A stretch of DNA of 64,000 nucleotides. Origin: Eretmocerus hayati. Lineage: Eukaryota > Arthropoda > Insecta > Hymenoptera > Aphelinidae. A program made the translations under genes and the position numbers. Shown here one piece after another: positions 1-64,000 of this stretch (position 1 is the stretch's first letter; each line of letters starts with the position of its first letter). A model generated the notes under the pieces. That model was given only the letters and a program-made list of their open reading frames with translations. It searched no databases and had not been told where the DNA came from. The stretch is taken from contig CM056743.1 of assembly GCA_029851415.1 (NCBI GenBank), forward strand, positions 70,834,186 through 70,898,185, read 5' to 3'.

Positions 1-773
1 GGCAATGATACCAAGCCGGTGTTTTTGTCTGTTCTTGACCTTTCCTCGAGGGTATTAGAGTGGGAGGTTCCCGCGGAAGGGTGTTTCGTTCCGCTATTGG
101 TTATTAATGATTTTTGACGCGCATTAATTTTTCTTTGCATGGTTTTGTATTTGCCCGCTTGCCGGGTGGCGCCCTCCTTGAACTAAGATTGGAATGTGAA
201 AGAGGGGAAGTCTGACTTTCTCCTAATAGGTGTGTTGCATGATGTTAGTATTGGTGAAGTGCATATGAGTGCCTTTTATATTTCTTTGTTTGGATTTGTT
301 TAACTTTGAGGTTATGTGATGATTTTGTTGCTTATAATCCTCCTAATTTATTTGTGCTTTTCCTACAGATTTTTTCTACTTGCTTTCTATTGATTTGGCT
401 CCTCACTGATGCAATAATTCTGACCAGGCCCCGATCCAACCATACAGCTTCAAAAACAGAATAGCAGTTACTGAACCCAAGGTATTCAAATTTTTGACTT
501 TGATTGTAATAATAAGAATTGTGAGAGGGAAATGAGCCCCAACCTTCGCTCATTCCATGGAATACTCCCTCAATCATTATATTCCACTCCGATAGCCAAA
601 ATCACGAGTGATCTTAATATTCGTGTGGACTTATAACCTTGTTTTATTCCTCCTTTTCACTCACAATTCTTATTTGTTTTGTCACTTTATTGATGAATTC
701 CAATTACATGACTGATTACATGGTGTATATCTAACTGAAAGTCTAATTAGCTGTATAGTGGTTCTTATTGAGC
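1..773. other. 3' flank of gypsy element, no gene
   Basis: This stretch lies downstream of the pol stop codon of the minus-strand gypsy element. I see no convincing coding sequence. The short open frame at 332-577 has no recognisable features. The LTR sequence seen at 7232 and beyond does not recur here, so the 3' LTR is either left of the window or has been lost. The stretch may be an untranslated 3' tail of the element or ordinary flanking DNA. Confidence 0.5.
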
Positions 774-3700
774 CTACGTTACTCTAATACAAGCATGTTT
801 TAGCTTATTAATATGAACTACTTTATTCCTATTATTACCTAGATCAATTCTTGCATTACAATCTCCAATAATTTCTAAAATCTTATATCTACCAGCATAT
901 TGTTCGTCAAATTTGGAATTTCTGGGTTCTTTTAAGAGATAGACTTCTTCACCTACTGAAAAATTCTGAACATTTAATTTCTCATCATGGAACTTACTGG
1001 ATCTTATTTTTGCTTCAATGAGTTTTTCCTTTGCAGTCTGTTGGGTGTAATTCAAAGTGGAAATCAGCTCATCTAAATATTGGGAATAAGATTTTTCTGG
1101 CGGTGGCAGATTGAAACTGGAAGGTACTCGAGCTGTTCTACCAAAAATTAGGGAGAAAGGAGCATAGCCATGACTCGAATGAATTTGAGTGTTATAAGAG
1201 AACATAGCACATTCCACGTAGGAACTCCAATTATCCTTATTCGCATACATTTTAAGATATTCTATTAAACTATGATGTGAACGTTCAATGGATCCCATAG
1301 TCTGTGGTCTAAAACTGCATGAACGAATCTTTTCAATTTTGAATATTTTGGCAAAATATGCCATTAGTTGGGATTGAAAATTACTACCTTGGTCTGTTTT
1401 GATTATTCTCGGGCATCCAAATCTACAAATGAATTTTTTACAAAACTCTATAGCTATTGTTTCTGCGGTAATATCTTTCAAGGGAATAGCGTCGGAATAC
1501 TTCGTTAAATTGCATTGAATTGTTAATAAATATTTGTATCCTTCTTCTGTAATAGGCAAAGGGCCGACAATGTCCATTTCAACTATCTCAAAAGCTGTAT
1601 TTGGTGTGGTGGTTATGGTCATTGGTAATTTTGTCTTTACTCGAACTAATTTTTGTCTTTGACATTCTGGACAAGATTTTACATATTGATTAATTTGTTC
1701 CCGCATTCCAGGCCAAAAATAACGTTCCCTAATACGTTTATAACATTTGAAATTACCCTTATGACCTGCTATCCCTGAATCATGATTTTCTTTGATTATT
1801 CCTAATCTATTTTCTACAGAGGGGATTGAGACTTCTCCCGTGCATAAGGTGAGCTGTAAATTTCCGTCCTTCCAAGTTGTTCTCAGAGCATTCTCAATTG
1901 AAGCCCAATTCAAATTTTCAAGACCGTCTCCCTTCTTTGCAAGGCTTACAGAATATTGGTTATCATTTATCAATGCATTCCTCAATGTAGCCATGTACAT
2001 GATGAACATAGCTCCGGAAGGAGGATCATCGTATTTTTCTTTGAGAAAAATAGTGTAAATATTTTTTCGTTTATCAGAAGAAGTGCGAAGGACCGCACCC
2101 AAACCAATGGGTTCATTTTTCATAACTTCTAAGTCAATCAGTTCAAGATCCACCAATTGCTTACTTACTTCTGTATCAACAACACAGTCTAACGCTAGAA
2201 AATGTACCAAATTGTCATCACGCATCAGTAATTGATCCGGTGAAGATTTTACGTGTTCTATCAAAAGAGTTCTAGCTAGAGGTAGAATTTTTCCTTTTCC
2301 AAGTTTCGTTATGGCCTCTATAGTATGCTTTCGAATTTTTCTTGGTATGCCGAAGCTTTTCTCTTCGTCAGACATGGATAAGGATGGGCATTTGGAGGGT
2401 AACAGCTCGGCCGTTCGTTTCTTAGGACGTTCATTCATTTTCTTATGTTCTTCACTCATACTCTCTTTTGTTACAGGTACCTGTTCGTTTTTGGTGGTGG
2501 CAGCCTGCCTGGTTATTTCCCCCGGAAGGGCCTCATTCAACCCTTCATCTGCCCGGTGACCTGTATGGGCTCGAGACCAGATGGAACTCTCTTGGCTCAT
2601 CAAACTCTCTTCGGAGTCAAGCCCTTCATCATCACAAGAGCTTGCAGGAGCCTGTGACACGATGGTTAATATTTGACTCATGAAATCGACTGAGAAGTCG
2701 ATTGAGAGTCCTTCGTCCAGTCGATAGCCTACAGGAGCTTGTGACGTAACGGATGCCAGTCTTGATTCCTTAATTGGAATTTGTCTATCTACTTCATCAT
2801 CTGAATCAGAACTGTCTAATACAGTTACTTTCTTTCGATGGCTTCCTGGGGAATAAGAGGATGGATTTGGGACCGGATTCCGAGATAAGCTATCGGCGTT
2901 GACGTTATTTTTACCACTCTTATGTACGATATCGAAATTGAATGATTGTAACCGGATTTTCCAACAAGCAAGTCTCGATACCGGATCTTTGAGTTTATGA
3001 AGCCAAACTAATGCTCTGTGATCACTTACTACCGTGAACTTTCGCCCGTAAACGTAAGGCCGAAATTGCGAAATTGCATATATTACACTTAAAAGTTCCT
3101 TTTCTGAAGTATTATAGGAAAGTTCAGCGTCACTCAGAATTCTTGAACAATAAGCAATTGGCAAATCTTTTCCAATAGGGCCTTGGCTCAAAATTGCTCC
3201 AATGCTCCAGTTGCACGCATCGGCTGTAATGACAAAGGGCTCCTCGAATCTAGGGTATTGGAGCAGTGGCTGTGTACACAGTATGGTTTTCAATTGTTCA
3301 AAAGCTTTTTCTTGTGGTTCTAACCATGTAAAGGCACTGTCCTGTCTCAAAATCATAGTGAGAGGTTTTGAAATCTCAGCAAAATTTTGAATGAATCGTC
3401 GGTAATATCCCGCTAACCCTAAAAATTGTTTGATGTTCTTTTTTGTTTGTGGCCTCGGAAATTTGGCAACTGCTTCTATTTTCTGGGGATCCGGTCTTAC
3501 TCCTTCTTCTGAAATGACATGTCCTAAGTACGTAACCTCCTTTCTCAGAAATAGACATTTGTCAGGTTGCAAAGTCAGTCCAGCGGTTTGAAGTCTACCT
3601 AACAGTTTCATCATTTTTTCAAAATGCGTTTGTAAATTCTCAGAAAAGACCACAATATCGTCTAAATATATCAGAATTTCGAGGGGTTGTAAACCAGTCA

Positions 3701-5129
3701 GAATTTTGTTCATTGTTGCTTGAAAAATAGCTGGAGAAGACTTCAAACCCATTGGGAGACGAGTCCATTGGAGGTGGGAAAAGGGGGTGGAAAATGCCGT
3801 TTTTGCTTTGGCCTTATCACTAAGGGGTAGTTGCCAATATCCGCTGGCCAAATCAAGAACCGTAAAATATTTACTGCGACCTAGTTGGTCCAAAATCTCC
3901 GTGATGTTAGGTAAGGGAAAAGCTGGTGCTATTGTTTTCTCATTTAGGGCTCGGTAATCGATGACAATTCTCCAGCGTTTGTTCCCTTTCGAGTCGGGTT
4001 TCTTAGGCAAAATCCAAAGAGGTGCATTATACGGGGACTCAGATGGTTCTACAATACCATCTTCCAATAATTCATCAACTTGTTCCGCAACGATATTACG
4101 GAGATGATGGGGGTGTCGATATTGTTTAATATGTACCGGGATATCATCAATGGTATTAATTTCACAAACACCTGTTGAGAGTTTGCCTAATTTTTCGCCA
4201 GGTAATTGGAACTGATACGGAAATTTCCTCACAATCCGTGCCACATGCTCTTTTCCTTCCTCAGTCAAGCCATCCAAATTCAGCCTCGCTAGAACTTGTA
4301 GAGCCCGTTTAATCTTATCTTTTTTGCATTGCTTTTTTGTACACTTCTTTATCATTCGAATGGCGGCTTTATTGGTATAAAATTCCTCTATTTCAACGGG
4401 AGGTATGATAAGATCAATATCCTGTTCGTTTGAGTTAACAATTATCATATAGCAATAACCGTTTCTATTGGTGACCAGGCATTCGCCTCCATAGATTCCA
4501 GGACCAGCTTTGATTCGTGGAACATAGCCTTGTTTTTTATCTGAATTTTTCACTTTAATCTTACAAAGTTGACGATTACGGGCAGGAAGATGAATTTTAT
4601 CGTGATTAATGAATGGAATTGCCTTATGAAGATACTCTTTAATAGAGACATTTTGATTTTCAAATGATAAATTGGCTTTATTTTCTTGCAAAAATTCCAC
4701 TCCAAGAATGCCATCTTGTACTATAGGAAATTCATTAGGGACCACATTCATTTTACATTCGATATTCCCAAAATTGATGATGCATTCTCCTAAGGTCTGT
4801 ACAAATCCTTCACTGATTCCGGATAATCCATAAACTATTCCTCTATTTATAACAACATTGTCTTGGAGGGCGTCTAATTTAATAAGATTCAGTTCGGAAC
4901 CCGTGTCGATGATAAAGGAGGGTTTTTCTGATTTCAGATGGCCACTAGCGAGACTGATGATTGGAGGCTTGTGATGAGTTATGTAGCCTATTTGGACAAT
5001 TGCTCTAAGTCGGACACTCGAGAGGTTTGCGTCCGGGGTGTCGCCGTGTCCATGCGGCTGACGCCGTTCCCGTTTAAAGGCCTTCTCGGGAAGGTGTTGG
5101 GTTGCCCATTTGTATCGCGAAACTTGCAA
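774..5129 (-). CDS. pol: Ty3/gypsy Pol polyprotein (PR-RT-RNaseH-macrodomain-like-IN)
   Basis: Intact 1451-codon frame encoding the enzymes for reverse transcription and integration. Order: aspartic protease with DTG at residues 75-77; reverse transcriptase around 350-530 with YLDD at 488-491; RNase H around 630-750; integrase with an HHCC zinc-binding region around 1116-1156 and catalytic D1186, D1246 and E1282 (D-D35-E spacing). Between RNase H and integrase are a charged linker with three DEGL-containing repeats (about 796-866) and a segment at about 968-1098 resembling a TARG1/OARD1-type macrodomain. The frame is -1 relative to gag and overlaps it by 142 nt. A UUUAAAC heptamer sits in that overlap, so translation is probably as a Gag-Pol fusion and the true N-terminus is not the first Met. 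No stops or frameshifts interrupt it, implying recent activity. The family assignment is secure; the macrodomain is inference from pattern. Confidence 0.95.
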   Translation of the reverse strand: MQVSRYKWATQHLPEKAFKRERRQPHGHGDTPDANLSSVRLRAIVQIGYITHHKPPIISLASGHLKSEKPSFIIDTGSELNLIKLDALQDNVVINRGIVYGLSGISEGFVQTLGECIINFGNIECKMNVVPNEFPIVQDGILGVEFLQENKANLSFENQNVSIKEYLHKAIPFINHDKIHLPARNRQLCKIKVKNSDKKQGYVPRIKAGPGIYGGECLVTNRNGYCYMIIVNSNEQDIDLIIPPVEIEEFYTNKAAIRMIKKCTKKQCKKDKIKRALQVLARLNLDGLTEEGKEHVARIVRKFPYQFQLPGEKLGKLSTGVCEINTIDDIPVHIKQYRHPHHLRNIVAEQVDELLEDGIVEPSESPYNAPLWILPKKPDSKGNKRWRIVIDYRALNEKTIAPAFPLPNITEILDQLGRSKYFTVLDLASGYWQLPLSDKAKAKTAFSTPFSHLQWTRLPMGLKSSPAIFQATMNKILTGLQPLEILIYLDDIVVFSENLQTHFEKMMKLLGRLQTAGLTLQPDKCLFLRKEVTYLGHVISEEGVRPDPQKIEAVAKFPRPQTKKNIKQFLGLAGYYRRFIQNFAEISKPLTMILRQDSAFTWLEPQEKAFEQLKTILCTQPLLQYPRFEEPFVITADACNWSIGAILSQGPIGKDLPIAYCSRILSDAELSYNTSEKELLSVIYAISQFRPYVYGRKFTVVSDHRALVWLHKLKDPVSRLACWKIRLQSFNFDIVHKSGKNNVNADSLSRNPVPNPSSYSPGSHRKKVTVLDSSDSDDEVDRQIPIKESRLASVTSQAPVGYRLDEGLSIDFSVDFMSQILTIVSQAPASSCDDEGLDSEESLMSQESSIWSRAHTGHRADEGLNEALPGEITRQAATTKNEQVPVTKESMSEEHKKMNERPKKRTAELLPSKCPSLSMSDEEKSFGIPRKIRKHTIEAITKLGKGKILPLARTLLIEHVKSSPDQLLMRDDNLVHFLALDCVVDTEVSKQLVDLELIDLEVMKNEPIGLGAVLRTSSDKRKNIYTIFLKEKYDDPPSGAMFIMYMATLRNALINDNQYSVSLAKKGDGLENLNWASIENALRTTWKDGNLQLTLCTGEVSIPSVENRLGIIKENHDSGIAGHKGNFKCYKRIRERYFWPGMREQINQYVKSCPECQRQKLVRVKTKLPMTITTTPNTAFEIVEMDIVGPLPITEEGYKYLLTIQCNLTKYSDAIPLKDITAETIAIEFCKKFICRFGCPRIIKTDQGSNFQSQLMAYFAKIFKIEKIRSCSFRPQTMGSIERSHHSLIEYLKMYANKDNWSSYVECAMFSYNTQIHSSHGYAPFSLIFGRTARVPSSFNLPPPEKSYSQYLDELISTLNYTQQTAKEKLIEAKIRSSKFHDEKLNVQNFSVGEEVYLLKEPRNSKFDEQYAGRYKILEIIGDCNARIDLGNNRNKVVHINKLKHACIRVT
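1836..2228 (-). other. Macrodomain-like segment inside gypsy Pol
   Basis: Pol residues ~968-1098. The pattern resembles ADP-ribosyl-acceptor hydrolases of the TARG1/OARD1 type: a DNLVH...LDC start, a GAVLR strand, an IYTIFLKEKY strand where the family has a lysine-containing strand, a helix, then KKGDGLENLNW followed by a helix and a final L-L strand. In TARG1 the loop reads GCGLD before a conserved W. Here the loop is GDGLE, so the acidic residue is Glu (1071) instead of Asp. A lysine corresponding to the catalytic one could be K1030 or K1032. This was recognised by eye; a profile search was not possible. It may bind ADP-ribose without hydrolysing it. Confidence 0.6.
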
Positions 5130-6556
5130 TTGGCCTGCACATGTCCAGGTTTACCACAGATGTAGCAGAGTGAATTTTTACCGCGATATTCCCGTCGTTT
5201 CTTGGCTCGACACTCATTTTCGGAATGGCCAATTTTACTGCAGTATGTGCATTGAGAAGGAGCATTCCCGTTTCCCTTAGCCCGACATTGAGCTGCATAA
5301 TGACCATAACCGTCACACTGGTAGCATCTGATTCGCTTTCTATCAGAATTGAATCTACTTGAATTCCGTTGTTCATTTTCATGAGATGTTCCGGCATCAT
5401 TTTGATTAATCAGATGAACAAAACTGGGACGCGGATTGTTGCGAGGAAGTTCTTCTCGATGCAATTCCCGTCTTTGATTCACACACTTTTCAGATTCAAT
5501 AGCAGCTGACATGATCTTTCCTAATGTCTCAAATTTTTGCCCGGTTAACTGAAGAGAAATATCCTTTTCCAATCCCAACAAAAAGCATTCAATAGCAGTC
5601 TTTGTTGTTCCCTCTACCATACCCTTAGCTACGGCAACTAGGAATTCCTCATTTATCACTTCAATAGCCTGTCGTAAAATCTTATTAACTCTCAGACCAT
5701 ATTCAGAAACCTTTTCATTCGGTTTTTGTACCACACGTGCCAAATCTACTTGAAGCTGGGGCAGTTTTTGACCAGGCGAGAAAGACCTCTTAAGTTCTTC
5801 AAGTAATTCCTCTAAATTCTCAAAAAATTTTCCTTCCAAATAAGCACGTGCATCCCCCGTGATTTTAGCTCTGACCAATCGTAAAAAGAAGTCTTTGTCG
5901 CCAGGATCAACAAAACGCTCAGCATCTTTACATTCTCTTACAAATTGATTTACAGATAAGTTCTTTCCGTCAAAATCGGGTAATATTTTCACAATATCAG
6001 AGGTTTTACGAGTCTGGTTCCGTGACTCTGCGTTTGAATGTCTATCGGCTTGAGCTTGTGCGAGCCACGCTAAAGTTTGTAAATCAATAGATGGAGGTAA
6101 ATTAAGGTTTGCAGTTAAAGGAAAATGAGGATGCGAATAGGGTGGTTGAGAGGGAATTGCACTCGGATTTCTGGAATAAGCAGGGCTGGTGTTAATTGGG
6201 ATAGTTGGGGCTGGGATACCAGAATCCGGTTGACCGCGAGCTGAGCCAGATTCTCGTCTCATTCCCGGAATCAAAGCCGACTCTCGTGGTTCGCCCAAAT
6301 TATTTATTTCTTGCATAGGAGCATCCGGAATGGGATTGAGAGAATCTGGTACAGCTTGTATTCCCGGTAAATCATTGTTCGTCGGTTCACGCAAGGTATC
6401 ATGACTACCGATATTCGGGTTATTTTGAGTGTTTTCTGGGGATAGTTGCAAGTTCAAGTTGTTATTGGAACCGTCATTAGATGAATATGATGGAATGATG
6501 CGTTGCCCGCATGGTAAGCTATTAGTATCTGAATTTTGTGACCCATTTTCTGCCAT
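4988..6556 (-). CDS. gag: Ty3/gypsy Gag with three zinc knuckles
   Basis: Intact 522-residue protein starting at an ATG at 6556. The first ~180 residues are Asn/Pro/Ser-rich and look disordered. Residues ~190-360 match the helical capsid region of retrotransposon Gag. Three CCHC knuckles follow (CX2CX4HX4C) at 411-424, 436-449 and 464-477 in a basic nucleocapsid. Gag forms the particle and packages RNA. The pol frame begins within the last ~50 codons and the frameshift site falls at codons 494-495, so all three knuckles are kept in the Gag-Pol fusion. Three knuckles is more than the usual one or two. Confidence 0.93.
   Translation of the reverse strand: MAENGSQNSDTNSLPCGQRIIPSYSSNDGSNNNLNLQLSPENTQNNPNIGSHDTLREPTNNDLPGIQAVPDSLNPIPDAPMQEINNLGEPRESALIPGMRRESGSARGQPDSGIPAPTIPINTSPAYSRNPSAIPSQPPYSHPHFPLTANLNLPPSIDLQTLAWLAQAQADRHSNAESRNQTRKTSDIVKILPDFDGKNLSVNQFVRECKDAERFVDPGDKDFFLRLVRAKITGDARAYLEGKFFENLEELLEELKRSFSPGQKLPQLQVDLARVVQKPNEKVSEYGLRVNKILRQAIEVINEEFLVAVAKGMVEGTTKTAIECFLLGLEKDISLQLTGQKFETLGKIMSAAIESEKCVNQRRELHREELPRNNPRPSFVHLINQNDAGTSHENEQRNSSRFNSDRKRIRCYQCDGYGHYAAQCRAKGNGNAPSQCTYCSKIGHSENECRAKKRREYRGKNSLCYICGKPGHVQANCKFRDTNGQPNTFPRRPLNGNGVSRMDTATPRTQTSRVSDLEQLSK
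5072..5078 (-). promoter_or_regulatory. Slippery heptamer TTTAAAC for -1 gag-pol frameshift
   Basis: On the minus strand TTTAAAC lies in the gag/pol overlap. Its TTA and AAC triplets are gag codons 494 and 495, exactly the X XXY YYZ phase required for slippage. Pol is the -1 frame of gag. Five to six nucleotides downstream is a short GC stem (CGGC GTCA GCCG), the usual position for a stimulatory structure. Classic retroviral and coronaviral sites use the same heptamer. Confidence 0.8.
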
Positions 6557-7208
6557 GATTCGGTCGATTTCTCAGCCCAATCTATTCTACTTTACTTTAA
6601 ATATATGGAACCTAATTCTATCTTATCTCTACCGTTCAGACTCTTTTCTTATTTTTTTTTTTTTTTTTGCTCAATACTCTATCCAATTCATTCGATCTGG
6701 TTATAATGACTAATCAAAGAATTTTTCTGTTTCAGAAAGGGGACACTTAGCTTTTATGTCTGTAGGTAAGGTGCTGGTTGAAGTTCTCCTGCTGAATCCA
6801 AGTTCCTCGTTGGTTCTCCTGCTGGAATGGAGCTGTGTCGCTGATTTCTTCTAGATTTCTGGAGACAATATAATCTCTCGTCTATTTCTTGAGATTGTTT
6901 GGTGGTGTAGGGGGCCGCTCTCTATCTTCACCGGAATGGGTAGACCTTAGGGCACCTTGAATAGCTAGTTTCTTGGCTTGTTGTAACGCCCACAGGTTGT
7001 ATTCTGGAGAATCAGGAACGGGTCTCTTCTTGGACGTTTTTTCTCCTTCAGGCATGGCCTATCTTCTGCAAGCCCTGCCTCATAGACAGTGTTATGGAGA
7101 GCAGATCCCAGAGTTCGTTGAGGACTCAATAAGTTGGTTGAATGTTATTTCAACTTATTTTCCAGCGGTTTTTCTTGCTTCTCAACCCTATCTGTACTTC
7201 TGTGGACT
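6557..7208 (-). other. 5' leader of the gypsy element
   Basis: About 650 nt between the primer-binding site and the gag start codon. It contains a poly-T run on the plus strand near 6651-6669 (poly-A on the element strand). No coding frame on the element strand stands out. It would carry packaging and leader signals by position. Confidence 0.55.
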
Positions 7209-7226
7209 ATCCCACCGCTGTCACCA
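7209..7226 (-). promoter_or_regulatory. Primer-binding site of gypsy element
   Basis: On the minus strand TGGTGACAGCGGTGGGAT lies 5 nt inside the LTR end (...TAACA). The identical 18-nt site with the same 5-nt spacing is at 12835-12852 in the pol-less element. It complements a tRNA ending ATCCCACCGCTGTCACCA. From memory this is one mismatch from a leucine tRNA (anticodon TAG/AAG) 3' end; the exact tRNA is not proven here. Confidence 0.8.
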
Positions 7227-7430
7227 ATTTCTGTTACGAACTGAGCTTGATGTTAGCTCTAGAGGGAGCTAAAGGTATTGTTTTGCCGACTCCAAGATAT
7301 TCAATATAAAGCTGGCGAATAACTCGATCCAGAAATAATTTGGAAATATAAGGGATGTCCACTAAAGTATAAAAATACAAGAAGTACAAGGGTTCTGAAT
7401 AGAGAAGCTTGGAAGTCTTGAGAAAATGCT

Positions 7431-7436
7431 TTTATT
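7431..7436 (-). terminator. LTR polyadenylation signal AATAAA
   Basis: AATAAA on the minus strand downstream of the LTR TATA box. In the 3' LTR the equivalent copy would end the element's transcript. Confidence 0.5.
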
Positions 7437-7516
7437 TTTGTTGTACAGATATAAGCGTATGATCTGTCTCAAAGCTCTTCCAAACTCAAAAAGATCCCCG
7501 CTGTCGGCTGTCTGGT

Positions 7517-7527
7517 CCTTATATATT
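7517..7527 (-). promoter_or_regulatory. TATA box of gypsy LTR
   Basis: AATATATAAGG on the minus strand, followed by a downstream AATAAA about 85 nt later. Its position in the LTR suits the core promoter that drives the gag-pol RNA. Confidence 0.6.
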
Positions 7528-7930
7528 CTTGGAGCTTTCCAAAATATGGGAAGTCGCCCCTCCAGGTCCTGTCATCTATACACGTATCTCTATTACTTCT
7601 TCCGTGTGTTTTCCTAGAATCAGAAGGGGTAAGCGGCAGTTTTTTTGTTCTGTGGAATTTCCCTAAGGGGAGACATTGAGCGTGTTTTGACCGGAATTCG
7701 TCCGAATCATGCAGGTGGGCATCCTTGATCTGTCAGTCTCATCGCTTTCTTTTTTATGTGGGTGACAGGCTCTCTCTACACTGTGGCAGCAAGAAGCGCT
7801 TTTTATTTCCTCTTTTTATCTTGACCTCGCAGGTGTGCTTGTTTACGCAGAAACCTTACCCTCGTAAAGTTTTCCGTAAGAGTCCTATTTTTTTATAACT
7901 ATGTAAGGCACCGATTCCTAAAAGGAGTGA

Positions 7931-7934
<4 letters not shown>

Positions 7935-7986
<52 letters not shown>
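7935..7986. repeat. (GA)n microsatellite
   Basis: About 26 uninterrupted AG dinucleotides directly outside the presumed LTR region. Confidence 0.97.
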
Positions 7987-7987
<1 letters not shown>

Positions 7988-8148
7988 ACCTTAAAGTATT
8001 TTGGCTGTCTTTATGCCTATTAGGCGTCTTTCATATCTTCGCGCCTTTCAGGTATAAGGCCGCCATCTTCGCGCCTTTCATAATTTCACCTAACCTCCCC
8101 TAACCCTGCTTGTGCGTCATCTTCCAGCTGCTACATTTTCTCTACACG

Positions 8149-10246
8149 TGCATGTGCCGCGCAAGTTTCTGGGGGCCCCGCGTGCAGACTAGGTCGGTAC
8201 GGCAGATTGCCTTTTTGAAATTTTTTCAATGTTTTCTGCTCTGCGCCCGTATCTAACTAATATATAGGCTGAGTATAAGGCTGCATGGCTGTATGTTATA
8301 GTTGATGTATATTGAGCTGCAAGGGAATACTATAATCAAAGATGCTGTAATTGTTGATTATTTATTGCCAATTATTGATGCCGCTTGAGCTAGTTCAACA
8401 ATTATTTGTAAAAAATTCATGTTCCAGAAATGATTATTATGGACTGACTGATATGATAGTCAAGTGCATTTGAATTAATCAATACCATATCAATACTTAA
8501 TCAATCAGTTATACGTGTATTCAGTGAGAGGTTAGGGTATTCAAATCCAAACATTGTTATTGTGGCCTTTATTGTGTTGAGGGCCCTGGCTTTTATAACA
8601 ATCGCAGCTTTTATAAACTCATGAAACTTTGTGATTAACCGATTAGGTTGAGTGATAGTGAAGTATTATGCTACGCTATTAAAAATGTCATGGATTTTCA
8701 TCACCAAACAGTTACAAATCACTCTTTACCACATATTTTCTTTTCAACAGTGCACATGCATATTTTTGTGATGGTGGAGACGCTAGGATGTGAGATTTTA
8801 GTGTCTTCAGTCCTTGGCACAATCAAAAATTACTTGGAAGTTTATTCGGTTGGAGAACCACAGAATAAACTTTGACAGTGAGTCAAAAATAATGAGTTTT
8901 GGATTTATAGATTCTGGATTTTTCCCATCAATAATGTTGAGTTGTACACATAGTAATTCATTAACTCAAACATGGAGATGTTGGATTCTCTGAATCCAAT
9001 TCTGAATCAATCTGTAATGAATATTTTTTTTTAGAATTTGTTCATTAGAATTACCCTCTAATGAGAGTAAGTATTGTTATGGGAGCTGAGGAAAGAGTAA
9101 ACATGTCACTCATCATGGATCTTATTTTCTTCAGAATTCCGCAATCATGAGAGACAGATCTATTCACCCTGAAATAATCAAACATCAGCCTCCACAATAT
9201 CAGCTATGTGAATCTTCATACTTATAGAACCAAGATAGATTGATCGGTGTCCTGTAGGATACATGTGGCCATTGCTCTATTATTTTTGTTGAAACTCATA
9301 CCATGAACTTATTCTATTGCCGCTACACAACACATTCTATCGCAGTATTGAACTTGATCCCTATATAGGACAGATGAATTCCATTATAAGCAAACAAATA
9401 TTTAAATGTAAAAAAATGGATCGTCAACATGCATCAGACTAGAGGCAGCATAAGACATATCATTGATGGGGAAAATCCAGAATCTATAAATCCAAAACTC
9501 ATTGTTTGTTTTTTTATTGTTTTTGACTCGCTGTCAAAGTTTATTCTGCGGTTCTACAACCGAATAAACTTCCAAGTAATTTTTGATTGTGCCAAGGACT
9601 GAAGACACTGAAATCTCTCATCCTAGCGCCTCCACCATCTCAAAAATATGCATGTGCACTGTTGAAAAGAGAATATGTGATAAAGAGTGATTTGTAACTG
9701 TTTGGTGATGAAAATCCATGACATTGTTAATAGCGTAGCATAATACTTTACTATCACTCAACCTAATCAGTTATTCACAAAGTTTCATGAGTTTATAAAA
9801 GCTGCGATTGTTATAAAAGCCAGGGCCCTCAACCCAATAAAGGCCACAATAACAATGTTTGGATTTGAATACCCTAACCTCTCACTGAATACACGTATAA
9901 CTGATTGATTAAGTATTGATATGGTATTGATTAATTCGAATGCACTTGACCATCATATCAGTCAGTCCATAATAATCATTTCTGGAACATGAATTTATTA
10001 CAAATAATTGTTGAACTAGCTCAGGCGGCATCAATAATTGGCAATAAATAATCAACAATTACAGCATCTTTGATTATAGTATTCCCTTGCAGCTCAATAT
10101 ACATCAACTATAACATACAGCCATGCAGCCTTATAAGCCTTATACGGGCGCAGAGCAGAAAACATTGAAAAAATTTCAAAAAGGCAATCTGCCGTACCGA
10201 CCTAGTCTGCACGCGGGGCCCCCAGAAACTTGCGCGGCACATGCAC
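8149..10246. mobile_element. Foldback element with ~780-bp inverted arms
   Basis: The sequence 8149-8932 recurs as its reverse complement at 9462-10246 with scattered substitutions (about 95% similar by eye), around a ~530-bp unpaired centre. The arm tips read GTGCATGTGCCGCGCAAG and its complement. No transposase frame was seen in the arms or centre, and I could not define a target duplication. It fits a non-autonomous foldback/long-TIR DNA transposon. A transcript through it would form a very long hairpin. Confidence 0.85.
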
Positions 10247-10689
10247 GGCACACGCATATATGCTTAATCTGGACGCAGCCATTGGTCCCGCACGATGCTG
10301 CACGGCACTGACTGGCACTGACTTGCTAACCTGACCTGACCAGCTTCGAGTGGCTTCCCAGGACGAGATCCTCGAGAATTATTCACCAGAGGATCGAATT
10401 AGTAAAAGATCCCAATAACGCCAAATTTGCTCATTAGAAGAATTTTGGAATACTCAAGATGTCTGGCTATGGATGATGAACTAACCATCGCGGAGCCACA
10501 GTATATAGTTGGATAAATTCAGCACCTTGAAATCTAATTATAGCGTTGCATTTTCGTCTCAGAAATACTCTTCTGAGCTTGAAGAGGATCGACCTTTCAG
10601 GACTCCCATTCTAAGCCTCCATACGGTTATTAATAATTTCGGTTATTGTTCAAGAACCTGAGAACCCAGATCACTTGATAACCTGAGCA
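10247..10689. other. No gene seen
   Basis: Roughly 440 bp of mixed-composition sequence between the foldback and the degenerate AT-rich repeat. I see no coding, RNA or repeat structure in it. Confidence 0.5.
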
Positions 10690-11060
10690 TATCGTGGAGG
10701 CATATGTGATCTGGACTCAACCAGATATTGCACAAATATTTCAGAAAGATATTTATGGAATATTGCACTGAAATCTTTCAGAAATATCAATTGCATATTG
10801 CCCTGGATAACCTTTCTGGTATCTTCCCAAAGATTCTCACAGTACAGCAGGAATATATGGAGATGATGAGATTCACGAAACATTATATTCCACTGAAATC
10901 TGTCAGAAAGCATTCAAAAATCGTTCGGAATAAGATTGCTGGAATATTTACAATGAAATTTTTGAGAACAACTTCGGAATACTACTTTTGGAAGATCCAC
11001 TGGAATCTTTCAGCAAACCTCCACGAACTTGGCCCGAATATTTTATTGGGAGGAAATTGA
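10690..11060. repeat. Degenerate AT-rich tandem repeat, left part
   Basis: Loosely repeated phrases such as AATATTGCACTG, AAATCTTTCAGAAA and ATCTTCC recur every ~45-65 bp. The same repeat resumes at 22324 after the LTR element, showing that the element inserted into a pre-existing repeat tract. Short frames crossing it are by-products of the repeat. Confidence 0.75.
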
Positions 11061-12031
11061 AGACTGTGAAGGTATGAAACCTTCGATCCCAGATAACCGT
11101 GAACCTACAACTCGGAGAATCTCGACTCGTACTACAAAATGAGAGGAAAATGGTCTATTAACATGTAGTCCAAGGCACAAACTATCGTTCCGCATTCACC
11201 CAAGACCGCACCTTGTGCCAAAGAGCGACTCCTACGTGTAGTCAAAGACGTAAACTACCATTCCGCATTCACACGAGATTATGCTTCGTGCTGGAGAGTC
11301 CCCACGCGTAGTCAAAGATATAAAGTGACGATCCGCATTCGCGCAGGGTTGTGTCTTGTGCTGAAGGGTGGCTCTCGACTAAATAAAGATATTGGAATTA
11401 AATGATGGATTAACCATAAGCCAACGGTCACGTTGGTCTGAGAACACGTTGTTGACATGATTTCCGAGTCCCAACCGGGACTCATGATTCCAGAACTCCC
11501 TGCGGATACACGGCATGGAAGCCGTCGGCAACGGACATCGGACAAGCCTCAAGCCAAAGCAAAGACCAGCTACAGCTACGTGCATAAGCCAAGCAACGCT
11601 AAGAGGACATGAGATGCAGCATCGCAACAGCCAAAGGGGGCGGTCGACAAACAACACTCGCCGTACAGCCATGACCTCATTACCGCATACGGCCATGAGA
11701 CTCGGCAACGTCGCATACGCTTGGCAACGCCGACGCCACCACCTAGCAACAACAAGCCCGGCGCCGCTGCATACCGAGGGGAGGCCTTATTAGATGACGC
11801 AACCGACAACCAATCAGAGACGCTGCCCAGACGAGAGAGAGTCTCCCCTCCAGCGCGCAGATTCACGACGCGCTCGATCGATAATGGCCGCGCACGAATT
11901 AGGCAACAGCCCGCCCCCTTTCAGTAGTCGGCACCGCCCAGATCCATGATGGCGCATCAAGGAGAGGATGCGCACGCACCACCAGCAACCAGTCAGAGGC
12001 TTCCGTGGGCGTAACCACGCCACTCAGCTAA

Positions 12032-12053
12032 TGACGTCATTTCGTCTATATAA
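12032..12053 (+). promoter_or_regulatory. LTR core promoter: CRE palindrome plus TATA
   Basis: TGACGTCA at 12032-12039 is a perfect cAMP-response/ATF-type palindrome. TATATAAGG begins 8 nt downstream at 12047. The same pair is at 21522-21529 and 21537-21545 in the 3' LTR. Transcription should start ~25-30 nt past the TATA. Confidence 0.75.
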
Positions 12054-12210
12054 GGAGCCTACAGACGCCCGCCAGCAGACTTGGGGCTTGAGACCCAGAC
12101 CTATAACCTCAGCCTCGCTTGAGTAACCACCTAACGAGCCTTGCATTGTCACTCTGTATTTCTATTCTGTATATCGTATTGCATAACGCCAGTTCTGTGT
12201 AGAGTCAGTT

Positions 12211-12216
12211 AATAAA
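12211..12216 (+). terminator. LTR polyadenylation signal AATAAA
   Basis: AATAAA about 160 nt past the TATA box, within the expected R region. The working copy in the 3' LTR is at 21701-21706. Confidence 0.65.
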
Positions 12217-12834
12217 GCCACTTTAATTGTCGCCACTGCTTCCATTGTGCTTCAGCACTTAACAATCCAACGAACCCGGTCCTTCCATCGTAACGATAAC
12301 AACGATCCAGAGATCCAGCCATCCAACAGTTCCAGCAACAGCAGCAGCCACTACCGAATAATCATAAGTACAAGGTTTGTAAGCGTATGAGAAAGACCCA
12401 GTCCTCGACGGAACGGCCGACGAAAATACCAGGAGGGGCTAGTTCCGTTACCGAGGTCTATCCTGAGGAATACCAACCTCCTCTGAAGGTCTCTAATTAT
12501 ACACCTGAGGCCGTACTTACGCTCCGTCGCACGACAAGAGTGCTCGATCTGACCGTCTATGGCACTTCTCCGACGGACGACGAAAGATGTCTGACCCCAG
12601 TGGACCCAGGCGTTGCCCGCGCTGCCATTTCAAGTTCCCAGGAGCCAGTCGAACAGCGACCGTCTACGAGTTGTACGCCTTGCAACAAGCCCGTCGTCTA
12701 GCCCGCGCCGGCGCAGAATCGAGTAGGCCTCGAGTTATAAACGATGCCGTGCCAGATTCGACAACTAACCCAAGCGTTCCGTCTTCGCCAGAATCATCGT
12801 CCCAGTAACTTCAGGGCTCGTTTATAACAGTTTT

Positions 12835-12852
12835 TGGTGACAGCGGTGGGAT
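12835..12852 (+). promoter_or_regulatory. Primer-binding site of pol-less element
   Basis: TGGTGACAGCGGTGGGAT, 5 nt after the LTR end. It is identical to the primer site of the autonomous gypsy element at 7209-7226, including the spacing. The shared site suggests common ancestry or helper dependence. Confidence 0.85.
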
Positions 12853-12966
12853 ACCGGTTGTGGAAGCAGTGATTTTATATGGCAAGAAAGGAGTGACAAT
12901 TTGAACATTGACAATTGAACGGTGACATCTGAACATTGAACATTGAGGATTGAATATCGAAGACTA

Positions 12967-13392
12967 ATGGACCCATCAACTCTGGCTCTACTCCCAAGAA
13001 GAAATCTATACCTTGTGCCATACATCCGCCCGAGCTATCGTTGGACAATTTACGACATCGAGACCCGTGCAGACATTGGAAAATTTGACAGGACTATCAT
13101 ACAACCAGTTGGAGAAGGATCTAATTTAGTTATTGTCGCCATACTCAAGGGACGAGCACTGAGAGAAATCATATACGCCAAGTGTATCACCGCAAGAGAA
13201 CCATGCTGCTACATCACACAGGACCCGGTGCGACTCACTCGGATTACCGCAAGGACAAAAACCATCAGCGCGATTTTCTTGGAGGACGATCCAGATACCG
13301 TCTACGATCAGAAGACCTACATCGAACGAGGAACATTCATTGAACTCCGTTATTTGGAATCCGACGAGAAACCATTTCCTCCAACCCGCTGA
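12967..13392 (+). CDS. Unknown 141-residue ORF after primer site
   Basis: The frame is open from 12943, with the first ATG at 12967. The product is about 141 residues, rich in Arg, Ile, Tyr and Thr, with mixed hydrophobic and charged segments and no signal peptide, membrane span or zinc motif. I do not recognise it. It sits about 115 nt after the primer site, where gag normally starts, so it could be a divergent Gag N-terminal fragment. It lacks the helical capsid pattern seen in the gypsy Gag at 4988-6556. It is the first coding-like segment of an element that has no pol. Confidence 0.4.
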   Translation: MDPSTLALLPRRNLYLVPYIRPSYRWTIYDIETRADIGKFDRTIIQPVGEGSNLVIVAILKGRALREIIYAKCITAREPCCYITQDPVRLTRITARTKTISAIFLEDDPDTVYDQKTYIERGTFIELRYLESDEKPFPPTR

Positions 13393-14677
13393 AGGATTGA
13401 GTTCCCGAGTAGCTGAATCTACGAGTCGTCCAATCTTCAAGTTGCTGAGCTTCGGAATCTTGAGTATAAGTTACGTATTATTACTATTACCGAATTGTCT
13501 TATTTAAGCGGATAGAATTTTAGGATTGGTGATTGTCTCACCCAAGGAATTTTGGCAATAGCTGTGAGATAGGTATCTTTCTTAAGCCCCTATTTAGATT
13601 TTTATAGCAGTCATAGTTCTGACTTAGACGCACTAGTCCTGACAATAGTCGCTAGACAGGTATCTTTCTTAAGTCCCTATTTAGATTTACTTTCGACGAG
13701 AGTACACACTGATAGTTACTTGTTCCCTTGATTGTGATGAATAGGCCTTTCGGACTGGTGATTACTTCACCCAGTGAATTTATAAGAACGATTTCTCATT
13801 CAGTTTCACTTCGTGACGGTATGAATCACAACCGAACCCCTAGATCAAGACCTGATCGTAGTGTTGTCGCAGATGTGCAACGTATGTTAGATACACTGGT
13901 TGACGACTTGATTATCGTGCGGGTAGACTCTCACAACAGAAACGTGAACTTGAACCCTAGAAGTCTTGATTTTGGGAATCAAGCCAGCTTGGTGAATCCT
14001 AGAGGCTTGAGATCTGTAGGCTTGGCATAATATTACGTATATAAAATAAGGATCGACTTTTGATCATCCTAGATGAGTACATTCTAGTCTCGATAATTAA
14101 TCTGTCTATTGCTCTTAGAATGAGTGTTTTTCGACCCCAATAATTGGTTTGAGTGATTGTGGTAGTGATAGTTAGATTAGTACTTCCTGCTTTCGTCGGT
14201 TGACAGATTGCTCGCGATTATCAACCGACGCCTCTCGCTCCTTTCTGTTACTCTTGAGGAACTATAATTATAAGAAAAGATAGTAATTCCGACCAGGAGG
14301 GCTTGCTCGATGATTGGCGGACCCTTACTCACCTAACCTAAGATAGATTAAATTGATTGTGTATTCGTGAGTTTCAGTCGTGCTATTATAACGTACGTTT
14401 GATATTGCGGGTCGAGTCGTGTGGTTGAACCGAGTGTTTGTGATAACTAACAACGAAAAGATAGCAACCCGACCAGGAGGGCACGTTCAGATCGCTCGAT
14501 GAATGGCGGACCACTGCTCACCTAGTTAAGACTAACAACCAACGCTTTCGTCAGTTGACAGATCTTTCGCGACCATCAACTGACGCCCTTCTGCTTCTTT
14601 CTCCTAATATAAGGCCATTCACTGACTGTTATCGCGCTTGAACTGGATAGATATTCTAACCAACGGCCGAACAAGTC
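13393..14677 (+). other. Non-coding interior with imperfect repeats
   Basis: No convincing gene, although a frame at 13728-14030 is open. A ~32-bp phrase containing GGTATCTTTCTTAAG recurs at about 13570 and 13650. A ~150-bp module with a self-complementary arm (CGGTTGACAG ... CAACCG type) and the phrase GACCAGGAGGGC recurs at about 14190-14340 and 14450-14610. Spacer repeats of this kind are common in large LTR derivatives. Confidence 0.55.
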
Positions 14678-14853
14678 TTTGAATTTAGAATAAGAACCTA
14701 GGAGTGACGTAATTCCGATCACGATGGCTAATACCCAAATGACTGTGAGGTGGTCCGATAAGTAGTTTGAACTTAGAATAAGAACCTAGGAGTGACGTAA
14801 TTCCGATCACGATGCCTAATACCCAAATGACTGTGAGGTGGTCCGATAAGTAG
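14678..14853 (+). repeat. 88-bp tandem duplication
   Basis: Two adjacent copies (14678-14765 and 14766-14853), nearly identical, each containing GTGACGTAATTCCGATCACG and ending in GATAAGTAG. They lie just upstream of the nucleocapsid-like frame. Confidence 0.9.
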
Positions 14854-15066
14854 TTTTGCATAGTTTAAAGGTAGATAGAATTGACACACCATTGCAATCA
14901 CGACAGATAACATCTGAACGATTGTAAGGTGGCTCGATTAGAAATAAGAGAGTGCTGTGGTCTTATTTGATAAAAAGCAATGGGCAGATCTTTTGAATAA
15001 TATTTATGAACAGGATAGTAACTTGATTAGGGATTGTCTTGGTTGGCCTTTGAGAATTTCGACAAC

Positions 15067-15663
15067 ATGGCTCGATTTACGGAAGCCCCAGATCTCAATA
15101 GCCTCATGGGAGACCCAGAAACTGATCAATTAGACAGGATTTCATTCCTCGTGAGCCTAGCAGTAGAAGCTGTTCATGACATGCGGCGGAGGGTTCTGCG
15201 GTGTAACTGTCGAACTCCGGCTAGGAATTTTCGCGCTCACTTGCAGAACACTATTAATGACTTACAACGTCTGAAGACAATGAATTCCGACCAGGGAACC
15301 GATTTTGTCGCGCAGAACCCATATAACCGCCGGCTCCCTAGACCCTACGCCCGAAAATCCACTGAAAAATTTATACAACCCGAAGGAGAACCGTTTGATT
15401 TACCGCGACCAGGTATTTTTAAGGACATGAGCAGGATCAAATGTTTCAGGTGTGAAATGTTCGGACATTATGCTAGGAATTGTCGAGAAGCCATACCCCT
15501 ACGCACATCGAGACGCGACCCTGAAGCTTATTGTCGATACTGTCACAAGAGGGGTCATTCATTTGAAAATTGTAAGGCGCAACCACGAAAAGTTGCCGTC
15601 GCTAGAGTAAACCCAATTTCAACTCACCAAGTTGACGAATCCGCTGAAGCAAATATAAATTAG
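15067..15663 (+). CDS. gag: Nucleocapsid-like Gag fragment with two zinc knuckles
   Basis: Frame open from 15034, first ATG at 15067, about 198 residues, stop at 15661-15663. Two CCHC knuckles are near the C-terminus: CFRCEMFGHYARNC and CRYCHKRGHSFENC (CX2CX4HX4C). The first half is helical and charged and may be the tail of a capsid domain. The knuckles resemble those in the gypsy Gag at 4988-6556 in form and spacing. A full capsid domain and any pol are missing. The protein could bind element RNA. Whether it is still translated is unknown, because more than 2 kb of leader with many ATGs precedes it. Confidence 0.75.
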   Translation: MARFTEAPDLNSLMGDPETDQLDRISFLVSLAVEAVHDMRRRVLRCNCRTPARNFRAHLQNTINDLQRLKTMNSDQGTDFVAQNPYNRRLPRPYARKSTEKFIQPEGEPFDLPRPGIFKDMSRIKCFRCEMFGHYARNCREAIPLRTSRRDPEAYCRYCHKRGHSFENCKAQPRKVAVARVNPISTHQVDESAEANIN

Positions 15664-16059
15664 CCGAGGTCATTGATGAAAATTCGACCCACTCTATAGA
15701 AACGATAATTATAGTTGCATATGATTTGGATTTCATGATGTGTTTCACACGTGTTTATGGAAGGAATTTCTTGACTATAATTATTTGCTGATGACTTAAG
15801 GAAGAAAACCTCACCTTGAACTGGAAATTTTGGCTATCTGAGAGGCGATGAAGACCCACAACCACAACCTACACTCTCTTGCTTCCTTTTCCTTCACAAC
15901 TAGTAGCTTCAAAATGCACGTGCGACTTTTATCTATTCTACTGCTTCTGTTCTATCGTCACACAACACAAACAAGAACAAACCAGAGGACCGAAACCAAG
16001 CAATCAACCAAACCGATACGACGCGCTGTATCTCGAGCCAAATCGATACGACGCACTAT

Positions 16060-16390
16060 ATCACGAACGGCCCGCGATCTTTCGAGTCCCCACCGAACCG
16101 TGTGGATACGGGCTTGGAGGTACGTGACCGTCGCCAAGATAGTACGACGAACTGTACCCAGAACGGCCCACAACCCCTCGAGTCCCCACCAATCTGTGTG
16201 GACACAGGCTCGAGTAGGTGTGTGACCGTCGCCACAAACCCACCTTGGGCAACCACCGAGACGTGTGGCCGCGGGCCCGAGGGAGGGTGCCCCCAGGGAC
16301 TTGGATGGTCCACGGCCTCTCGGTCCACCACCGAGACGTGTGGTCCGCGGACCGGGATGGTTAGTGACCGTCACCAACGAGAAGGAGGGG
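16060..16390 (+). repeat. Degenerate GC-rich tandem repeat (~110-bp units)
   Basis: Phrases GAGTCCCCACC, GTGTGGAYAC and GTGACCGTCRCC recur three to four times. Long frames on either strand through this tract result from the repetition. Confidence 0.6.
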
Positions 16391-16441
16391 ATCCCCGGCC
16401 ACTTCGGGTGGTTTTGACTTATCCTGGGGGCGAGTAAACTT

Positions 16442-16580
16442 AAGAAAGAAACAGAAAGAAATAGAAAGAAACAGAAAGAAACAGAAAGAAACAGAAAGAA
16501 ATAGAAAGAAACAGAAAGAAACAGAAAGAAATAGAAAGAAACAGAAAGAAACAGAAAGAAACAGAAAGAATCAGAAAGAA
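16442..16580 (+). repeat. 10-bp minisatellite AAAYAGAAAG
   Basis: About 14 copies of a 10-bp purine unit, with C/T alternating at one position. It is strictly purine-rich on one strand. Confidence 0.95.
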
Positions 16581-17623
16581 TCGCCAGAGAATGGCAATGA
16601 ACACCGAAATGATGAATATGAATATGCATAAGAATACGACCGAACAGGCCTGGCTCTACAAAAGCTGAGCCTCGCGATTGCTTTCTTGGTCCTCTGACAC
16701 TTGTGGTGAACTCACAAATCTACAAATTGGTCCAATCGCCCTCTCTGGTTGCCGAATGCTAACTGCGAATTTGATGTTGATGATTACAAGGAATTCACAC
16801 GAAAATAACATCGATGACGTAAGCCAACCACGACATGTTATCTGGTTCGTATCCAAGAATCTGAACCTTCCAAGAATATATATCAAAATGATTCAAATTC
16901 GAAATGTTAAATTTCAACGACCTCGACTTGTGACATTTATTGACAGAAAGCTTCTTTCACACCTGATTGACGCTTCCAGGAATATACAACCCCCCTTTCT
17001 CGAACCGCCTACCTCGTAGAATGGCCGTTTGCCAGTGTGTTAATGTTGCCAGTGATGGGTGCATGAGGCTTTAGGAAGTCCAAGGGGAAAATTGATCTTT
17101 TTGCTACTACAAAATTACTCGGCATTACAACGTCTAAGGTCGAATTTAGTTGTCTTCTACCATAACCTTCTTACTTCACGAATACATGTCGAGTTCATGA
17201 CCTCTATCAACATCCCAACGTCGTTCTGATACCAAATTGTCCGGAGGGCTATGGAAAATCAGTGCCCGAATACCAGACTACCGGGTTGGGCCAATATATA
17301 TAAGAGTCATAACCTAATTCCGTGGAATATCGAGTATGAAAACGAGTATACTTACCAAGTATGTTCACTATCAGATAGAAATCCACTCTGTATAGGAAAT
17401 AATATAGGCATTTTTGGGGAAGCATGTATTTAGTTGCATTACAATTTTGTACATATAGAATATTCTTAAGGTTAGGTTAACGATTGTATCACAAATAGGC
17501 TCCGGATCGCCAACCAACGATCAGAGAACGACATCCGTACCCCAACAGTATTATTCCGAATCGCATCCAAGAAACGGACACGCGTGAGTGCCCGATTTGA
17601 GCAGGCCTCCGATTTTCGACCAC

Positions 17624-17656
<33 letters not shown>

Positions 17657-20133
17657 CATTATTATCGTGTGATATGCCATATTTTAAGATAATCATGGGG
17701 TTCTACATTGGCTACTCAGGAATCGACCATATATTCCGTTACGTACGTATTTTCGAAATCGTCTCAGACGGTTATTATTCAACTACCGGATTCGTGTCAA
17801 TTCATTTACTTAGGCGTCTGATTTCTTTTATAGATTTACAAACTTCAAAACAAAATATTAATTCAATGTGCGATACCTTCGTAAGGTCAATAGTATAGGG
17901 TTGTTAACTTCTGTATGAATATTTGTACTGACATATATATATATATATATGTGTGTGTTATTTTTGGAAATAAAGAAAATTGATTTTTGAGAGCTGGGCC
18001 GACGGGAGGCCGAATAAAGCCAAATCGCTCCGGACAACCTATCTTTGCCTGAAGGATGGCTTATCCTGGAGATGAATTGACGAAAAGGCAGCAACCTACG
18101 GAATGGAGCGTAAGGTGGAGCTCCATTCACCTCCCACTCTCAATAATTGATTTTACCCTCACAGGAATTTTAAAATCGCGTAAAATAATCAAGCCCAATA
18201 AGGAACAGATATCTAACATAGAATCAAAAGGTCATAACTTGATTCTCGAGCCATTCTCCTAGTGAATAATTTAATCAGCAAAGAATTTTACCTTGGCCTT
18301 TCAAGCCTCAAAACCTCCCGAATCGCTTTTAAAGATGATAGCCAATCATTGGGAGTCGCGTAACCCTTCCCATTTTTATAGCATTGGAGAGGACTCTGAC
18401 CGTCACAAACTTAATCAAATTACGCACGGACGTTGACTATCCCTAACCTCAGCCTGAGTAAAGCCCGTTGGAAGTAACAAGTTGACTTGTAAGAAGCTAT
18501 GCAATCGTTTTGACCCCCCCCCCCCCCCGTATTTCATTCACCTTTGAATTTTAGCCGTCGACTAAAATATGGGTCCGCGAAACATTGCCGGACCAATTTC
18601 GGATTACATAAGGAAAGAATTAGCTGAATGTTGGTCGAGATAACGAGTGAAGTTGCGAGACAATATGTTCTGCACCGTCTGTGCAAAAATGATGGGGACC
18701 CACCTTTCTGGCGTGTTGCGCATGCGCCACGCAACTACCGTATGCATCAGGCCCAAAAAGACAAAATTCTATTTTATAGATATACAATCGATGATAATAC
18801 CAATATCCCGTGTCAATTTTAACGTGCAATGTCCTAATGGATTCAATCCCCGAAATTTTGACGCGACTGCCTTCTGAGACTATTAGAGTATCAGAGTCAA
18901 GATACACTATCACTCAATTTCAAATTTAGGAATGCTATTATACACTTCCTAAGTTTCTTTAAGGGACCAACCATTAAGAGACTAACTCTAAAATGAAAGG
19001 ATTCAACTCAGGGATGAATTTAACTTTATTTGAGAAACATCCAAATCTCTATTATGCTATTAGAACTCATGAAAAGAAACGAGATGGTATGAATAGTCTT
19101 CATTTCTGATAGGCTCAATGAGATTATATACTAGTAATGTGATATAATTATACTAATCATGTTCCAACAGATTTGAATGATTGATACCCGGATAATATAC
19201 TCAATTCGATTCAAATACCCCTCTCACTCATAATAACACTTGTCCCATAAAAGAAAAGACCATAGAGTGATTCATGGATCACTGCAGTTACCACATCTCT
19301 GAAGAAATTCTGATCCATCCTAGTTGGTCCCTTTCTGAATGCATCTGACTACTGATAACTCTCTCTTGGAAAAGTTGCAATAATACCTCCTCACTTACGA
19401 AGATCCATTCAAGTCTGATGAAACTGAAAAAAAAGAGGGGGGTTTTTCCTTCCATGTAGCATCAACAATAAGTAAGGATTAGTAGAGTAAAATGTAGCGT
19501 CTTACCTGAACGGTAAATAGGATATTTGTACGAGTTTATCCAATAAGATCGGCCCAAATTGAGACTCAAAAGCCCCATAGACGCCGAGAAATATCGGGCA
19601 CAACCCGCATCATCGTCATCATGCAAGAGTCGTGAATGACTCACGCAGGCACACTACTACCTGATCGGAGCAAGGATAAGCATATGGAAAGAGAGTCATA
19701 GAACTTTAGGGTGTCTCTGCGTTAGAGGGTTCGCGAATACATAAGGTGTGAACTGTAAGACACGAATAAGGTCCGCATTGCGACTAAGGTTTCGAGCTAT
19801 TTTGGAAATATCCGTGGATAACAAACGTATGAATTGGAAACCTGTGAGGGGAGATATACATCTTCTTCGAATTCTTAGTTGAATACACATAAAAGCCTGG
19901 CTTACATGGATGTTATATTGGTGAAACACTTATAAGGAGGGGACTATTAAGATTCTAATGAACAATGAACAATCGGGACATGTTGGTCAGGAATATAGCC
20001 ATACATCGATGAAGAACGCGTTTTCATTGCTCTAGGAAAATGGAATCAAACTTGGATAAGGCGAAAAAAAAAACGAATTGGTAACAGAACGACGACAGGT
20101 GTTTGGATCGCTTTTAATTTCTCTCAGGTCTGG
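16581..20133 (+). other. Non-coding interior of pol-less element
   Basis: About 3.5 kb in which I see no gene and no trace of protease, reverse transcriptase or integrase motifs. It contains (TA)n at 17627-17656, (AT)n at 17933-17950 and a 15-C run at 18514-18528. The longest frame (16678-17019) has no recognisable features. Confidence 0.6.
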
Positions 20134-20554
20134 AAAAAGTTCGAGTCATGGACTCGAATTTTTTATAAGGGGGGGACTGATATGGCAATATCGCCGACCC
20201 CAACGACCCCAAGGATCACACTCTTTTCTCTTACCCATCTAAGCGCCTTTCTTCCTTCTATTCCAACGAGGCTTACACGGACCGCCGTACGTACCGCCAT
20301 ACCTCCAGCGCGGGATCACTAATACTACATGCCATCTTTTTCCTCTGAAAATTTTTCTGACACACACATTTATAAAAAACGTTGAACCATACTCAAGATT
20401 CTAATTTTTACTGATTCTGACCGTGACAAAATTCAAGATCCACTCTCATAGAAAAGCCTCAGACACCTGATTCTGGCAATTGAGTACATCTCATCGAATT
20501 TCATTCTCTGAAAAAGTTCGAGTCATGGACTCGAATTTTTTATAAGGGGGGGAC
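20134..20554 (+). repeat. Duplicated polypurine-tract module
   Basis: A 44-bp segment ending TATAAGGGGGGGAC occurs at 20134-20177 and again at 20511-20554, 377 bp apart and essentially identical. The second copy abuts the 3' LTR (TGTTAAGG) and is the functional polypurine tract. The first is followed by TGATATGG, not LTR sequence. Confidence 0.85.
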
Positions 20555-22319
20555 TGTTAAGGTATGAAACCTTCGATCCCAGATAACCGTGAACCTACAA
20601 CTCGGAGAATCTCGACTCGTACTACAAAATGAGAGGAAAACGGTCTATTAACATGTAGTCCAAGGCACAAACTATCGTTCCGCATTCACCCAAGACCGCA
20701 CCTTGTGCCAAAGAGCGACTCCTACGTGTAGTCAAAGACGTAAACTACCATTCCGCATTCACACGAGATTATGCTTCGTGCTGGAGAGTCCCCACGCGTA
20801 GTCAAAGATATAAAGTGACGATCCGCATTCGCGCAGGGTTGTGTCTTGTGCTGAAGGGTGGCTCTCGACTAAATAAAGATATTGGAATTAAATGATGGAT
20901 TAACCATAAGCCAACGGTCACGTTGGTCTGAGAACACGTTGTTGACATGATTTTCGAGTCCCAACCGGGACTCATGATTCCAGAACTCCCTGCGGATACA
21001 CGGCATGGAAGCCGTCGGCAACGGACATCGGACAAGCCTCAAGCCAAAGCAAAGACCAGCTACAGCTACGTGCATAAGCCAAGCAACGCTAAGAGGACAT
21101 GAGATGCAGCATCGCAACAGCCAAAGGGGGCGGTCGACAAACAACACTCGCCGTACAGCCATGACCTCATTACCGCATACGGCCATGAGACTCGGCAACG
21201 TCGCATACGCTTGGCAACGCCGACGCCACCACCTAGCAACAACAAGCCCGGCGCCGCTGCATACCGAGGGGAGGCCTTATTAGATGACGCAACCGACAAC
21301 CAATCAGAGACGCTGCCCAGACGAGAGAGAGTCTCCCCTCCAGCGCGCAGATTCACGACGCGCTCGATCGATAATGGCCGCGCACGAATTAGGCAACAGC
21401 CCGCCCCCTTTCAGTAGTCGGCACCGCCCAGATCCATGATGGCGCATCAAGGAGAGGATGCGCACGCACCACCAGCAACCAGTCAGAGGCTTCCGTGGGC
21501 GTAACCACGCCACTCAGCTAATGACGTCATTTCGTCTATATAAGGAGCCTACAGACGCCCGCCAGCAGACTTGGGGCTTGAGACCCAGACCTATAACCTC
21601 AGCCTCGCTTGAGTAACCACCTAACGAGCCTTGCATTGTCACTCTGTATTTCTATTCTGTATATCGTATTGCATAACGCCAGTTCTGTGTAGAGTCAGTT
21701 AATAAAGCCACTTTAATTGTCGCCACTGCTTCCATTGTGCTTCAGCACTTAACAATCCAACGAACCCGGTCCTTCCATCGTAACGATAACAACGATCCAG
21801 AGATCCAGCCATCCAACAGTTCCAGCAACAGCAGCAGCCGCTACCGAAAAATCATAAGTACAAGGTTTGTAAGCGTATGAGAAAGACCCAGTCCTCGACG
21901 GAACGGCCGACGAAAATACCAGGAGGGGCTAGTTCCGTTACCGAGGTCTATCCTGAGGAATACCAACCTCCTCTGAAGGTCTCTAATTATACACCTGAGG
22001 CCGTACTTACGCTCCGTCGCACGACAAGAGTGCTCGATCTGACCGTCTATGGCACTTCTCCGACGGACGACGAAAGATGTCTGACCCCAGTGGACCCAGG
22101 CGTTGCCCGCGCTGCCATTTCAAGTTCCCAGGAGCCAGTCGAACAGCGACCGTCTACGAGTTGTACGCCTTGCAACAAGCCCGTCGTCTAGCCCGCGCCG
22201 GCGCAGAATCGAGTAGGCCTCGAGTTATAAACGATGCCGTGCCAGATTCGACAACTAACCCAAGCGTTCCGTCTTCGCCAGAATCATCGTCCCAGTAACT
22301 TCAGGGCTCGTTCATAACA
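20555..22319 (+). repeat. 3' LTR of pol-less element
   Basis: 1,765 bp, TGTTAAGG...TTCATAACA, the same length as the 5' copy with about six substitutions. It is followed by the target duplication AGAC (22320-22323). Promoter and poly(A) copies are at 21522-21545 and 21701-21706. Confidence 0.95.
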
Positions 22320-22323
22320 AGAC

Positions 22324-23265
22324 AGACTGCCAGTGGATCATCGCAGGCATAATAAGATGTTTTTGGAGTATTGCACTGGGATCTTTGGAAGAGCACTTAG
22401 GTACCGATCAACAGTGTTCCAGAAAGCTTTCAGGAACTTTATCGAAAATCTTCCGATGCAAAATTGCTTGGATGTTGTCGTGCAATATTGCAGAAATATT
22501 CAAAAGTCATTCTTTTGCAATATTACACTGGAATCTTTCAGTAATCTTTCAGGAATCTTCCAAAAATCTTCCGGACCAGGATTGCTGGAATGTTGTTTGT
22601 AGAATATTGCAGGGATATTTTGAAGTGATATCGCTAGAATATTGCACTGGAATCTTTCAGAAAGCTTTTAGAAATCTTTCAAGAATTTTCTCCATCACAA
22701 TTGCTGAGAAATTGCCAATTGATGAAATATATGAAAGCCATACTTTTGGGATATTGCAAAAATTTTTCAAAGGACTATATATTGGAAAACCTCTTGAGAA
22801 TTTCTCCGAATCAATATTGCTGAAAGATTGTCAGGAATATTGCAAGAATGTTTGAAGATGATGTTTTGCAAATATTGCACTGAAATCTTATCGAGGAAGC
22901 TCTCAGAAACCTCTCAAAAATCTTCCAGGAAGCTCCCAAAGACCTCCCAAAGACCTTCCAGTGCAAGGTTGCTGGAAAAGTGTCGTGCAACATTGCAGAA
23001 ATATTTCCAAGTCAAACTCTTGGAATGTTGCACTGAAATCTTTCAGAAACCTTTCAGAAATCTTTCACCGTAAGGTTTCTAAAAGATTGTTCGTAATATT
23101 TCATGAAATATTTCTGGGAGCTTCCTGGGGGATTGCTATGGAATATTCCAACGGAATATTATGAAATATTTCCTGAAATATTCCTGGAAGATTTCTGAAA
23201 GATTCCATCGAAATATTCCAGTGAAATATTTTCTTGAAATATTCCCATGCTGTGTGGGCCGATAG
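22324..23265. repeat. Degenerate AT-rich tandem repeat, right part
   Basis: Continuation of the 10690-11060 repeat: ATATTGCACTGRAATCTTTC, AGAAAYCTTTCAG and CTTCCAG phrases recur about every 45-60 bp, in one orientation for most of the tract. Toward the right end the unit degrades into GAAATATT...TTCC phrases. Apparent reading frames on both strands are artefacts of periodicity. Confidence 0.75.
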
Positions 23266-23270
23266 ACAAG

Positions 23271-23532
23271 GACAGCCATATGTCTTACTGCTATGAAACG
23301 TGGCCTGTTTCGTCTTCAATAGGTGCTCAAGTTCTTTGAACTTAACCTGATCTTGGTTGAAAACATACGAATATTCCCTCACTAAAGCACCTAGTTTTCC
23401 TTCTTCCTCTTTAGACCTATCAATGGAGTTGACCCCCTTCTGGATTCGGTTTTGAAAGTCATCCATGTCATGCGACTGCTGTTCTGGATTTGTGCCAACG
23501 ATATCCAATGTATTGTAATTGTATTCGGACAT
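23271..23532 (-). pseudogene. Possible gypsy pol fragment (pre-RT region)
   Basis: The minus-strand frame from 23532 encodes about 87 residues before running into the AT-rich repeat. The segment KLGALVREYSYVF followed by an H-L-L-K-T phrase resembles the stretch just before the reverse transcriptase in Ty3/gypsy Pol, where a hydrophobic L-x-x-E-[FY]-x-x-VF motif occurs. It is truncated and isolated. The match is short and based on pattern memory. Confidence 0.35.
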
Positions 23533-23744
23533 CCAAAACAGACCATATTGGCCGTATAAGATTAAATTTCAATTTTCTAATGAAATGTGGATTCAAAATG
23601 ATACTACTCGTGACGCGATAGGTGACTACCGTAGAAGAAATATTTATTGTACAGTCTATTTGATATAAACTGCCCCGCTCTTATGTGATGTGAAATTTGT
23701 TGGCAAATACAAAAGATTATCAACTAAAAAAAAAAAGATGAAAT

Positions 23745-24041
23745 TTAATTACTGTCTTTATTTGCTTCACACTGAGCTTTGAATTGATTCAATGCTACTT
23801 CATTATGAATTTCAATGCATTTAAGTAATTCTTTTCTAGAATTTCGAAGCTCGTCTTGCGCTTGAATCAACTTTGTTCTCAAATCTTGGCACTGCTCCTC
23901 ACGGACCGTGGTTCCTGCCAACGCGCCACTAGCGAGCTCGTGAAGGCTAGCGATCCTCTCCTGTAATTTAGAAATCTTCTTCTTGATCTTTTCCTGGCGT
24001 TGTCGACGCGCGTCGTGGCGTTTTTTACTTGGAGGTGACAT
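23745..24041 (-). CDS. Basic coiled-coil accessory protein (98 aa)
   Basis: Open frame with ATG at 24041. The N-terminus is very basic (SKKRHDARRQRQEKIKKK), followed by heptad-like leucine/isoleucine spacing to about residue 40 and an E/Q/K-rich helix to about 85. The layout recalls a basic-leucine-zipper-like DNA- or RNA-binding coiled coil. It lies about 870 nt past the integrase stop, where env sits in errantiviruses, but has no signal peptide or membrane segment. It overlaps the preceding broken ORF by 17 nt. Its first ~30 residues align with that ORF's N-terminus, suggesting tandem duplication. Function unknown. Confidence 0.55.
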   Translation of the reverse strand: MSPPSKKRHDARRQRQEKIKKKISKLQERIASLHELASGALAGTTVREEQCQDLRTKLIQAQDELRNSRKELLKCIEIHNEVALNQFKAQCEANKDSN

Positions 24042-24303
24042 CGTCTATGGATACATTTTCAAAATCGGCCCATGAAATTTCGTTTTCTATAACTGAGCAA
24101 TCTTCCTCGATCGATTGTTCGCGGAGAGGCTCTAGACGATGGTCAGAAACGTTCAGTCTACTTGAATGTGGTGCAGATATATTCTCGCGGATACGTTGAC
24201 TACTTTCTTGTACTAATTTTTCGCATTATGCTAGTCTGATTCTTAATCGTTTAATTTTCCGGTTCAATCTTTGTCTAGTTCGACGTTCTTTGGAAACGGG
24301 CAT
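24025..24303 (-). pseudogene. Second basic accessory ORF with in-frame TAA
   Basis: Reading from an ATG at 24303, the frame runs to a TAA at 24025-24027, about 92 codons, interrupted once by TAA at 24226-24228. The N-terminus is basic and helical (SKERRTRQRLNRKIKRLR), similar to the start of the downstream 98-residue protein. The C-terminal half is acidic with a DFENVSIDD phrase. It is too short and broken to be obvious as a frame. The placement in a row of similar small ORFs supports it as a relic gene. Confidence 0.45.
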
Positions 24304-24508
24304 AGCTGAAAAATGAATGTATGAATCAAACGTTTAAAACTTGGATCGGGTTGTGATGACTTCACTGATATTCTACTGATCTCTTTATAATGGCATCCGC
24401 TGGTATCGATCGAATCAAAAAAAGGAAATGAAACTTTCGTATCATATTTTTTTTTATTCAGAATTTTCATGTATCTGGTTGCATTATATATATATATACT
24501 AATAACAT

Positions 24509-24916
24509 CTATCTATAACGATATGCATTTTGCCGTCGATTATTCACAGCTCCACGGTGAGAAAACTCCGGATGTTGTAGCGTTCTCAATTCTCTTATCG
24601 GATACCGCACTTGATTTTCCAACCTTGTGGTTCTAATGCGTAATTCAGCGTTTTGACGATATAGACAACGGCCTGCCCTCTGTAGACGGAAAATATCAAT
24701 AATGTGTTCTTTCGCTAAGTTATAAGTCACTTTCGATCTGAGATCGGTCTTTTTATACTCTGCTGTTTCCATTTCTATTTTTGAACGAAACGAATGCCGT
24801 TCCGTGGCCAGGGTTGTTGTGGTGTACCATCTATCTTCTTCTAAAAGTTCCATATTGTATACTCGTTCTTGCAAGTTGGCCATTTCTGTTTTTAAAATGT
24901 GAAATGAAACAATCAT
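24509..24916 (-). CDS. Coiled-coil accessory protein overlapping integrase stop
   Basis: 135-residue frame whose ATG overlaps the integrase stop as ATGA (24913-24916), an arrangement that permits termination-reinitiation. The sequence is helical and rich in E, R, L and Q with poor hydrophobic clustering; an RLENQV-type heptad segment lies near residues 95-105 and the C-terminus is Arg/Asn-rich. No signal peptide, transmembrane span or zinc motif. I do not recognise a family. By position it is a third gene of the retroelement. Confidence 0.55.
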   Translation of the reverse strand: MIVSFHILKTEMANLQERVYNMELLEEDRWYTTTTLATERHSFRSKIEMETAEYKKTDLRSKVTYNLAKEHIIDIFRLQRAGRCLYRQNAELRIRTTRLENQVRYPIRELRTLQHPEFSHRGAVNNRRQNAYRYR

Positions 24917-26457
24917 GTCTCGGGGCGATAATACGGTCGTAAGGACGTGAAATGGAACTGGCCACGAATCTTATTGGTGGTCTGGTCAATGAGTTCACAC
25001 GTTGATGGCTCAATAATTCGTTGAATCAAGTACGGACCTTCGTATAATGATAGTAATTTAGACTTTATCCCTTTATCAGCGTACGATACGTTGCATGCAC
25101 GAACTAGTACTTCTTGACCCACAGAATACGATGTGATATCCTTAGATAGATTATGCAAGTTTGCGCGTTTCAGACCCTTTTTCTTCAAATTTTCGGCAGC
25201 AAACACGATTAATTCATTTCTATCCACGATCGTTCTTTCAGGATGAACTAATAATTTTGTCCAAATACGCGTGGGTTTTATTTCCAATTGAAGTTCTAAT
25301 GGAGTGCATTCGGTGCTTTCATGATAAACTTCATTCAAACACTGCTGGATCATAGGAACATATTTCGCCCAGGTTTTTTGTCTGTTCTCAACTAACGTCC
25401 TGAAAAATCTACCCAGCTCTTTCATTACCCGTTCAACTATGTTACTCTGAGGATGGTGAATGGAACTGAAAATGGCCATGATGTTCTCCTCCTTCAAACG
25501 TTTCAACCATTTGGAGGACGTGAACTGAGATCCATGGTCCATCTGGATCCTCTTCGGTTCACCATAAGTAGGTATATAATCATCGAAAATCTTTCTAGAG
25601 GTTGTACGCGTGTCTTCCCTCCGAATCGGGTACAAAACTACGTACTTAGTGAAAACATCTAGGACGACTAGAATATGTTTCACGCCTCCAATTGATACCG
25701 GAAGAGGACCGAAGAAATCAATTGAAACTAGATCGCCTGGTCCGTCAGATATGATAGGTCGTGTCTCAGCATGATTACCCACCGTATACGTCTTGTTACG
25801 TTGACATGAGTCGTACGAACGGAGCAATAGAGAAGCAACGTCTTTCAAACTAGGGAAATAAAATTCCTCTTCGATCATTTTCGCGCATTTCACTGCGCCG
25901 ATGTGTGCGTATAATTCGTGAATGTCGCGGATCAAATTATAAGCTAACGTTTTTGGCAATACGATCTTTTTGTCACCTTTAATTAGGACTTCGTTGAATA
26001 ATTCATAATCGCGAACTTCTTCCTTAGCCTTCAATTTCTCCATGATTGATAATAATCTACTATCTTTCTTCTGTTTGTCAGCAATGTATCGAATCCGTCG
26101 AATGATGTCGGGTGACAGTTTTCAAGCCAAAACTAAACTAATTAGCAAATCGTTTGATTGACGAACATCCCCTTCCTCGCATATTCTACTGAGACAATCT
26201 GCGGCCACGTTATCTTTCCCGGGAATGTATCCTATAGTCAGGTCATAATCTTGAATGGCAAGGGACCATCTAGTGAGTCGAGCATTTAAGAAACGGCACG
26301 TTTTCAAATACTTCAAAGCTTTATGATCTGTCATGACGTGTACTTCTGCTCCGAGCAAGAAGGAACGATATTTTTCAAGAGACCACACAATACTCAGAAG
26401 TTCAAGCTCAGTTGTGAAATATCTAGTCTCTTGGTCACGAAGTACTCGACTTGACAT
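24913..26457 (-). pseudogene. pol: RNase H-integrase part of gypsy Pol, one in-frame stop
   Basis: Two pieces in the same frame, separated by a TGA at 26122-26124. The upstream piece (26125-26457) is RNase H with TDHKALKYL and an AADCLSR end. The downstream piece (24913-26121) is integrase: a zinc-binding region with HELYAHIG and SCQRNK (the first Cys of the usual C-X2-C pair is not evident), catalytic Asp in SIDFFGP, Asp in MDHGSQF, and Glu in NIVERVMKELG. A C-terminal SH3-like tail follows. It is out of frame with the upstream reverse transcriptase by a shift near 26465-26490. No macrodomain-like insert lies between RNase H and integrase, unlike the intact gypsy Pol at 774-5129. Confidence 0.85.
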
Positions 26458-26462
26458 AGATA

Positions 26463-28658
26463 CTACATGTAATCATTTTCAAATTCTTGATACAAGATTG
26501 ATACGATGGCTCGAGTTGATGCATCGCAGCATAGAACGAATGGGACGTCCTTCCTAGGATGGGTCAAGAACATATCATGAGAGAACAATTTTTTGACTCT
26601 ATCAAAATACGACTGGTGGACTTCAGACCACTGCCATTTCACTCCGGTTCTTAGTAAATTTAGCAATGGGGCTATCTCATCCGCTAGTTTGTTTGTGAAT
26701 TTAGCGCAGAATTGAACCAAATCAAGAAAACCTCTGAGTTGCTTTACGTTTTTAGGAGCCGGAAATTTCTTGATACAATCAAGTTTCTCAGAATCAGGTT
26801 TCAAACCTTCAGTGCTCAATATGTGTCCCAAAAACTTGGCTTCCTCCTTGCAAAAACATGCTTTTTCAAAGTTCATCGTCATATCCTCATCAAGCACCGC
26901 TTGGAAAAGTTGTTCTGAATGCTGTAGATGTTCATCAAAATCTTTCGATATAATCAACCAATCATCTACGAAATCAAGTAAGAAGGATCTAAGCTTCTGG
27001 TGTATACGATATGATGCACGTTTAAGTGCCGCACCACTAATTTTCCACCCGAACGGTACCACACAGAACCATAGCACCACCCCTTTATATAAAAAAGCCG
27101 TATATTTCCTTGAGTTTTTTGCTAGAGTGCACTGCCAAAAAGAACTTACCAAGTCGAAACTTGACATCATCCCTACTCCGGAACAACATCTAAAAATCTC
27201 ATCAATATCTTCAGATCCCTCGTGATCGGATTCGCACATTGAATTGGGTATGCGAGCATCTACGCATAGACGAACGTCCCCATTACGTTTGATTACGGCC
27301 ACGAGTGGATTGATATACTCACTTTCACCTCTCTCTATAATTTTCAATTGATACATTCGTTCAATTTCGGCATCTACTTTATCGCGGTGTGCTATGGGAA
27401 TGGGATAGGATTTGGCTTTATACGGGGTAGTGTCCTTCATCTTGATTTCGTATTCGAAATCTCGGAATCTGCCCGGACGTTTACTGAAGATTTTACGAAA
27501 TTTCATTATCAAAGCTATGAGTTTATCTTTACAATCTTCATTCAAATTCAGTTGACTGATTTTATCGATGATTTGATCATCACTTGGCGAATCGTCATAT
27601 TCTTCTTTATTGGAATGGATTTCAGAAGAGTCTAACTCATCGGATATGTCATAAATATCCTGTATTTCCAAGTAGGCTTGAAGACAGCTATCGCGCATGC
27701 TCCTGAAACCAGCGGGATCCATGCGATGCAAGTCGTATTTGATACTAATATCTTGGTGTTCAATTTTGCATCTGAATTCACATGTTCTAAATGCTAAATT
27801 TCCATCAATTTGAACGAGTGTGCCCACGCCAAAAATGCATTCTTGAACTAGTTTTGGAATGACTAGGAAATCGATTTCGACACTAGTTCCCCCAATTCCC
27901 ACTCTACCTCGGAATTGTCGTTTTATTCGCAACGATTTCTCTCCCGTGAAACCACTCGCTTGTAACCCGGTGACCGGGAAGGTCGGACACAATTTCCAGG
28001 ATTCACGATATTTTTCATACACATCTTCTGCAACGCATGTGATTTTACTTCCTGAATCCAACAAAACTCGTATCTCTACATCTTCAATCAATATTTTAAT
28101 CTCTGGACATTCGATTTTTGAATCTTTCACTTCATCGTTTTTATATGAAGATTCGTAAAGCAATTCCTCTCGAGAAGAAACTGAATTGACTTGCTGACAA
28201 TTGTCGTCTGGTGGATTATTTGATCGCAGGGATTCGGATGTACACTCTGAGCTACTCCCTCTAGGCTGTACTGATTCATCATGAAGAGGTCGAATTTGTG
28301 CTCCAAGCAACTGATTCATATCTGACATTTCCTTACTTGCACTAAAAAGCCCATGGGCTTCAAAACGAAGAGATTCTACACCAGATTTAATCACTGAGTG
28401 AAAGATATCCTTCAAAACCTCACAATTCGAACCAATATCCTGGGTTTGACTCGTATAAGTGGGCCGATCAATCTGCCCCTCCAAACATTCCATGGACGTC
28501 GCGTCTGAAGCCTGATTCGGATCAATGCCGGTGGCGGAAAGCTTAGAAAATTTTTTTAACTTTTTGTTCAATTTGTATCTTTTATTTTTGCCCATACGTT
28601 TCGTGAGCGTCATTGCAGTAGATGTGTGTGAACTTTCTGTACAAGTTTCTATAACCAA
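26463..28658 (-). pseudogene. pol: Protease-reverse transcriptase part of gypsy Pol
   Basis: 731-codon open frame. Residues 1-190 are a long Ser/Glu-rich linker with a basic N-terminus. The protease is at about 190-290, with DSG at 201-203 (LLDSGSKITCV). The reverse transcriptase covers about 400-640, with FVDD at 563-566 in place of the usual Y[LV]DD, and a VPFGWKISGA motif. The frame ends at the start of RNase H because of a frameshift. FVDD and PFGW are permitted variants in some Ty3/gypsy clades. The first codon of the open frame is not ATG; the original start or fusion point to Gag is unknown. Confidence 0.85.
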
Positions 28659-28945
28659 TTCATCATTAGTTTGGGGTATGGGGTCTGCTACAACGGCTAT
28701 TCGTTTCCCGAATGCTCATTGCAGCTGTCATCCCCCTAAGATACTTGAATCTCGTTTACCGTGCGGCGATTTTCGTTTAATCGCGTGTTATTCCGCGTAG
28801 TTGCGTTATCATTTGCTCGCTGTGAGGTATTTGCAGCTGTAGCACTGTCACGTCACTGAAACGGACGATCATTGCTTGCTGGTCGCTGCATGACGCGAGG
28901 TGGTACACTATTGCTCCGCTCAGCTGATGGCGCCCGGTTGTTGTC

Positions 28946-30558
28946 TTACGTTTGACCGGCTGACTGGTTGCGCGCGCGGAAAGGTTCAGGTGTGGTGTTC
29001 CGAGATGGTTGTGTGCGTGTGTTGTGGTCTCGATTTGCATCATAATCACCACGACGAGATTCATGATAATTCCTCTGATTATTATCAGAGAATCTATTTT
29101 GACGGATATTAGTCTGATCTTTGAAATTCACATATTTGGTATTTGGTTTTATTGAATTGAGCTGTCCGGCCAGCTCGAAAGTATCTAATAGTTTCACTAA
29201 ATCATCGATTGATCGAATGTCGCGAAGCAAGATTGACTGCTGTATGGTTTCATCAAAATGTCTTGCGAATCTGTGAACAATGAAACACTCGTTCGGTGCA
29301 TCATCCAATTGACAGACTTGATTATATAGTCGCATGACATATTCACTTTTAGTGAAATTTTTCTCAGCCTGGTAAGAACCATAATCGAAAGATTGTCGTA
29401 CCTTGTCTTGCGCTATGGCATTCCAATAACGTTGCAGAAATTTGGCTTTAAAATCACTGAATTGATGGTTCAATGTATACCCACCATTCGTAAGCGGCAT
29501 CTTTTAGAGCTTGATTCAATGCGAATTTCAAAGTTTGTAAATCATCATCTACTATTGACAAGTATTTCGATAAATCAGACAGAAATTGGCGTGGTTCATC
29601 AGCGGGTGAAGCAGAAAATCGAGGTAGATCAAATTTCAGTCGTGGTGAGAATGGCATACATGTGTTAGTTCCCACTTGTGGTCTCCGAATGGTATTGTAT
29701 ATTCGCGTGCGTTCGCGTGCAATTTCTTCTCTCAACGAATTTTGATCATCTCGCAAATTTTGAATGAACTCAATACATCTTTCGTTCGCTGTAATTAGAC
29801 AATCCGTGCGAGTATTCAAAATAGTAGTAGTGACTTGAACTTCTTCAAGGCCTCGAGATATATGCAATGTCCTGATCATAAACGCAGTTCCACTCGCGCA
29901 TCTCATTGTCAAGTATATCGAGTTTCGATTGCAGTTGGTCAAGGCGCTCTAATTCTGCATCGTGATTGTCTACACGCTGCCTCAAAAGTAATTGCCGATT
30001 GCGTAATTCACTAAGGATACAACGAATTTCTCCCGTGACAGCTGTGCAATTCAAGTCCGATCGACACGCACCTGCTTCCGAACGTGTCGTTAAAATCTCA
30101 CGATCAGATTCATCATTTTCCTTATTATCGTTATCAACCAACTGACGTGATACCCTTGGATTGCGGTGATGGTCAAGGTTATTCATCGAATTCACGCGAG
30201 AGAAACCAATATCAAGTGGAACATCTCGTGTGGATGAGCGGGTATGGCGTTGCGATTGCTCGTCTGCATTCAACGCGGAAGTTTTGTTCTTTCGCGCCTT
30301 TTGAGTTTTGGGTATTGAGCCGTTGTTTTTTACATGTACTCCCGGCGCGGGTGTTTTGGGTCGCGCGGAATGTGCATCATCGGCTTCTTGTGCATTCCTT
30401 TGCTCGAGCTCGAGCTGCTCGCCGTCCGGACGATCGTTGTCTTCGCCTCGATTCCCTTGCGACGCGCTCGCGTTACTCTCTCGACGTGTTGGTGTGCGTT
30501 CTATACCCATAGTGTATAACGAATCCGAAACCGTTGGGAGAAAATATCGCGTGAGCAC
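28946..30558 (-). pseudogene. gag: Gag of decayed gypsy element, split over three frames
   Basis: Three overlapping minus-strand frames: 29845-30558, 29454-29942 and 28946-29500. The first encodes an acidic/basic disordered N-terminus and a coiled coil (LELEQRN, DAELERLDQLQ). The second encodes a coiled coil then a capsid start (LPRFSASPADEPRQFLSDL). The third continues the capsid (FKAKFLQRYW ... ECFIVHRFARHF) and ends in an Arg/Asn-rich tail without zinc knuckles. Continuity of the capsid across frames shows at least two frameshifts, near 29850-29940 and 29455-29500. Confidence 0.75.
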
Positions 30559-33105
30559 TAAAGTCGAAGTCAGTGTGTATTACACGAGATGTTTGCAAAC
30601 AACAGGTATACTAATTTGTACCAACTTCAATGATCGACTGAATTGCCGTCACCAGTTAGCCTTTGAGCTTACCAGCGAGACGCGGTCGTCTTTTTTTATT
30701 GACATGATCTCGCCTGATGAGCTAATCCGCTTTTCCTTCTAAAAAATAAATGAAAGATCGCCTCTCGCTGACAGCTCGACAAGAGCTGAGTTTAACTCTA
30801 TTATTCAACGCTGCAGAATATATATCCCTGTATTGCAAGCGTTGAACGACAAAGCTTGATTTTCGGACTGATATAACTCACAGATATTCGAATCACTCAT
30901 CGACCCTGCGAATGGAGATTTCGCTTACATTATGAAGATTTGAATTGATGAATCTAAATTTGCATTGATAATTCATACCGAGATAACATAATCACTCAGA
31001 ATTTATTTGACTTTTCAAAAGGAACTTCTACTGATTTTTGTGATGAGTTTGAGACTTTACCCGTACTTTTAGTCACTCATGGCTTATTGAATATTGGAAT
31101 GCAGTAAATCATCATCCTATGCAGTACTGTCTGAATTCGTTACCAATTTCTGATGGAAATTTGGTTTTCGATTTCTGTGGATCCGGTCCACCGATTCTCA
31201 GTCCTACCAGGGTTGTATCATTTGCGATGTATGGAACTTCTAGAGATACATACGAGCAAAAGATCTGCATTCACTTTGCAGATATGACAACGTCGAGACA
31301 CCGGTCCGGTGACAACCCTCGGCGATTACTTACTTTTCCTCAAAACTTACTCGATATGTTTGTTCTCGTTCCATGACCTTCCGGGGATTCTGGATATACT
31401 GCTGTTCCATTAATCATTCCAAAAGCTTCATCTAATATACTACTACCACACAATTATTTATTCAAGCAATACCAACAATAAAGGCCATAATTAATTCTGT
31501 CTCTGAAGCGAGCCATGCAATCGCACTTATATCCGAAAAATTCACGACCATCATGACGAAAGTTTGTCATACTATGACGACCATCATTGATTATCCGTAA
31601 TTTGTTCTATCAGTGAATTTTTAGGTTGCGTGGCTCTGAGTAACCGAATGAGAAATTTTAAACGGCCGATTTTGTATACTTTCCTATTGAGAGCAACTGG
31701 GGCATAAAAAAAAACTACTCTACGTGCGTGGTTTAGCGCCCAAAACTTTACTCGATATTGATGTCAGATAATTCCTGAAATTATAGAAAATAATGTTCTC
31801 GATATGTGGGAAATAAATTCTGGGTGATTTCATTTTCATTTAAAAGATTTTGTATTCAGTTTACCAAGCCTTTATTCTCATAAATTATAATTGATTTTGA
31901 ATCGTACTAGAACTGACTCTAAACAACTCAAATCCCACGATCGTAACATCGCGTACAAATGATAATCAAATATCGAATGATTTTATGAACTTGGCATTTT
32001 ATGACGATGAAATTCCAAGAGATCGATTGTTCCTGAACTTCGTGTGCTTGCCTGGTGGTTTGATTGTGAATTCGTCTATCTGTGAGCATATCAAAGCAGA
32101 CAACATTGACTAATTGATATAAAATAAATTGAAACTCTAATCGCGAGCATTGAATTGTCTAATGCTTGAAATGACTCGAAGTTCTCATAATTTTCAATTC
32201 GGACTCAAAATAAAATGCAGATTTCAATTATTGAAACGCGTATCGCGACCCGTGCTTCTAATATAAAAAAAAAGGAGACAACCGAGCACCTCGCCACTTG
32301 CCCAGTGTCCAGGGACCCAGTTTTTGCCCAGGTCGGAGTGTCAGTTAGAACTGACCCCCTTTGTATGGTATCAGGGTGATTCCGACTGCAAATGCAAGAA
32401 GATAAGTCATTGTACTCAGTAGAATTTTTATACTATTCGGAATCACCCATCCCTGGACTTTTATCCATTGGGTCCGGTGCTATGGAGTACGATTCGCGGG
32501 TGAGTCCTTTTATTTGATGCTTATTTGCCCGCAACTGAACGAATCTGACACGAAAGCCGTCTAACATTTAGTTGAGGACCACGATTATTATCATGAAGAG
32601 CCATCTCCACGAACAATCCTCGAGAGGATTGATGACATCGAGAGTGCTATGCTACTATAGAAAAATTGATGTAAAAATCACATCTTACCGTTGGGAGAGA
32701 GGAAACCCAGTGATACTTGGGTATACCCTCTCGGAGAACTGTAGTCTGCTCGTGAAAAATTAGGCCTTTTTGATGCCTCTAGGTCTCCTGACTAAGTAGA
32801 CGGAGCTTCGCTCCGCAAGCAAGGATATTCCCTCTGAGCTTCGCTTCCTCTCCCACTCATTGACTTTTCGGCGGCTCAAACTGCGGATGCGTAGACACGC
32901 GTTGACATGCTCGCGATGATTGAACGCGCATATTTTCATATGCAAATGACTGGTATTAGGGCCTTCCAAAAGTATTAGTGTATGGAGTGAATTTAGGAAA
33001 TGGAGAGGGTAAGGTATATGGGTGATTCTATGGAAATGCGATATACGGACGCTACGAGTGAGTTTTAAAGTATCGTACACATAGCTAATTTGTTGTAATT
33101 CACAG
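30559..33105. other. No gene seen; small inverted repeats
   Basis: About 2.5 kb without a supportable gene. A small inverted repeat (GGGTGATTCCGA ... TCGGAATCACCC) lies at about 32369-32450, MITE-like in size. The 5' LTR of the decayed gypsy element would be expected in the left part but no matching second copy exists near 23.5 kb. Confidence 0.5.
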
Positions 33106-33109
33106 TAAC

Positions 33110-34532
33110 TGTAACGTGGCGGGCATCAGCAGGGGGAAATTTCCTGAAAAGATAAACCCACCCAATGCCACCTCATTTATTTGGGCCGGATCGGGTTAGG
33201 GCCAGGCACCCCGCGCCACGAGGGGCGGGACAATGGGGCAAATTGGGAGCACCTGAAAATCACGAAAATATTCTGCGGACACTGTATATATATATCGTAT
33301 CGAAATAATCACTCTCCAGATTTACGAAATTATAAACGAAATTTATTGCTATTAGGAACTCTCATTTCGAGGCACGCAGGCCAATAAACCTAGTTACAAC
33401 GCCATCTGTGGCGGATCTGTGCATCTAACGTCCATGAATCGTTCAATAAACTCACGGCAAAAATATCTCGAAATTCACTTCAGAGCGGAAACGCCCATAT
33501 CCACTCGTTCGAAAAATCACTGCACCACTTTGTAGCAGAAATGCCCATATACACGGTGGGTGGAGCTAACTTGAGGGGTGGGAGCTATTCCCCAGCTGGC
33601 GGGCCCGTCCCTCTCCAACTCTCCGCGCCTTTGTCTCCGGAAGTTAGAATTATTACGCAAAATGGCCGCTACACCGACCCGCGTGGCCTAGCATGGCCAA
33701 AACGTGCATACAAAGATGAGCACGGGGAGTTGGAGGGACACGGTTACGACGCGATGGGTTGGCGGACAAGAAGGACACACCGCGTCGCGAGCTGGGGAAT
33801 AGGCCACCCGGTAGCCCTGGACACGACTCTCCGCCCGGGGGGTTCACGATGAGGGCGGATGCACCCTGGGGAAGACGTAATGCCACTCACCGCGTAGGTC
33901 TATGTCGTCCGGAAGCTCACTGCGATAGCGCTACTGCTGCGCTGTTGCTGCTCTGCTGCTGGGGCTGCTTGATTTTGCTGCTGCTGCAGCTCTCTCTCTC
34001 TCTCTCTCTCTAGCCCAGTCCGGGTCACCCTCCAAAAGCTGGGTTTCCTGGGCGAGATGTGGTCGTGTGGGGTGGCCACGCGTCAGCACACGCTAACACA
34101 AGTCTTGGCACTAGCACTGGGTTCACCCGCACACACACGAAACGTCTTGTGCACCCGCGGCACGATCACTGGACCCGTCCTGGGTCGCTACTCCTGGAAC
34201 ACGCGGCGAATTTAAAGGCACGATCCGCAGGGAGGTCTATCTAGGCCGGCAGCCATCCCAAGATTGCCGGCCGGCGATGCGCGGCGCGGCTTCCTCTAGC
34301 CCGCGCAAGCGCTGCGCCGCCCGGCTTGGTGGGCTGGAAGGTGCTGCCACCACGCTGGTGGCGGGAGCCATCAGCCCATTTGAAACGTCGTTGTCGTCTT
34401 CTTCTCGTCACCTCGGGCACCTCAACAAAAAAGTATAACACACGAAAATCAGACCTTGATTTACTTTGCCCGAGGTGACGACGAGGGTTTAACGAGAGGA
34501 GACGCAAAGCGTGCTGCAACGTCCACGTTGCA
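33110..34532 (-). repeat. 3' LTR (left copy) of SAP-ORF element
   Basis: 1,423 bp. The plus-strand left end is TGTAACGTGG and the right end is the perfect 18-nt stem TGCAACGTCCACGTTGCA. It contains a CT repeat (about 33993-34012) four bases longer than the other copy and two minus-strand AATAAA signals. Long frames crossing it on both strands (for example 33541-33852) are present in both copies but look like GC-rich chance frames. Confidence 0.93.
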
Positions 34533-34555
34533 TTACCCCCGGCTCCTCCCCCCAC
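34533..34555 (-). promoter_or_regulatory. Polypurine tract of SAP-ORF element
   Basis: On the minus strand the ~20 nt directly before the LTR are almost all G and A (a GGAGGAG run, then GGGGG). This is the position of the plus-strand primer in LTR elements. It fixes the transcription direction as leftward together with the primer site. Confidence 0.6.
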
Positions 34556-36430
34556 CCTCCTGGGTGAGAAGCAGAACCGAAGTGGCCTTGGTCTTCCCTG
34601 CGCCCACCCTCATCGTTACCTCGGCGGATTCTAATCATCATAATACATTGCTACAGAAATCAAAATTCAAATCATAACAAATAAATTCATCATTCGAAAT
34701 TCAACAATAATCCACATTCAAAATTCAAATCAACTCATCAAAAAAAACGATCATTTCCAAAGAAATCCTCCAAACAATCATTTACTAGGGAAGGATTCCC
34801 AACTACAACACTATCTAAAATTCAAAGCACACAAAGAAGCGGACTCTGGGTTTCGGGGAAGGGGTGGAGGAGAATGGGTAAACTCTCATTAGGCGGACTA
34901 TTTGGGGGAGGTCTGCTTGACCCCCAGCGGATGTTTGAGTGAATACTCGAGCCCTGGCGGGAATTCCTCGACTCCATAGAGTCCGATGCCAAGCCTTTGA
35001 AAAGAACGACAAGAATATTTGCAATCGAAACACATCCTGTCATCGGTAACGTGATTCACTCTTCGTCACGACAGTCTCTGATTCGGAACTCGCACTGTTA
35101 CTCTGAGTCGCTAAGATATATACAATCGACTATCTGGTGTCAACCCGGACGCCTCACTCAACTCAGTCAAGACATCGTTCGTCTCGTCATGGTCACTGCT
35201 CGCGATTCCAACAACTTTCCCGACCAAAATCTGGGTCAACAACTTTACGAATTGTTCTTCAAACTCTTCGATGGGCGCACATTTTTGCATCTTCCCATTC
35301 CCGCTCAACGTTCGTCTTCGGTTTTGCACAGCCTCTCTGTGCAATTCTGTCGAATCATCTCTTCAAGAGCGATACTATCTCGGCGGACTGGCGGAAATCT
35401 CATCTTGCTATGCGTTTCACACGCCACGCAGAAACGTCTACTGTTACCGGCATTCCCTGACTTCTCGACGACATTTCATTTTACCGTCGTTCATTCGGAC
35501 ACTGAGTTCTTTCGTCGTAGCTCCGTTGTTCGAATGGACGCAATCCTTGGCGTTCTACTCATTAGATCTGCTTTTCATATCACCGCCACGGCTGTTTTTC
35601 CAATTTTTCTTCCCAATACTCGATCGTCTACACTCGGATTATTCTCCCGCCAGCAACACTTGTTGCGTATGGATTCCTCTAACTCGACTAATCCTTCAGA
35701 CATTTCACTCGGGTGGATACTTATCTCGAAACGTGCCATTTGTATCCCAAAACTCCTGTTTTCGACTTCTTTTTAACATTTTGGCGTTACATCAACACAC
35801 ATCCGACTCTCCACACCTGTCTTCATCGGCACTCGGCGGACAGGGGATGACTCATTCAACCTCATTGTTTGACTCCAAACACATAGGCGCACTCTCTCCT
35901 GATTCACAATCCTAGGTCATTTTCGAAGGCGAATCTTCTCTTCTGTAGGTGTACTAGCTCGCATTTGTGATTCACTTCGGACTCAATTGTTTCAATTTCA
36001 ACAAGTTCATCCAACTACAACTCACCAATTCACTCATACGACCAATCTAGAGTCAATCCTTCTCAGGAATACCCGACAAAAATCTACCAAACCAGCGATC
36101 TCGTCTCCAGTTTCTCGGCACGAACATGGAACAATCTCCGTTCCAGATTATTTCTCAATCCTTCCACTGTTGAGGAACTTCCTATATTTCTGACTGAATT
36201 TCGGATATTCCGGCGTCAAATCAGAAGACTAGTCTCCACGGTGGCGGACTTATTCTTGGCGGATCTTTCAGATTTTCGTACTCATTCGCTCCCGTTCGCA
36301 TTTATTCACTCTTCATCTCAGCATTCAGTTTACTAACTCATCAACACTCAACAGACACGACAAATCTCTGTGGTCTCCTTCAACAACTTCGCTCGCTACT
36401 CTTTCTCTCTTTTTTTTTTTTTTTTTTTTT
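34556..36430 (-). other. Non-coding 3' region of SAP-ORF element
   Basis: About 1.9 kb, pyrimidine-rich on the plus strand with many TCATTC/CACTC phrases and a T run at 36410-36433. Overlapping plus-strand frames (34997-35776 and 35271-35915) run antisense to the element and lack recognisable motifs, so I leave them out as genes. Confidence 0.5.
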
Positions 36431-36437
36431 TCTAGCT

Positions 36438-38446
36438 GAGGTCAGATCTACTCGATCCTCAACCTCAAGTCTGCGATTTGAAATAAAATAGAAAGCAGAT
36501 CGTTCGATCTATGCCTCCTCAGAACACTTTTTCTGATACGACGCGAGGCAGATCGGATGATCCTCGCCCCTGGTGCATCGTGTCAACGCTCCAAAAGGTA
36601 GATTTGACGATCTTAACCTTTCTTCGCGACTTGGGAAGCCATTCGGGTAGATCATCTGATCCTCACCCTCCTGACTTCTAACGTAATTCACAACAACGAG
36701 GTGAGGTCCGCACGACCACCAACCTCGATTTCAGTTTTCTTCAGTCGACGGAAGTCATCTCATGGGCCCACTCGGCATCATTTAAGGCGTCCCTCATCAT
36801 GACGGCGGAGTTTAGGCGTAGAAACCTCCGTTTCCTTCGGAAATGGAAGACGTGCGGTGGAGGCAGTGGCATGGATGAGATTCCGGGAGACAACTTCTGG
36901 CCCGGTTCTCATCGGCAACTTTAGTGCTCTTAGGCCTGCGCAAGCCAAGGAGCATTTCCTCTCGCGATCCTCCGGTTCGATTTCGCTATCTCTCTCACGA
37001 CGCTCATCCTCAGGCTTGGGCTGGCCTCTCTAGGTGCCTCAGCTCCTGAGTCTCTACGACACAATCACTCGACAAAAATATTCGATACTGGCACAAGGAT
37101 TTGAGAGGAAGTGTGCACCATCTTCGCTCTCTCATCTCTCAGTCTTGGTCACCGACATGTGACTCAGCTCCTGATTTTTCTGCTCAGCAACGAAAATTTC
37201 CGCTCACATGCTACTTGACACAAGCCCGGGCAGCCTTCGGCCCCCTTAGCTTCTGGTCCTTCGCTTCATCGGTTGAAACAAGAGCAGATCACATGATCCT
37301 CACTCTTTTCGAGGTTTCATCATCGACTAGAGAGCAGATCTCTCATAACTCATGGAGTTCGTTACTAGAGCAAGGACTCGAGTGAGGGTGTCCACGATCC
37401 TTTTTCTCTTGTCTTTCAGTCTTGGTTAAGCCTCCGGGCGACTCAGCTCCTGATTGCTTGCTCCGTTACGAACACGTTCTGCTCAATTGCGGCTCGACCC
37501 CGGCGTTGGCTAGCTCTCGACTTCCAAGCCACAAGTCGTCCATTTCATCGCGGGAAATTGTTCGGGGGTAGATCACGTGATCCTCACTTCTTGCCAGTTT
37601 CTATCGCGACTGAAAAGCAGATCGTTCAACAAACGGATTCACGAATTTCTCTTCTCTTCCGCATAACACAGGTCGAGGGCAGATCATCAGGATCCTCACC
37701 CCCACCTTGTCGGAATACAACCATAACGGGCAGAACCCACTCGACACCTGGTGCTTGGTGTTCCCCTTTTTGGCAGCGAGTTGAGAGAGTAGATCACGCG
37801 ATCCTCACTCTTTTCCTCTCCGACAATCGGAGGAATCCATATGACCATTGGTCGACGGCTATTCTTTCCCGGAGGAAGTTTTTTTTTTTTTTTGAAGGGC
37901 AGATCTGCATGATCCTCGCCCTATGGTTTTGCTTGCAACAGCATGGCGCGAGGACAGACCCCTGCACTCGCTGCCCACCTTTGGGGCTTAGCATCGATGC
38001 AGGCCAGATCTATCCTATCAGCAACCCTGAGCAAACATTTTGTGGCGGATTGGAATAAGGGTAGGTCCCTACGACCCTCATTAGGCGGATAGACAAGACA
38101 AAGCCCAATGATCAAATAATCTCAGACCACTTGGCGAATCATACAGTCTTCAAATTCCAACGGCTACAAAACTGTCGGTTTCAAGCACTCTTCGCTCGCA
38201 TCAACAACTCTATGAATCTTCGCTATCTTTCCTCTCTTTTCTTTCAACGGCTAATCACACATCATTTTCATCTCCAGACTTCTTAGCTAACCTCATCTGC
38301 GGCGTGGTCTAAGAGTAGATCCCGGGATCCTCACTCCTGACAGGTGCTCGAGCTCCACTCACACAACTCATAAAATACACAGGTTTTCCCAACTTCGCTT
38401 CACTCAGCGGCGGATTTCTGAGGGGAGGCATCCGTCCTCGACCCTC
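36438..38446 (-). repeat. Dispersed quasi-palindromic hairpin repeats (~16 copies)
   Basis: A ~27-bp unit of the form GRGYAGATC-N4-GATCCTCRCYC recurs irregularly. Good copies: 36438-36466, 36495-36518, 36545-36570, 36594-36621, 36645-36668, 36698-36727, 37281-37306, 37564-37590, 37675-37702, 37785-37814, 37895-37922, 38057-38083, 38311-38339 and 38420-38446. Weaker ones lie near 36806-36830 and 37384-37408. Each can fold on itself. The flanking stem changes in a paired way between copies (GAGGT/ACCTC, AAAGGT/ACCTTT, GGGT/ACCC, GGGC/GCCC). They lie 3' of the long ORF in the element's transcript. Confidence 0.75.
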
Positions 38447-38463
38447 GTCGTTCTCTTTCCACC

Positions 38464-40176
38464 TCACATTAGCACTCTCATCAATCTCTCGAGACTGGAC
38501 ACCTCTACCGGAGATACCACAGCTTGGGAGATACTGAAAGTCTCAACTGTCACAGGACCTATTACCGCAGTTGCCACCGTTGGCGTAGTTTGCATTACCG
38601 CGGTGATGGAAACTCGGACGGTTGGCGAGATAATCTCCGTTCTCTGGCGTGGCTCGTCCACGAAAAATGGCTGGCTTTGTTTCATAGAGAACCAAAATGA
38701 GCACTTTTGCAAGGTACCATCCATCTTCCAATTCCACGGGACTTCTTCATTCGGATTCATCCACAATATATCCGCTCGAATCAGTCTGCTTCTCAAAGTA
38801 CTGATACTTCCCATAGTGTTGAGTTCACGGTGGCACAAGAGGCGCTTCACTTCGTTGAAGGGTAAGCGGCATACTCGCTTCGCCAACTCCAAATACCTAT
38901 AATCCCTCGATACCAACTCAGCCATGGGTTGACTCAGTTCGAGGTTGTCGACTGATTCTCCATGTTCCATCTGTCTCTTCTCTGATGCGGGCTGTGATGA
39001 GGCGTTCAGAGCAGGAAGGTGTGTATCTAACACCCTCGGCTCTGTCTTGTCAAGGCTTGGCGGTTCCGAGGGCCAATCAATTGCCTGATAAGACAAACGG
39101 CGGGACTGGCAGCGACTCGTGGATTGCGTGGGAACCTCCAGAGACCTATCCCCGTCAATGCAAGGCAGCAGTTGTGCATGCTGTATCTGCAGCAGGGTTG
39201 TCTGTGGTCGGCCTTGGCCATCATGATGAGTCTTCTCGGCGTTCATTTGGCGGACTTCTATCTCATTAATTCCTCGTGCGGGGTCCAATGTTCTAGCGTC
39301 CTTCATCGGGTTTTCATCTTCCCAGCTTCGGCTAACTGGCAAAACTCCTACTCCCGATTCAGTCAATTCAACAGACTTCGTGCTATCACGACGATTCAAC
39401 AGTACTTTCTCATCAGTGTTCTTGTCTCCAATCTTGCGACTGATCAGTCGATCTCGCAACTGAGACCAATTTTCTTCGAAACTCAAACCTCTTCCATCTA
39501 TTCGTCTGGTATCATCAGTCTGAGATAGACCGATAACTGCATTGGATGGGTTAGGCAACATGGTGTTGGCCCACCCGGCGAAAGTTGCTTTGCGGCCTAT
39601 CTGGCGGAAAGACTCAGCTGCGGTAGGAAAATTCGTACATCCAGGTGTCAGAACGGGACCTTGGGTTGCTATGGATCCATGCAAGCTCGTGACGGTTATC
39701 GTTGAGCACGTATTGGCCACAGTGGTCACCTCTGCACTCTGTGTTACCCTGGTTGACGAGGTCACCACGGGCGGATCATCCAGTTCGTACTCGGATTCTG
39801 CTTCCGGTCCGCTGTCGTTACCCACTTCAGCTCCATCTATCTCTTGTATTGCCCGCATAGCCGCTGGCGAGAGCGGACTAGGTTCCTTCGGGAGCTCATC
39901 GACCGCGGGGTCCCACGGAACTTTTTCGTTAGGGTTGATTGTCAAGAGGTCGTAGCGTAGCAAACGGATTCTCGTCGCGTTAAGAGTGCCCCCTAGACTG
40001 AGCTTCGCTTCCTTCAAGCGGACCATAACCTCTTCACAATCGTGACTCGCAACCAGCTTGGCTGCCTTTACATATCGCGGATCCTTGCCAAGTATATCGG
40101 CAACATCCGGCGTAATCGTCATTCTATCACGTCGACCTCCCGATGGGATCGACGTTGTTGGTTTTCTACCGAACAT
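38464..40176 (-). CDS. Two-module SAP-like protein of pol-less LTR element
   Basis: The frame is open from 40350; the first ATG is at 40176, giving about 570 residues. Two 57-residue segments, counted from the open frame at 92-148 and 485-541, align without gaps (23 identities by eye). Each has a helix, a K/R-x-L-L-x-x-x-x-L turn-helix like SAP DNA-binding motifs, and ends NPNE-x-VPW. Each is followed by a D/E-rich then Thr/Val-rich stretch, so the protein looks internally duplicated, with a linker of ~330 residues between modules. There is no zinc knuckle, protease or capsid pattern. It occupies the gag position and is the element's only long frame. It could be a highly divergent Gag or a captured chromatin-binding protein. 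The SAP call is inference. Confidence 0.6.
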   Translation of the reverse strand: MFGRKPTTSIPSGGRRDRMTITPDVADILGKDPRYVKAAKLVASHDCEEVMVRLKEAKLSLGGTLNATRIRLLRYDLLTINPNEKVPWDPAVDELPKEPSPLSPAAMRAIQEIDGAEVGNDSGPEAESEYELDDPPVVTSSTRVTQSAEVTTVANTCSTITVTSLHGSIATQGPVLTPGCTNFPTAAESFRQIGRKATFAGWANTMLPNPSNAVIGLSQTDDTRRIDGRGLSFEENWSQLRDRLISRKIGDKNTDEKVLLNRRDSTKSVELTESGVGVLPVSRSWEDENPMKDARTLDPARGINEIEVRQMNAEKTHHDGQGRPQTTLLQIQHAQLLPCIDGDRSLEVPTQSTSRCQSRRLSYQAIDWPSEPPSLDKTEPRVLDTHLPALNASSQPASEKRQMEHGESVDNLELSQPMAELVSRDYRYLELAKRVCRLPFNEVKRLLCHRELNTMGSISTLRSRLIRADILWMNPNEEVPWNWKMDGTLQKCSFWFSMKQSQPFFVDEPRQRTEIISPTVRVSITAVMQTTPTVATAVIGPVTVETFSISQAVVSPVEVSSLERLMRVLM

Positions 40177-41732
40177 CTTGATGCCTACGCGGTGACGTTC
40201 AACTTGCCACGGGATAATTAGGGTAGTTACTCTCTCGATGAGATAGGCGGATCTCCAAACCCACTGGCGGACCCTGATGAGACGATTGTCTCGGTGGACT
40301 CCTTGTTGAGGTTTTGAATCCTCGACGGAAAATTTTAGGAAAATGGGCAAGGATAAGGATGTGCGAGCCCCCTTCCTCCTCTATTCACACTACTATTACT
40401 AAAATAGCATGCAATGTAATCAGATGGGGACGGAGAGTCGTGTATCCTTCGCAGATGTCCGCATTTGGTATGGGAACGCTCCAGCTCCTCGAGTTATCCC
40501 GCGCGAGTCGAACAGTGCCCTACGATTTCATGCATTACTCGCCCTTGCTTCGCGGTGTGAGAGCATGTTCCGCTGATCTACCCGAAGAGAGTTGTGCAGA
40601 TTCTTCGGGAAATAGTCCAAAAGTCCGAAAGCTCCGAAGCATTTTGCCCCCAAGACGGAATCGGAATTTTGGAGACGCCCTCTACCGGCTTAATCGATGG
40701 GACAAATGAATCGCAACGCCTATCGCAACGAGCAAATTAGCAGGAATCGAATCGCGTGGTTCAGTCACGTCATCGGTGAAAAATCATTGTAATTTCACTC
40801 GACGTCAGAACGGAAACGACTACCGAAACAGGTGCTCCACGAGCTTCAGTTTGAGTACCCACATGGTGGGGTAAATATTAGTCGGATGCCCCGGGGATCA
40901 ATGGCGCCGACGGGTGAAGCGGCAGTGCTGCCCCCCTATGGCGGGCCGTAAAGTACTCTCCGGGAGCTATTTAACCAGTACCCACACGACGGGTGTTGTC
41001 TCAATAAGAAACTCGCGTGCGTGGTGGCGCTAGTGTGCACCACGGTGGTGAAGCGCCCTCTATCGCATTGGATAGTATTCACAAAGCCATGTCCAACGAG
41101 TACCCACACGGTGGGTTTCGCGTCAATAGGGAGCTCGCGCGCCAGGTGGCGCTGGTGTGCGCAACGATGGCGGAGCGCCCTCTAACGGTCCGACTAGTAC
41201 TCGCCGAGACGTGTTCTACGAGTACCCACACGGTGGGTTCCGCGACAATAGGGAGCTCGCGTGCCAGGCGACGCTGGTGTGCGCGACGATGGCGGAGCGC
41301 CTTCTATTGGCCTGAAAAGTACTTGCCAAGAGGTTCCCAACGAGTACCCACACGGTGGGTTCCGCGTCAATAGGGAGCTCGCACGCCACGTGGCGCTGGT
41401 GTGCGCGACGATGGCGGAGCGCCCTCTAGCGACCTGAAAAGTACTCGTCAGGAGCTTTCAATCGAATACCCACACGGCGGGGTATTTTACAAACGTGTCA
41501 CTGAGCGCGAGCGGGGGCGAATGCGCGGCACTATGGGGGCGGGGGGTGATGTCACTCGTTGACACAGAGTGCTCGGGAGTAAGCGCGCGGGATTGCATGC
41601 AAATAATATTGAATCATCGGCATACACCGAGGGCCCGACATTCACCCCAAGTCCACGTAGTACCGCGTCGATGCTCTCACACGCACGAGCAGTGTCCGCA
41701 GCTACGTTCCGGACGCTCCCGGGCGTCAACCG
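40177..41732 (-). repeat. Leader with 122-bp minisatellite (40972-41480)
   Basis: Between the primer site and the ORF. Four to five units of about 122 bp start at 40975, 41098, 41219, 41342 and 41464, each opening with GAGTACCCACACGG and containing GGTGGCGCTGGTGTGCGC and GGAGCGCC. A related partial unit is near 40855. Frames through the array exist on both strands because the unit is GC-rich. Confidence 0.85.
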
Positions 41733-41752
41733 TGATCCTGGCAGGATCGCCA
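41733..41752 (-). promoter_or_regulatory. Primer-binding site of SAP-ORF element
   Basis: On the minus strand TGGCGATCCTGCCAGGATCA follows the LTR end with no spacer. The complement ends ...CCTGGCAGGATCGCCA, the form of a tRNA T-arm, acceptor stem and CCA. From memory this is closest to an arginine tRNA. It is different from the primer site used by the gypsy element and the 11.3-kb element. Confidence 0.8.
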
Positions 41753-43171
41753 TGTAACGTGGCGGGCATCAGCAGGGGGAAATTTCCTGAAAAGATAAAC
41801 CCACCCAACGCCACCTCATTTATTTGGGCCGGATCGGGTTAGGGCCAGGCACCCCGCGCCACGAGGGGCGGGACAGTGGGGCAAATTGGGAGCACCTGAA
41901 AATCACGAAAATATTCTGCGGACACTGTATATATATATCGTCTGGAAATAATCACTCTCCAGATTTACGAAATCATGAACGGAATTTATTGCTATTAGGA
42001 ACTCTCATTTCGAGGCACGCAGGCCAATAAACCTAGTTACAACGCCATCTGTGGCGGATCTGTGCATCTAACGTCCATAAATCGTTCAATAAACTCACAG
42101 CAAAAATATCTCGAAATTCACTTCGGAGCGAAAACGCCCATATCCACTCGTTCGAAAAATCACTGCACCACTTTGTAGCAGAAATGCCCATATACACGGT
42201 GGGCGGAGCTAACTTGAGGGGTGGGAGCTATTCCCCAGCTGGCGGGCCCGTCCCTCTCCAACTCTCCGCGCCTTCGTCTCCGGAAATTAGAATTATTACG
42301 CAAAATGGCCGCTACACCGACCCGCGTGGCCTAGCATGGCCAAAACGTGCATACAAAGATGAGCACGGGGAGTTTGAGGGACACGGTTACGACGCGATGG
42401 GTTGGCGGACAAGAAGGACACACCGCGTCGCGAGCTGGGAAATAGGCCACCCGGTAGCCCTGGACACGACTCTCCGCCCGGGGGGTTCACGATGAGGGCG
42501 GATGCACCCTGGGGAAGACGTAATGCCACTCACCGCGTAGGTCAATGTCGTCCGGAAGCTCACTGCGATAGCGCTACTGCTGCGCTGTTGCTGCTCTGCT
42601 GCTGGGGCTGCTTGATTTCGCTGCTGCTGCAGCTCTCTCTCTCTCTCTCTAGCCCAGTCCGGGTCACCCTCCAAAAGCTGGGTTTCCTGGGCGAGATGTG
42701 GTCGTGTGGGGTGGCCACGCGTCAGCACACGCTAACACAAGTCTTGGCACTAGCACTGGGTTCACCCGCACACACACGAAACGTCTTGTGCACCCGCGGC
42801 GCGATCACTGGACCCGTCCTGGGTCGCTACTCCTGGAGCACGCGGCGAATTTAAAGGCACGATCTACAGGGAGGTCTATCTAGGCCGGCAGCCATCCCAA
42901 GATTGCCGGTCGGCGATGCGTGGCGCGGCCTCCTCTAGCCCGCGCAAGCGCTGCGCCGCCCGGCTTGGTGGGCTGGAAGGTGCTGCCACCACACTGGTGG
43001 CGGGCGCCATCAGCCCATTTGAAACGTCGTTGTCGTCTTCTTCTCGTCACCTCGGGCACCTCAACCAAAAAGTATAACACACGAAAATCAGACCTTGATT
43101 TACTTTGCCCGAGGTGACGACGAGGGTTTAACGAGAGGAGACGCAAAGCGTGCTGCAACGTCCACGTTGCA
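41753..43171 (-). repeat. 5' LTR (right copy) of SAP-ORF element
   Basis: 1,419 bp matching 33110-34532 with about 30 substitutions and a shorter CT run. On the element strand a TTTAAAT (about 42846-42852) could serve as TATA box, with AATAAA near 41978 and 41819. Followed by the target duplication TAAC at 43172. Confidence 0.93.
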
Positions 43172-43175
43172 TAAC

Positions 43176-43429
43176 ACACGCATAAATTTTGTTCATAATC
43201 CTTGCCATCACCGGGACACATGCTGAAGCTACTTACACGATAGGTCTGGTTATCCCAAAGTGGGTGACAATGATGAGCATCATACGCGCGCGTCGGCACC
43301 TCCGCAACAGCACGCTGTTGCTGAGGTGTCCAATATATATAGGTATATGAGCGAGCGGCTCGGCACCTCCGCAATAGCAAGCCGTTGTAAGGTGCCTGAA
43401 GTATAGTGAGATTTGAGAGGTTGCAACAC
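43176..43429. other. Junction sequence, no gene
   Basis: About 250 bp between the LTR element and the satellite. A phrase CGGCACCTCCGCAA occurs twice (near 43294 and 43359), each followed by a self-complementary GCTGTTGC-type stem. No coding sequence. Confidence 0.5.
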
Positions 43430-46400
43430 AACCACTTGATCTAAGGTTCTGTAGAGTTTCGGGTCCATTGAAACTATTTGTAACCCACAGGGGTCTCATA
43501 ACTGCGCAGATAACTGCCCAAATGTCGATTTTGCCCTGTTTTGGGCCCTATAGCACAGGGTGCTGACTGGTAATAGAATCTCTGTGAGTCACCGATGGTA
43601 CATAATCACTTGATCTGAGGTTCTGTAGAGTTTCGGGTCCATGAGATTATCTTACACCCCACAGTGGCGTCAATACTGCGCAGATAACTGCTCGAAGCTC
43701 GATTTTGCCCTGTTTTGGGCCCCATAGCCAAGGGTGCTGACTGGTGATAGATTCTCTGTACATCACCAATGGTACATAATCACTTGATCTGAGATTCTGT
43801 ACAGTTTCGGGTCAATTGGAACATCCTACAACCCACACAGGCGTCATCACTGCGCAGATCACTGCCCAAAGGTCGATTCCGCCCTGTTTTGGGCACCATA
43901 GCCGAAGGTGCCGACTGGTAATAGAATCTCTGTGCATCAAAGATGGTACATAATCACTCGATCTGAGGTTTTGTGGAGTTTCGGGTCCATTGGATTATCT
44001 TACAACCCACAGTGGCTTCATAACTGCGCTGATATCTACTCGAAGGTCGATTTTGCCCTGTTTTGGGCCCCATAGCCGAGGGTGCTGACTGGTAATAGAA
44101 TCTCTGTGCATCAAAGATGGTACATAATCACTCGATCTGAGGTTTTGTGGAGTTTCGGGTCCATTGGATTATCTTACAACCCACAGTGGCTTCATAACTG
44201 CGCTGATATCTACTCGAAGGTCGATTTTGCCCTGTTTTGGGCCCCATAGCCGAGGGTGCTGACTGGTAATAAATTTTCTTGGGATCGGGAATAGTACGTG
44301 CCTACAAAATCGAGGATTCTGTAGAGTTTCGGGTCAATTGGAGCATCCTACAACCACAGTGGCGTCATCACTGCGCAGATAACTGCCCAAAGCTCGATCC
44401 CGCGCGGTTTTGGGCCCCATAGCCGAGGGTGCTGACTGGTAATGAATCCTCTGGGCATTCACAAAGAGACAAAACCACATAATCTGAGGTCCTGTAGAGT
44501 TTCTGGTTGATTAAAACAATATGCAACCCACAGGGGTCTCATAGCTGCGCAGATACCTGCCCGAAGCTCGATTAGGCCCTGTTTTGGGCCCCATAGCCGA
44601 GGGTGCTGACTGGTAATGAATTCTTTGGACTCCGCTAATGGTACGTGACTACATTGTAGGGGTTTCTGTAGAGATCTGGGTCAATTGGATTATCCAACAA
44701 CCACGGTGGCGTCATCACTGCGCAGATAACTGCCCAAAGCTCGATCCCGCGCGGTTTTGGGCCCCATAGCCGAGGGTGCTGACTGGTAATGAATCCTCTG
44801 GGCATTCACAAAGAGACAAAACCACATAATCTAAAGTTCTGTAGAGTTTCTGGTTGATTAAAACAATTTGCAACCCACAGGGGTCTCATAGCTGCGCAGA
44901 TACCTGCCCAAAGCTCGATTAGGCCCTGTTTTGGGCCCCATAGCCGAGGGTGCTGACTGGTAATAGAATCTCTGTGCGTCACCATTGGTACATGATCTCT
45001 CGATCGAAGGTTCTGTAGAGTTCCGGGTCCATGAGATTATCTTACAACCCACAGTGGCGTCATAACTGCGCAGATAACTGCTCGAAGCTCGATTTTGCCC
45101 TGTTTTGGGCCCCATAGCCGAGGGGACTGACTGGAAATGAATCTCCTGGGCATTGAAAATGGTACGTGACTACAAGATAGAAGATTCTGTAGAGTTTCGG
45201 GTCAATTGGAACATCCTACAACCCACAGTGGTGGCATCGCTGCGCAGATAACTGCTCAAAGGTCGATTTCACCCTGTTTTGGGCCCCATAGCCGAGGGTG
45301 CTGACTAGTGATAGATTTTCTGCGCATAACCAATGGTACATATCCAATGGACCTAAGGTTCTGTAGAGTTTCGGGTCCATTGAAACAATTTGCAACCCAG
45401 AGGTGTCTCATAACTGCGCAGATAACTGCCCAAAGTCCGATTTCGTCCTGTTTTGGGCCCCATAGCCGAGGCTGCTCACTGGTGATAGAATTTCTGTGTA
45501 TCATCAATGGTGAATCAGCACTTGGTCTAAGAATCTGTAGAGTTTCGGGTCCATTGGATTATCTTACCCCCCACAGTGGCGTCATAACTGCGCAGATAAC
45601 TGCTCGAAGCTCGATTTTGCGCTGTTTTGGGCCCCATAGCCGAGGTCGCTGACTGGTAATAGAATCTCTGTGCATCACCAATGGTACATAATCACTCGAT
45701 CTAAGGTTTTGTAGAGTTTCGGGTGCATTGGATTATCTTACCACCCACGGTGGTGTTATAACTGCGCAGATAACTGCCCAATGCTCGATCTCGCCCTGTT
45801 TTGGGCCCCATAGCCGAGGTCGCTGACTGGTCAAGAGCTCTCTGGGCATCAACAATGATACATAACCACTCCATCTAAGGTTCTGTACAGTTTCGGGTCC
45901 ATTGAAACAATTTGCAACCCACAGGTGTCCCATAACTGCGCAGATAACTGCTCAAAGCTCGATTTCGCCCTGTTCTGGGCCCGATAGCCGAGGGTTCTGA
46001 CTGGTAATGAATTCTCTGGGCATCATCAATGAGTTACAATCACTCCATCTGAGGTTTTGTAGATTTTCGGGTCCATTAGATTATCTTACCCCCCACAGTG
46101 GCGTCATAACTGCGCAGATAACTGCTCGAAGCTCAATTCCGCCCTGTTTTAGGCCCCATAGCCGAGGTCGCTGACTGGTAATAGAATCTCTGTGCATCAC
46201 CAATGGTACATTATCACTTGATCTAAGGTTTTGTAGAGTTTCGGGTGCATTAGATTATCTTACCACCCACGGTGGCGTCATAACTGCGCAGATAACTGCC
46301 CAAAGCTCGATCCCCCCTGTTTTGGGCCCAATAGCCGAGGGTGCTGACTGGTTACACAACCACTTGATCTGAGGTTCTGTAGAGTTTCGGGTCAATTGGA

Positions 46401-46990
46401 ACATCCTACAACCCACAGTGGCGTCATCACTGCGCAGATAACTGCCCAAAGCTCGATTTCGCCCTGTTGTGGGCCCCATAGCCGGGGGTGCTGACTGGTA
46501 ATAAATTTTCTGGGCATCACCACTGATACACAACCACTCGATCTGAGGTTCTGTAGAGTTTCGGGTCAATTGGATTATCCTACAACCCACAGTGGCGTCA
46601 CCACTTCGCAGATAACTGCTCAAAGGTCGATTTCACCCTGTTTTGGGCCTCATAGCCGAGGGTGCTGTCTGGTCATCAATGTTCTGCGCATCACCAATGG
46701 TACATAACTTCTTGAGTTGATGTTCTGTAGAGTTTTGGATTCATTGGAACCTTTTACAACTCGAAAAGGCGTCATAACTGCGCGGAACATGCTCAAAGCT
46801 GGATTCCGTCCTGTTTTGGGCCCCATAGCCGAGGGTGCTGGCTGGTAATAACTTTTCCGATCCCAGTCGATGGTACCCTATCACTTGATCTGAGGTTTTT
46901 CAGAGTTCCGGGTCCTTTGGGACTCTCTTCACCCCCTCGTGACGTCTCGACTGCGACTATAATGACTCTAAGCAGGGTCCCCCCTGTTCT
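43430..46990. repeat. ~175-bp satellite array, left
   Basis: About 20 tandem units of 172-176 bp. Each contains GTTCTGTAGAGTTTCGGGTC, GCGTCATAACTGCGCAGATA, CTGTTTTGGGCCCCATAGCC and GAGGGTGCTGACTGGTAAT. Two neighbours (about 43930-44105 and 44106-44280) are nearly identical, and a ~350-bp two-unit block recurs at about 44340 and 44690, showing recent local duplication. Units near 46,700-47,000 are divergent and mark an array edge. Frames across the array are artefacts. Confidence 0.95.
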
Positions 46991-47623
46991 GGTTCCCATG
47001 ATCGAGTTGGCTGATTCTATATCGATCCCCTATCATCTACGAAGACTCATGTGTATCCAGCTTATCGTCAGACAGGTCTCCGAATGCGATTGAATTATTT
47101 CAATCGCATGTTATTGTACAGAGGTAGCTCAGCCTATCTTATATTCCTCATCTTACCCCGCTCCAGCTCTCGTCCAGCCTCAGGCCTAAATATCGGTTTC
47201 CTCTTGTCCTCGGGACTATCTCGACTATACCTTTCGGGAGATATAAAAAAGTAATAAAATCCCTCGTAGTTTTGAGTGTCCTCGACTCTTTGCCTGTATA
47301 TGGTGTTCGCTATCGTAAGCTTACGCTAGCGAAAACCATCATATTTCAGCTGAATCATATCACACGCATATCTTGAGGACATATTTCGAGAGTAATAAAA
47401 AAGTCATAAAAAATGAGCTATTGCACATTCCCGTACGATCTTCCCCCGGCCACGTGTTCGCTAGCGTAAGCTTCCGCTAGCGAAACCTCTCGTATCTCGA
47501 GCCCATGACCGGTGATAAATTTTTCTCTTTGGTAATAAATCAGTAATGAAAAAGTTATGAAAAGTGAAATTGGTTTGGGACCGACGTGTGAGTTAGTGTT
47601 CGCTAGCTTCAGGTACCCGTGAA
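46991..47623. repeat. Array-edge segment with palindromes, copy 1
   Basis: This non-satellite sequence following the array recurs after the second array (55691-55910 plus 57637-58066), with homology ending at GCTTCAGGTACCC in both. It contains two ~157-bp sub-repeats, each centred on a palindrome with the core CGTAAGCTTACG. Repeated AATAAA/AGTAATAAA phrases follow each palindrome. Confidence 0.85.
47300..47339. repeat. 40-bp palindrome, two mismatched pairs
   Basis: Left half ATGGTGTTCGCTATCGTAAG; its reverse complement differs from the right half at only two of 20 positions. Related palindromes occur at about 47456-47486, 57745-57776 and 57897-57928. A cruciform or an LTR/TIR-type end signal is possible. 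Confidence 0.85.
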
Positions 47624-47668
47624 GATAAAGGTTCAGGGGCGAATCGAAAATCTTCCTCGACCACACAT

Positions 47669-49486
47669 TTGACGGTTACAACATGTCTAAATTCGGTAGA
47701 CAATTCGGGTTTTGTGCTTTTGCCTACAGCAGTAGTAAAGCTAATATCAGCTGACAGCTTTGAATATTATTTCACAGCTCTAGTCGATCACTGCTTGCAA
47801 TCCTCTTTCATTACGGAGAATGCTTGCCAAAAACTAGGAATCAAAAGGGTGAGATCTAAGGTTCAAATCAAAGGAGTTGGCGATCTCAACACTCGTTCTT
47901 CGAGGGGTTTAGCTAATTTTACAAGGTTTCCCCGATTTTCATCTGATTTCAGTTGCGAGGTGCAGACTTTCATAATTCCCAAGGTTTCTGGCTATAAAGC
48001 TCCAATGCCGGCGGGTGTGGATAAATGGGATCATCTCAAAGAGCTAGTTTTAGCTGATCCTAATTTTCTAAAAACAAGATCAATCGATATTTTGCTCGGT
48101 GCCAAAGTTCACGCTCAGATTGTACTTGATGGCGGGGAAAAGGCAAACTTTGATCTTTCTAATCAACCTATCGCTACAAATACTGAGTTGGGTTGGATAG
48201 TTCCTTCTAGCGTCGGTCAAAATTCGGAATCTTCTTCATCTCACTTCCATTTAGTCGATAATACGGTCGGAGAAAAGCCCTCCGAGGACGACCTCAAATG
48301 TGGAAAACATTTTCGAAAAACCCATTATCAAGACTCGAGCGGTGGATATGTGGTTCGGTTGCCAGTAAAGCAAGATTTGATCGGAAGTTTGAATTTCAAT
48401 CTCGGTGAATCTTACAAATCCGCTCTTCAAACTCTGTATGCAATGGAACGGGAATTTTTGAAAAATTCGGATTTTGAGGCAAAATACAAGACATTCATGC
48501 TAGAGTATGAACAACTCTCGCATATGGAAAAGGCTTCAAACTTGTCGGTCGAGGAGAAAAATCGAGTGTACGTTCTCACTCATCATGGAGTCCTCCAAGG
48601 CTCTAAAAAGTTACGAACGGTCTTCAATGGTTCAAATATAATCCACGGAATATCTTTGAATGATTTTCTCTACACGGAAGAGAACTTGCTCCCAGAGTTG
48701 ATTTATCTGATCTTAAAATGGCATCGCTATGAATTCGTGTTTGTAGCTGACATTGAGAAAATGTACCGGCAAGTATTGGTGGATCCACGAGATCGCCATT
48801 TGCGAACGATTTTGTGGAGAAAAAATTCAGATTCAGAAATTTTACTATATTTTCTCAAAACAATAACTTATGGTTTGAAATGTACACCATACCTAGCTAT
48901 TCGAGTACTAAGACAATTAGCTGAGGATCACAGTCATATCTTCATTCTGGCTATTAAAATCATCGAGGATGAATCATACATGGATGATTTCATGTCGGGG
49001 GGGAAAAACATTGAGTGAAGCTCTAGAGAAACAGAATCAGCTGATCGGGATTCTCAAGGTGGGCGGTTTTGAGCTGAGAAAATGGGCAGCTAATGATGCG
49101 CGATTGATAAAGAAAATCTCTATTGATCATAGGATTCACGGCTCAACGACTTTCGATTCGGATGAGTGTACTCCTATATTGGGTCTTTCTTGGTCACCGA
49201 GAGATGATTATTTTCATTTTAAAATCAAGCCTCAAGTGTTCGACAGTCGGAAATTGACTAAAAGATCCGTCTTGTCACTTACGGCAAAAATCTTTGACCC
49301 TTTGGGATGGTTAGCTCCTGTAGTAATTTGGGCGAAAACATTTATGCAATCTCTTTGGCTGTTGAAGTGCAATTGAGACGATGTGCTACCCGAAGAATAT
49401 CCAGAAAAGTGGTCTGATTGGTATGAAAAGCTAATGAGTTTGGAAGAAATCAAAATTCCTTGATGGATAGGTTATTCGAGCCAGGG
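47669..49486 (+). pseudogene. pol: BEL/Pao pol: protease-RT part, frameshifted
   Basis: Frame 47669-49018 encodes ~449 codons. The protease-like start has DHC where BEL proteases have a D-x-G triad, so a key residue is missing. Next come the BEL-specific LLGAKVHAQIVLDGG and TELGWIV motifs, then the reverse transcriptase (LRTVFNGSN, VFVADIEKMYRQV, SYMDDFMSGG). A shift in a G7A5 run near 49000-49011 moves coding to the next frame, which continues through WAANDARL and DPLGWLAPV with in-frame TGA stops at 49374-49376 and 49461-49463. Gag and the 5' LTR are absent. The assignment to BEL/Pao, not Ty3/gypsy, rests on the YMDD context and the DPLGWLAPV motif. Confidence 0.88.
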
Positions 49487-49487
49487 G

Positions 49488-51620
49488 TTGACTATAGAAC
49501 TGCATGGGTTTGCAGATGCTTCCTCTGAAGCGTACGGGGCTGTGATTTATTTGAGATTGATCAGAATCGGTGAAGTTGTTGTTCCATTGCAGTGTGCCAA
49601 ATCAAAGGTAGCGCCAGTCAAGACAGTTAGCATACCTCGACTAGAGCTTTGTGCGGCGTTATTGTTAAAGAAACTGGCTGATCACTTCTTGAAAATTATG
49701 CCTATTAAAACAGTAGCAATTTATTTATGGTCAGATTCGAAAGATGTTTTGTTTTGGATCAGAGCCTTGCCTAATCGGTGGCATATATTTGTGGCAAATA
49801 GATGTTCGCAAATGCAAGAATTGCTTCCTAAGGCACATTGGCATCATGTCAGATCAAAAGATAACCCAGCGGATGTGGTTTCTCGAGGTTTGAGTCCTGA
49901 AAGTTTATCTTCATTCGAACTTTGGTGGAAAGGTCCCGCGTTTCTCACAGAGTCATGTGATCCGTGGACCACTGAGGCTGAGAATCTGATAGTTAATCCT
50001 CTTGAAGAGAAAACTTCTTCTCACGCCATCACGGCGAGTCAGTGTCGGGATTTCATGACTCAAAATGATCTTGTGAACAGGTATTTTACAGTTTCCAAAC
50101 TGTTGCGAATCACGGCTCTCTGTCTTCGTTTTTTGACGAAGCTGAGTCTTCGTACGAATGAGAAAAAGAAGGGGAAAATCCAATTCCTGAAGCTGGAATT
50201 CATCGACTTGGACGCGTTCTCAGGCGGTTTGCTAAATACACCAGAGCTGAAGAACTCTGAATTATCATGGATCTATCTTGAGCGAAGGCATAGCTCTGGT
50301 GACTGTTTCAGGTGCCTCGAGATGAGCAAAGAAATCAAGGATACCAATTTATTGAAATTAAGACCTTTTCTAGATCGAGGGCTACTCAGAGTGGGCGGTA
50401 GACTCCGTCATGCCTTGTTGGACTATCCGGCCAAATATCCTCTAATTCTACCCTGCAGGAGCTCGTTAACAGAACTGCTTGTGAGAAGAGCTCATTTGGA
50501 TTCTCTACACGGCGGTGCGCAGCTCACGTTGGCCAGTCTCAGGAATCAGTACTGGATTCTCAAAGGTCGACAAGCGGTAGAAGTTCTGATCAACGAGTGC
50601 ACGGTATGTTTACGATATTCAGCTTAAATGTCAACCCAATTGATGGGAGATCTTCCTAAGGTGAGAGTCACACCTGCTCATCCCTTTGAGCACTCGAGAG
50701 TGGACTTTTTAGGTCCATTTAAAATTCGGTTGTCTAAAAATCGAGGTCGTGGTACGATGAAAGCTTATGGTTGCATTTTCATCTGTCTTAGCACAAGAGC
50801 TATACACTTGGAGGCCGTAGAGAATTATTCTAGTCCTACGTTCATGGCTGCATTCAAGCGGTTCGATGCAAGACGTGGCCATTACAGGAAGTAGGAGTGC
50901 GACAATGGACTCAATTTCGTTGGTGCAGATGCTGAACTACAACGTCGTTTTGGTGGAGCTTCTACGGAATTCAAGGACATAGCTGTGGAGCTGAGCAACG
51001 TGAAGACTGAGTTCATATTCAACTCACCTGCGGCACCACACTTCGGAGGGATTTGGGAGGCTGCGGTCGAATCAGGCAAACATCATTTGAAAAGGATAGT
51101 TGGTGACCATGTTCTTACTTCTGTAGAAATGTCCACTTTGTTATCTGAAATTGAGGCCTGTCTGAATTCAAGGCCTATTGCCCCTTTGAGAGATGATCCG
51201 TCTGCATTGTCTGCGCTGACACCCGCGCATTTTTTCATACAGGAACTATCATTTATAATTCCAGAACCCACCGTTCCGTCGAAGCACATTTCAGTCAACA
51301 ATAGATGGAGGTGGATGACTCGAATGGCCCAGAAATTCTGGGAAACATGGTCCAGTGGATATCTACAAGCTCTGCAAGAGAGACATAAGCGATCAAGGCC
51401 TTCTAGAGCTTATCGATTGGGTAATGTGGTGTTGCTTCGCGACGATTGCAGACCTCCGGTTGTCTGGCCCTTAGCAGTAGTCACCGCAGTATTCCCTGGT
51501 CATGATGGCAGAATCCGAGTTGTAGACGTTCGCACTGCTTTATTAACATTCCGACGACCGATTGTCAAGCTTGTGTTTCTTGTTCCGGAAACTTCAGAAG
51601 AAGGAAGTGATGAGAGTTGA
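49488..51620 (+). pseudogene. pol: BEL/Pao pol: RNase H-integrase part, two stops
   Basis: The same frame as the 3' part of the upstream reverse transcriptase. RNase H begins with HGFADASSEAYGAVIYL; the zinc-binding part has RRAHLDSLHGGAQLT and ECTVC. A TAA at 50625-50627 and a TAG at 50892-50894 interrupt the integrase. The catalytic Asp of VDFLGPF, Asp of ECDNGLNF and Glu of FGGIWEAAVESGK are all present. The C-terminal domain ends at 51620. With upstream damage the pol has four in-frame stops and one frameshift, so it is dead, although motif preservation suggests moderate age. Confidence 0.9.
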
Positions 51621-52648
51621 ACTTTCGTGGATTGGACAACTAGTGATTTAGTGTCAAGATTGAAGTCTCTTCGAGTCTGCGGTAAACTCAATTCCACTTA
51701 TCAGTGAAAGTAGAGTCATTTTTCAAGTAGTATGGGTGTCTTATCAACTCAAAAGCACTAAGGAAGTTAGTGTCTGGCGTGTAAGAAAGCACAATACGAG
51801 AATTAGAGTCAATTGCGCGGTTGCCAAGGGCGTTCATATCCCAAGGGAATGAACATTCCACCATTCGGGACTCGATCCCGGGTGGCCGGGACTTAGTATA
51901 TCTTTAAACCTGATGGTGAAATGATTTAACCAAAACTCTGGCTTCATTCTTCTATTTTTTCGTTGTATTTCTAACAATTCAAGTTGATTGAATGATTTTT
52001 CTTTGATGATTCAGCTAAATCATTCCATTGTAAATAGCGTTTCGGATTATGGTTCTGCTTATGGACCTAAGTGATTTTATTTTGATCTGTTTCTTTGGTT
52101 ATCTATTTCACGAGAAAGGGAATGGACTTTTACTGAATCTTCTTAGATTTTGTTTTTGGAGATTCTACAATTTGTTATTAGTTAATTAACAGCCATACGG
52201 TTTCGCATTGATTTTTTTTCGATTTCAGTTGGGAATCGAACTGTTAGGTACATCTATTACGATTTTTGGAATTCTTCATCCAAATAGTTTTTCGAGCCTA
52301 CTGCTCTTTGTCATCAACTTCCAATTTGGATATGACACCCTTCGATTGTATTCTCTTAGGTTCGCGTCCTTTTTTGATGCATTGATGTACAATGAAATTA
52401 CCTAAGTTATCGATATATACATTATCGATTTTTTCAATAGTTTTGAATCGAGGTGGGCGGTATATTCAGTTTCATTACGATCTATTGTGAACGAATTGAA
52501 TTCTCGCGTGCATCCGCTGTTTTGTGTTCCCGCCCGAACCCCGCGCCGTCGCGTTCGTCGCCTTCCGCGGCTCTCGCCAGTTCCTGTCCAGCAGCCGACC
52601 GCACCACCTCGCTCAATATGTAATGAGCCCTTTTGCTTGGAATTTAAT
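51621..52648. other. 3' remnant of BEL element and spacer, no gene
   Basis: About 1 kb after integrase. A short inverted repeat GTTCAT...ATGAAC is at about 51832-51854, followed by a GC-rich CGGGACTCGATCCCGGG stretch that looks like a tRNA T-arm but has no cloverleaf around it. A GC-rich patch lies at 52515-52612. No LTR pair could be recognised. Confidence 0.5.
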
Positions 52649-52673
52649 ATAGTTTAATTGTTTATTAAACTAT
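52649..52673. repeat. Short perfect hairpin at array junction
   Basis: ATAGTTTAAT, five-base loop TGTTT, then ATTAAACTAT. It sits 15-20 bp before the first unit of the right satellite array. Confidence 0.8.
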
Positions 52674-52689
52674 GGTCTCAAAGTTATTC

Positions 52690-55600
52690 AGTGCACCCGC
52701 TCCCTTACTAAACACACAGTGGTGTCATAACTGCGCAGATAAGTAGTCGAAGCTGGATTCCGCTCTATTTTGGGTCTCATAGCCGAGGGTGCTAACTGGT
52801 AATAAATTTTTGGGGCATCGAGAATGGTACATGACCACTTGGTCTGAAGTACTGTAGAGTTACAGATTCATTAGAACTTTCTACAGCCCAAAATGGCGTC
52901 ATAACTGACCAGATAGAAGCGCTTAGCAGGATTCTATCCTATTCGGGGCCTCATAGGCGAGGGTGCTGCTGGAAATCGATTCTTTGGGCATCCTCGATAG
53001 TGCTCGACCACTCGGTCTGAAGTTCTGTAGAGTCTCGGGTTCATTGGACCTCTCTACAACCCACAGTGGCGTCATAACCGCGGGGATTCGAGCTGTGAGC
53101 AGAATCCTATCCTATTCGTGGCCTCGTAGCCGAGGAATGAATTTTTGGTCATCTTCGATAGTACATGACTATTTGATCAGAAGTTCTGTAGAAATTTGGG
53201 TCCATTGAAACATTCTACATCCTACAGTGGCCTCATGACTGCGCGGAACATGGCTGAAGCTGGGTTGTGCCCTATTTTGGGCCCCATAGCCGAGAGTGCT
53301 GTCCGGTAATGAATTTTTCGGTCATCCTTGATGGTACATAACTACTGCATCAGGAGTTCTGTAGAGTTTTAGGTCAATCGGACCATTCTACTACCCACAG
53401 TGGCGTCATGACTGAGCAGATAACTGCTCGAAGCTGGATTCCACTCTTCCTTGAGCCCCATAACCGAGGGTGCTGACTAATGATGAAATTTCCGGGCATC
53501 ATTGATGGTACATGACCACTTGATTCAAGGATCTGTAGATATTCGGGTCCATTGGGACGTTCTACAACACACAGTGGTGTCATAACTGCACACATGACTG
53601 CTACAAGCTCGATTCCGCCCTGCTTCCGGCCCCATGGCCGAGGGTGCTGACTCTTAATATGTTTTTCGGGCATCACCGATGGTACATAACCACTCAATGT
53701 GAGGTTTTTTGGAGTATCGGATCCATCAGAACTTCCTACAACGCAAAAAGGCGTCATTACTGCGCGGATGAGAGCTCTAGTCAGGGTTCTATCCTGTTCG
53801 AGGCCTCCTAGCCAAGGGTTCTGGCTGGCGATGAATTCCTTAGACATTCTCGTTGGTACATGACTACTCGATCAGAAGTTCTGTGGAGTTTTGGGTCCAT
53901 CGGGACATTCTACTACCCACGGTGGCGTCATAAGTGCGCAGACCACTGCTCGAAGCTGGATTCCACCCTGCTTTCGGCCCCATAGCCGAGGGTGCTGCCT
54001 GGTTATAAATTTTCGGGCACCACCGATGGTACACGACCACTCAATCTAAAGCCCTTCGGAGTAACGGATCCATCAGAACTTCCTACAACCCAAAGTGGCG
54101 TCATTATTGCGCGGATAGAAGCTCTAGCCAGGGTTCTATCCTATCCAGGGCCTCCTAACCTAAGGTGCTTGCTGGTAATGAATCTTTGGGGCATCCTTGA
54201 TGGTACATGACTACTGCATCAGGAGTTCTGTAGAGTTTTGGGTCCATTGGGACATTCTACTACCCACTGAGGCGTCATAACTGCGCGGATAACTGCTCGA
54301 AGCTGGATTCCACTCTTCTTTGTGACCCATACCCGAGGGTGCTGACTAATGATGAACTCTTCGGGCATCATCGATGGTACATGACCACTTGATCTGAGGA
54401 TCAGTGGATATTCGGGTCCATTGGAACATTCTACAACACAGTGGCGTCATAACTGCGCAAATAACTGCTACAAGTTGGATTCCGTCTTGTTTTGAGCCCC
54501 CATAGCCGAGGGTGCTGGCTGGTAATAAATTTCTCGGGCATCCTCGATGCTACATGACTATTTCATCGGAAGCCCTGTAGAGTCTTGGGTCCATTGGAAC
54601 ACTCTACAACTCACTGTGGCGTCATAGCAGCGAAGATAACTGCTCAAAGCTGGATTCCACCCTGCTCTGGGCCGCATAGCCGAGGATGTTGACTGGTAAT
54701 AAATTTTCCCGCATCACCGATGGTACATGACCACTCCATCTGATGTTCTGTGGAGTAACGGATCCATCAGAACTCCCTACATCCCAAGGTGGCGTCATAA
54801 GTGCGCGGATAAGAGCCCCTACCGGGATTCTATCCTATCCGGGGCCTTATAGCCAAAGGTGCCGGCTGATAGTGAATTTTTTCAGCATCCTCGATGATAC
54901 TTGACTACTTGATCAGAAGTTTTGCAGGGTTTCGGGTCCATTGGGATGTCCTACCACCCACAGTGGCGTCATAATCGCGCAGATAACTGCTCAAAGCTGG
55001 ATTCCACCCTGCTTTGGGCCCCATAGCCGAGGGTGCTGACTAATCATGGATTTTCCAGGCATCACCGATGGTACACGACCAGTTGATCTGAGGATTTGTA
55101 GAGTTTTGGATCCATTGGAGCATTCCTCAACCCACAATTGCGTCATAACTGCGCAGATAACTGCTCAAAGCCTGATTCCGCCCTCCTCTCGCCCCCATAG
55201 CCGAGGGTGCTGACTGGTAATAAATTTTCCGGGCATCGCCGTTGGTATACGACTACTCAATCTGAGGTCCTTCGGAGTAACGGATCCATCAGATCTCCCT
55301 ACAACCCAATGTGGTGTCATTATTGCGCGGATAAAAGCTCTAGCCAGGGTTCTATCCGATTTGGGGCCTCCTAGCCAATGGTGTTGGCTGGTAATAAATT
55401 TTTCGGGCATCATCGATTATACATGACCACCCAAATCTGAGGTTTTGTAGAGTTACGGATCCATTGGAACTTTTTAAAACCCAAAGTGGTATCATAACTG
55501 CGCGGATAAAAGCCCTAAGCAGGATACTATCCTATTCGGGCCTACAGCCAAGGGTGCTGGCTGGACATGAATTCTTTGGGCTCTGTCGATGGTATCTGAC

Positions 55601-55690
55601 CACTCGATCTGAGGATTTCGAGAGTTTCGGGTTTGTCTTCAACCCGCAGTGACGTCTGAACTGCGAGTATCATGACTCTAAGCAGAGTCT
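52690..55690. repeat. ~170-bp satellite array, right (diverged)
   Basis: About 17 units of the same family and orientation as 43430-46990 but much more diverged: GTGGCGTCATAACTGCGC, CCATAGCCGAGGGTGCTGACT, TTCTGTAGAGTTTYGGGTCC. Two unit types seem to alternate: one with GATTCCACCCTGCTTTGGGCC, one with GGGTTCTATCCTATTCGGGGCC. This suggests a ~340-bp higher-order period. The last unit is the same divergent edge type as in the left array. Confidence 0.92.
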
Positions 55691-55910
55691 TTCCTGTTTT
55701 CGGCCCCGTGATCGAATTGGCTGATTCGTTATCGATTCCACCATTATCTCTGGAGACTCGTGTGTATCCAGCCCATCGTCACATAGGTTTTCGTATGCGA
55801 TTCGATCATCTCAATCGCACGTTATTGTACAGAGTGTACTTAGCCTACTCTATAGTTCTCATCTTGCCCTGCTCCAGCACTCATCCAGCCTCAGGCCCAA
55901 ATATCGGTTT

Positions 55911-57636
55911 TGTTGAGACAAGAGGTATTTTCTCATGGATCATTGTGGACTTCTTCAATTCAATAACCCTTGTTTCACTCAATAATATCCATCCACTACT
56001 TGCTCCGAGTTCCACGCTCCCTTATACATCTTTCTTTGACAACGTTCTTATCCGATCTGCCACACTCGGTGCAGCGCTTCTCCTTCGCACATATTTATAT
56101 CCATCATCTCTTGGCGCCGTCACTAAAGTCGGTATGGCAGTTTCCTTACACAGCTACCTAATAGCTTCTGCTCATGTCAGTGTCACAGCTGAATGTACAC
56201 ATATGGCCGAATCCATGTAAGATCGGGCAGCGAAAAAAGTTGGGGTCACGGATATTTCTGACGATGAAGTATATCATTCTTGAGACGAGATGATGAGACA
56301 CGTATTTTTTTGTTTCGCCTAAATCGATTTCCTGTCAGACTACGCAAATTTGGAGATCGGGAGCTGCAAAATCAATTTTAGAAAAACTGACACTTTGAAA
56401 TTAGTAAAGATGCAATAATTCCTATGCGACTTTGAATATTCAGCTGAATCTTGTTGGATATAGTTACTAGGTAGATGTTGCATGCAAATTTACACTAATT
56501 AGGTTGGAATCGCCATTCGGATCCGAAAAAACTCGCTTTTCACGAGAAATTAAAAAAAATTAATTACTCAAAAATACCATCGTGAATTTCTTTGGTGAAT
56601 TTTCTGGGGGTATTTGATGACATGATGTTTCAGAGGGTACTCTCAGAGTCGGCGCTAAAAGCTCCAGATGACCGAAAAAAAATATTTTTTGGAAAAAAAA
56701 ATTTTTCTTGTCTCAAATAGGTTTTGGCATCCTTCAAATAATAAATATTGGCTGAATAGTAGTACCTACAGAGTACAGTACCTGCAGATATCTACAGAGA
56801 CTCAAATCCTCCAACTTATCTTGCACAGAAAGTAAGCACAGTGCCCAAGCTAGTTGAAAGTGCTACATGAGCAAAAATGTTTTCAGTCTCATATCACTGC
56901 CAGTGGTGGATAACACTTCCTGGAAAAACGTAGACGTAGAGAAAATTAGACTGAAAGAATTTTCGCTCATATAGCCTTTTCAACAAGCTTGACCACTGTG
57001 CTTACTTCCTGTGCAAGATAAGTTGTAGGGAATGAGTCTCTGTAGATATTTGCAGGTGCTGTACTCTGTAGGTAATACTTTTCAGCCAATATTCATTATT
57101 TGAAGGATGCCAGAACCTATTTGAGACAATAGAAAATTTTTCTCCCGAAAAATATTTTTTTTGGTCATTTTGAGCTTTTAGCGCCGACTCGGAGAGTACC
57201 CTCTGAAACATCATGTCATCAAATACCCCCAGAGAATTCACCAAAGAAATTCACGATGGTGTTTTTGAGTTATTAATTCTTTTTGATTTCTCGTAAAAAA
57301 CGAGTTTTTTCGGATCCGAATGGCAATTCCAACCTAACTAGTGTGGATTTCCATGCAACATCTACTTAGTAACTATATCCAACAAGATTCAGCTGAATAT
57401 TCAAAGTCGCATAGGAATTATTGCATCTTCACTGAGTGTCAGTTTTTCCAAATTTGATCTTGCAGCTCCCGATCTCCAAATTCGCGTAGCTCTGACAGGG
57501 AATCGATTTAGGCCAAACAAAAAAATACGTTTCTCCTCATTTTGTCTCAAGAATGATATACTTCATCGTCAGAAATATCCGTGACCCCAACTTTTTTCGC
57601 TGCCTGATCTTACATGGATTCGGCCATATCTCAACA
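55911..57636. mobile_element. 1,726-bp insertion with TGTTGAGA/TCTCAACA ends
   Basis: It begins TGTTGAGACA and ends ATATCTCAACA, flanked by GGTTT on both sides (55906-55910 and 57637-57641). The paralogous segment near 47206 has a single GGTTT, confirming an insertion with 5-bp target duplication. TG...CA ends with 5-bp duplication fit a solo LTR of a BEL-like element. Short TIRs would fit a DNA transposon. The first 290 bp are unique; the rest is a long hairpin. Confidence 0.8.
56201..57629. repeat. 1.43-kb hairpin with ~700-bp arms
   Basis: From ATATGGCCGAATCC at 56201 to GGATTCGGCCATAT at 57629 the sequence is an inverted repeat almost to its centre (around 56880-56990), with scattered mismatches and small indels. 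Either a foldback element nested in the LTR-like insertion or part of it. No coding frame. Confidence 0.88.
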
Positions 57637-58066
57637 GGTTTCTTCTGGGTCTTAGGACTATCTCGACTATACCTTTCTAGAGTAATAAAAAAGTAATAAA
57701 ATCCCGTGTAGATCTGAGTGTCCTTAGAGCTTCGCTTATACATATTGCTCACTAGCGTGAGCTTACGCTAGCGAAAGCCATCGTATCCCAGCTCAATCAT
57801 ATCACACGCATTTTTCGAGGACATATCCTGAGAGTAATGAAAGAGTAATAAAAAATGAGCTATTGCACATTTCCGTACGATCTATTCCCGGCCTCGTGTT
57901 TGCTAGCGTAAGCTTCCGCTAGCGGAAACTGTCGTATTTCGGACCCATGACCGTTAATGAATTTCTTCCTCTGGTAATAAATCAGTCATAAATAAGTAAT
58001 GAAAAGTGAAACTGGTTTGGGACCGATTTGTGAGTGAGTGTTCGCTAGCTTCAGGTACCCTGCGCT

Positions 58067-58445
58067 CTAACATGAGGCTGTACAATCGACTTGAAGCATC
58101 CCATCTCCGAATAAGAATATCTGAATGGAAAAATATATTATGTATTCGAAGACATATTTTGGAACTTTTGACTGCTAGCAGAGCGACCCAATGCCATTTT
58201 TGGCGTGGGTATATGCTTTGTCTCCAAGCGGTGCTGCATGCGCCGAAACTAGTGTTTCTTTCTGTTATTTCAGGACACGGGTATCAACTCGTTGAAGAAG
58301 CCTGCCTAACAATGAAATCGGGGGAGCAAATTTCATCAGGCCAATCTAACTCAAAATTCGCATTTGTTTATAAGATTCGTGTACTCTCGGCCAATGTTCA
58401 GCTGGCAATGTTCAAAAAAACAAGCGTTGCTTCATTCCCTTTGTA
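58067..58445. other. No gene supported
   Basis: A frame at 58006-58446 is open on the plus strand but starts inside the duplicated array-edge sequence and shows no family motif. Nothing else seen. Confidence 0.45.
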
Positions 58446-61349
58446 GGCCCAGTCGATCGCCCGATTCGGGTAACTACTATCCAAGACAAAATTATTGACA
58501 CCTGGGCTGAAACTGTATCCGCAATCAGGGAAAAAATCGTATAATGATTTGAGTTACGAAGGCCTCAGCGGATACGTGCAGGCTAAAAACTGAGCCATCT
58601 TAGGTCAGGATTGAGCAAAAATTGATCAAACTGTAATCAGATTTCCGCAAAAAAGTACAATTTCTTCGCCTTTTTTTTTCAAGCACCAACTTTGACTGCT
58701 CACCGTGGAAAGGAAAATGATGTAATTGGCCGGAAAAAGATTGAGATCTTACTTGAGTATGTACTTAAGAGGATCGCACAAAAATAAATCCAATATTTGT
58801 TGTGAATTACGAATCGTTCGTCATTGAAAATAAAAAAAATATCTCAAAAACTAAAACTCCTACAAGGTTTGGGAACATATCAAAAAATCGTAAAAAAATC
58901 AGGCACCACGAATTGCTGGATGATTCTCCACAGTGATCGCTCCATTCGCCGCAATTTAATAATTCCAATTTTTGAGATTGTACAGCTTTATCTGAGAATC
59001 GCAAACCGCAGTGGAACGATAATCGATCTCCAGTCAACAACGTCATTCGACTCTACTCGGCATCCTATCCACAGGTATATTGGGCCCTAAACCCGCGTGA
59101 GATTACGTTTATGGTTGAGATTATCTGCGTTCCATTTCTTATGTGCAGCTGACCCCTTAATGATCAGTTGTATAGATCATGGCTCGTGACCGAAAATTTC
59201 TTGCGACGGTTCCGACACGCTAATGGCCTATACTTGCCCCACATAAACCAATCGTAAACTCTATCCATCTACTTTTCCAATTCTCGGAATTATCAAAAAT
59301 TGGCAAATTTTATTTCACATCCTGATGACTTGCGTCAAGCCAATATTTTCAAAACTCGAATGAAAAAAATCGGACCACCCTTAGTATCATTTCACTAATT
59401 AAAATGATAACCATGCTTATTACTTTTGATACTAAAAATGGTCCGATTACTTCCATTCGAATTTTGAAAAGATTGTCTTGATCCCAGCAATGAGATTGTG
59501 AAATAAAATTTGTCAATTATTGATCACTCCGAGAATTTGAAAAATAGATGGATAGAGCTGACGATTGGTTCATGACGCACGGTGATCGGGAAGAGGGGGA
59601 ATATCCGATCAAAAATGACACCCAAGTCGGCGCACGTGGTCATTTCCTACTACTCTTTGCGAGTAGAATCCCATTGGAATCAGATCCGGAGCTGCTCGAT
59701 TTTTTAAATGCGCTCAAAAATAGTATTTTTAGATTGGAGATCTGCGAACCGTTTTTTAGCATATTCACACGTTTTCATCAAATTCCGCATAACCTCTACA
59801 TTTCTCTGAATTTTTGTATGCAGCTCAGCTCATTCGAAGGTTCATCACGAAATGTATAAAATGAGATCAAAAAAGTCTAATCTCTTCCACCTGGGACCCA
59901 GTGCGAGTGCCAACTGAATTACTGAAGAAGATCACACGCAAATCGATAACTTAGCCGATGTGCGTTTGAGAGTCGTTCAGACGATAAACTTTCCGTTGCT
60001 GGGAATTCTTCAGCTCAGCTCTAGAAGCAGGGGAATTTCACTTTCCAAGACATATAAAATGCATTCCACAATATTGTATTGAGCCGTCTACAAGTCGCAC
60101 AACCTTGCACCGCTATGATTTGGAGAAATCACAATTATACGTGTATTGTACGTGTTTTAGACCTATTCTCCAAGTTGGCACTCGCACTGGGTCCCAGGTG
60201 GGAGAGATTAGACTTTTTTGGTCTCATTTTATACATTTTGTGATGAACTTTCGAATGAGCCGAGCTGCATACAAAAATTCAGAGAAATGTAGAGGTTATG
60301 CGGAATTTGATGAAAACGTGTAAATATGCTAAAAGAACGGTTCGCAGATCTCCAATCTAAAAATACTATTTCCGAGCGCATTTAAAAAATCGAGCAGCTC
60401 CGAAGCTGATTCCAACGGGATTCTACTCGCAAAGAGTAGTAGGAAATGACCACGTGCGCCGATTTGAGTGTCATTTTTGATCGGATATTCCCCCTCTTCC
60501 CGATCACCGTGGACGGGCAAGTAGGCCATTAGCGCGTCGGGATCGTCGCGAAAAATTTTCTGTCATGTCCGTGGCCTTATCTATGATCTGTAGCAGCGGC
60601 CCATCATTAGAGGGTCAGCTATTTGATGATGCACCCTAAAACTGCAGCCCACAGTCGCCCTTTGAAAAAGTAGATGGATGGAAGGAAGAGGGATGGATAA
60701 TCCCACTCGTAAACGAGGTCTCGTGCAAACTGGCCGCGCTGCACTTGATGATTGTATTGACCGAAGATCAGTTATCGCTCTCCTGAGGTCACAGAGTTAA
60801 ATAGTTTATAAGCTTATCTTTTGGATTCGAATCATCAAATTGCGGCGAGTGAAGCGATCACTGTGGAGAATCATCCAGCAATTCGTGATGCCTGATTTTT
60901 TTACGATTTTTTGATATGTTCCAAAACCTTGTAGGAGTTTTAGTTTTTGAGATATTTTTTGATTTTAAATGACAAACGATTCGCAATTCTCAACAAATAT
61001 TGGATTTATTTTCGTGCGATCCTCTCAAGTACGTACTCAGGTAAGGTCTCAATTTTCTCCGGCCAATTATATCATTTTCCCTTCCACGGCGCGCAGTCAA
61101 AGTTGGTGCTTGAAAAAAAGGCGAAAAAATCGTTCTCTTTTGCAGGAATCTGATTACAGTTTAATCAATTTTTGCTCAATCCTGACCCAAGATGGCTCAG
61201 CTTTTAGCCAGCACGTGTCCGCTGAGGCCTCCGTAACTCAAATCATTATACGATTTTTTCCCTGATTGCGGATACAGTTTTAGCCCAGGTGTCAATAATT
61301 TTGTCTCGGATAGTAATTCGCTGGACCGACCCGGTGTATGGACTGGGCT
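58446..61349. mobile_element. 2.9-kb foldback element
   Basis: Left arm 58446-59916 pairs with right arm 60174-61349 around a ~257-bp centre. Pairing was followed through several checkpoints: 58480-58560 with 61220-61310; 58670-58730 with 61060-61130; 58920-58960 with 60835-60880; 59140-59220 with 60525-60600; 59580-59910 with 60175-60510. The left arm carries an extra ~330-bp palindromic insertion. No transposase frame was found. The ends read GGCCCAGTC / GACTGGGC. Confidence 0.85.
59245..59577. mobile_element. Palindromic MITE nested in foldback arm
   Basis: About 330 bp present in the left arm but missing from the right arm of the 2.9-kb foldback, giving an internal empty-site control. 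Its ends pair (AACCAATCGT / ACGATTGGTT) and the inner part CTCTATCCATC...GATGGATAGAG is itself an inverted repeat. The target duplication is not resolved. Confidence 0.7.
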
Positions 61350-61451
61350 GACCGACTCGGTCAACAGAGTTTCTGGTATCATCCCCGACCGCGCGAATTA
61401 TTCGAGAATTTCGTCGATATCGCCATATGGCGATCCGTTGCGGAGGCCTAT

Positions 61452-61493
61452 GCTAATGCGGCCAACGCATGCGCATGCGTTGGCCGCATTAGC
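61452..61493. repeat. Perfect 42-bp palindrome
   Basis: Positions 61452-61472 are followed directly by their exact reverse complement at 61473-61493, with no spacer and no mismatch. The half-site starts GCTAATGCGG and ends ACGCATGC. Confidence 0.97.
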
Positions 61494-61600
61494 GGTGCAT
61501 ATTCGTAATTACCTTGATTTTCATCGGAGACCGACTCGGTCAACTGACTCGGTGGGACAATTCGGTTGCCTGACTCGGGCTTATTTTCTACACTCAGTAT

Positions 61601-61939
61601 ACTAACAAGGGGAGGACCAGACCTTTGGATCATCAATCTTGTTCAAAATTCCTTTACAGTTTTGTATTACCTAGAATATGAAGAATCCAGAAAAACTCCG
61701 TCAAATGGGCCTCCTGTTCAAAGTTACAGTCCATGACATTAACATCGTCCATATAGGCCCATGTTGAAAAGTGATTTATATAGATATACTGGCAACGCTA
61801 ACATTCTTGCTTGTAGCTCTGGACAGAAGGCCCATTCGACGGAGTTATTCTGGATTCTTCATACTCTAGGTGACACAAGACTGTAAAAAAATTTTGGGAA
61901 GGATTGGTGATCCAAAGGTCAGGTCCTCCCCTCGTCAGT
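61601..61939. mobile_element. 340-bp foldback (MITE-like)
   Basis: Left arm 61601-61728 and right arm 61812-61939 are inverted copies (about 85-88% by eye) sharing GGGGAGGACC, GACCTTTGGATCA, GAAGAATCCAGAA and AATGGGCC. A CTGACTCGGG and a CCGAGTCGGG lie symmetrically about 25 bp outside the arms. Confidence 0.8.
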
Positions 61940-62270
61940 GGAGAACATATATGTCGACCGAGTCGGGATACAACGTATGTACATCAGTCAAGTTCATTTC
62001 ATGCATAGTATGCCGTCTCGGAAAGTCAGCGGTGCAAATATCATGTATCTCATTGTCGCATATGTTCATAAGAACTTCAAATACAGATCTCATTCAAGAT
62101 TTTAAATCATCGCCCACTCCGTGAGAATTATGTGATTAGTCCTCCCTCAAACCAGTGCAGTTCACAAGCTTTTGAATGTCGATCAGAATAGTAGATTGAG
62201 CATAGCGAGGACGCCTAGAAACCCGCTGCTGCTACGTACGGACGTATGAAACTGCATACGCGTCTCGTAC

Positions 62271-62355
62271 GGAAACATTTTTCCTTCGGGAGAATCAAGC
62301 TGGACCTTGCCTTCGCCCACGTCCAGCCCGGTTTCCCGAAGGGTGAAATGTTTCC
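62271..62355. repeat. ~85-bp stem-loop
   Basis: GGAAACATTT pairs with AAATGTTTCC, CCTTCGGGA with TCCCGAAGG, and GCTGGAC with GTCCAGC around a ~15-nt loop. The ~35-bp stem has small bulges, about the size of a microRNA precursor or short hairpin MITE. Confidence 0.7.
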
Positions 62356-63192
62356 AGCACTCGACGCGTGATGTACTATTCTCGGTTATCGCACCGATTC
62401 GGTTCGCCGACTCGGTGTACGGACCCGACCCACAGACTGAGTTGCCGTGATCAGCCTTTGCCGCGCGGATCGCTCTTGAAAATTTTGTCGACATTGTGAG
62501 ATGCAAATACGCCACGGGAGCCGAAGAACAGTGCTAGCAACGTGTGTACGTTCAGGCAAAATCCTCCGAAATTCTTTACACCATGCTAATTCGATTCAAG
62601 ACATCGATTCATCATTTTCGAATAATGAACTACATCAATGCTTCCTCGAATGAGAGCGAATGAGGCGCGTCGTTATAGATTTCGATCATAGACCAGAAAT
62701 TATGATAGCTCAATTCACAATAGTGACCGAGTTGGTTGACCGACTCAGTTGACCGAGTCGGTGTACCGGCTCATTCCAACGTATTCGACCAGATCGCCGC
62801 CCTGACTCCTCTCGTGCTTTTGTTTCCTAGAGTGTTCAGTTCAAGGTTTGTCCAGGTTGTATTTGATAGGGAAATTTTATTCTTTTTACTTTCCACAGAA
62901 TTCATCTGAAAAACGGAGGACTCATCACTCAAAATGATTAACCATCCCTTACTTTTTCAAACATCTAATTACTACTATTCGGCAATCTTATTTCACCAAC
63001 ATTGCACACTATTCATCCCGAAAGGAAATTGATTCCTTTCTTCCTTCTTGACCGACTCGGCAAAGTGAAACAGTCACCGAGGCCGTCAACGGACTCGGTT
63101 ACCGACTCGGTCTCTTCCAGTAGGGTCGTGAATACGCCAATCATCGCTCATTGGTTTCTCCATGTATGACTTTTAGAGTTATAGCCCGTGGT

Positions 63193-63972
63193 GGCACAAA
63201 GCAAATTTCCCCCATTCTCCTAGTGCATCCTCAACAAACCAACAAATCCACACACAATGTCATTCCCCTATTGCAGGCACATGCTCATAATTCTAAATAT
63301 ACTGCAGCTCCTCAGCGGTTGGACGAGCAACATCCCTTAATCTGGATGTTGGAGGAGTTACGAGAGTGGAATCAGCTTGACGAATGCACGGGTTGTGCAT
63401 ATTTCTGGACAGATGATGACAAGTGGTGATGATAACCCTCTACTCTGATCATAAACGGCAACATCCTGGCTAATATTCCATCAGGAGGCTCACGCCCAGT
63501 AGGCACCAGTAGCGTTCTGGATGGGATTGGAGGTGCGAGTGGGAGCGCCAATGGAAGTACGATTTGTGGAGCCGTGAGCATCGGAGGTGGAAACCCAACA
63601 ACTCCTCTTGGATCAAGCCCAATCAATCTTGAACATCAACAGTTCAACATCTTCCCGGCTATTTTCAGCCGTCAACTCAATTTTACGGCTAGTGCTAGTC
63701 AGACAAAGCTCATGGATGATTTGAGACCTAACTTAGGATTACTCAGTGTAAATTTGATGGACAATGAATTGTCTCACTTATCTCATGTGCAAGAAAAACG
63801 TAAGAGTGTTACCGCCGTATCAAATGAGCAAGGCCTTGGGCAGTACACACCGCAACAGAATCACCAGAGCACTCCAGCGTCGTCAGAAAATATGACGAAT
63901 AGGAATGGTATTGTGACGTGTCCTCTAGTAGGTCAGTACAAAACATTCGCCTATCCTCAGGTTTTGTGGTAG
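63193..63972 (+). other. Possible host-gene exons (or retro-relic), unidentified
   Basis: One frame is open across 63193-63429 and again from 63436 to 63972, separated by tandem stops at 63427-63432. The first part encodes an ordinary-looking segment (LEELREWNQLDECTGCAYFW). The second is Gly/Ser/Asn-rich, then Gln/Ser/Thr-rich (SIGGGNPTTPLGSS ... QNHQSTPASSENMTNRNG), typical of disordered metazoan regulatory proteins. Splice-like sites are present: acceptors TTCTCCTAG (about 63219) and CTATTGCAG (about 63276), and a strong donor AG|GTCAGT near 63932. I could not connect the two parts in frame through a short intron. I do not recognise the protein. Confidence 0.35.
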
Positions 63973-64000
63973 TCCTTTCAAATTCTCACCGTTTGATTCA

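Follow-up and report, generated by a model that had tools for sequence, protein, structure and literature searches.

A predicted TARG1-type macrodomain beside the integrase of a large Ty3/gypsy retrotransposon group in the wasp Eretmocerus hayati

The gypsy element at one end of the window (the whole 64,000-nucleotide stretch of Eretmocerus hayati DNA analyzed here) raises the question of what its Pol protein carries between RNase H and the integrase, and why a domain would be kept at that place. Pol is encoded on the minus strand in an open frame of 1458 aa from stop to stop (774..5150), in which Pfam identified a reverse transcriptase (PF00078, 3513..4004), an RNase H (PF17917, 2940..3248), an integrase H2C2 zinc-binding domain (PF17921, 1650..1811) and an integrase core (PF00665, 1305..1595), all on the minus strand and in the domain order of Ty3/gypsy elements. 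Alongside it lies a Gag frame of 527 aa (4988..6571, minus strand), which has zinc knuckles and whose match to retrotransposon gag barely exceeds the cut-off. The paired LTRs that define a Ty3/gypsy LTR retrotransposon were also present: the 5′ LTR, delimited by LTR pairing, covers at least 7373..8146 (minus strand), and its partner lies beyond the window at lower coordinates. Because the two LTRs are identical at 747 of 748 aligned bases, and differ further by only one 26-base (GA)n indel, they suggest that the element is a recent insertion.

The element and its surroundings contain several other features. Between pol and the 3′ LTR, outside the window, there is a 451-aa open frame that we call ORF3 (L115:716-2071, minus strand; G000:C3:70832401-70833756), which is without a credible Pfam match and has a cysteine-rich C-terminal part resembling the C-terminal part of P0003, an annotated protein described below (24% over 164 columns, E 4e-13). 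A long inverted repeat (8274-8893 and 9516-10135; 620 bases, 97% complementary) lies near the 5′ LTR. Farther along, the window holds a satellite-like 174-base tandem repeat in two arrays (43310-46886 and 52632-55466), a 122-base repeat (40934-41543), and direct repeats at 11062-11361/20552-20851 (99% identical) and 33110-33409/41753-42052 (98%), which are possibly the LTR pairs of two more elements.

Within Pol, the Pfam match to RNase H stops at residue 737 and that to the H2C2 domain begins at residue 1114, leaving a gap of 376 residues, close to the estimate of about 360 in the first-pass annotation, which had read one part of this gap (1836-2228) as a macrodomain of the TARG1/OARD1 type. 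The gap consists of a linker with no Pfam match (2274..2939, minus strand), followed by the flagged stretch immediately N-terminal to the integrase, and the motifs that had been quoted for this stretch were indeed found on the minus strand in a single open frame inside the Pol frame. Single-sequence scans of the window copy against Pfam and NCBIfam returned no macro family, and among 26 copies taken from this genome none reached the curated cut-off of PF01661 and one gave a weak match (E 0.062). A single-sequence search of the PDB placed TARG1/C6orf130 in all five top positions (E 0.12–0.16), a profile of two sequences (the window copy and P0003, 55% identical) matched TARG1 at 5e-5, and a profile of the 26 copies, the kind of check that had been proposed for this locus, matched human TARG1/C6orf130 at E 8e-17 (64.6 bits) across positions 7–145 of 153 (139 positions), with the runner-up macrodomain chain, 5m31, at E 0.15 (15.1 bits). 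Comparison of the 26-copy alignment with TARG1 by hhalign gave a probability of 98.3%, and the stretch aligned to TARG1 (1839..2255, minus strand) marks the approximate extent of the domain. From these matches we consider it almost certain that the stretch is a macrodomain.

Structure prediction, the second proposed check, gave a divided result. We obtained two AlphaFold models from three-sequence alignments, and TARG1 came top in Foldseek with both of them, occupying ranks 1–8 with the first and ranks 1–6, 10 and 11 with the second; however, these are low-confidence models (pLDDT 42 and 44) and no match had an E below 0.001. VIA-align 2 did not single out TARG1. Given these Foldseek values and the VIA-align 2 result, we treat the structural models as supportive only, and it is sequence homology, not fold evidence, that carries the case for a predicted macrodomain.

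The module is widespread in this genome. A genome search with the domain yielded at least 150 matches: the best 150 of 850 candidates were scored and all 150 matched, the worst at E 3.2e-17, with identities of 28–100% and many in open frames of more than 1,300 residues. A corresponding search with the integrase, in which the best 150 of 4,659 candidates were scored, included six relatives (51–53% identical) that were absent from the listed macro matches, and the domain was found in all six. Within the 64-kb window, a six-frame search with the macro profile gave a single match, at the place originally flagged. The window's second gypsy Pol was recovered by tblastn in separate stretches, with RT at 27446-26775, RNase H at 26774-26185 and the integrase at 25932-25012. 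About 84 residues separate its RNase H from its integrase; it is without the module, as had been noted for it before, and its integrase is 25% identical to that of the macro-bearing element. A whole-genome search with PF01661 did not recover the Pol module; its four matches, all to exons, fall at two separate host loci, which look MACROD2-like and GDAP2-like to us.

Two annotated E. hayati ‘hypothetical proteins’ carry the module as well: P0003 (863 aa), in which it is joined to an ORF3-like end, and P0004 (229 aa), which resembles an 87%-identical copy at G000:C3:154907530. In protein-database searches with a method that requires shared 5-residue words, P0003 was the one protein found among 387 candidates and P0004 the one among 535, and a search of 232 candidates found none; the 232-candidate search missed even P0003, so relatives elsewhere may have escaped it. 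No relative of the module was found in IMG/VR.

We then compared the copies with TARG1 position by position. The alignment covered 109 of the 150 listed places in 110 records (L035 and L074 are one place), made up of the best 30 plus others picked by hand; removal of 13 stop-containing records left 97 stop-free copies, among which near-identical copies were kept, so that the counts ignore relatedness. The codon corresponding to the catalytic Lys84 of TARG1 (2040..2042, minus strand) encodes Lys in the window copy and in 88 of the 97, the remainder having Arg (6), Thr (1), Glu (1) or Asn (1), while the codon at the Asp125 position (1917..1919, minus strand) encodes Glu in the window copy, with 79 Asp and 18 Glu across the set. 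When 41 of the first 50 were thinned at 93% identity to 28 copies, the lysine position had Lys 24, Arg 2, Thr 1 and Glu 1, and the acid position had Asp 19 and Glu 9. The lysine and acid columns are 41 residues apart in all 110 records, exactly as in TARG1. The GxG pyrophosphate loop appears in the window copy as Gly-Asp-Gly (1923..1931, minus strand), the His equivalent to TARG1 His32 (2202..2204, minus strand) is His in 94/97 stop-free copies, and the Trp that follows the loop (1905..1907, minus strand) is present in TARG1 and in 97/97. In one divergent group GxG is replaced by Y.V, Y.I, F.V or S.I, with Lys and Glu mostly retained. Separately, L019, L050 and their relatives (6/97 stop-free copies) carry Arg where TARG1 has Lys84, and in their loop the Gly that opens GxG is Asp.

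Other features of TARG1 are altered. Its adenine-contacting Asp20 is Gln in the window copy (Gln 39, Pro 36, Arg 16 and Thr 5 of 97), and the loop-1 glycines are mostly replaced. The pattern given for TARG1-type macrodomains in the available part of PMC6397177, TKx(30,35)Px[IL]GxGxD, was not matched, with Thr at the Thr83 position in 7/97 copies and Ala at the Pro118 position in 82/97; because this pattern fails, the module is filed as a putative divergent relative and not as canonical TARG1. Adenosine recognition probably differs from that of TARG1, and some copies may not be hydrolases. The first-pass proposal that Glu in place of Asp may mean binding without hydrolysis is weakened by the prevalence of Asp (79, with 18 Glu) and Lys (88) among the 97 stop-free copies, although it could still hold. 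The broader assignment, which places a macrodomain of the TARG1/OARD1 type in the interval from RNase H to the integrase, is backed by the profile homology, by the Foldseek ranks on two weak models and by the conserved TARG1 catalytic positions. A large group of E. hayati jumping genes carries the module, with the main active-site residues kept in most copies studied.

The module is also under purifying selection. With 16 disjoint pairs summed, pN/pS was 0.133 for the macro module, 0.074 for the integrase and 0.519 for the linker, the last being measured over the 80 codons upstream of the domain and in other copies; a smaller run with three pairs gave the same order (0.098, 0.024 and 0.456). 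Within the group lacking GxG there were too few changes for such an estimate. Distances in the macro module and in the integrase were correlated across 33 copies (r 0.955), a value reached in 0 of 2000 permutations. The seam from the end of the macro module (Gly-Glu) to the zinc-domain His was examined in 94 copies and measured in 84 of them (10 were not measured), and was 18 residues long in 69, 19 in 14 and 27 in one, that is, 18 or 19 in 83/84, whereas the spacing between RNase H and the zinc domain, measured by a crude motif in 28 of 33 copies, ranged from 357 to 658 residues. Since the seam is nearly constant and the two domains diverge together, while the RNase H-to-zinc distance varies, the domain behaves as part of the integrase and not as a loose insert. 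Only the near-constant length of the seam suggests that it contains no protease site. The linkers of L117 and L122, upstream of the macrodomain, were seen to contain tandem 13-residue repeats.

The best explanation for this arrangement would be the capture of a TARG1-type macrodomain by a Ty3/gypsy lineage, which took it up after RNase H and ahead of the integrase; for the whole reading, hydrolase activity included, we consider the chances even. After Pol processing the macrodomain would stay on the integrase as an N-terminal domain, as its position, mostly 18–19 residues from the zinc domain, and its divergence together with the integrase lead us to infer. It would then enter the nucleus with the integration complex and act there as a Lys/Asp(Glu) ADP-ribosyl hydrolase like TARG1, with the lysine attacking the distal ribose and the acid resolving the lysyl-ADP-ribose intermediate, so that ADP-ribose added by host PARPs would be removed from the cDNA ends, from integrase or Gag, or from host factors at the target break. 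DNA-damage PARPs act at DNA ends and breaks, and a hydrolase on the integrase would be placed at just such sites, the target break and the ends of the cDNA; our most economical guess is therefore that it strips ADP-ribose from DNA ends or from proteins close by. Whether the module is a working ADP-ribosyl hydrolase seems to us about evenly balanced. In the available parts of the respective papers, Lys84 and Asp125 are given their roles in the TARG1 mechanism (PMC6397177, PMC9967889), TARG1 reverses PARP3-made ADP-ribose on DNA ends (PMC5725667), and thymidine-linked ADP-ribose is removed from DNA by TARG1 in a Lys84-dependent manner (PMC8501950). A recent burst of gypsy insertions in this wasp is described in the accessible portion of PMC13116730. 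We regard as quite unlikely the more specific proposal of a DNA de-ADP-ribosylase built into the integrase, which would erase host-PARP ADP-ribose from cDNA ends, so that ADP-ribosylation of retroelement DNA ends would be a host barrier in insects and its removal would have aided that burst.

Because one divergent group has lost the phosphate loop, binding-only or structural roles are possible as well. The macro fold might persist as a structural relic, an N-terminal extension of the integrase that plays no part in ADP-ribose biology. Some retroviral integrases have an N-terminal extension domain, and the co-divergence with the integrase would fit such a role, as would the fact that the most conserved columns include several without a known catalytic part and that the divergent group retains the macro domain in open frames despite having lost GxG. 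The joint presence of GxG, Lys and Asp/Glu in 77/97 stop-free copies, a count that ignores relatedness, is nevertheless hard to explain by fold alone; we rate the structural role as unlikely.

Chromoviral integrases are anchored at histone marks by chromodomains, and a macrodomain that solely binds ADP-ribose or PAR might likewise bring the integration complex to breaks by tethering it to PARylated chromatin there. This would be consistent with a position beside the integrase across a short, nearly constant seam, with Glu instead of Asp in the window copy, and with the altered adenine contact and loop 1. A pure binder would, however, have no need of the catalytic lysine that 88 of 97 stop-free copies have kept, and the integrase tethers known to us are at the C-terminus; we find pure tethering unlikely.

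Coronaviruses and alphaviruses carry macrodomains that serve in counter-defence, and the Pol module might act similarly, not in integration but in the cytoplasm, where its targets would be proteins of the host or the element that antiviral PARPs have marked. Its place in Pol beside the integrase, and not in a separate ORF, argues against this, and to our knowledge the vertebrate antiviral PARPs are not known from wasps. The occurrence of macro-domain ORFs among endogenous retroviruses of fish (PMC4977317) and the action of TARG1 on mono- and poly-ADP-ribosylated protein (PMC6397177), both as given in the available text of these sources, speak for a cytoplasmic role, which we rate as unlikely to the same degree as tethering. 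Finally, chance resemblance in an ordinary gypsy tether with no macrodomain, a reading that could draw on the empty Pfam and NCBIfam scans of one sequence, the lone PF01661 match among 26 copies and the VIA-align 2 result, is judged refuted by the 8e-17 profile match over 139 of 153 positions, the identical catalytic spacing and the Foldseek ranks.

The capture of a TARG1-type macrodomain next to the integrase, which remains our preferred reading, would add an ADP-ribose eraser-like domain to the machinery with which a large group of LTR retrotransposons integrates. The Pfam Macro model misses the module, and similar modules in other places may have gone unnoticed for that reason. If the module works, these elements would offer a natural way to ask whether integration is limited when retroelement DNA, integrase or target chromatin is ADP-ribosylated.

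Among known systems, TARG1 (C6orf130/OARD1), an ALC1-type macrodomain hydrolase, is the closest sequence match; the module shares with it the Lys84 and Asp125 positions and their spacing, the Trp that follows the GxG loop and, in most copies studied, that loop itself, but differs in being part of a retrotransposon Pol, in having Asp20, Thr83, Pro118 and the loop-1 glycines mostly replaced, and in the Glu at the Asp125 position of the window copy. The chromodomain integrases of Ty3/gypsy chromoviruses also join a host-derived chromatin-mark module to the integrase, but with another fold, for another mark and at the opposite end of the integrase. The macrodomain of DarG, an antitoxin that removes ADP-ribose from DNA, appeared at Foldseek ranks 25 and 30, and 12, 14 and 23, on the low-confidence models, and its catalytic Lys80 is equivalent to TARG1 Lys84 (PMC9967889, in the part available), but its sequence match is far weaker (5m31, E 0.15) and its setting is a bacterial toxin-antitoxin system. 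The literature searched, in which subscription papers are sparsely covered, yielded no description of an LTR-retrotransposon Pol that contains a macrodomain. Epsilon-like endogenous retroviruses of ray-finned fish are likewise retroelements with a macro domain, according to the available part of a review that cites Basta et al. 2009 (PMC4977317), but in these vertebrate elements it forms an additional ORF, whereas here the predicted module lies inside an insect Ty3/gypsy Pol; within the literature searched, these fish retroviruses, in which the macro domain has an ORF to itself, come closest to a precedent.
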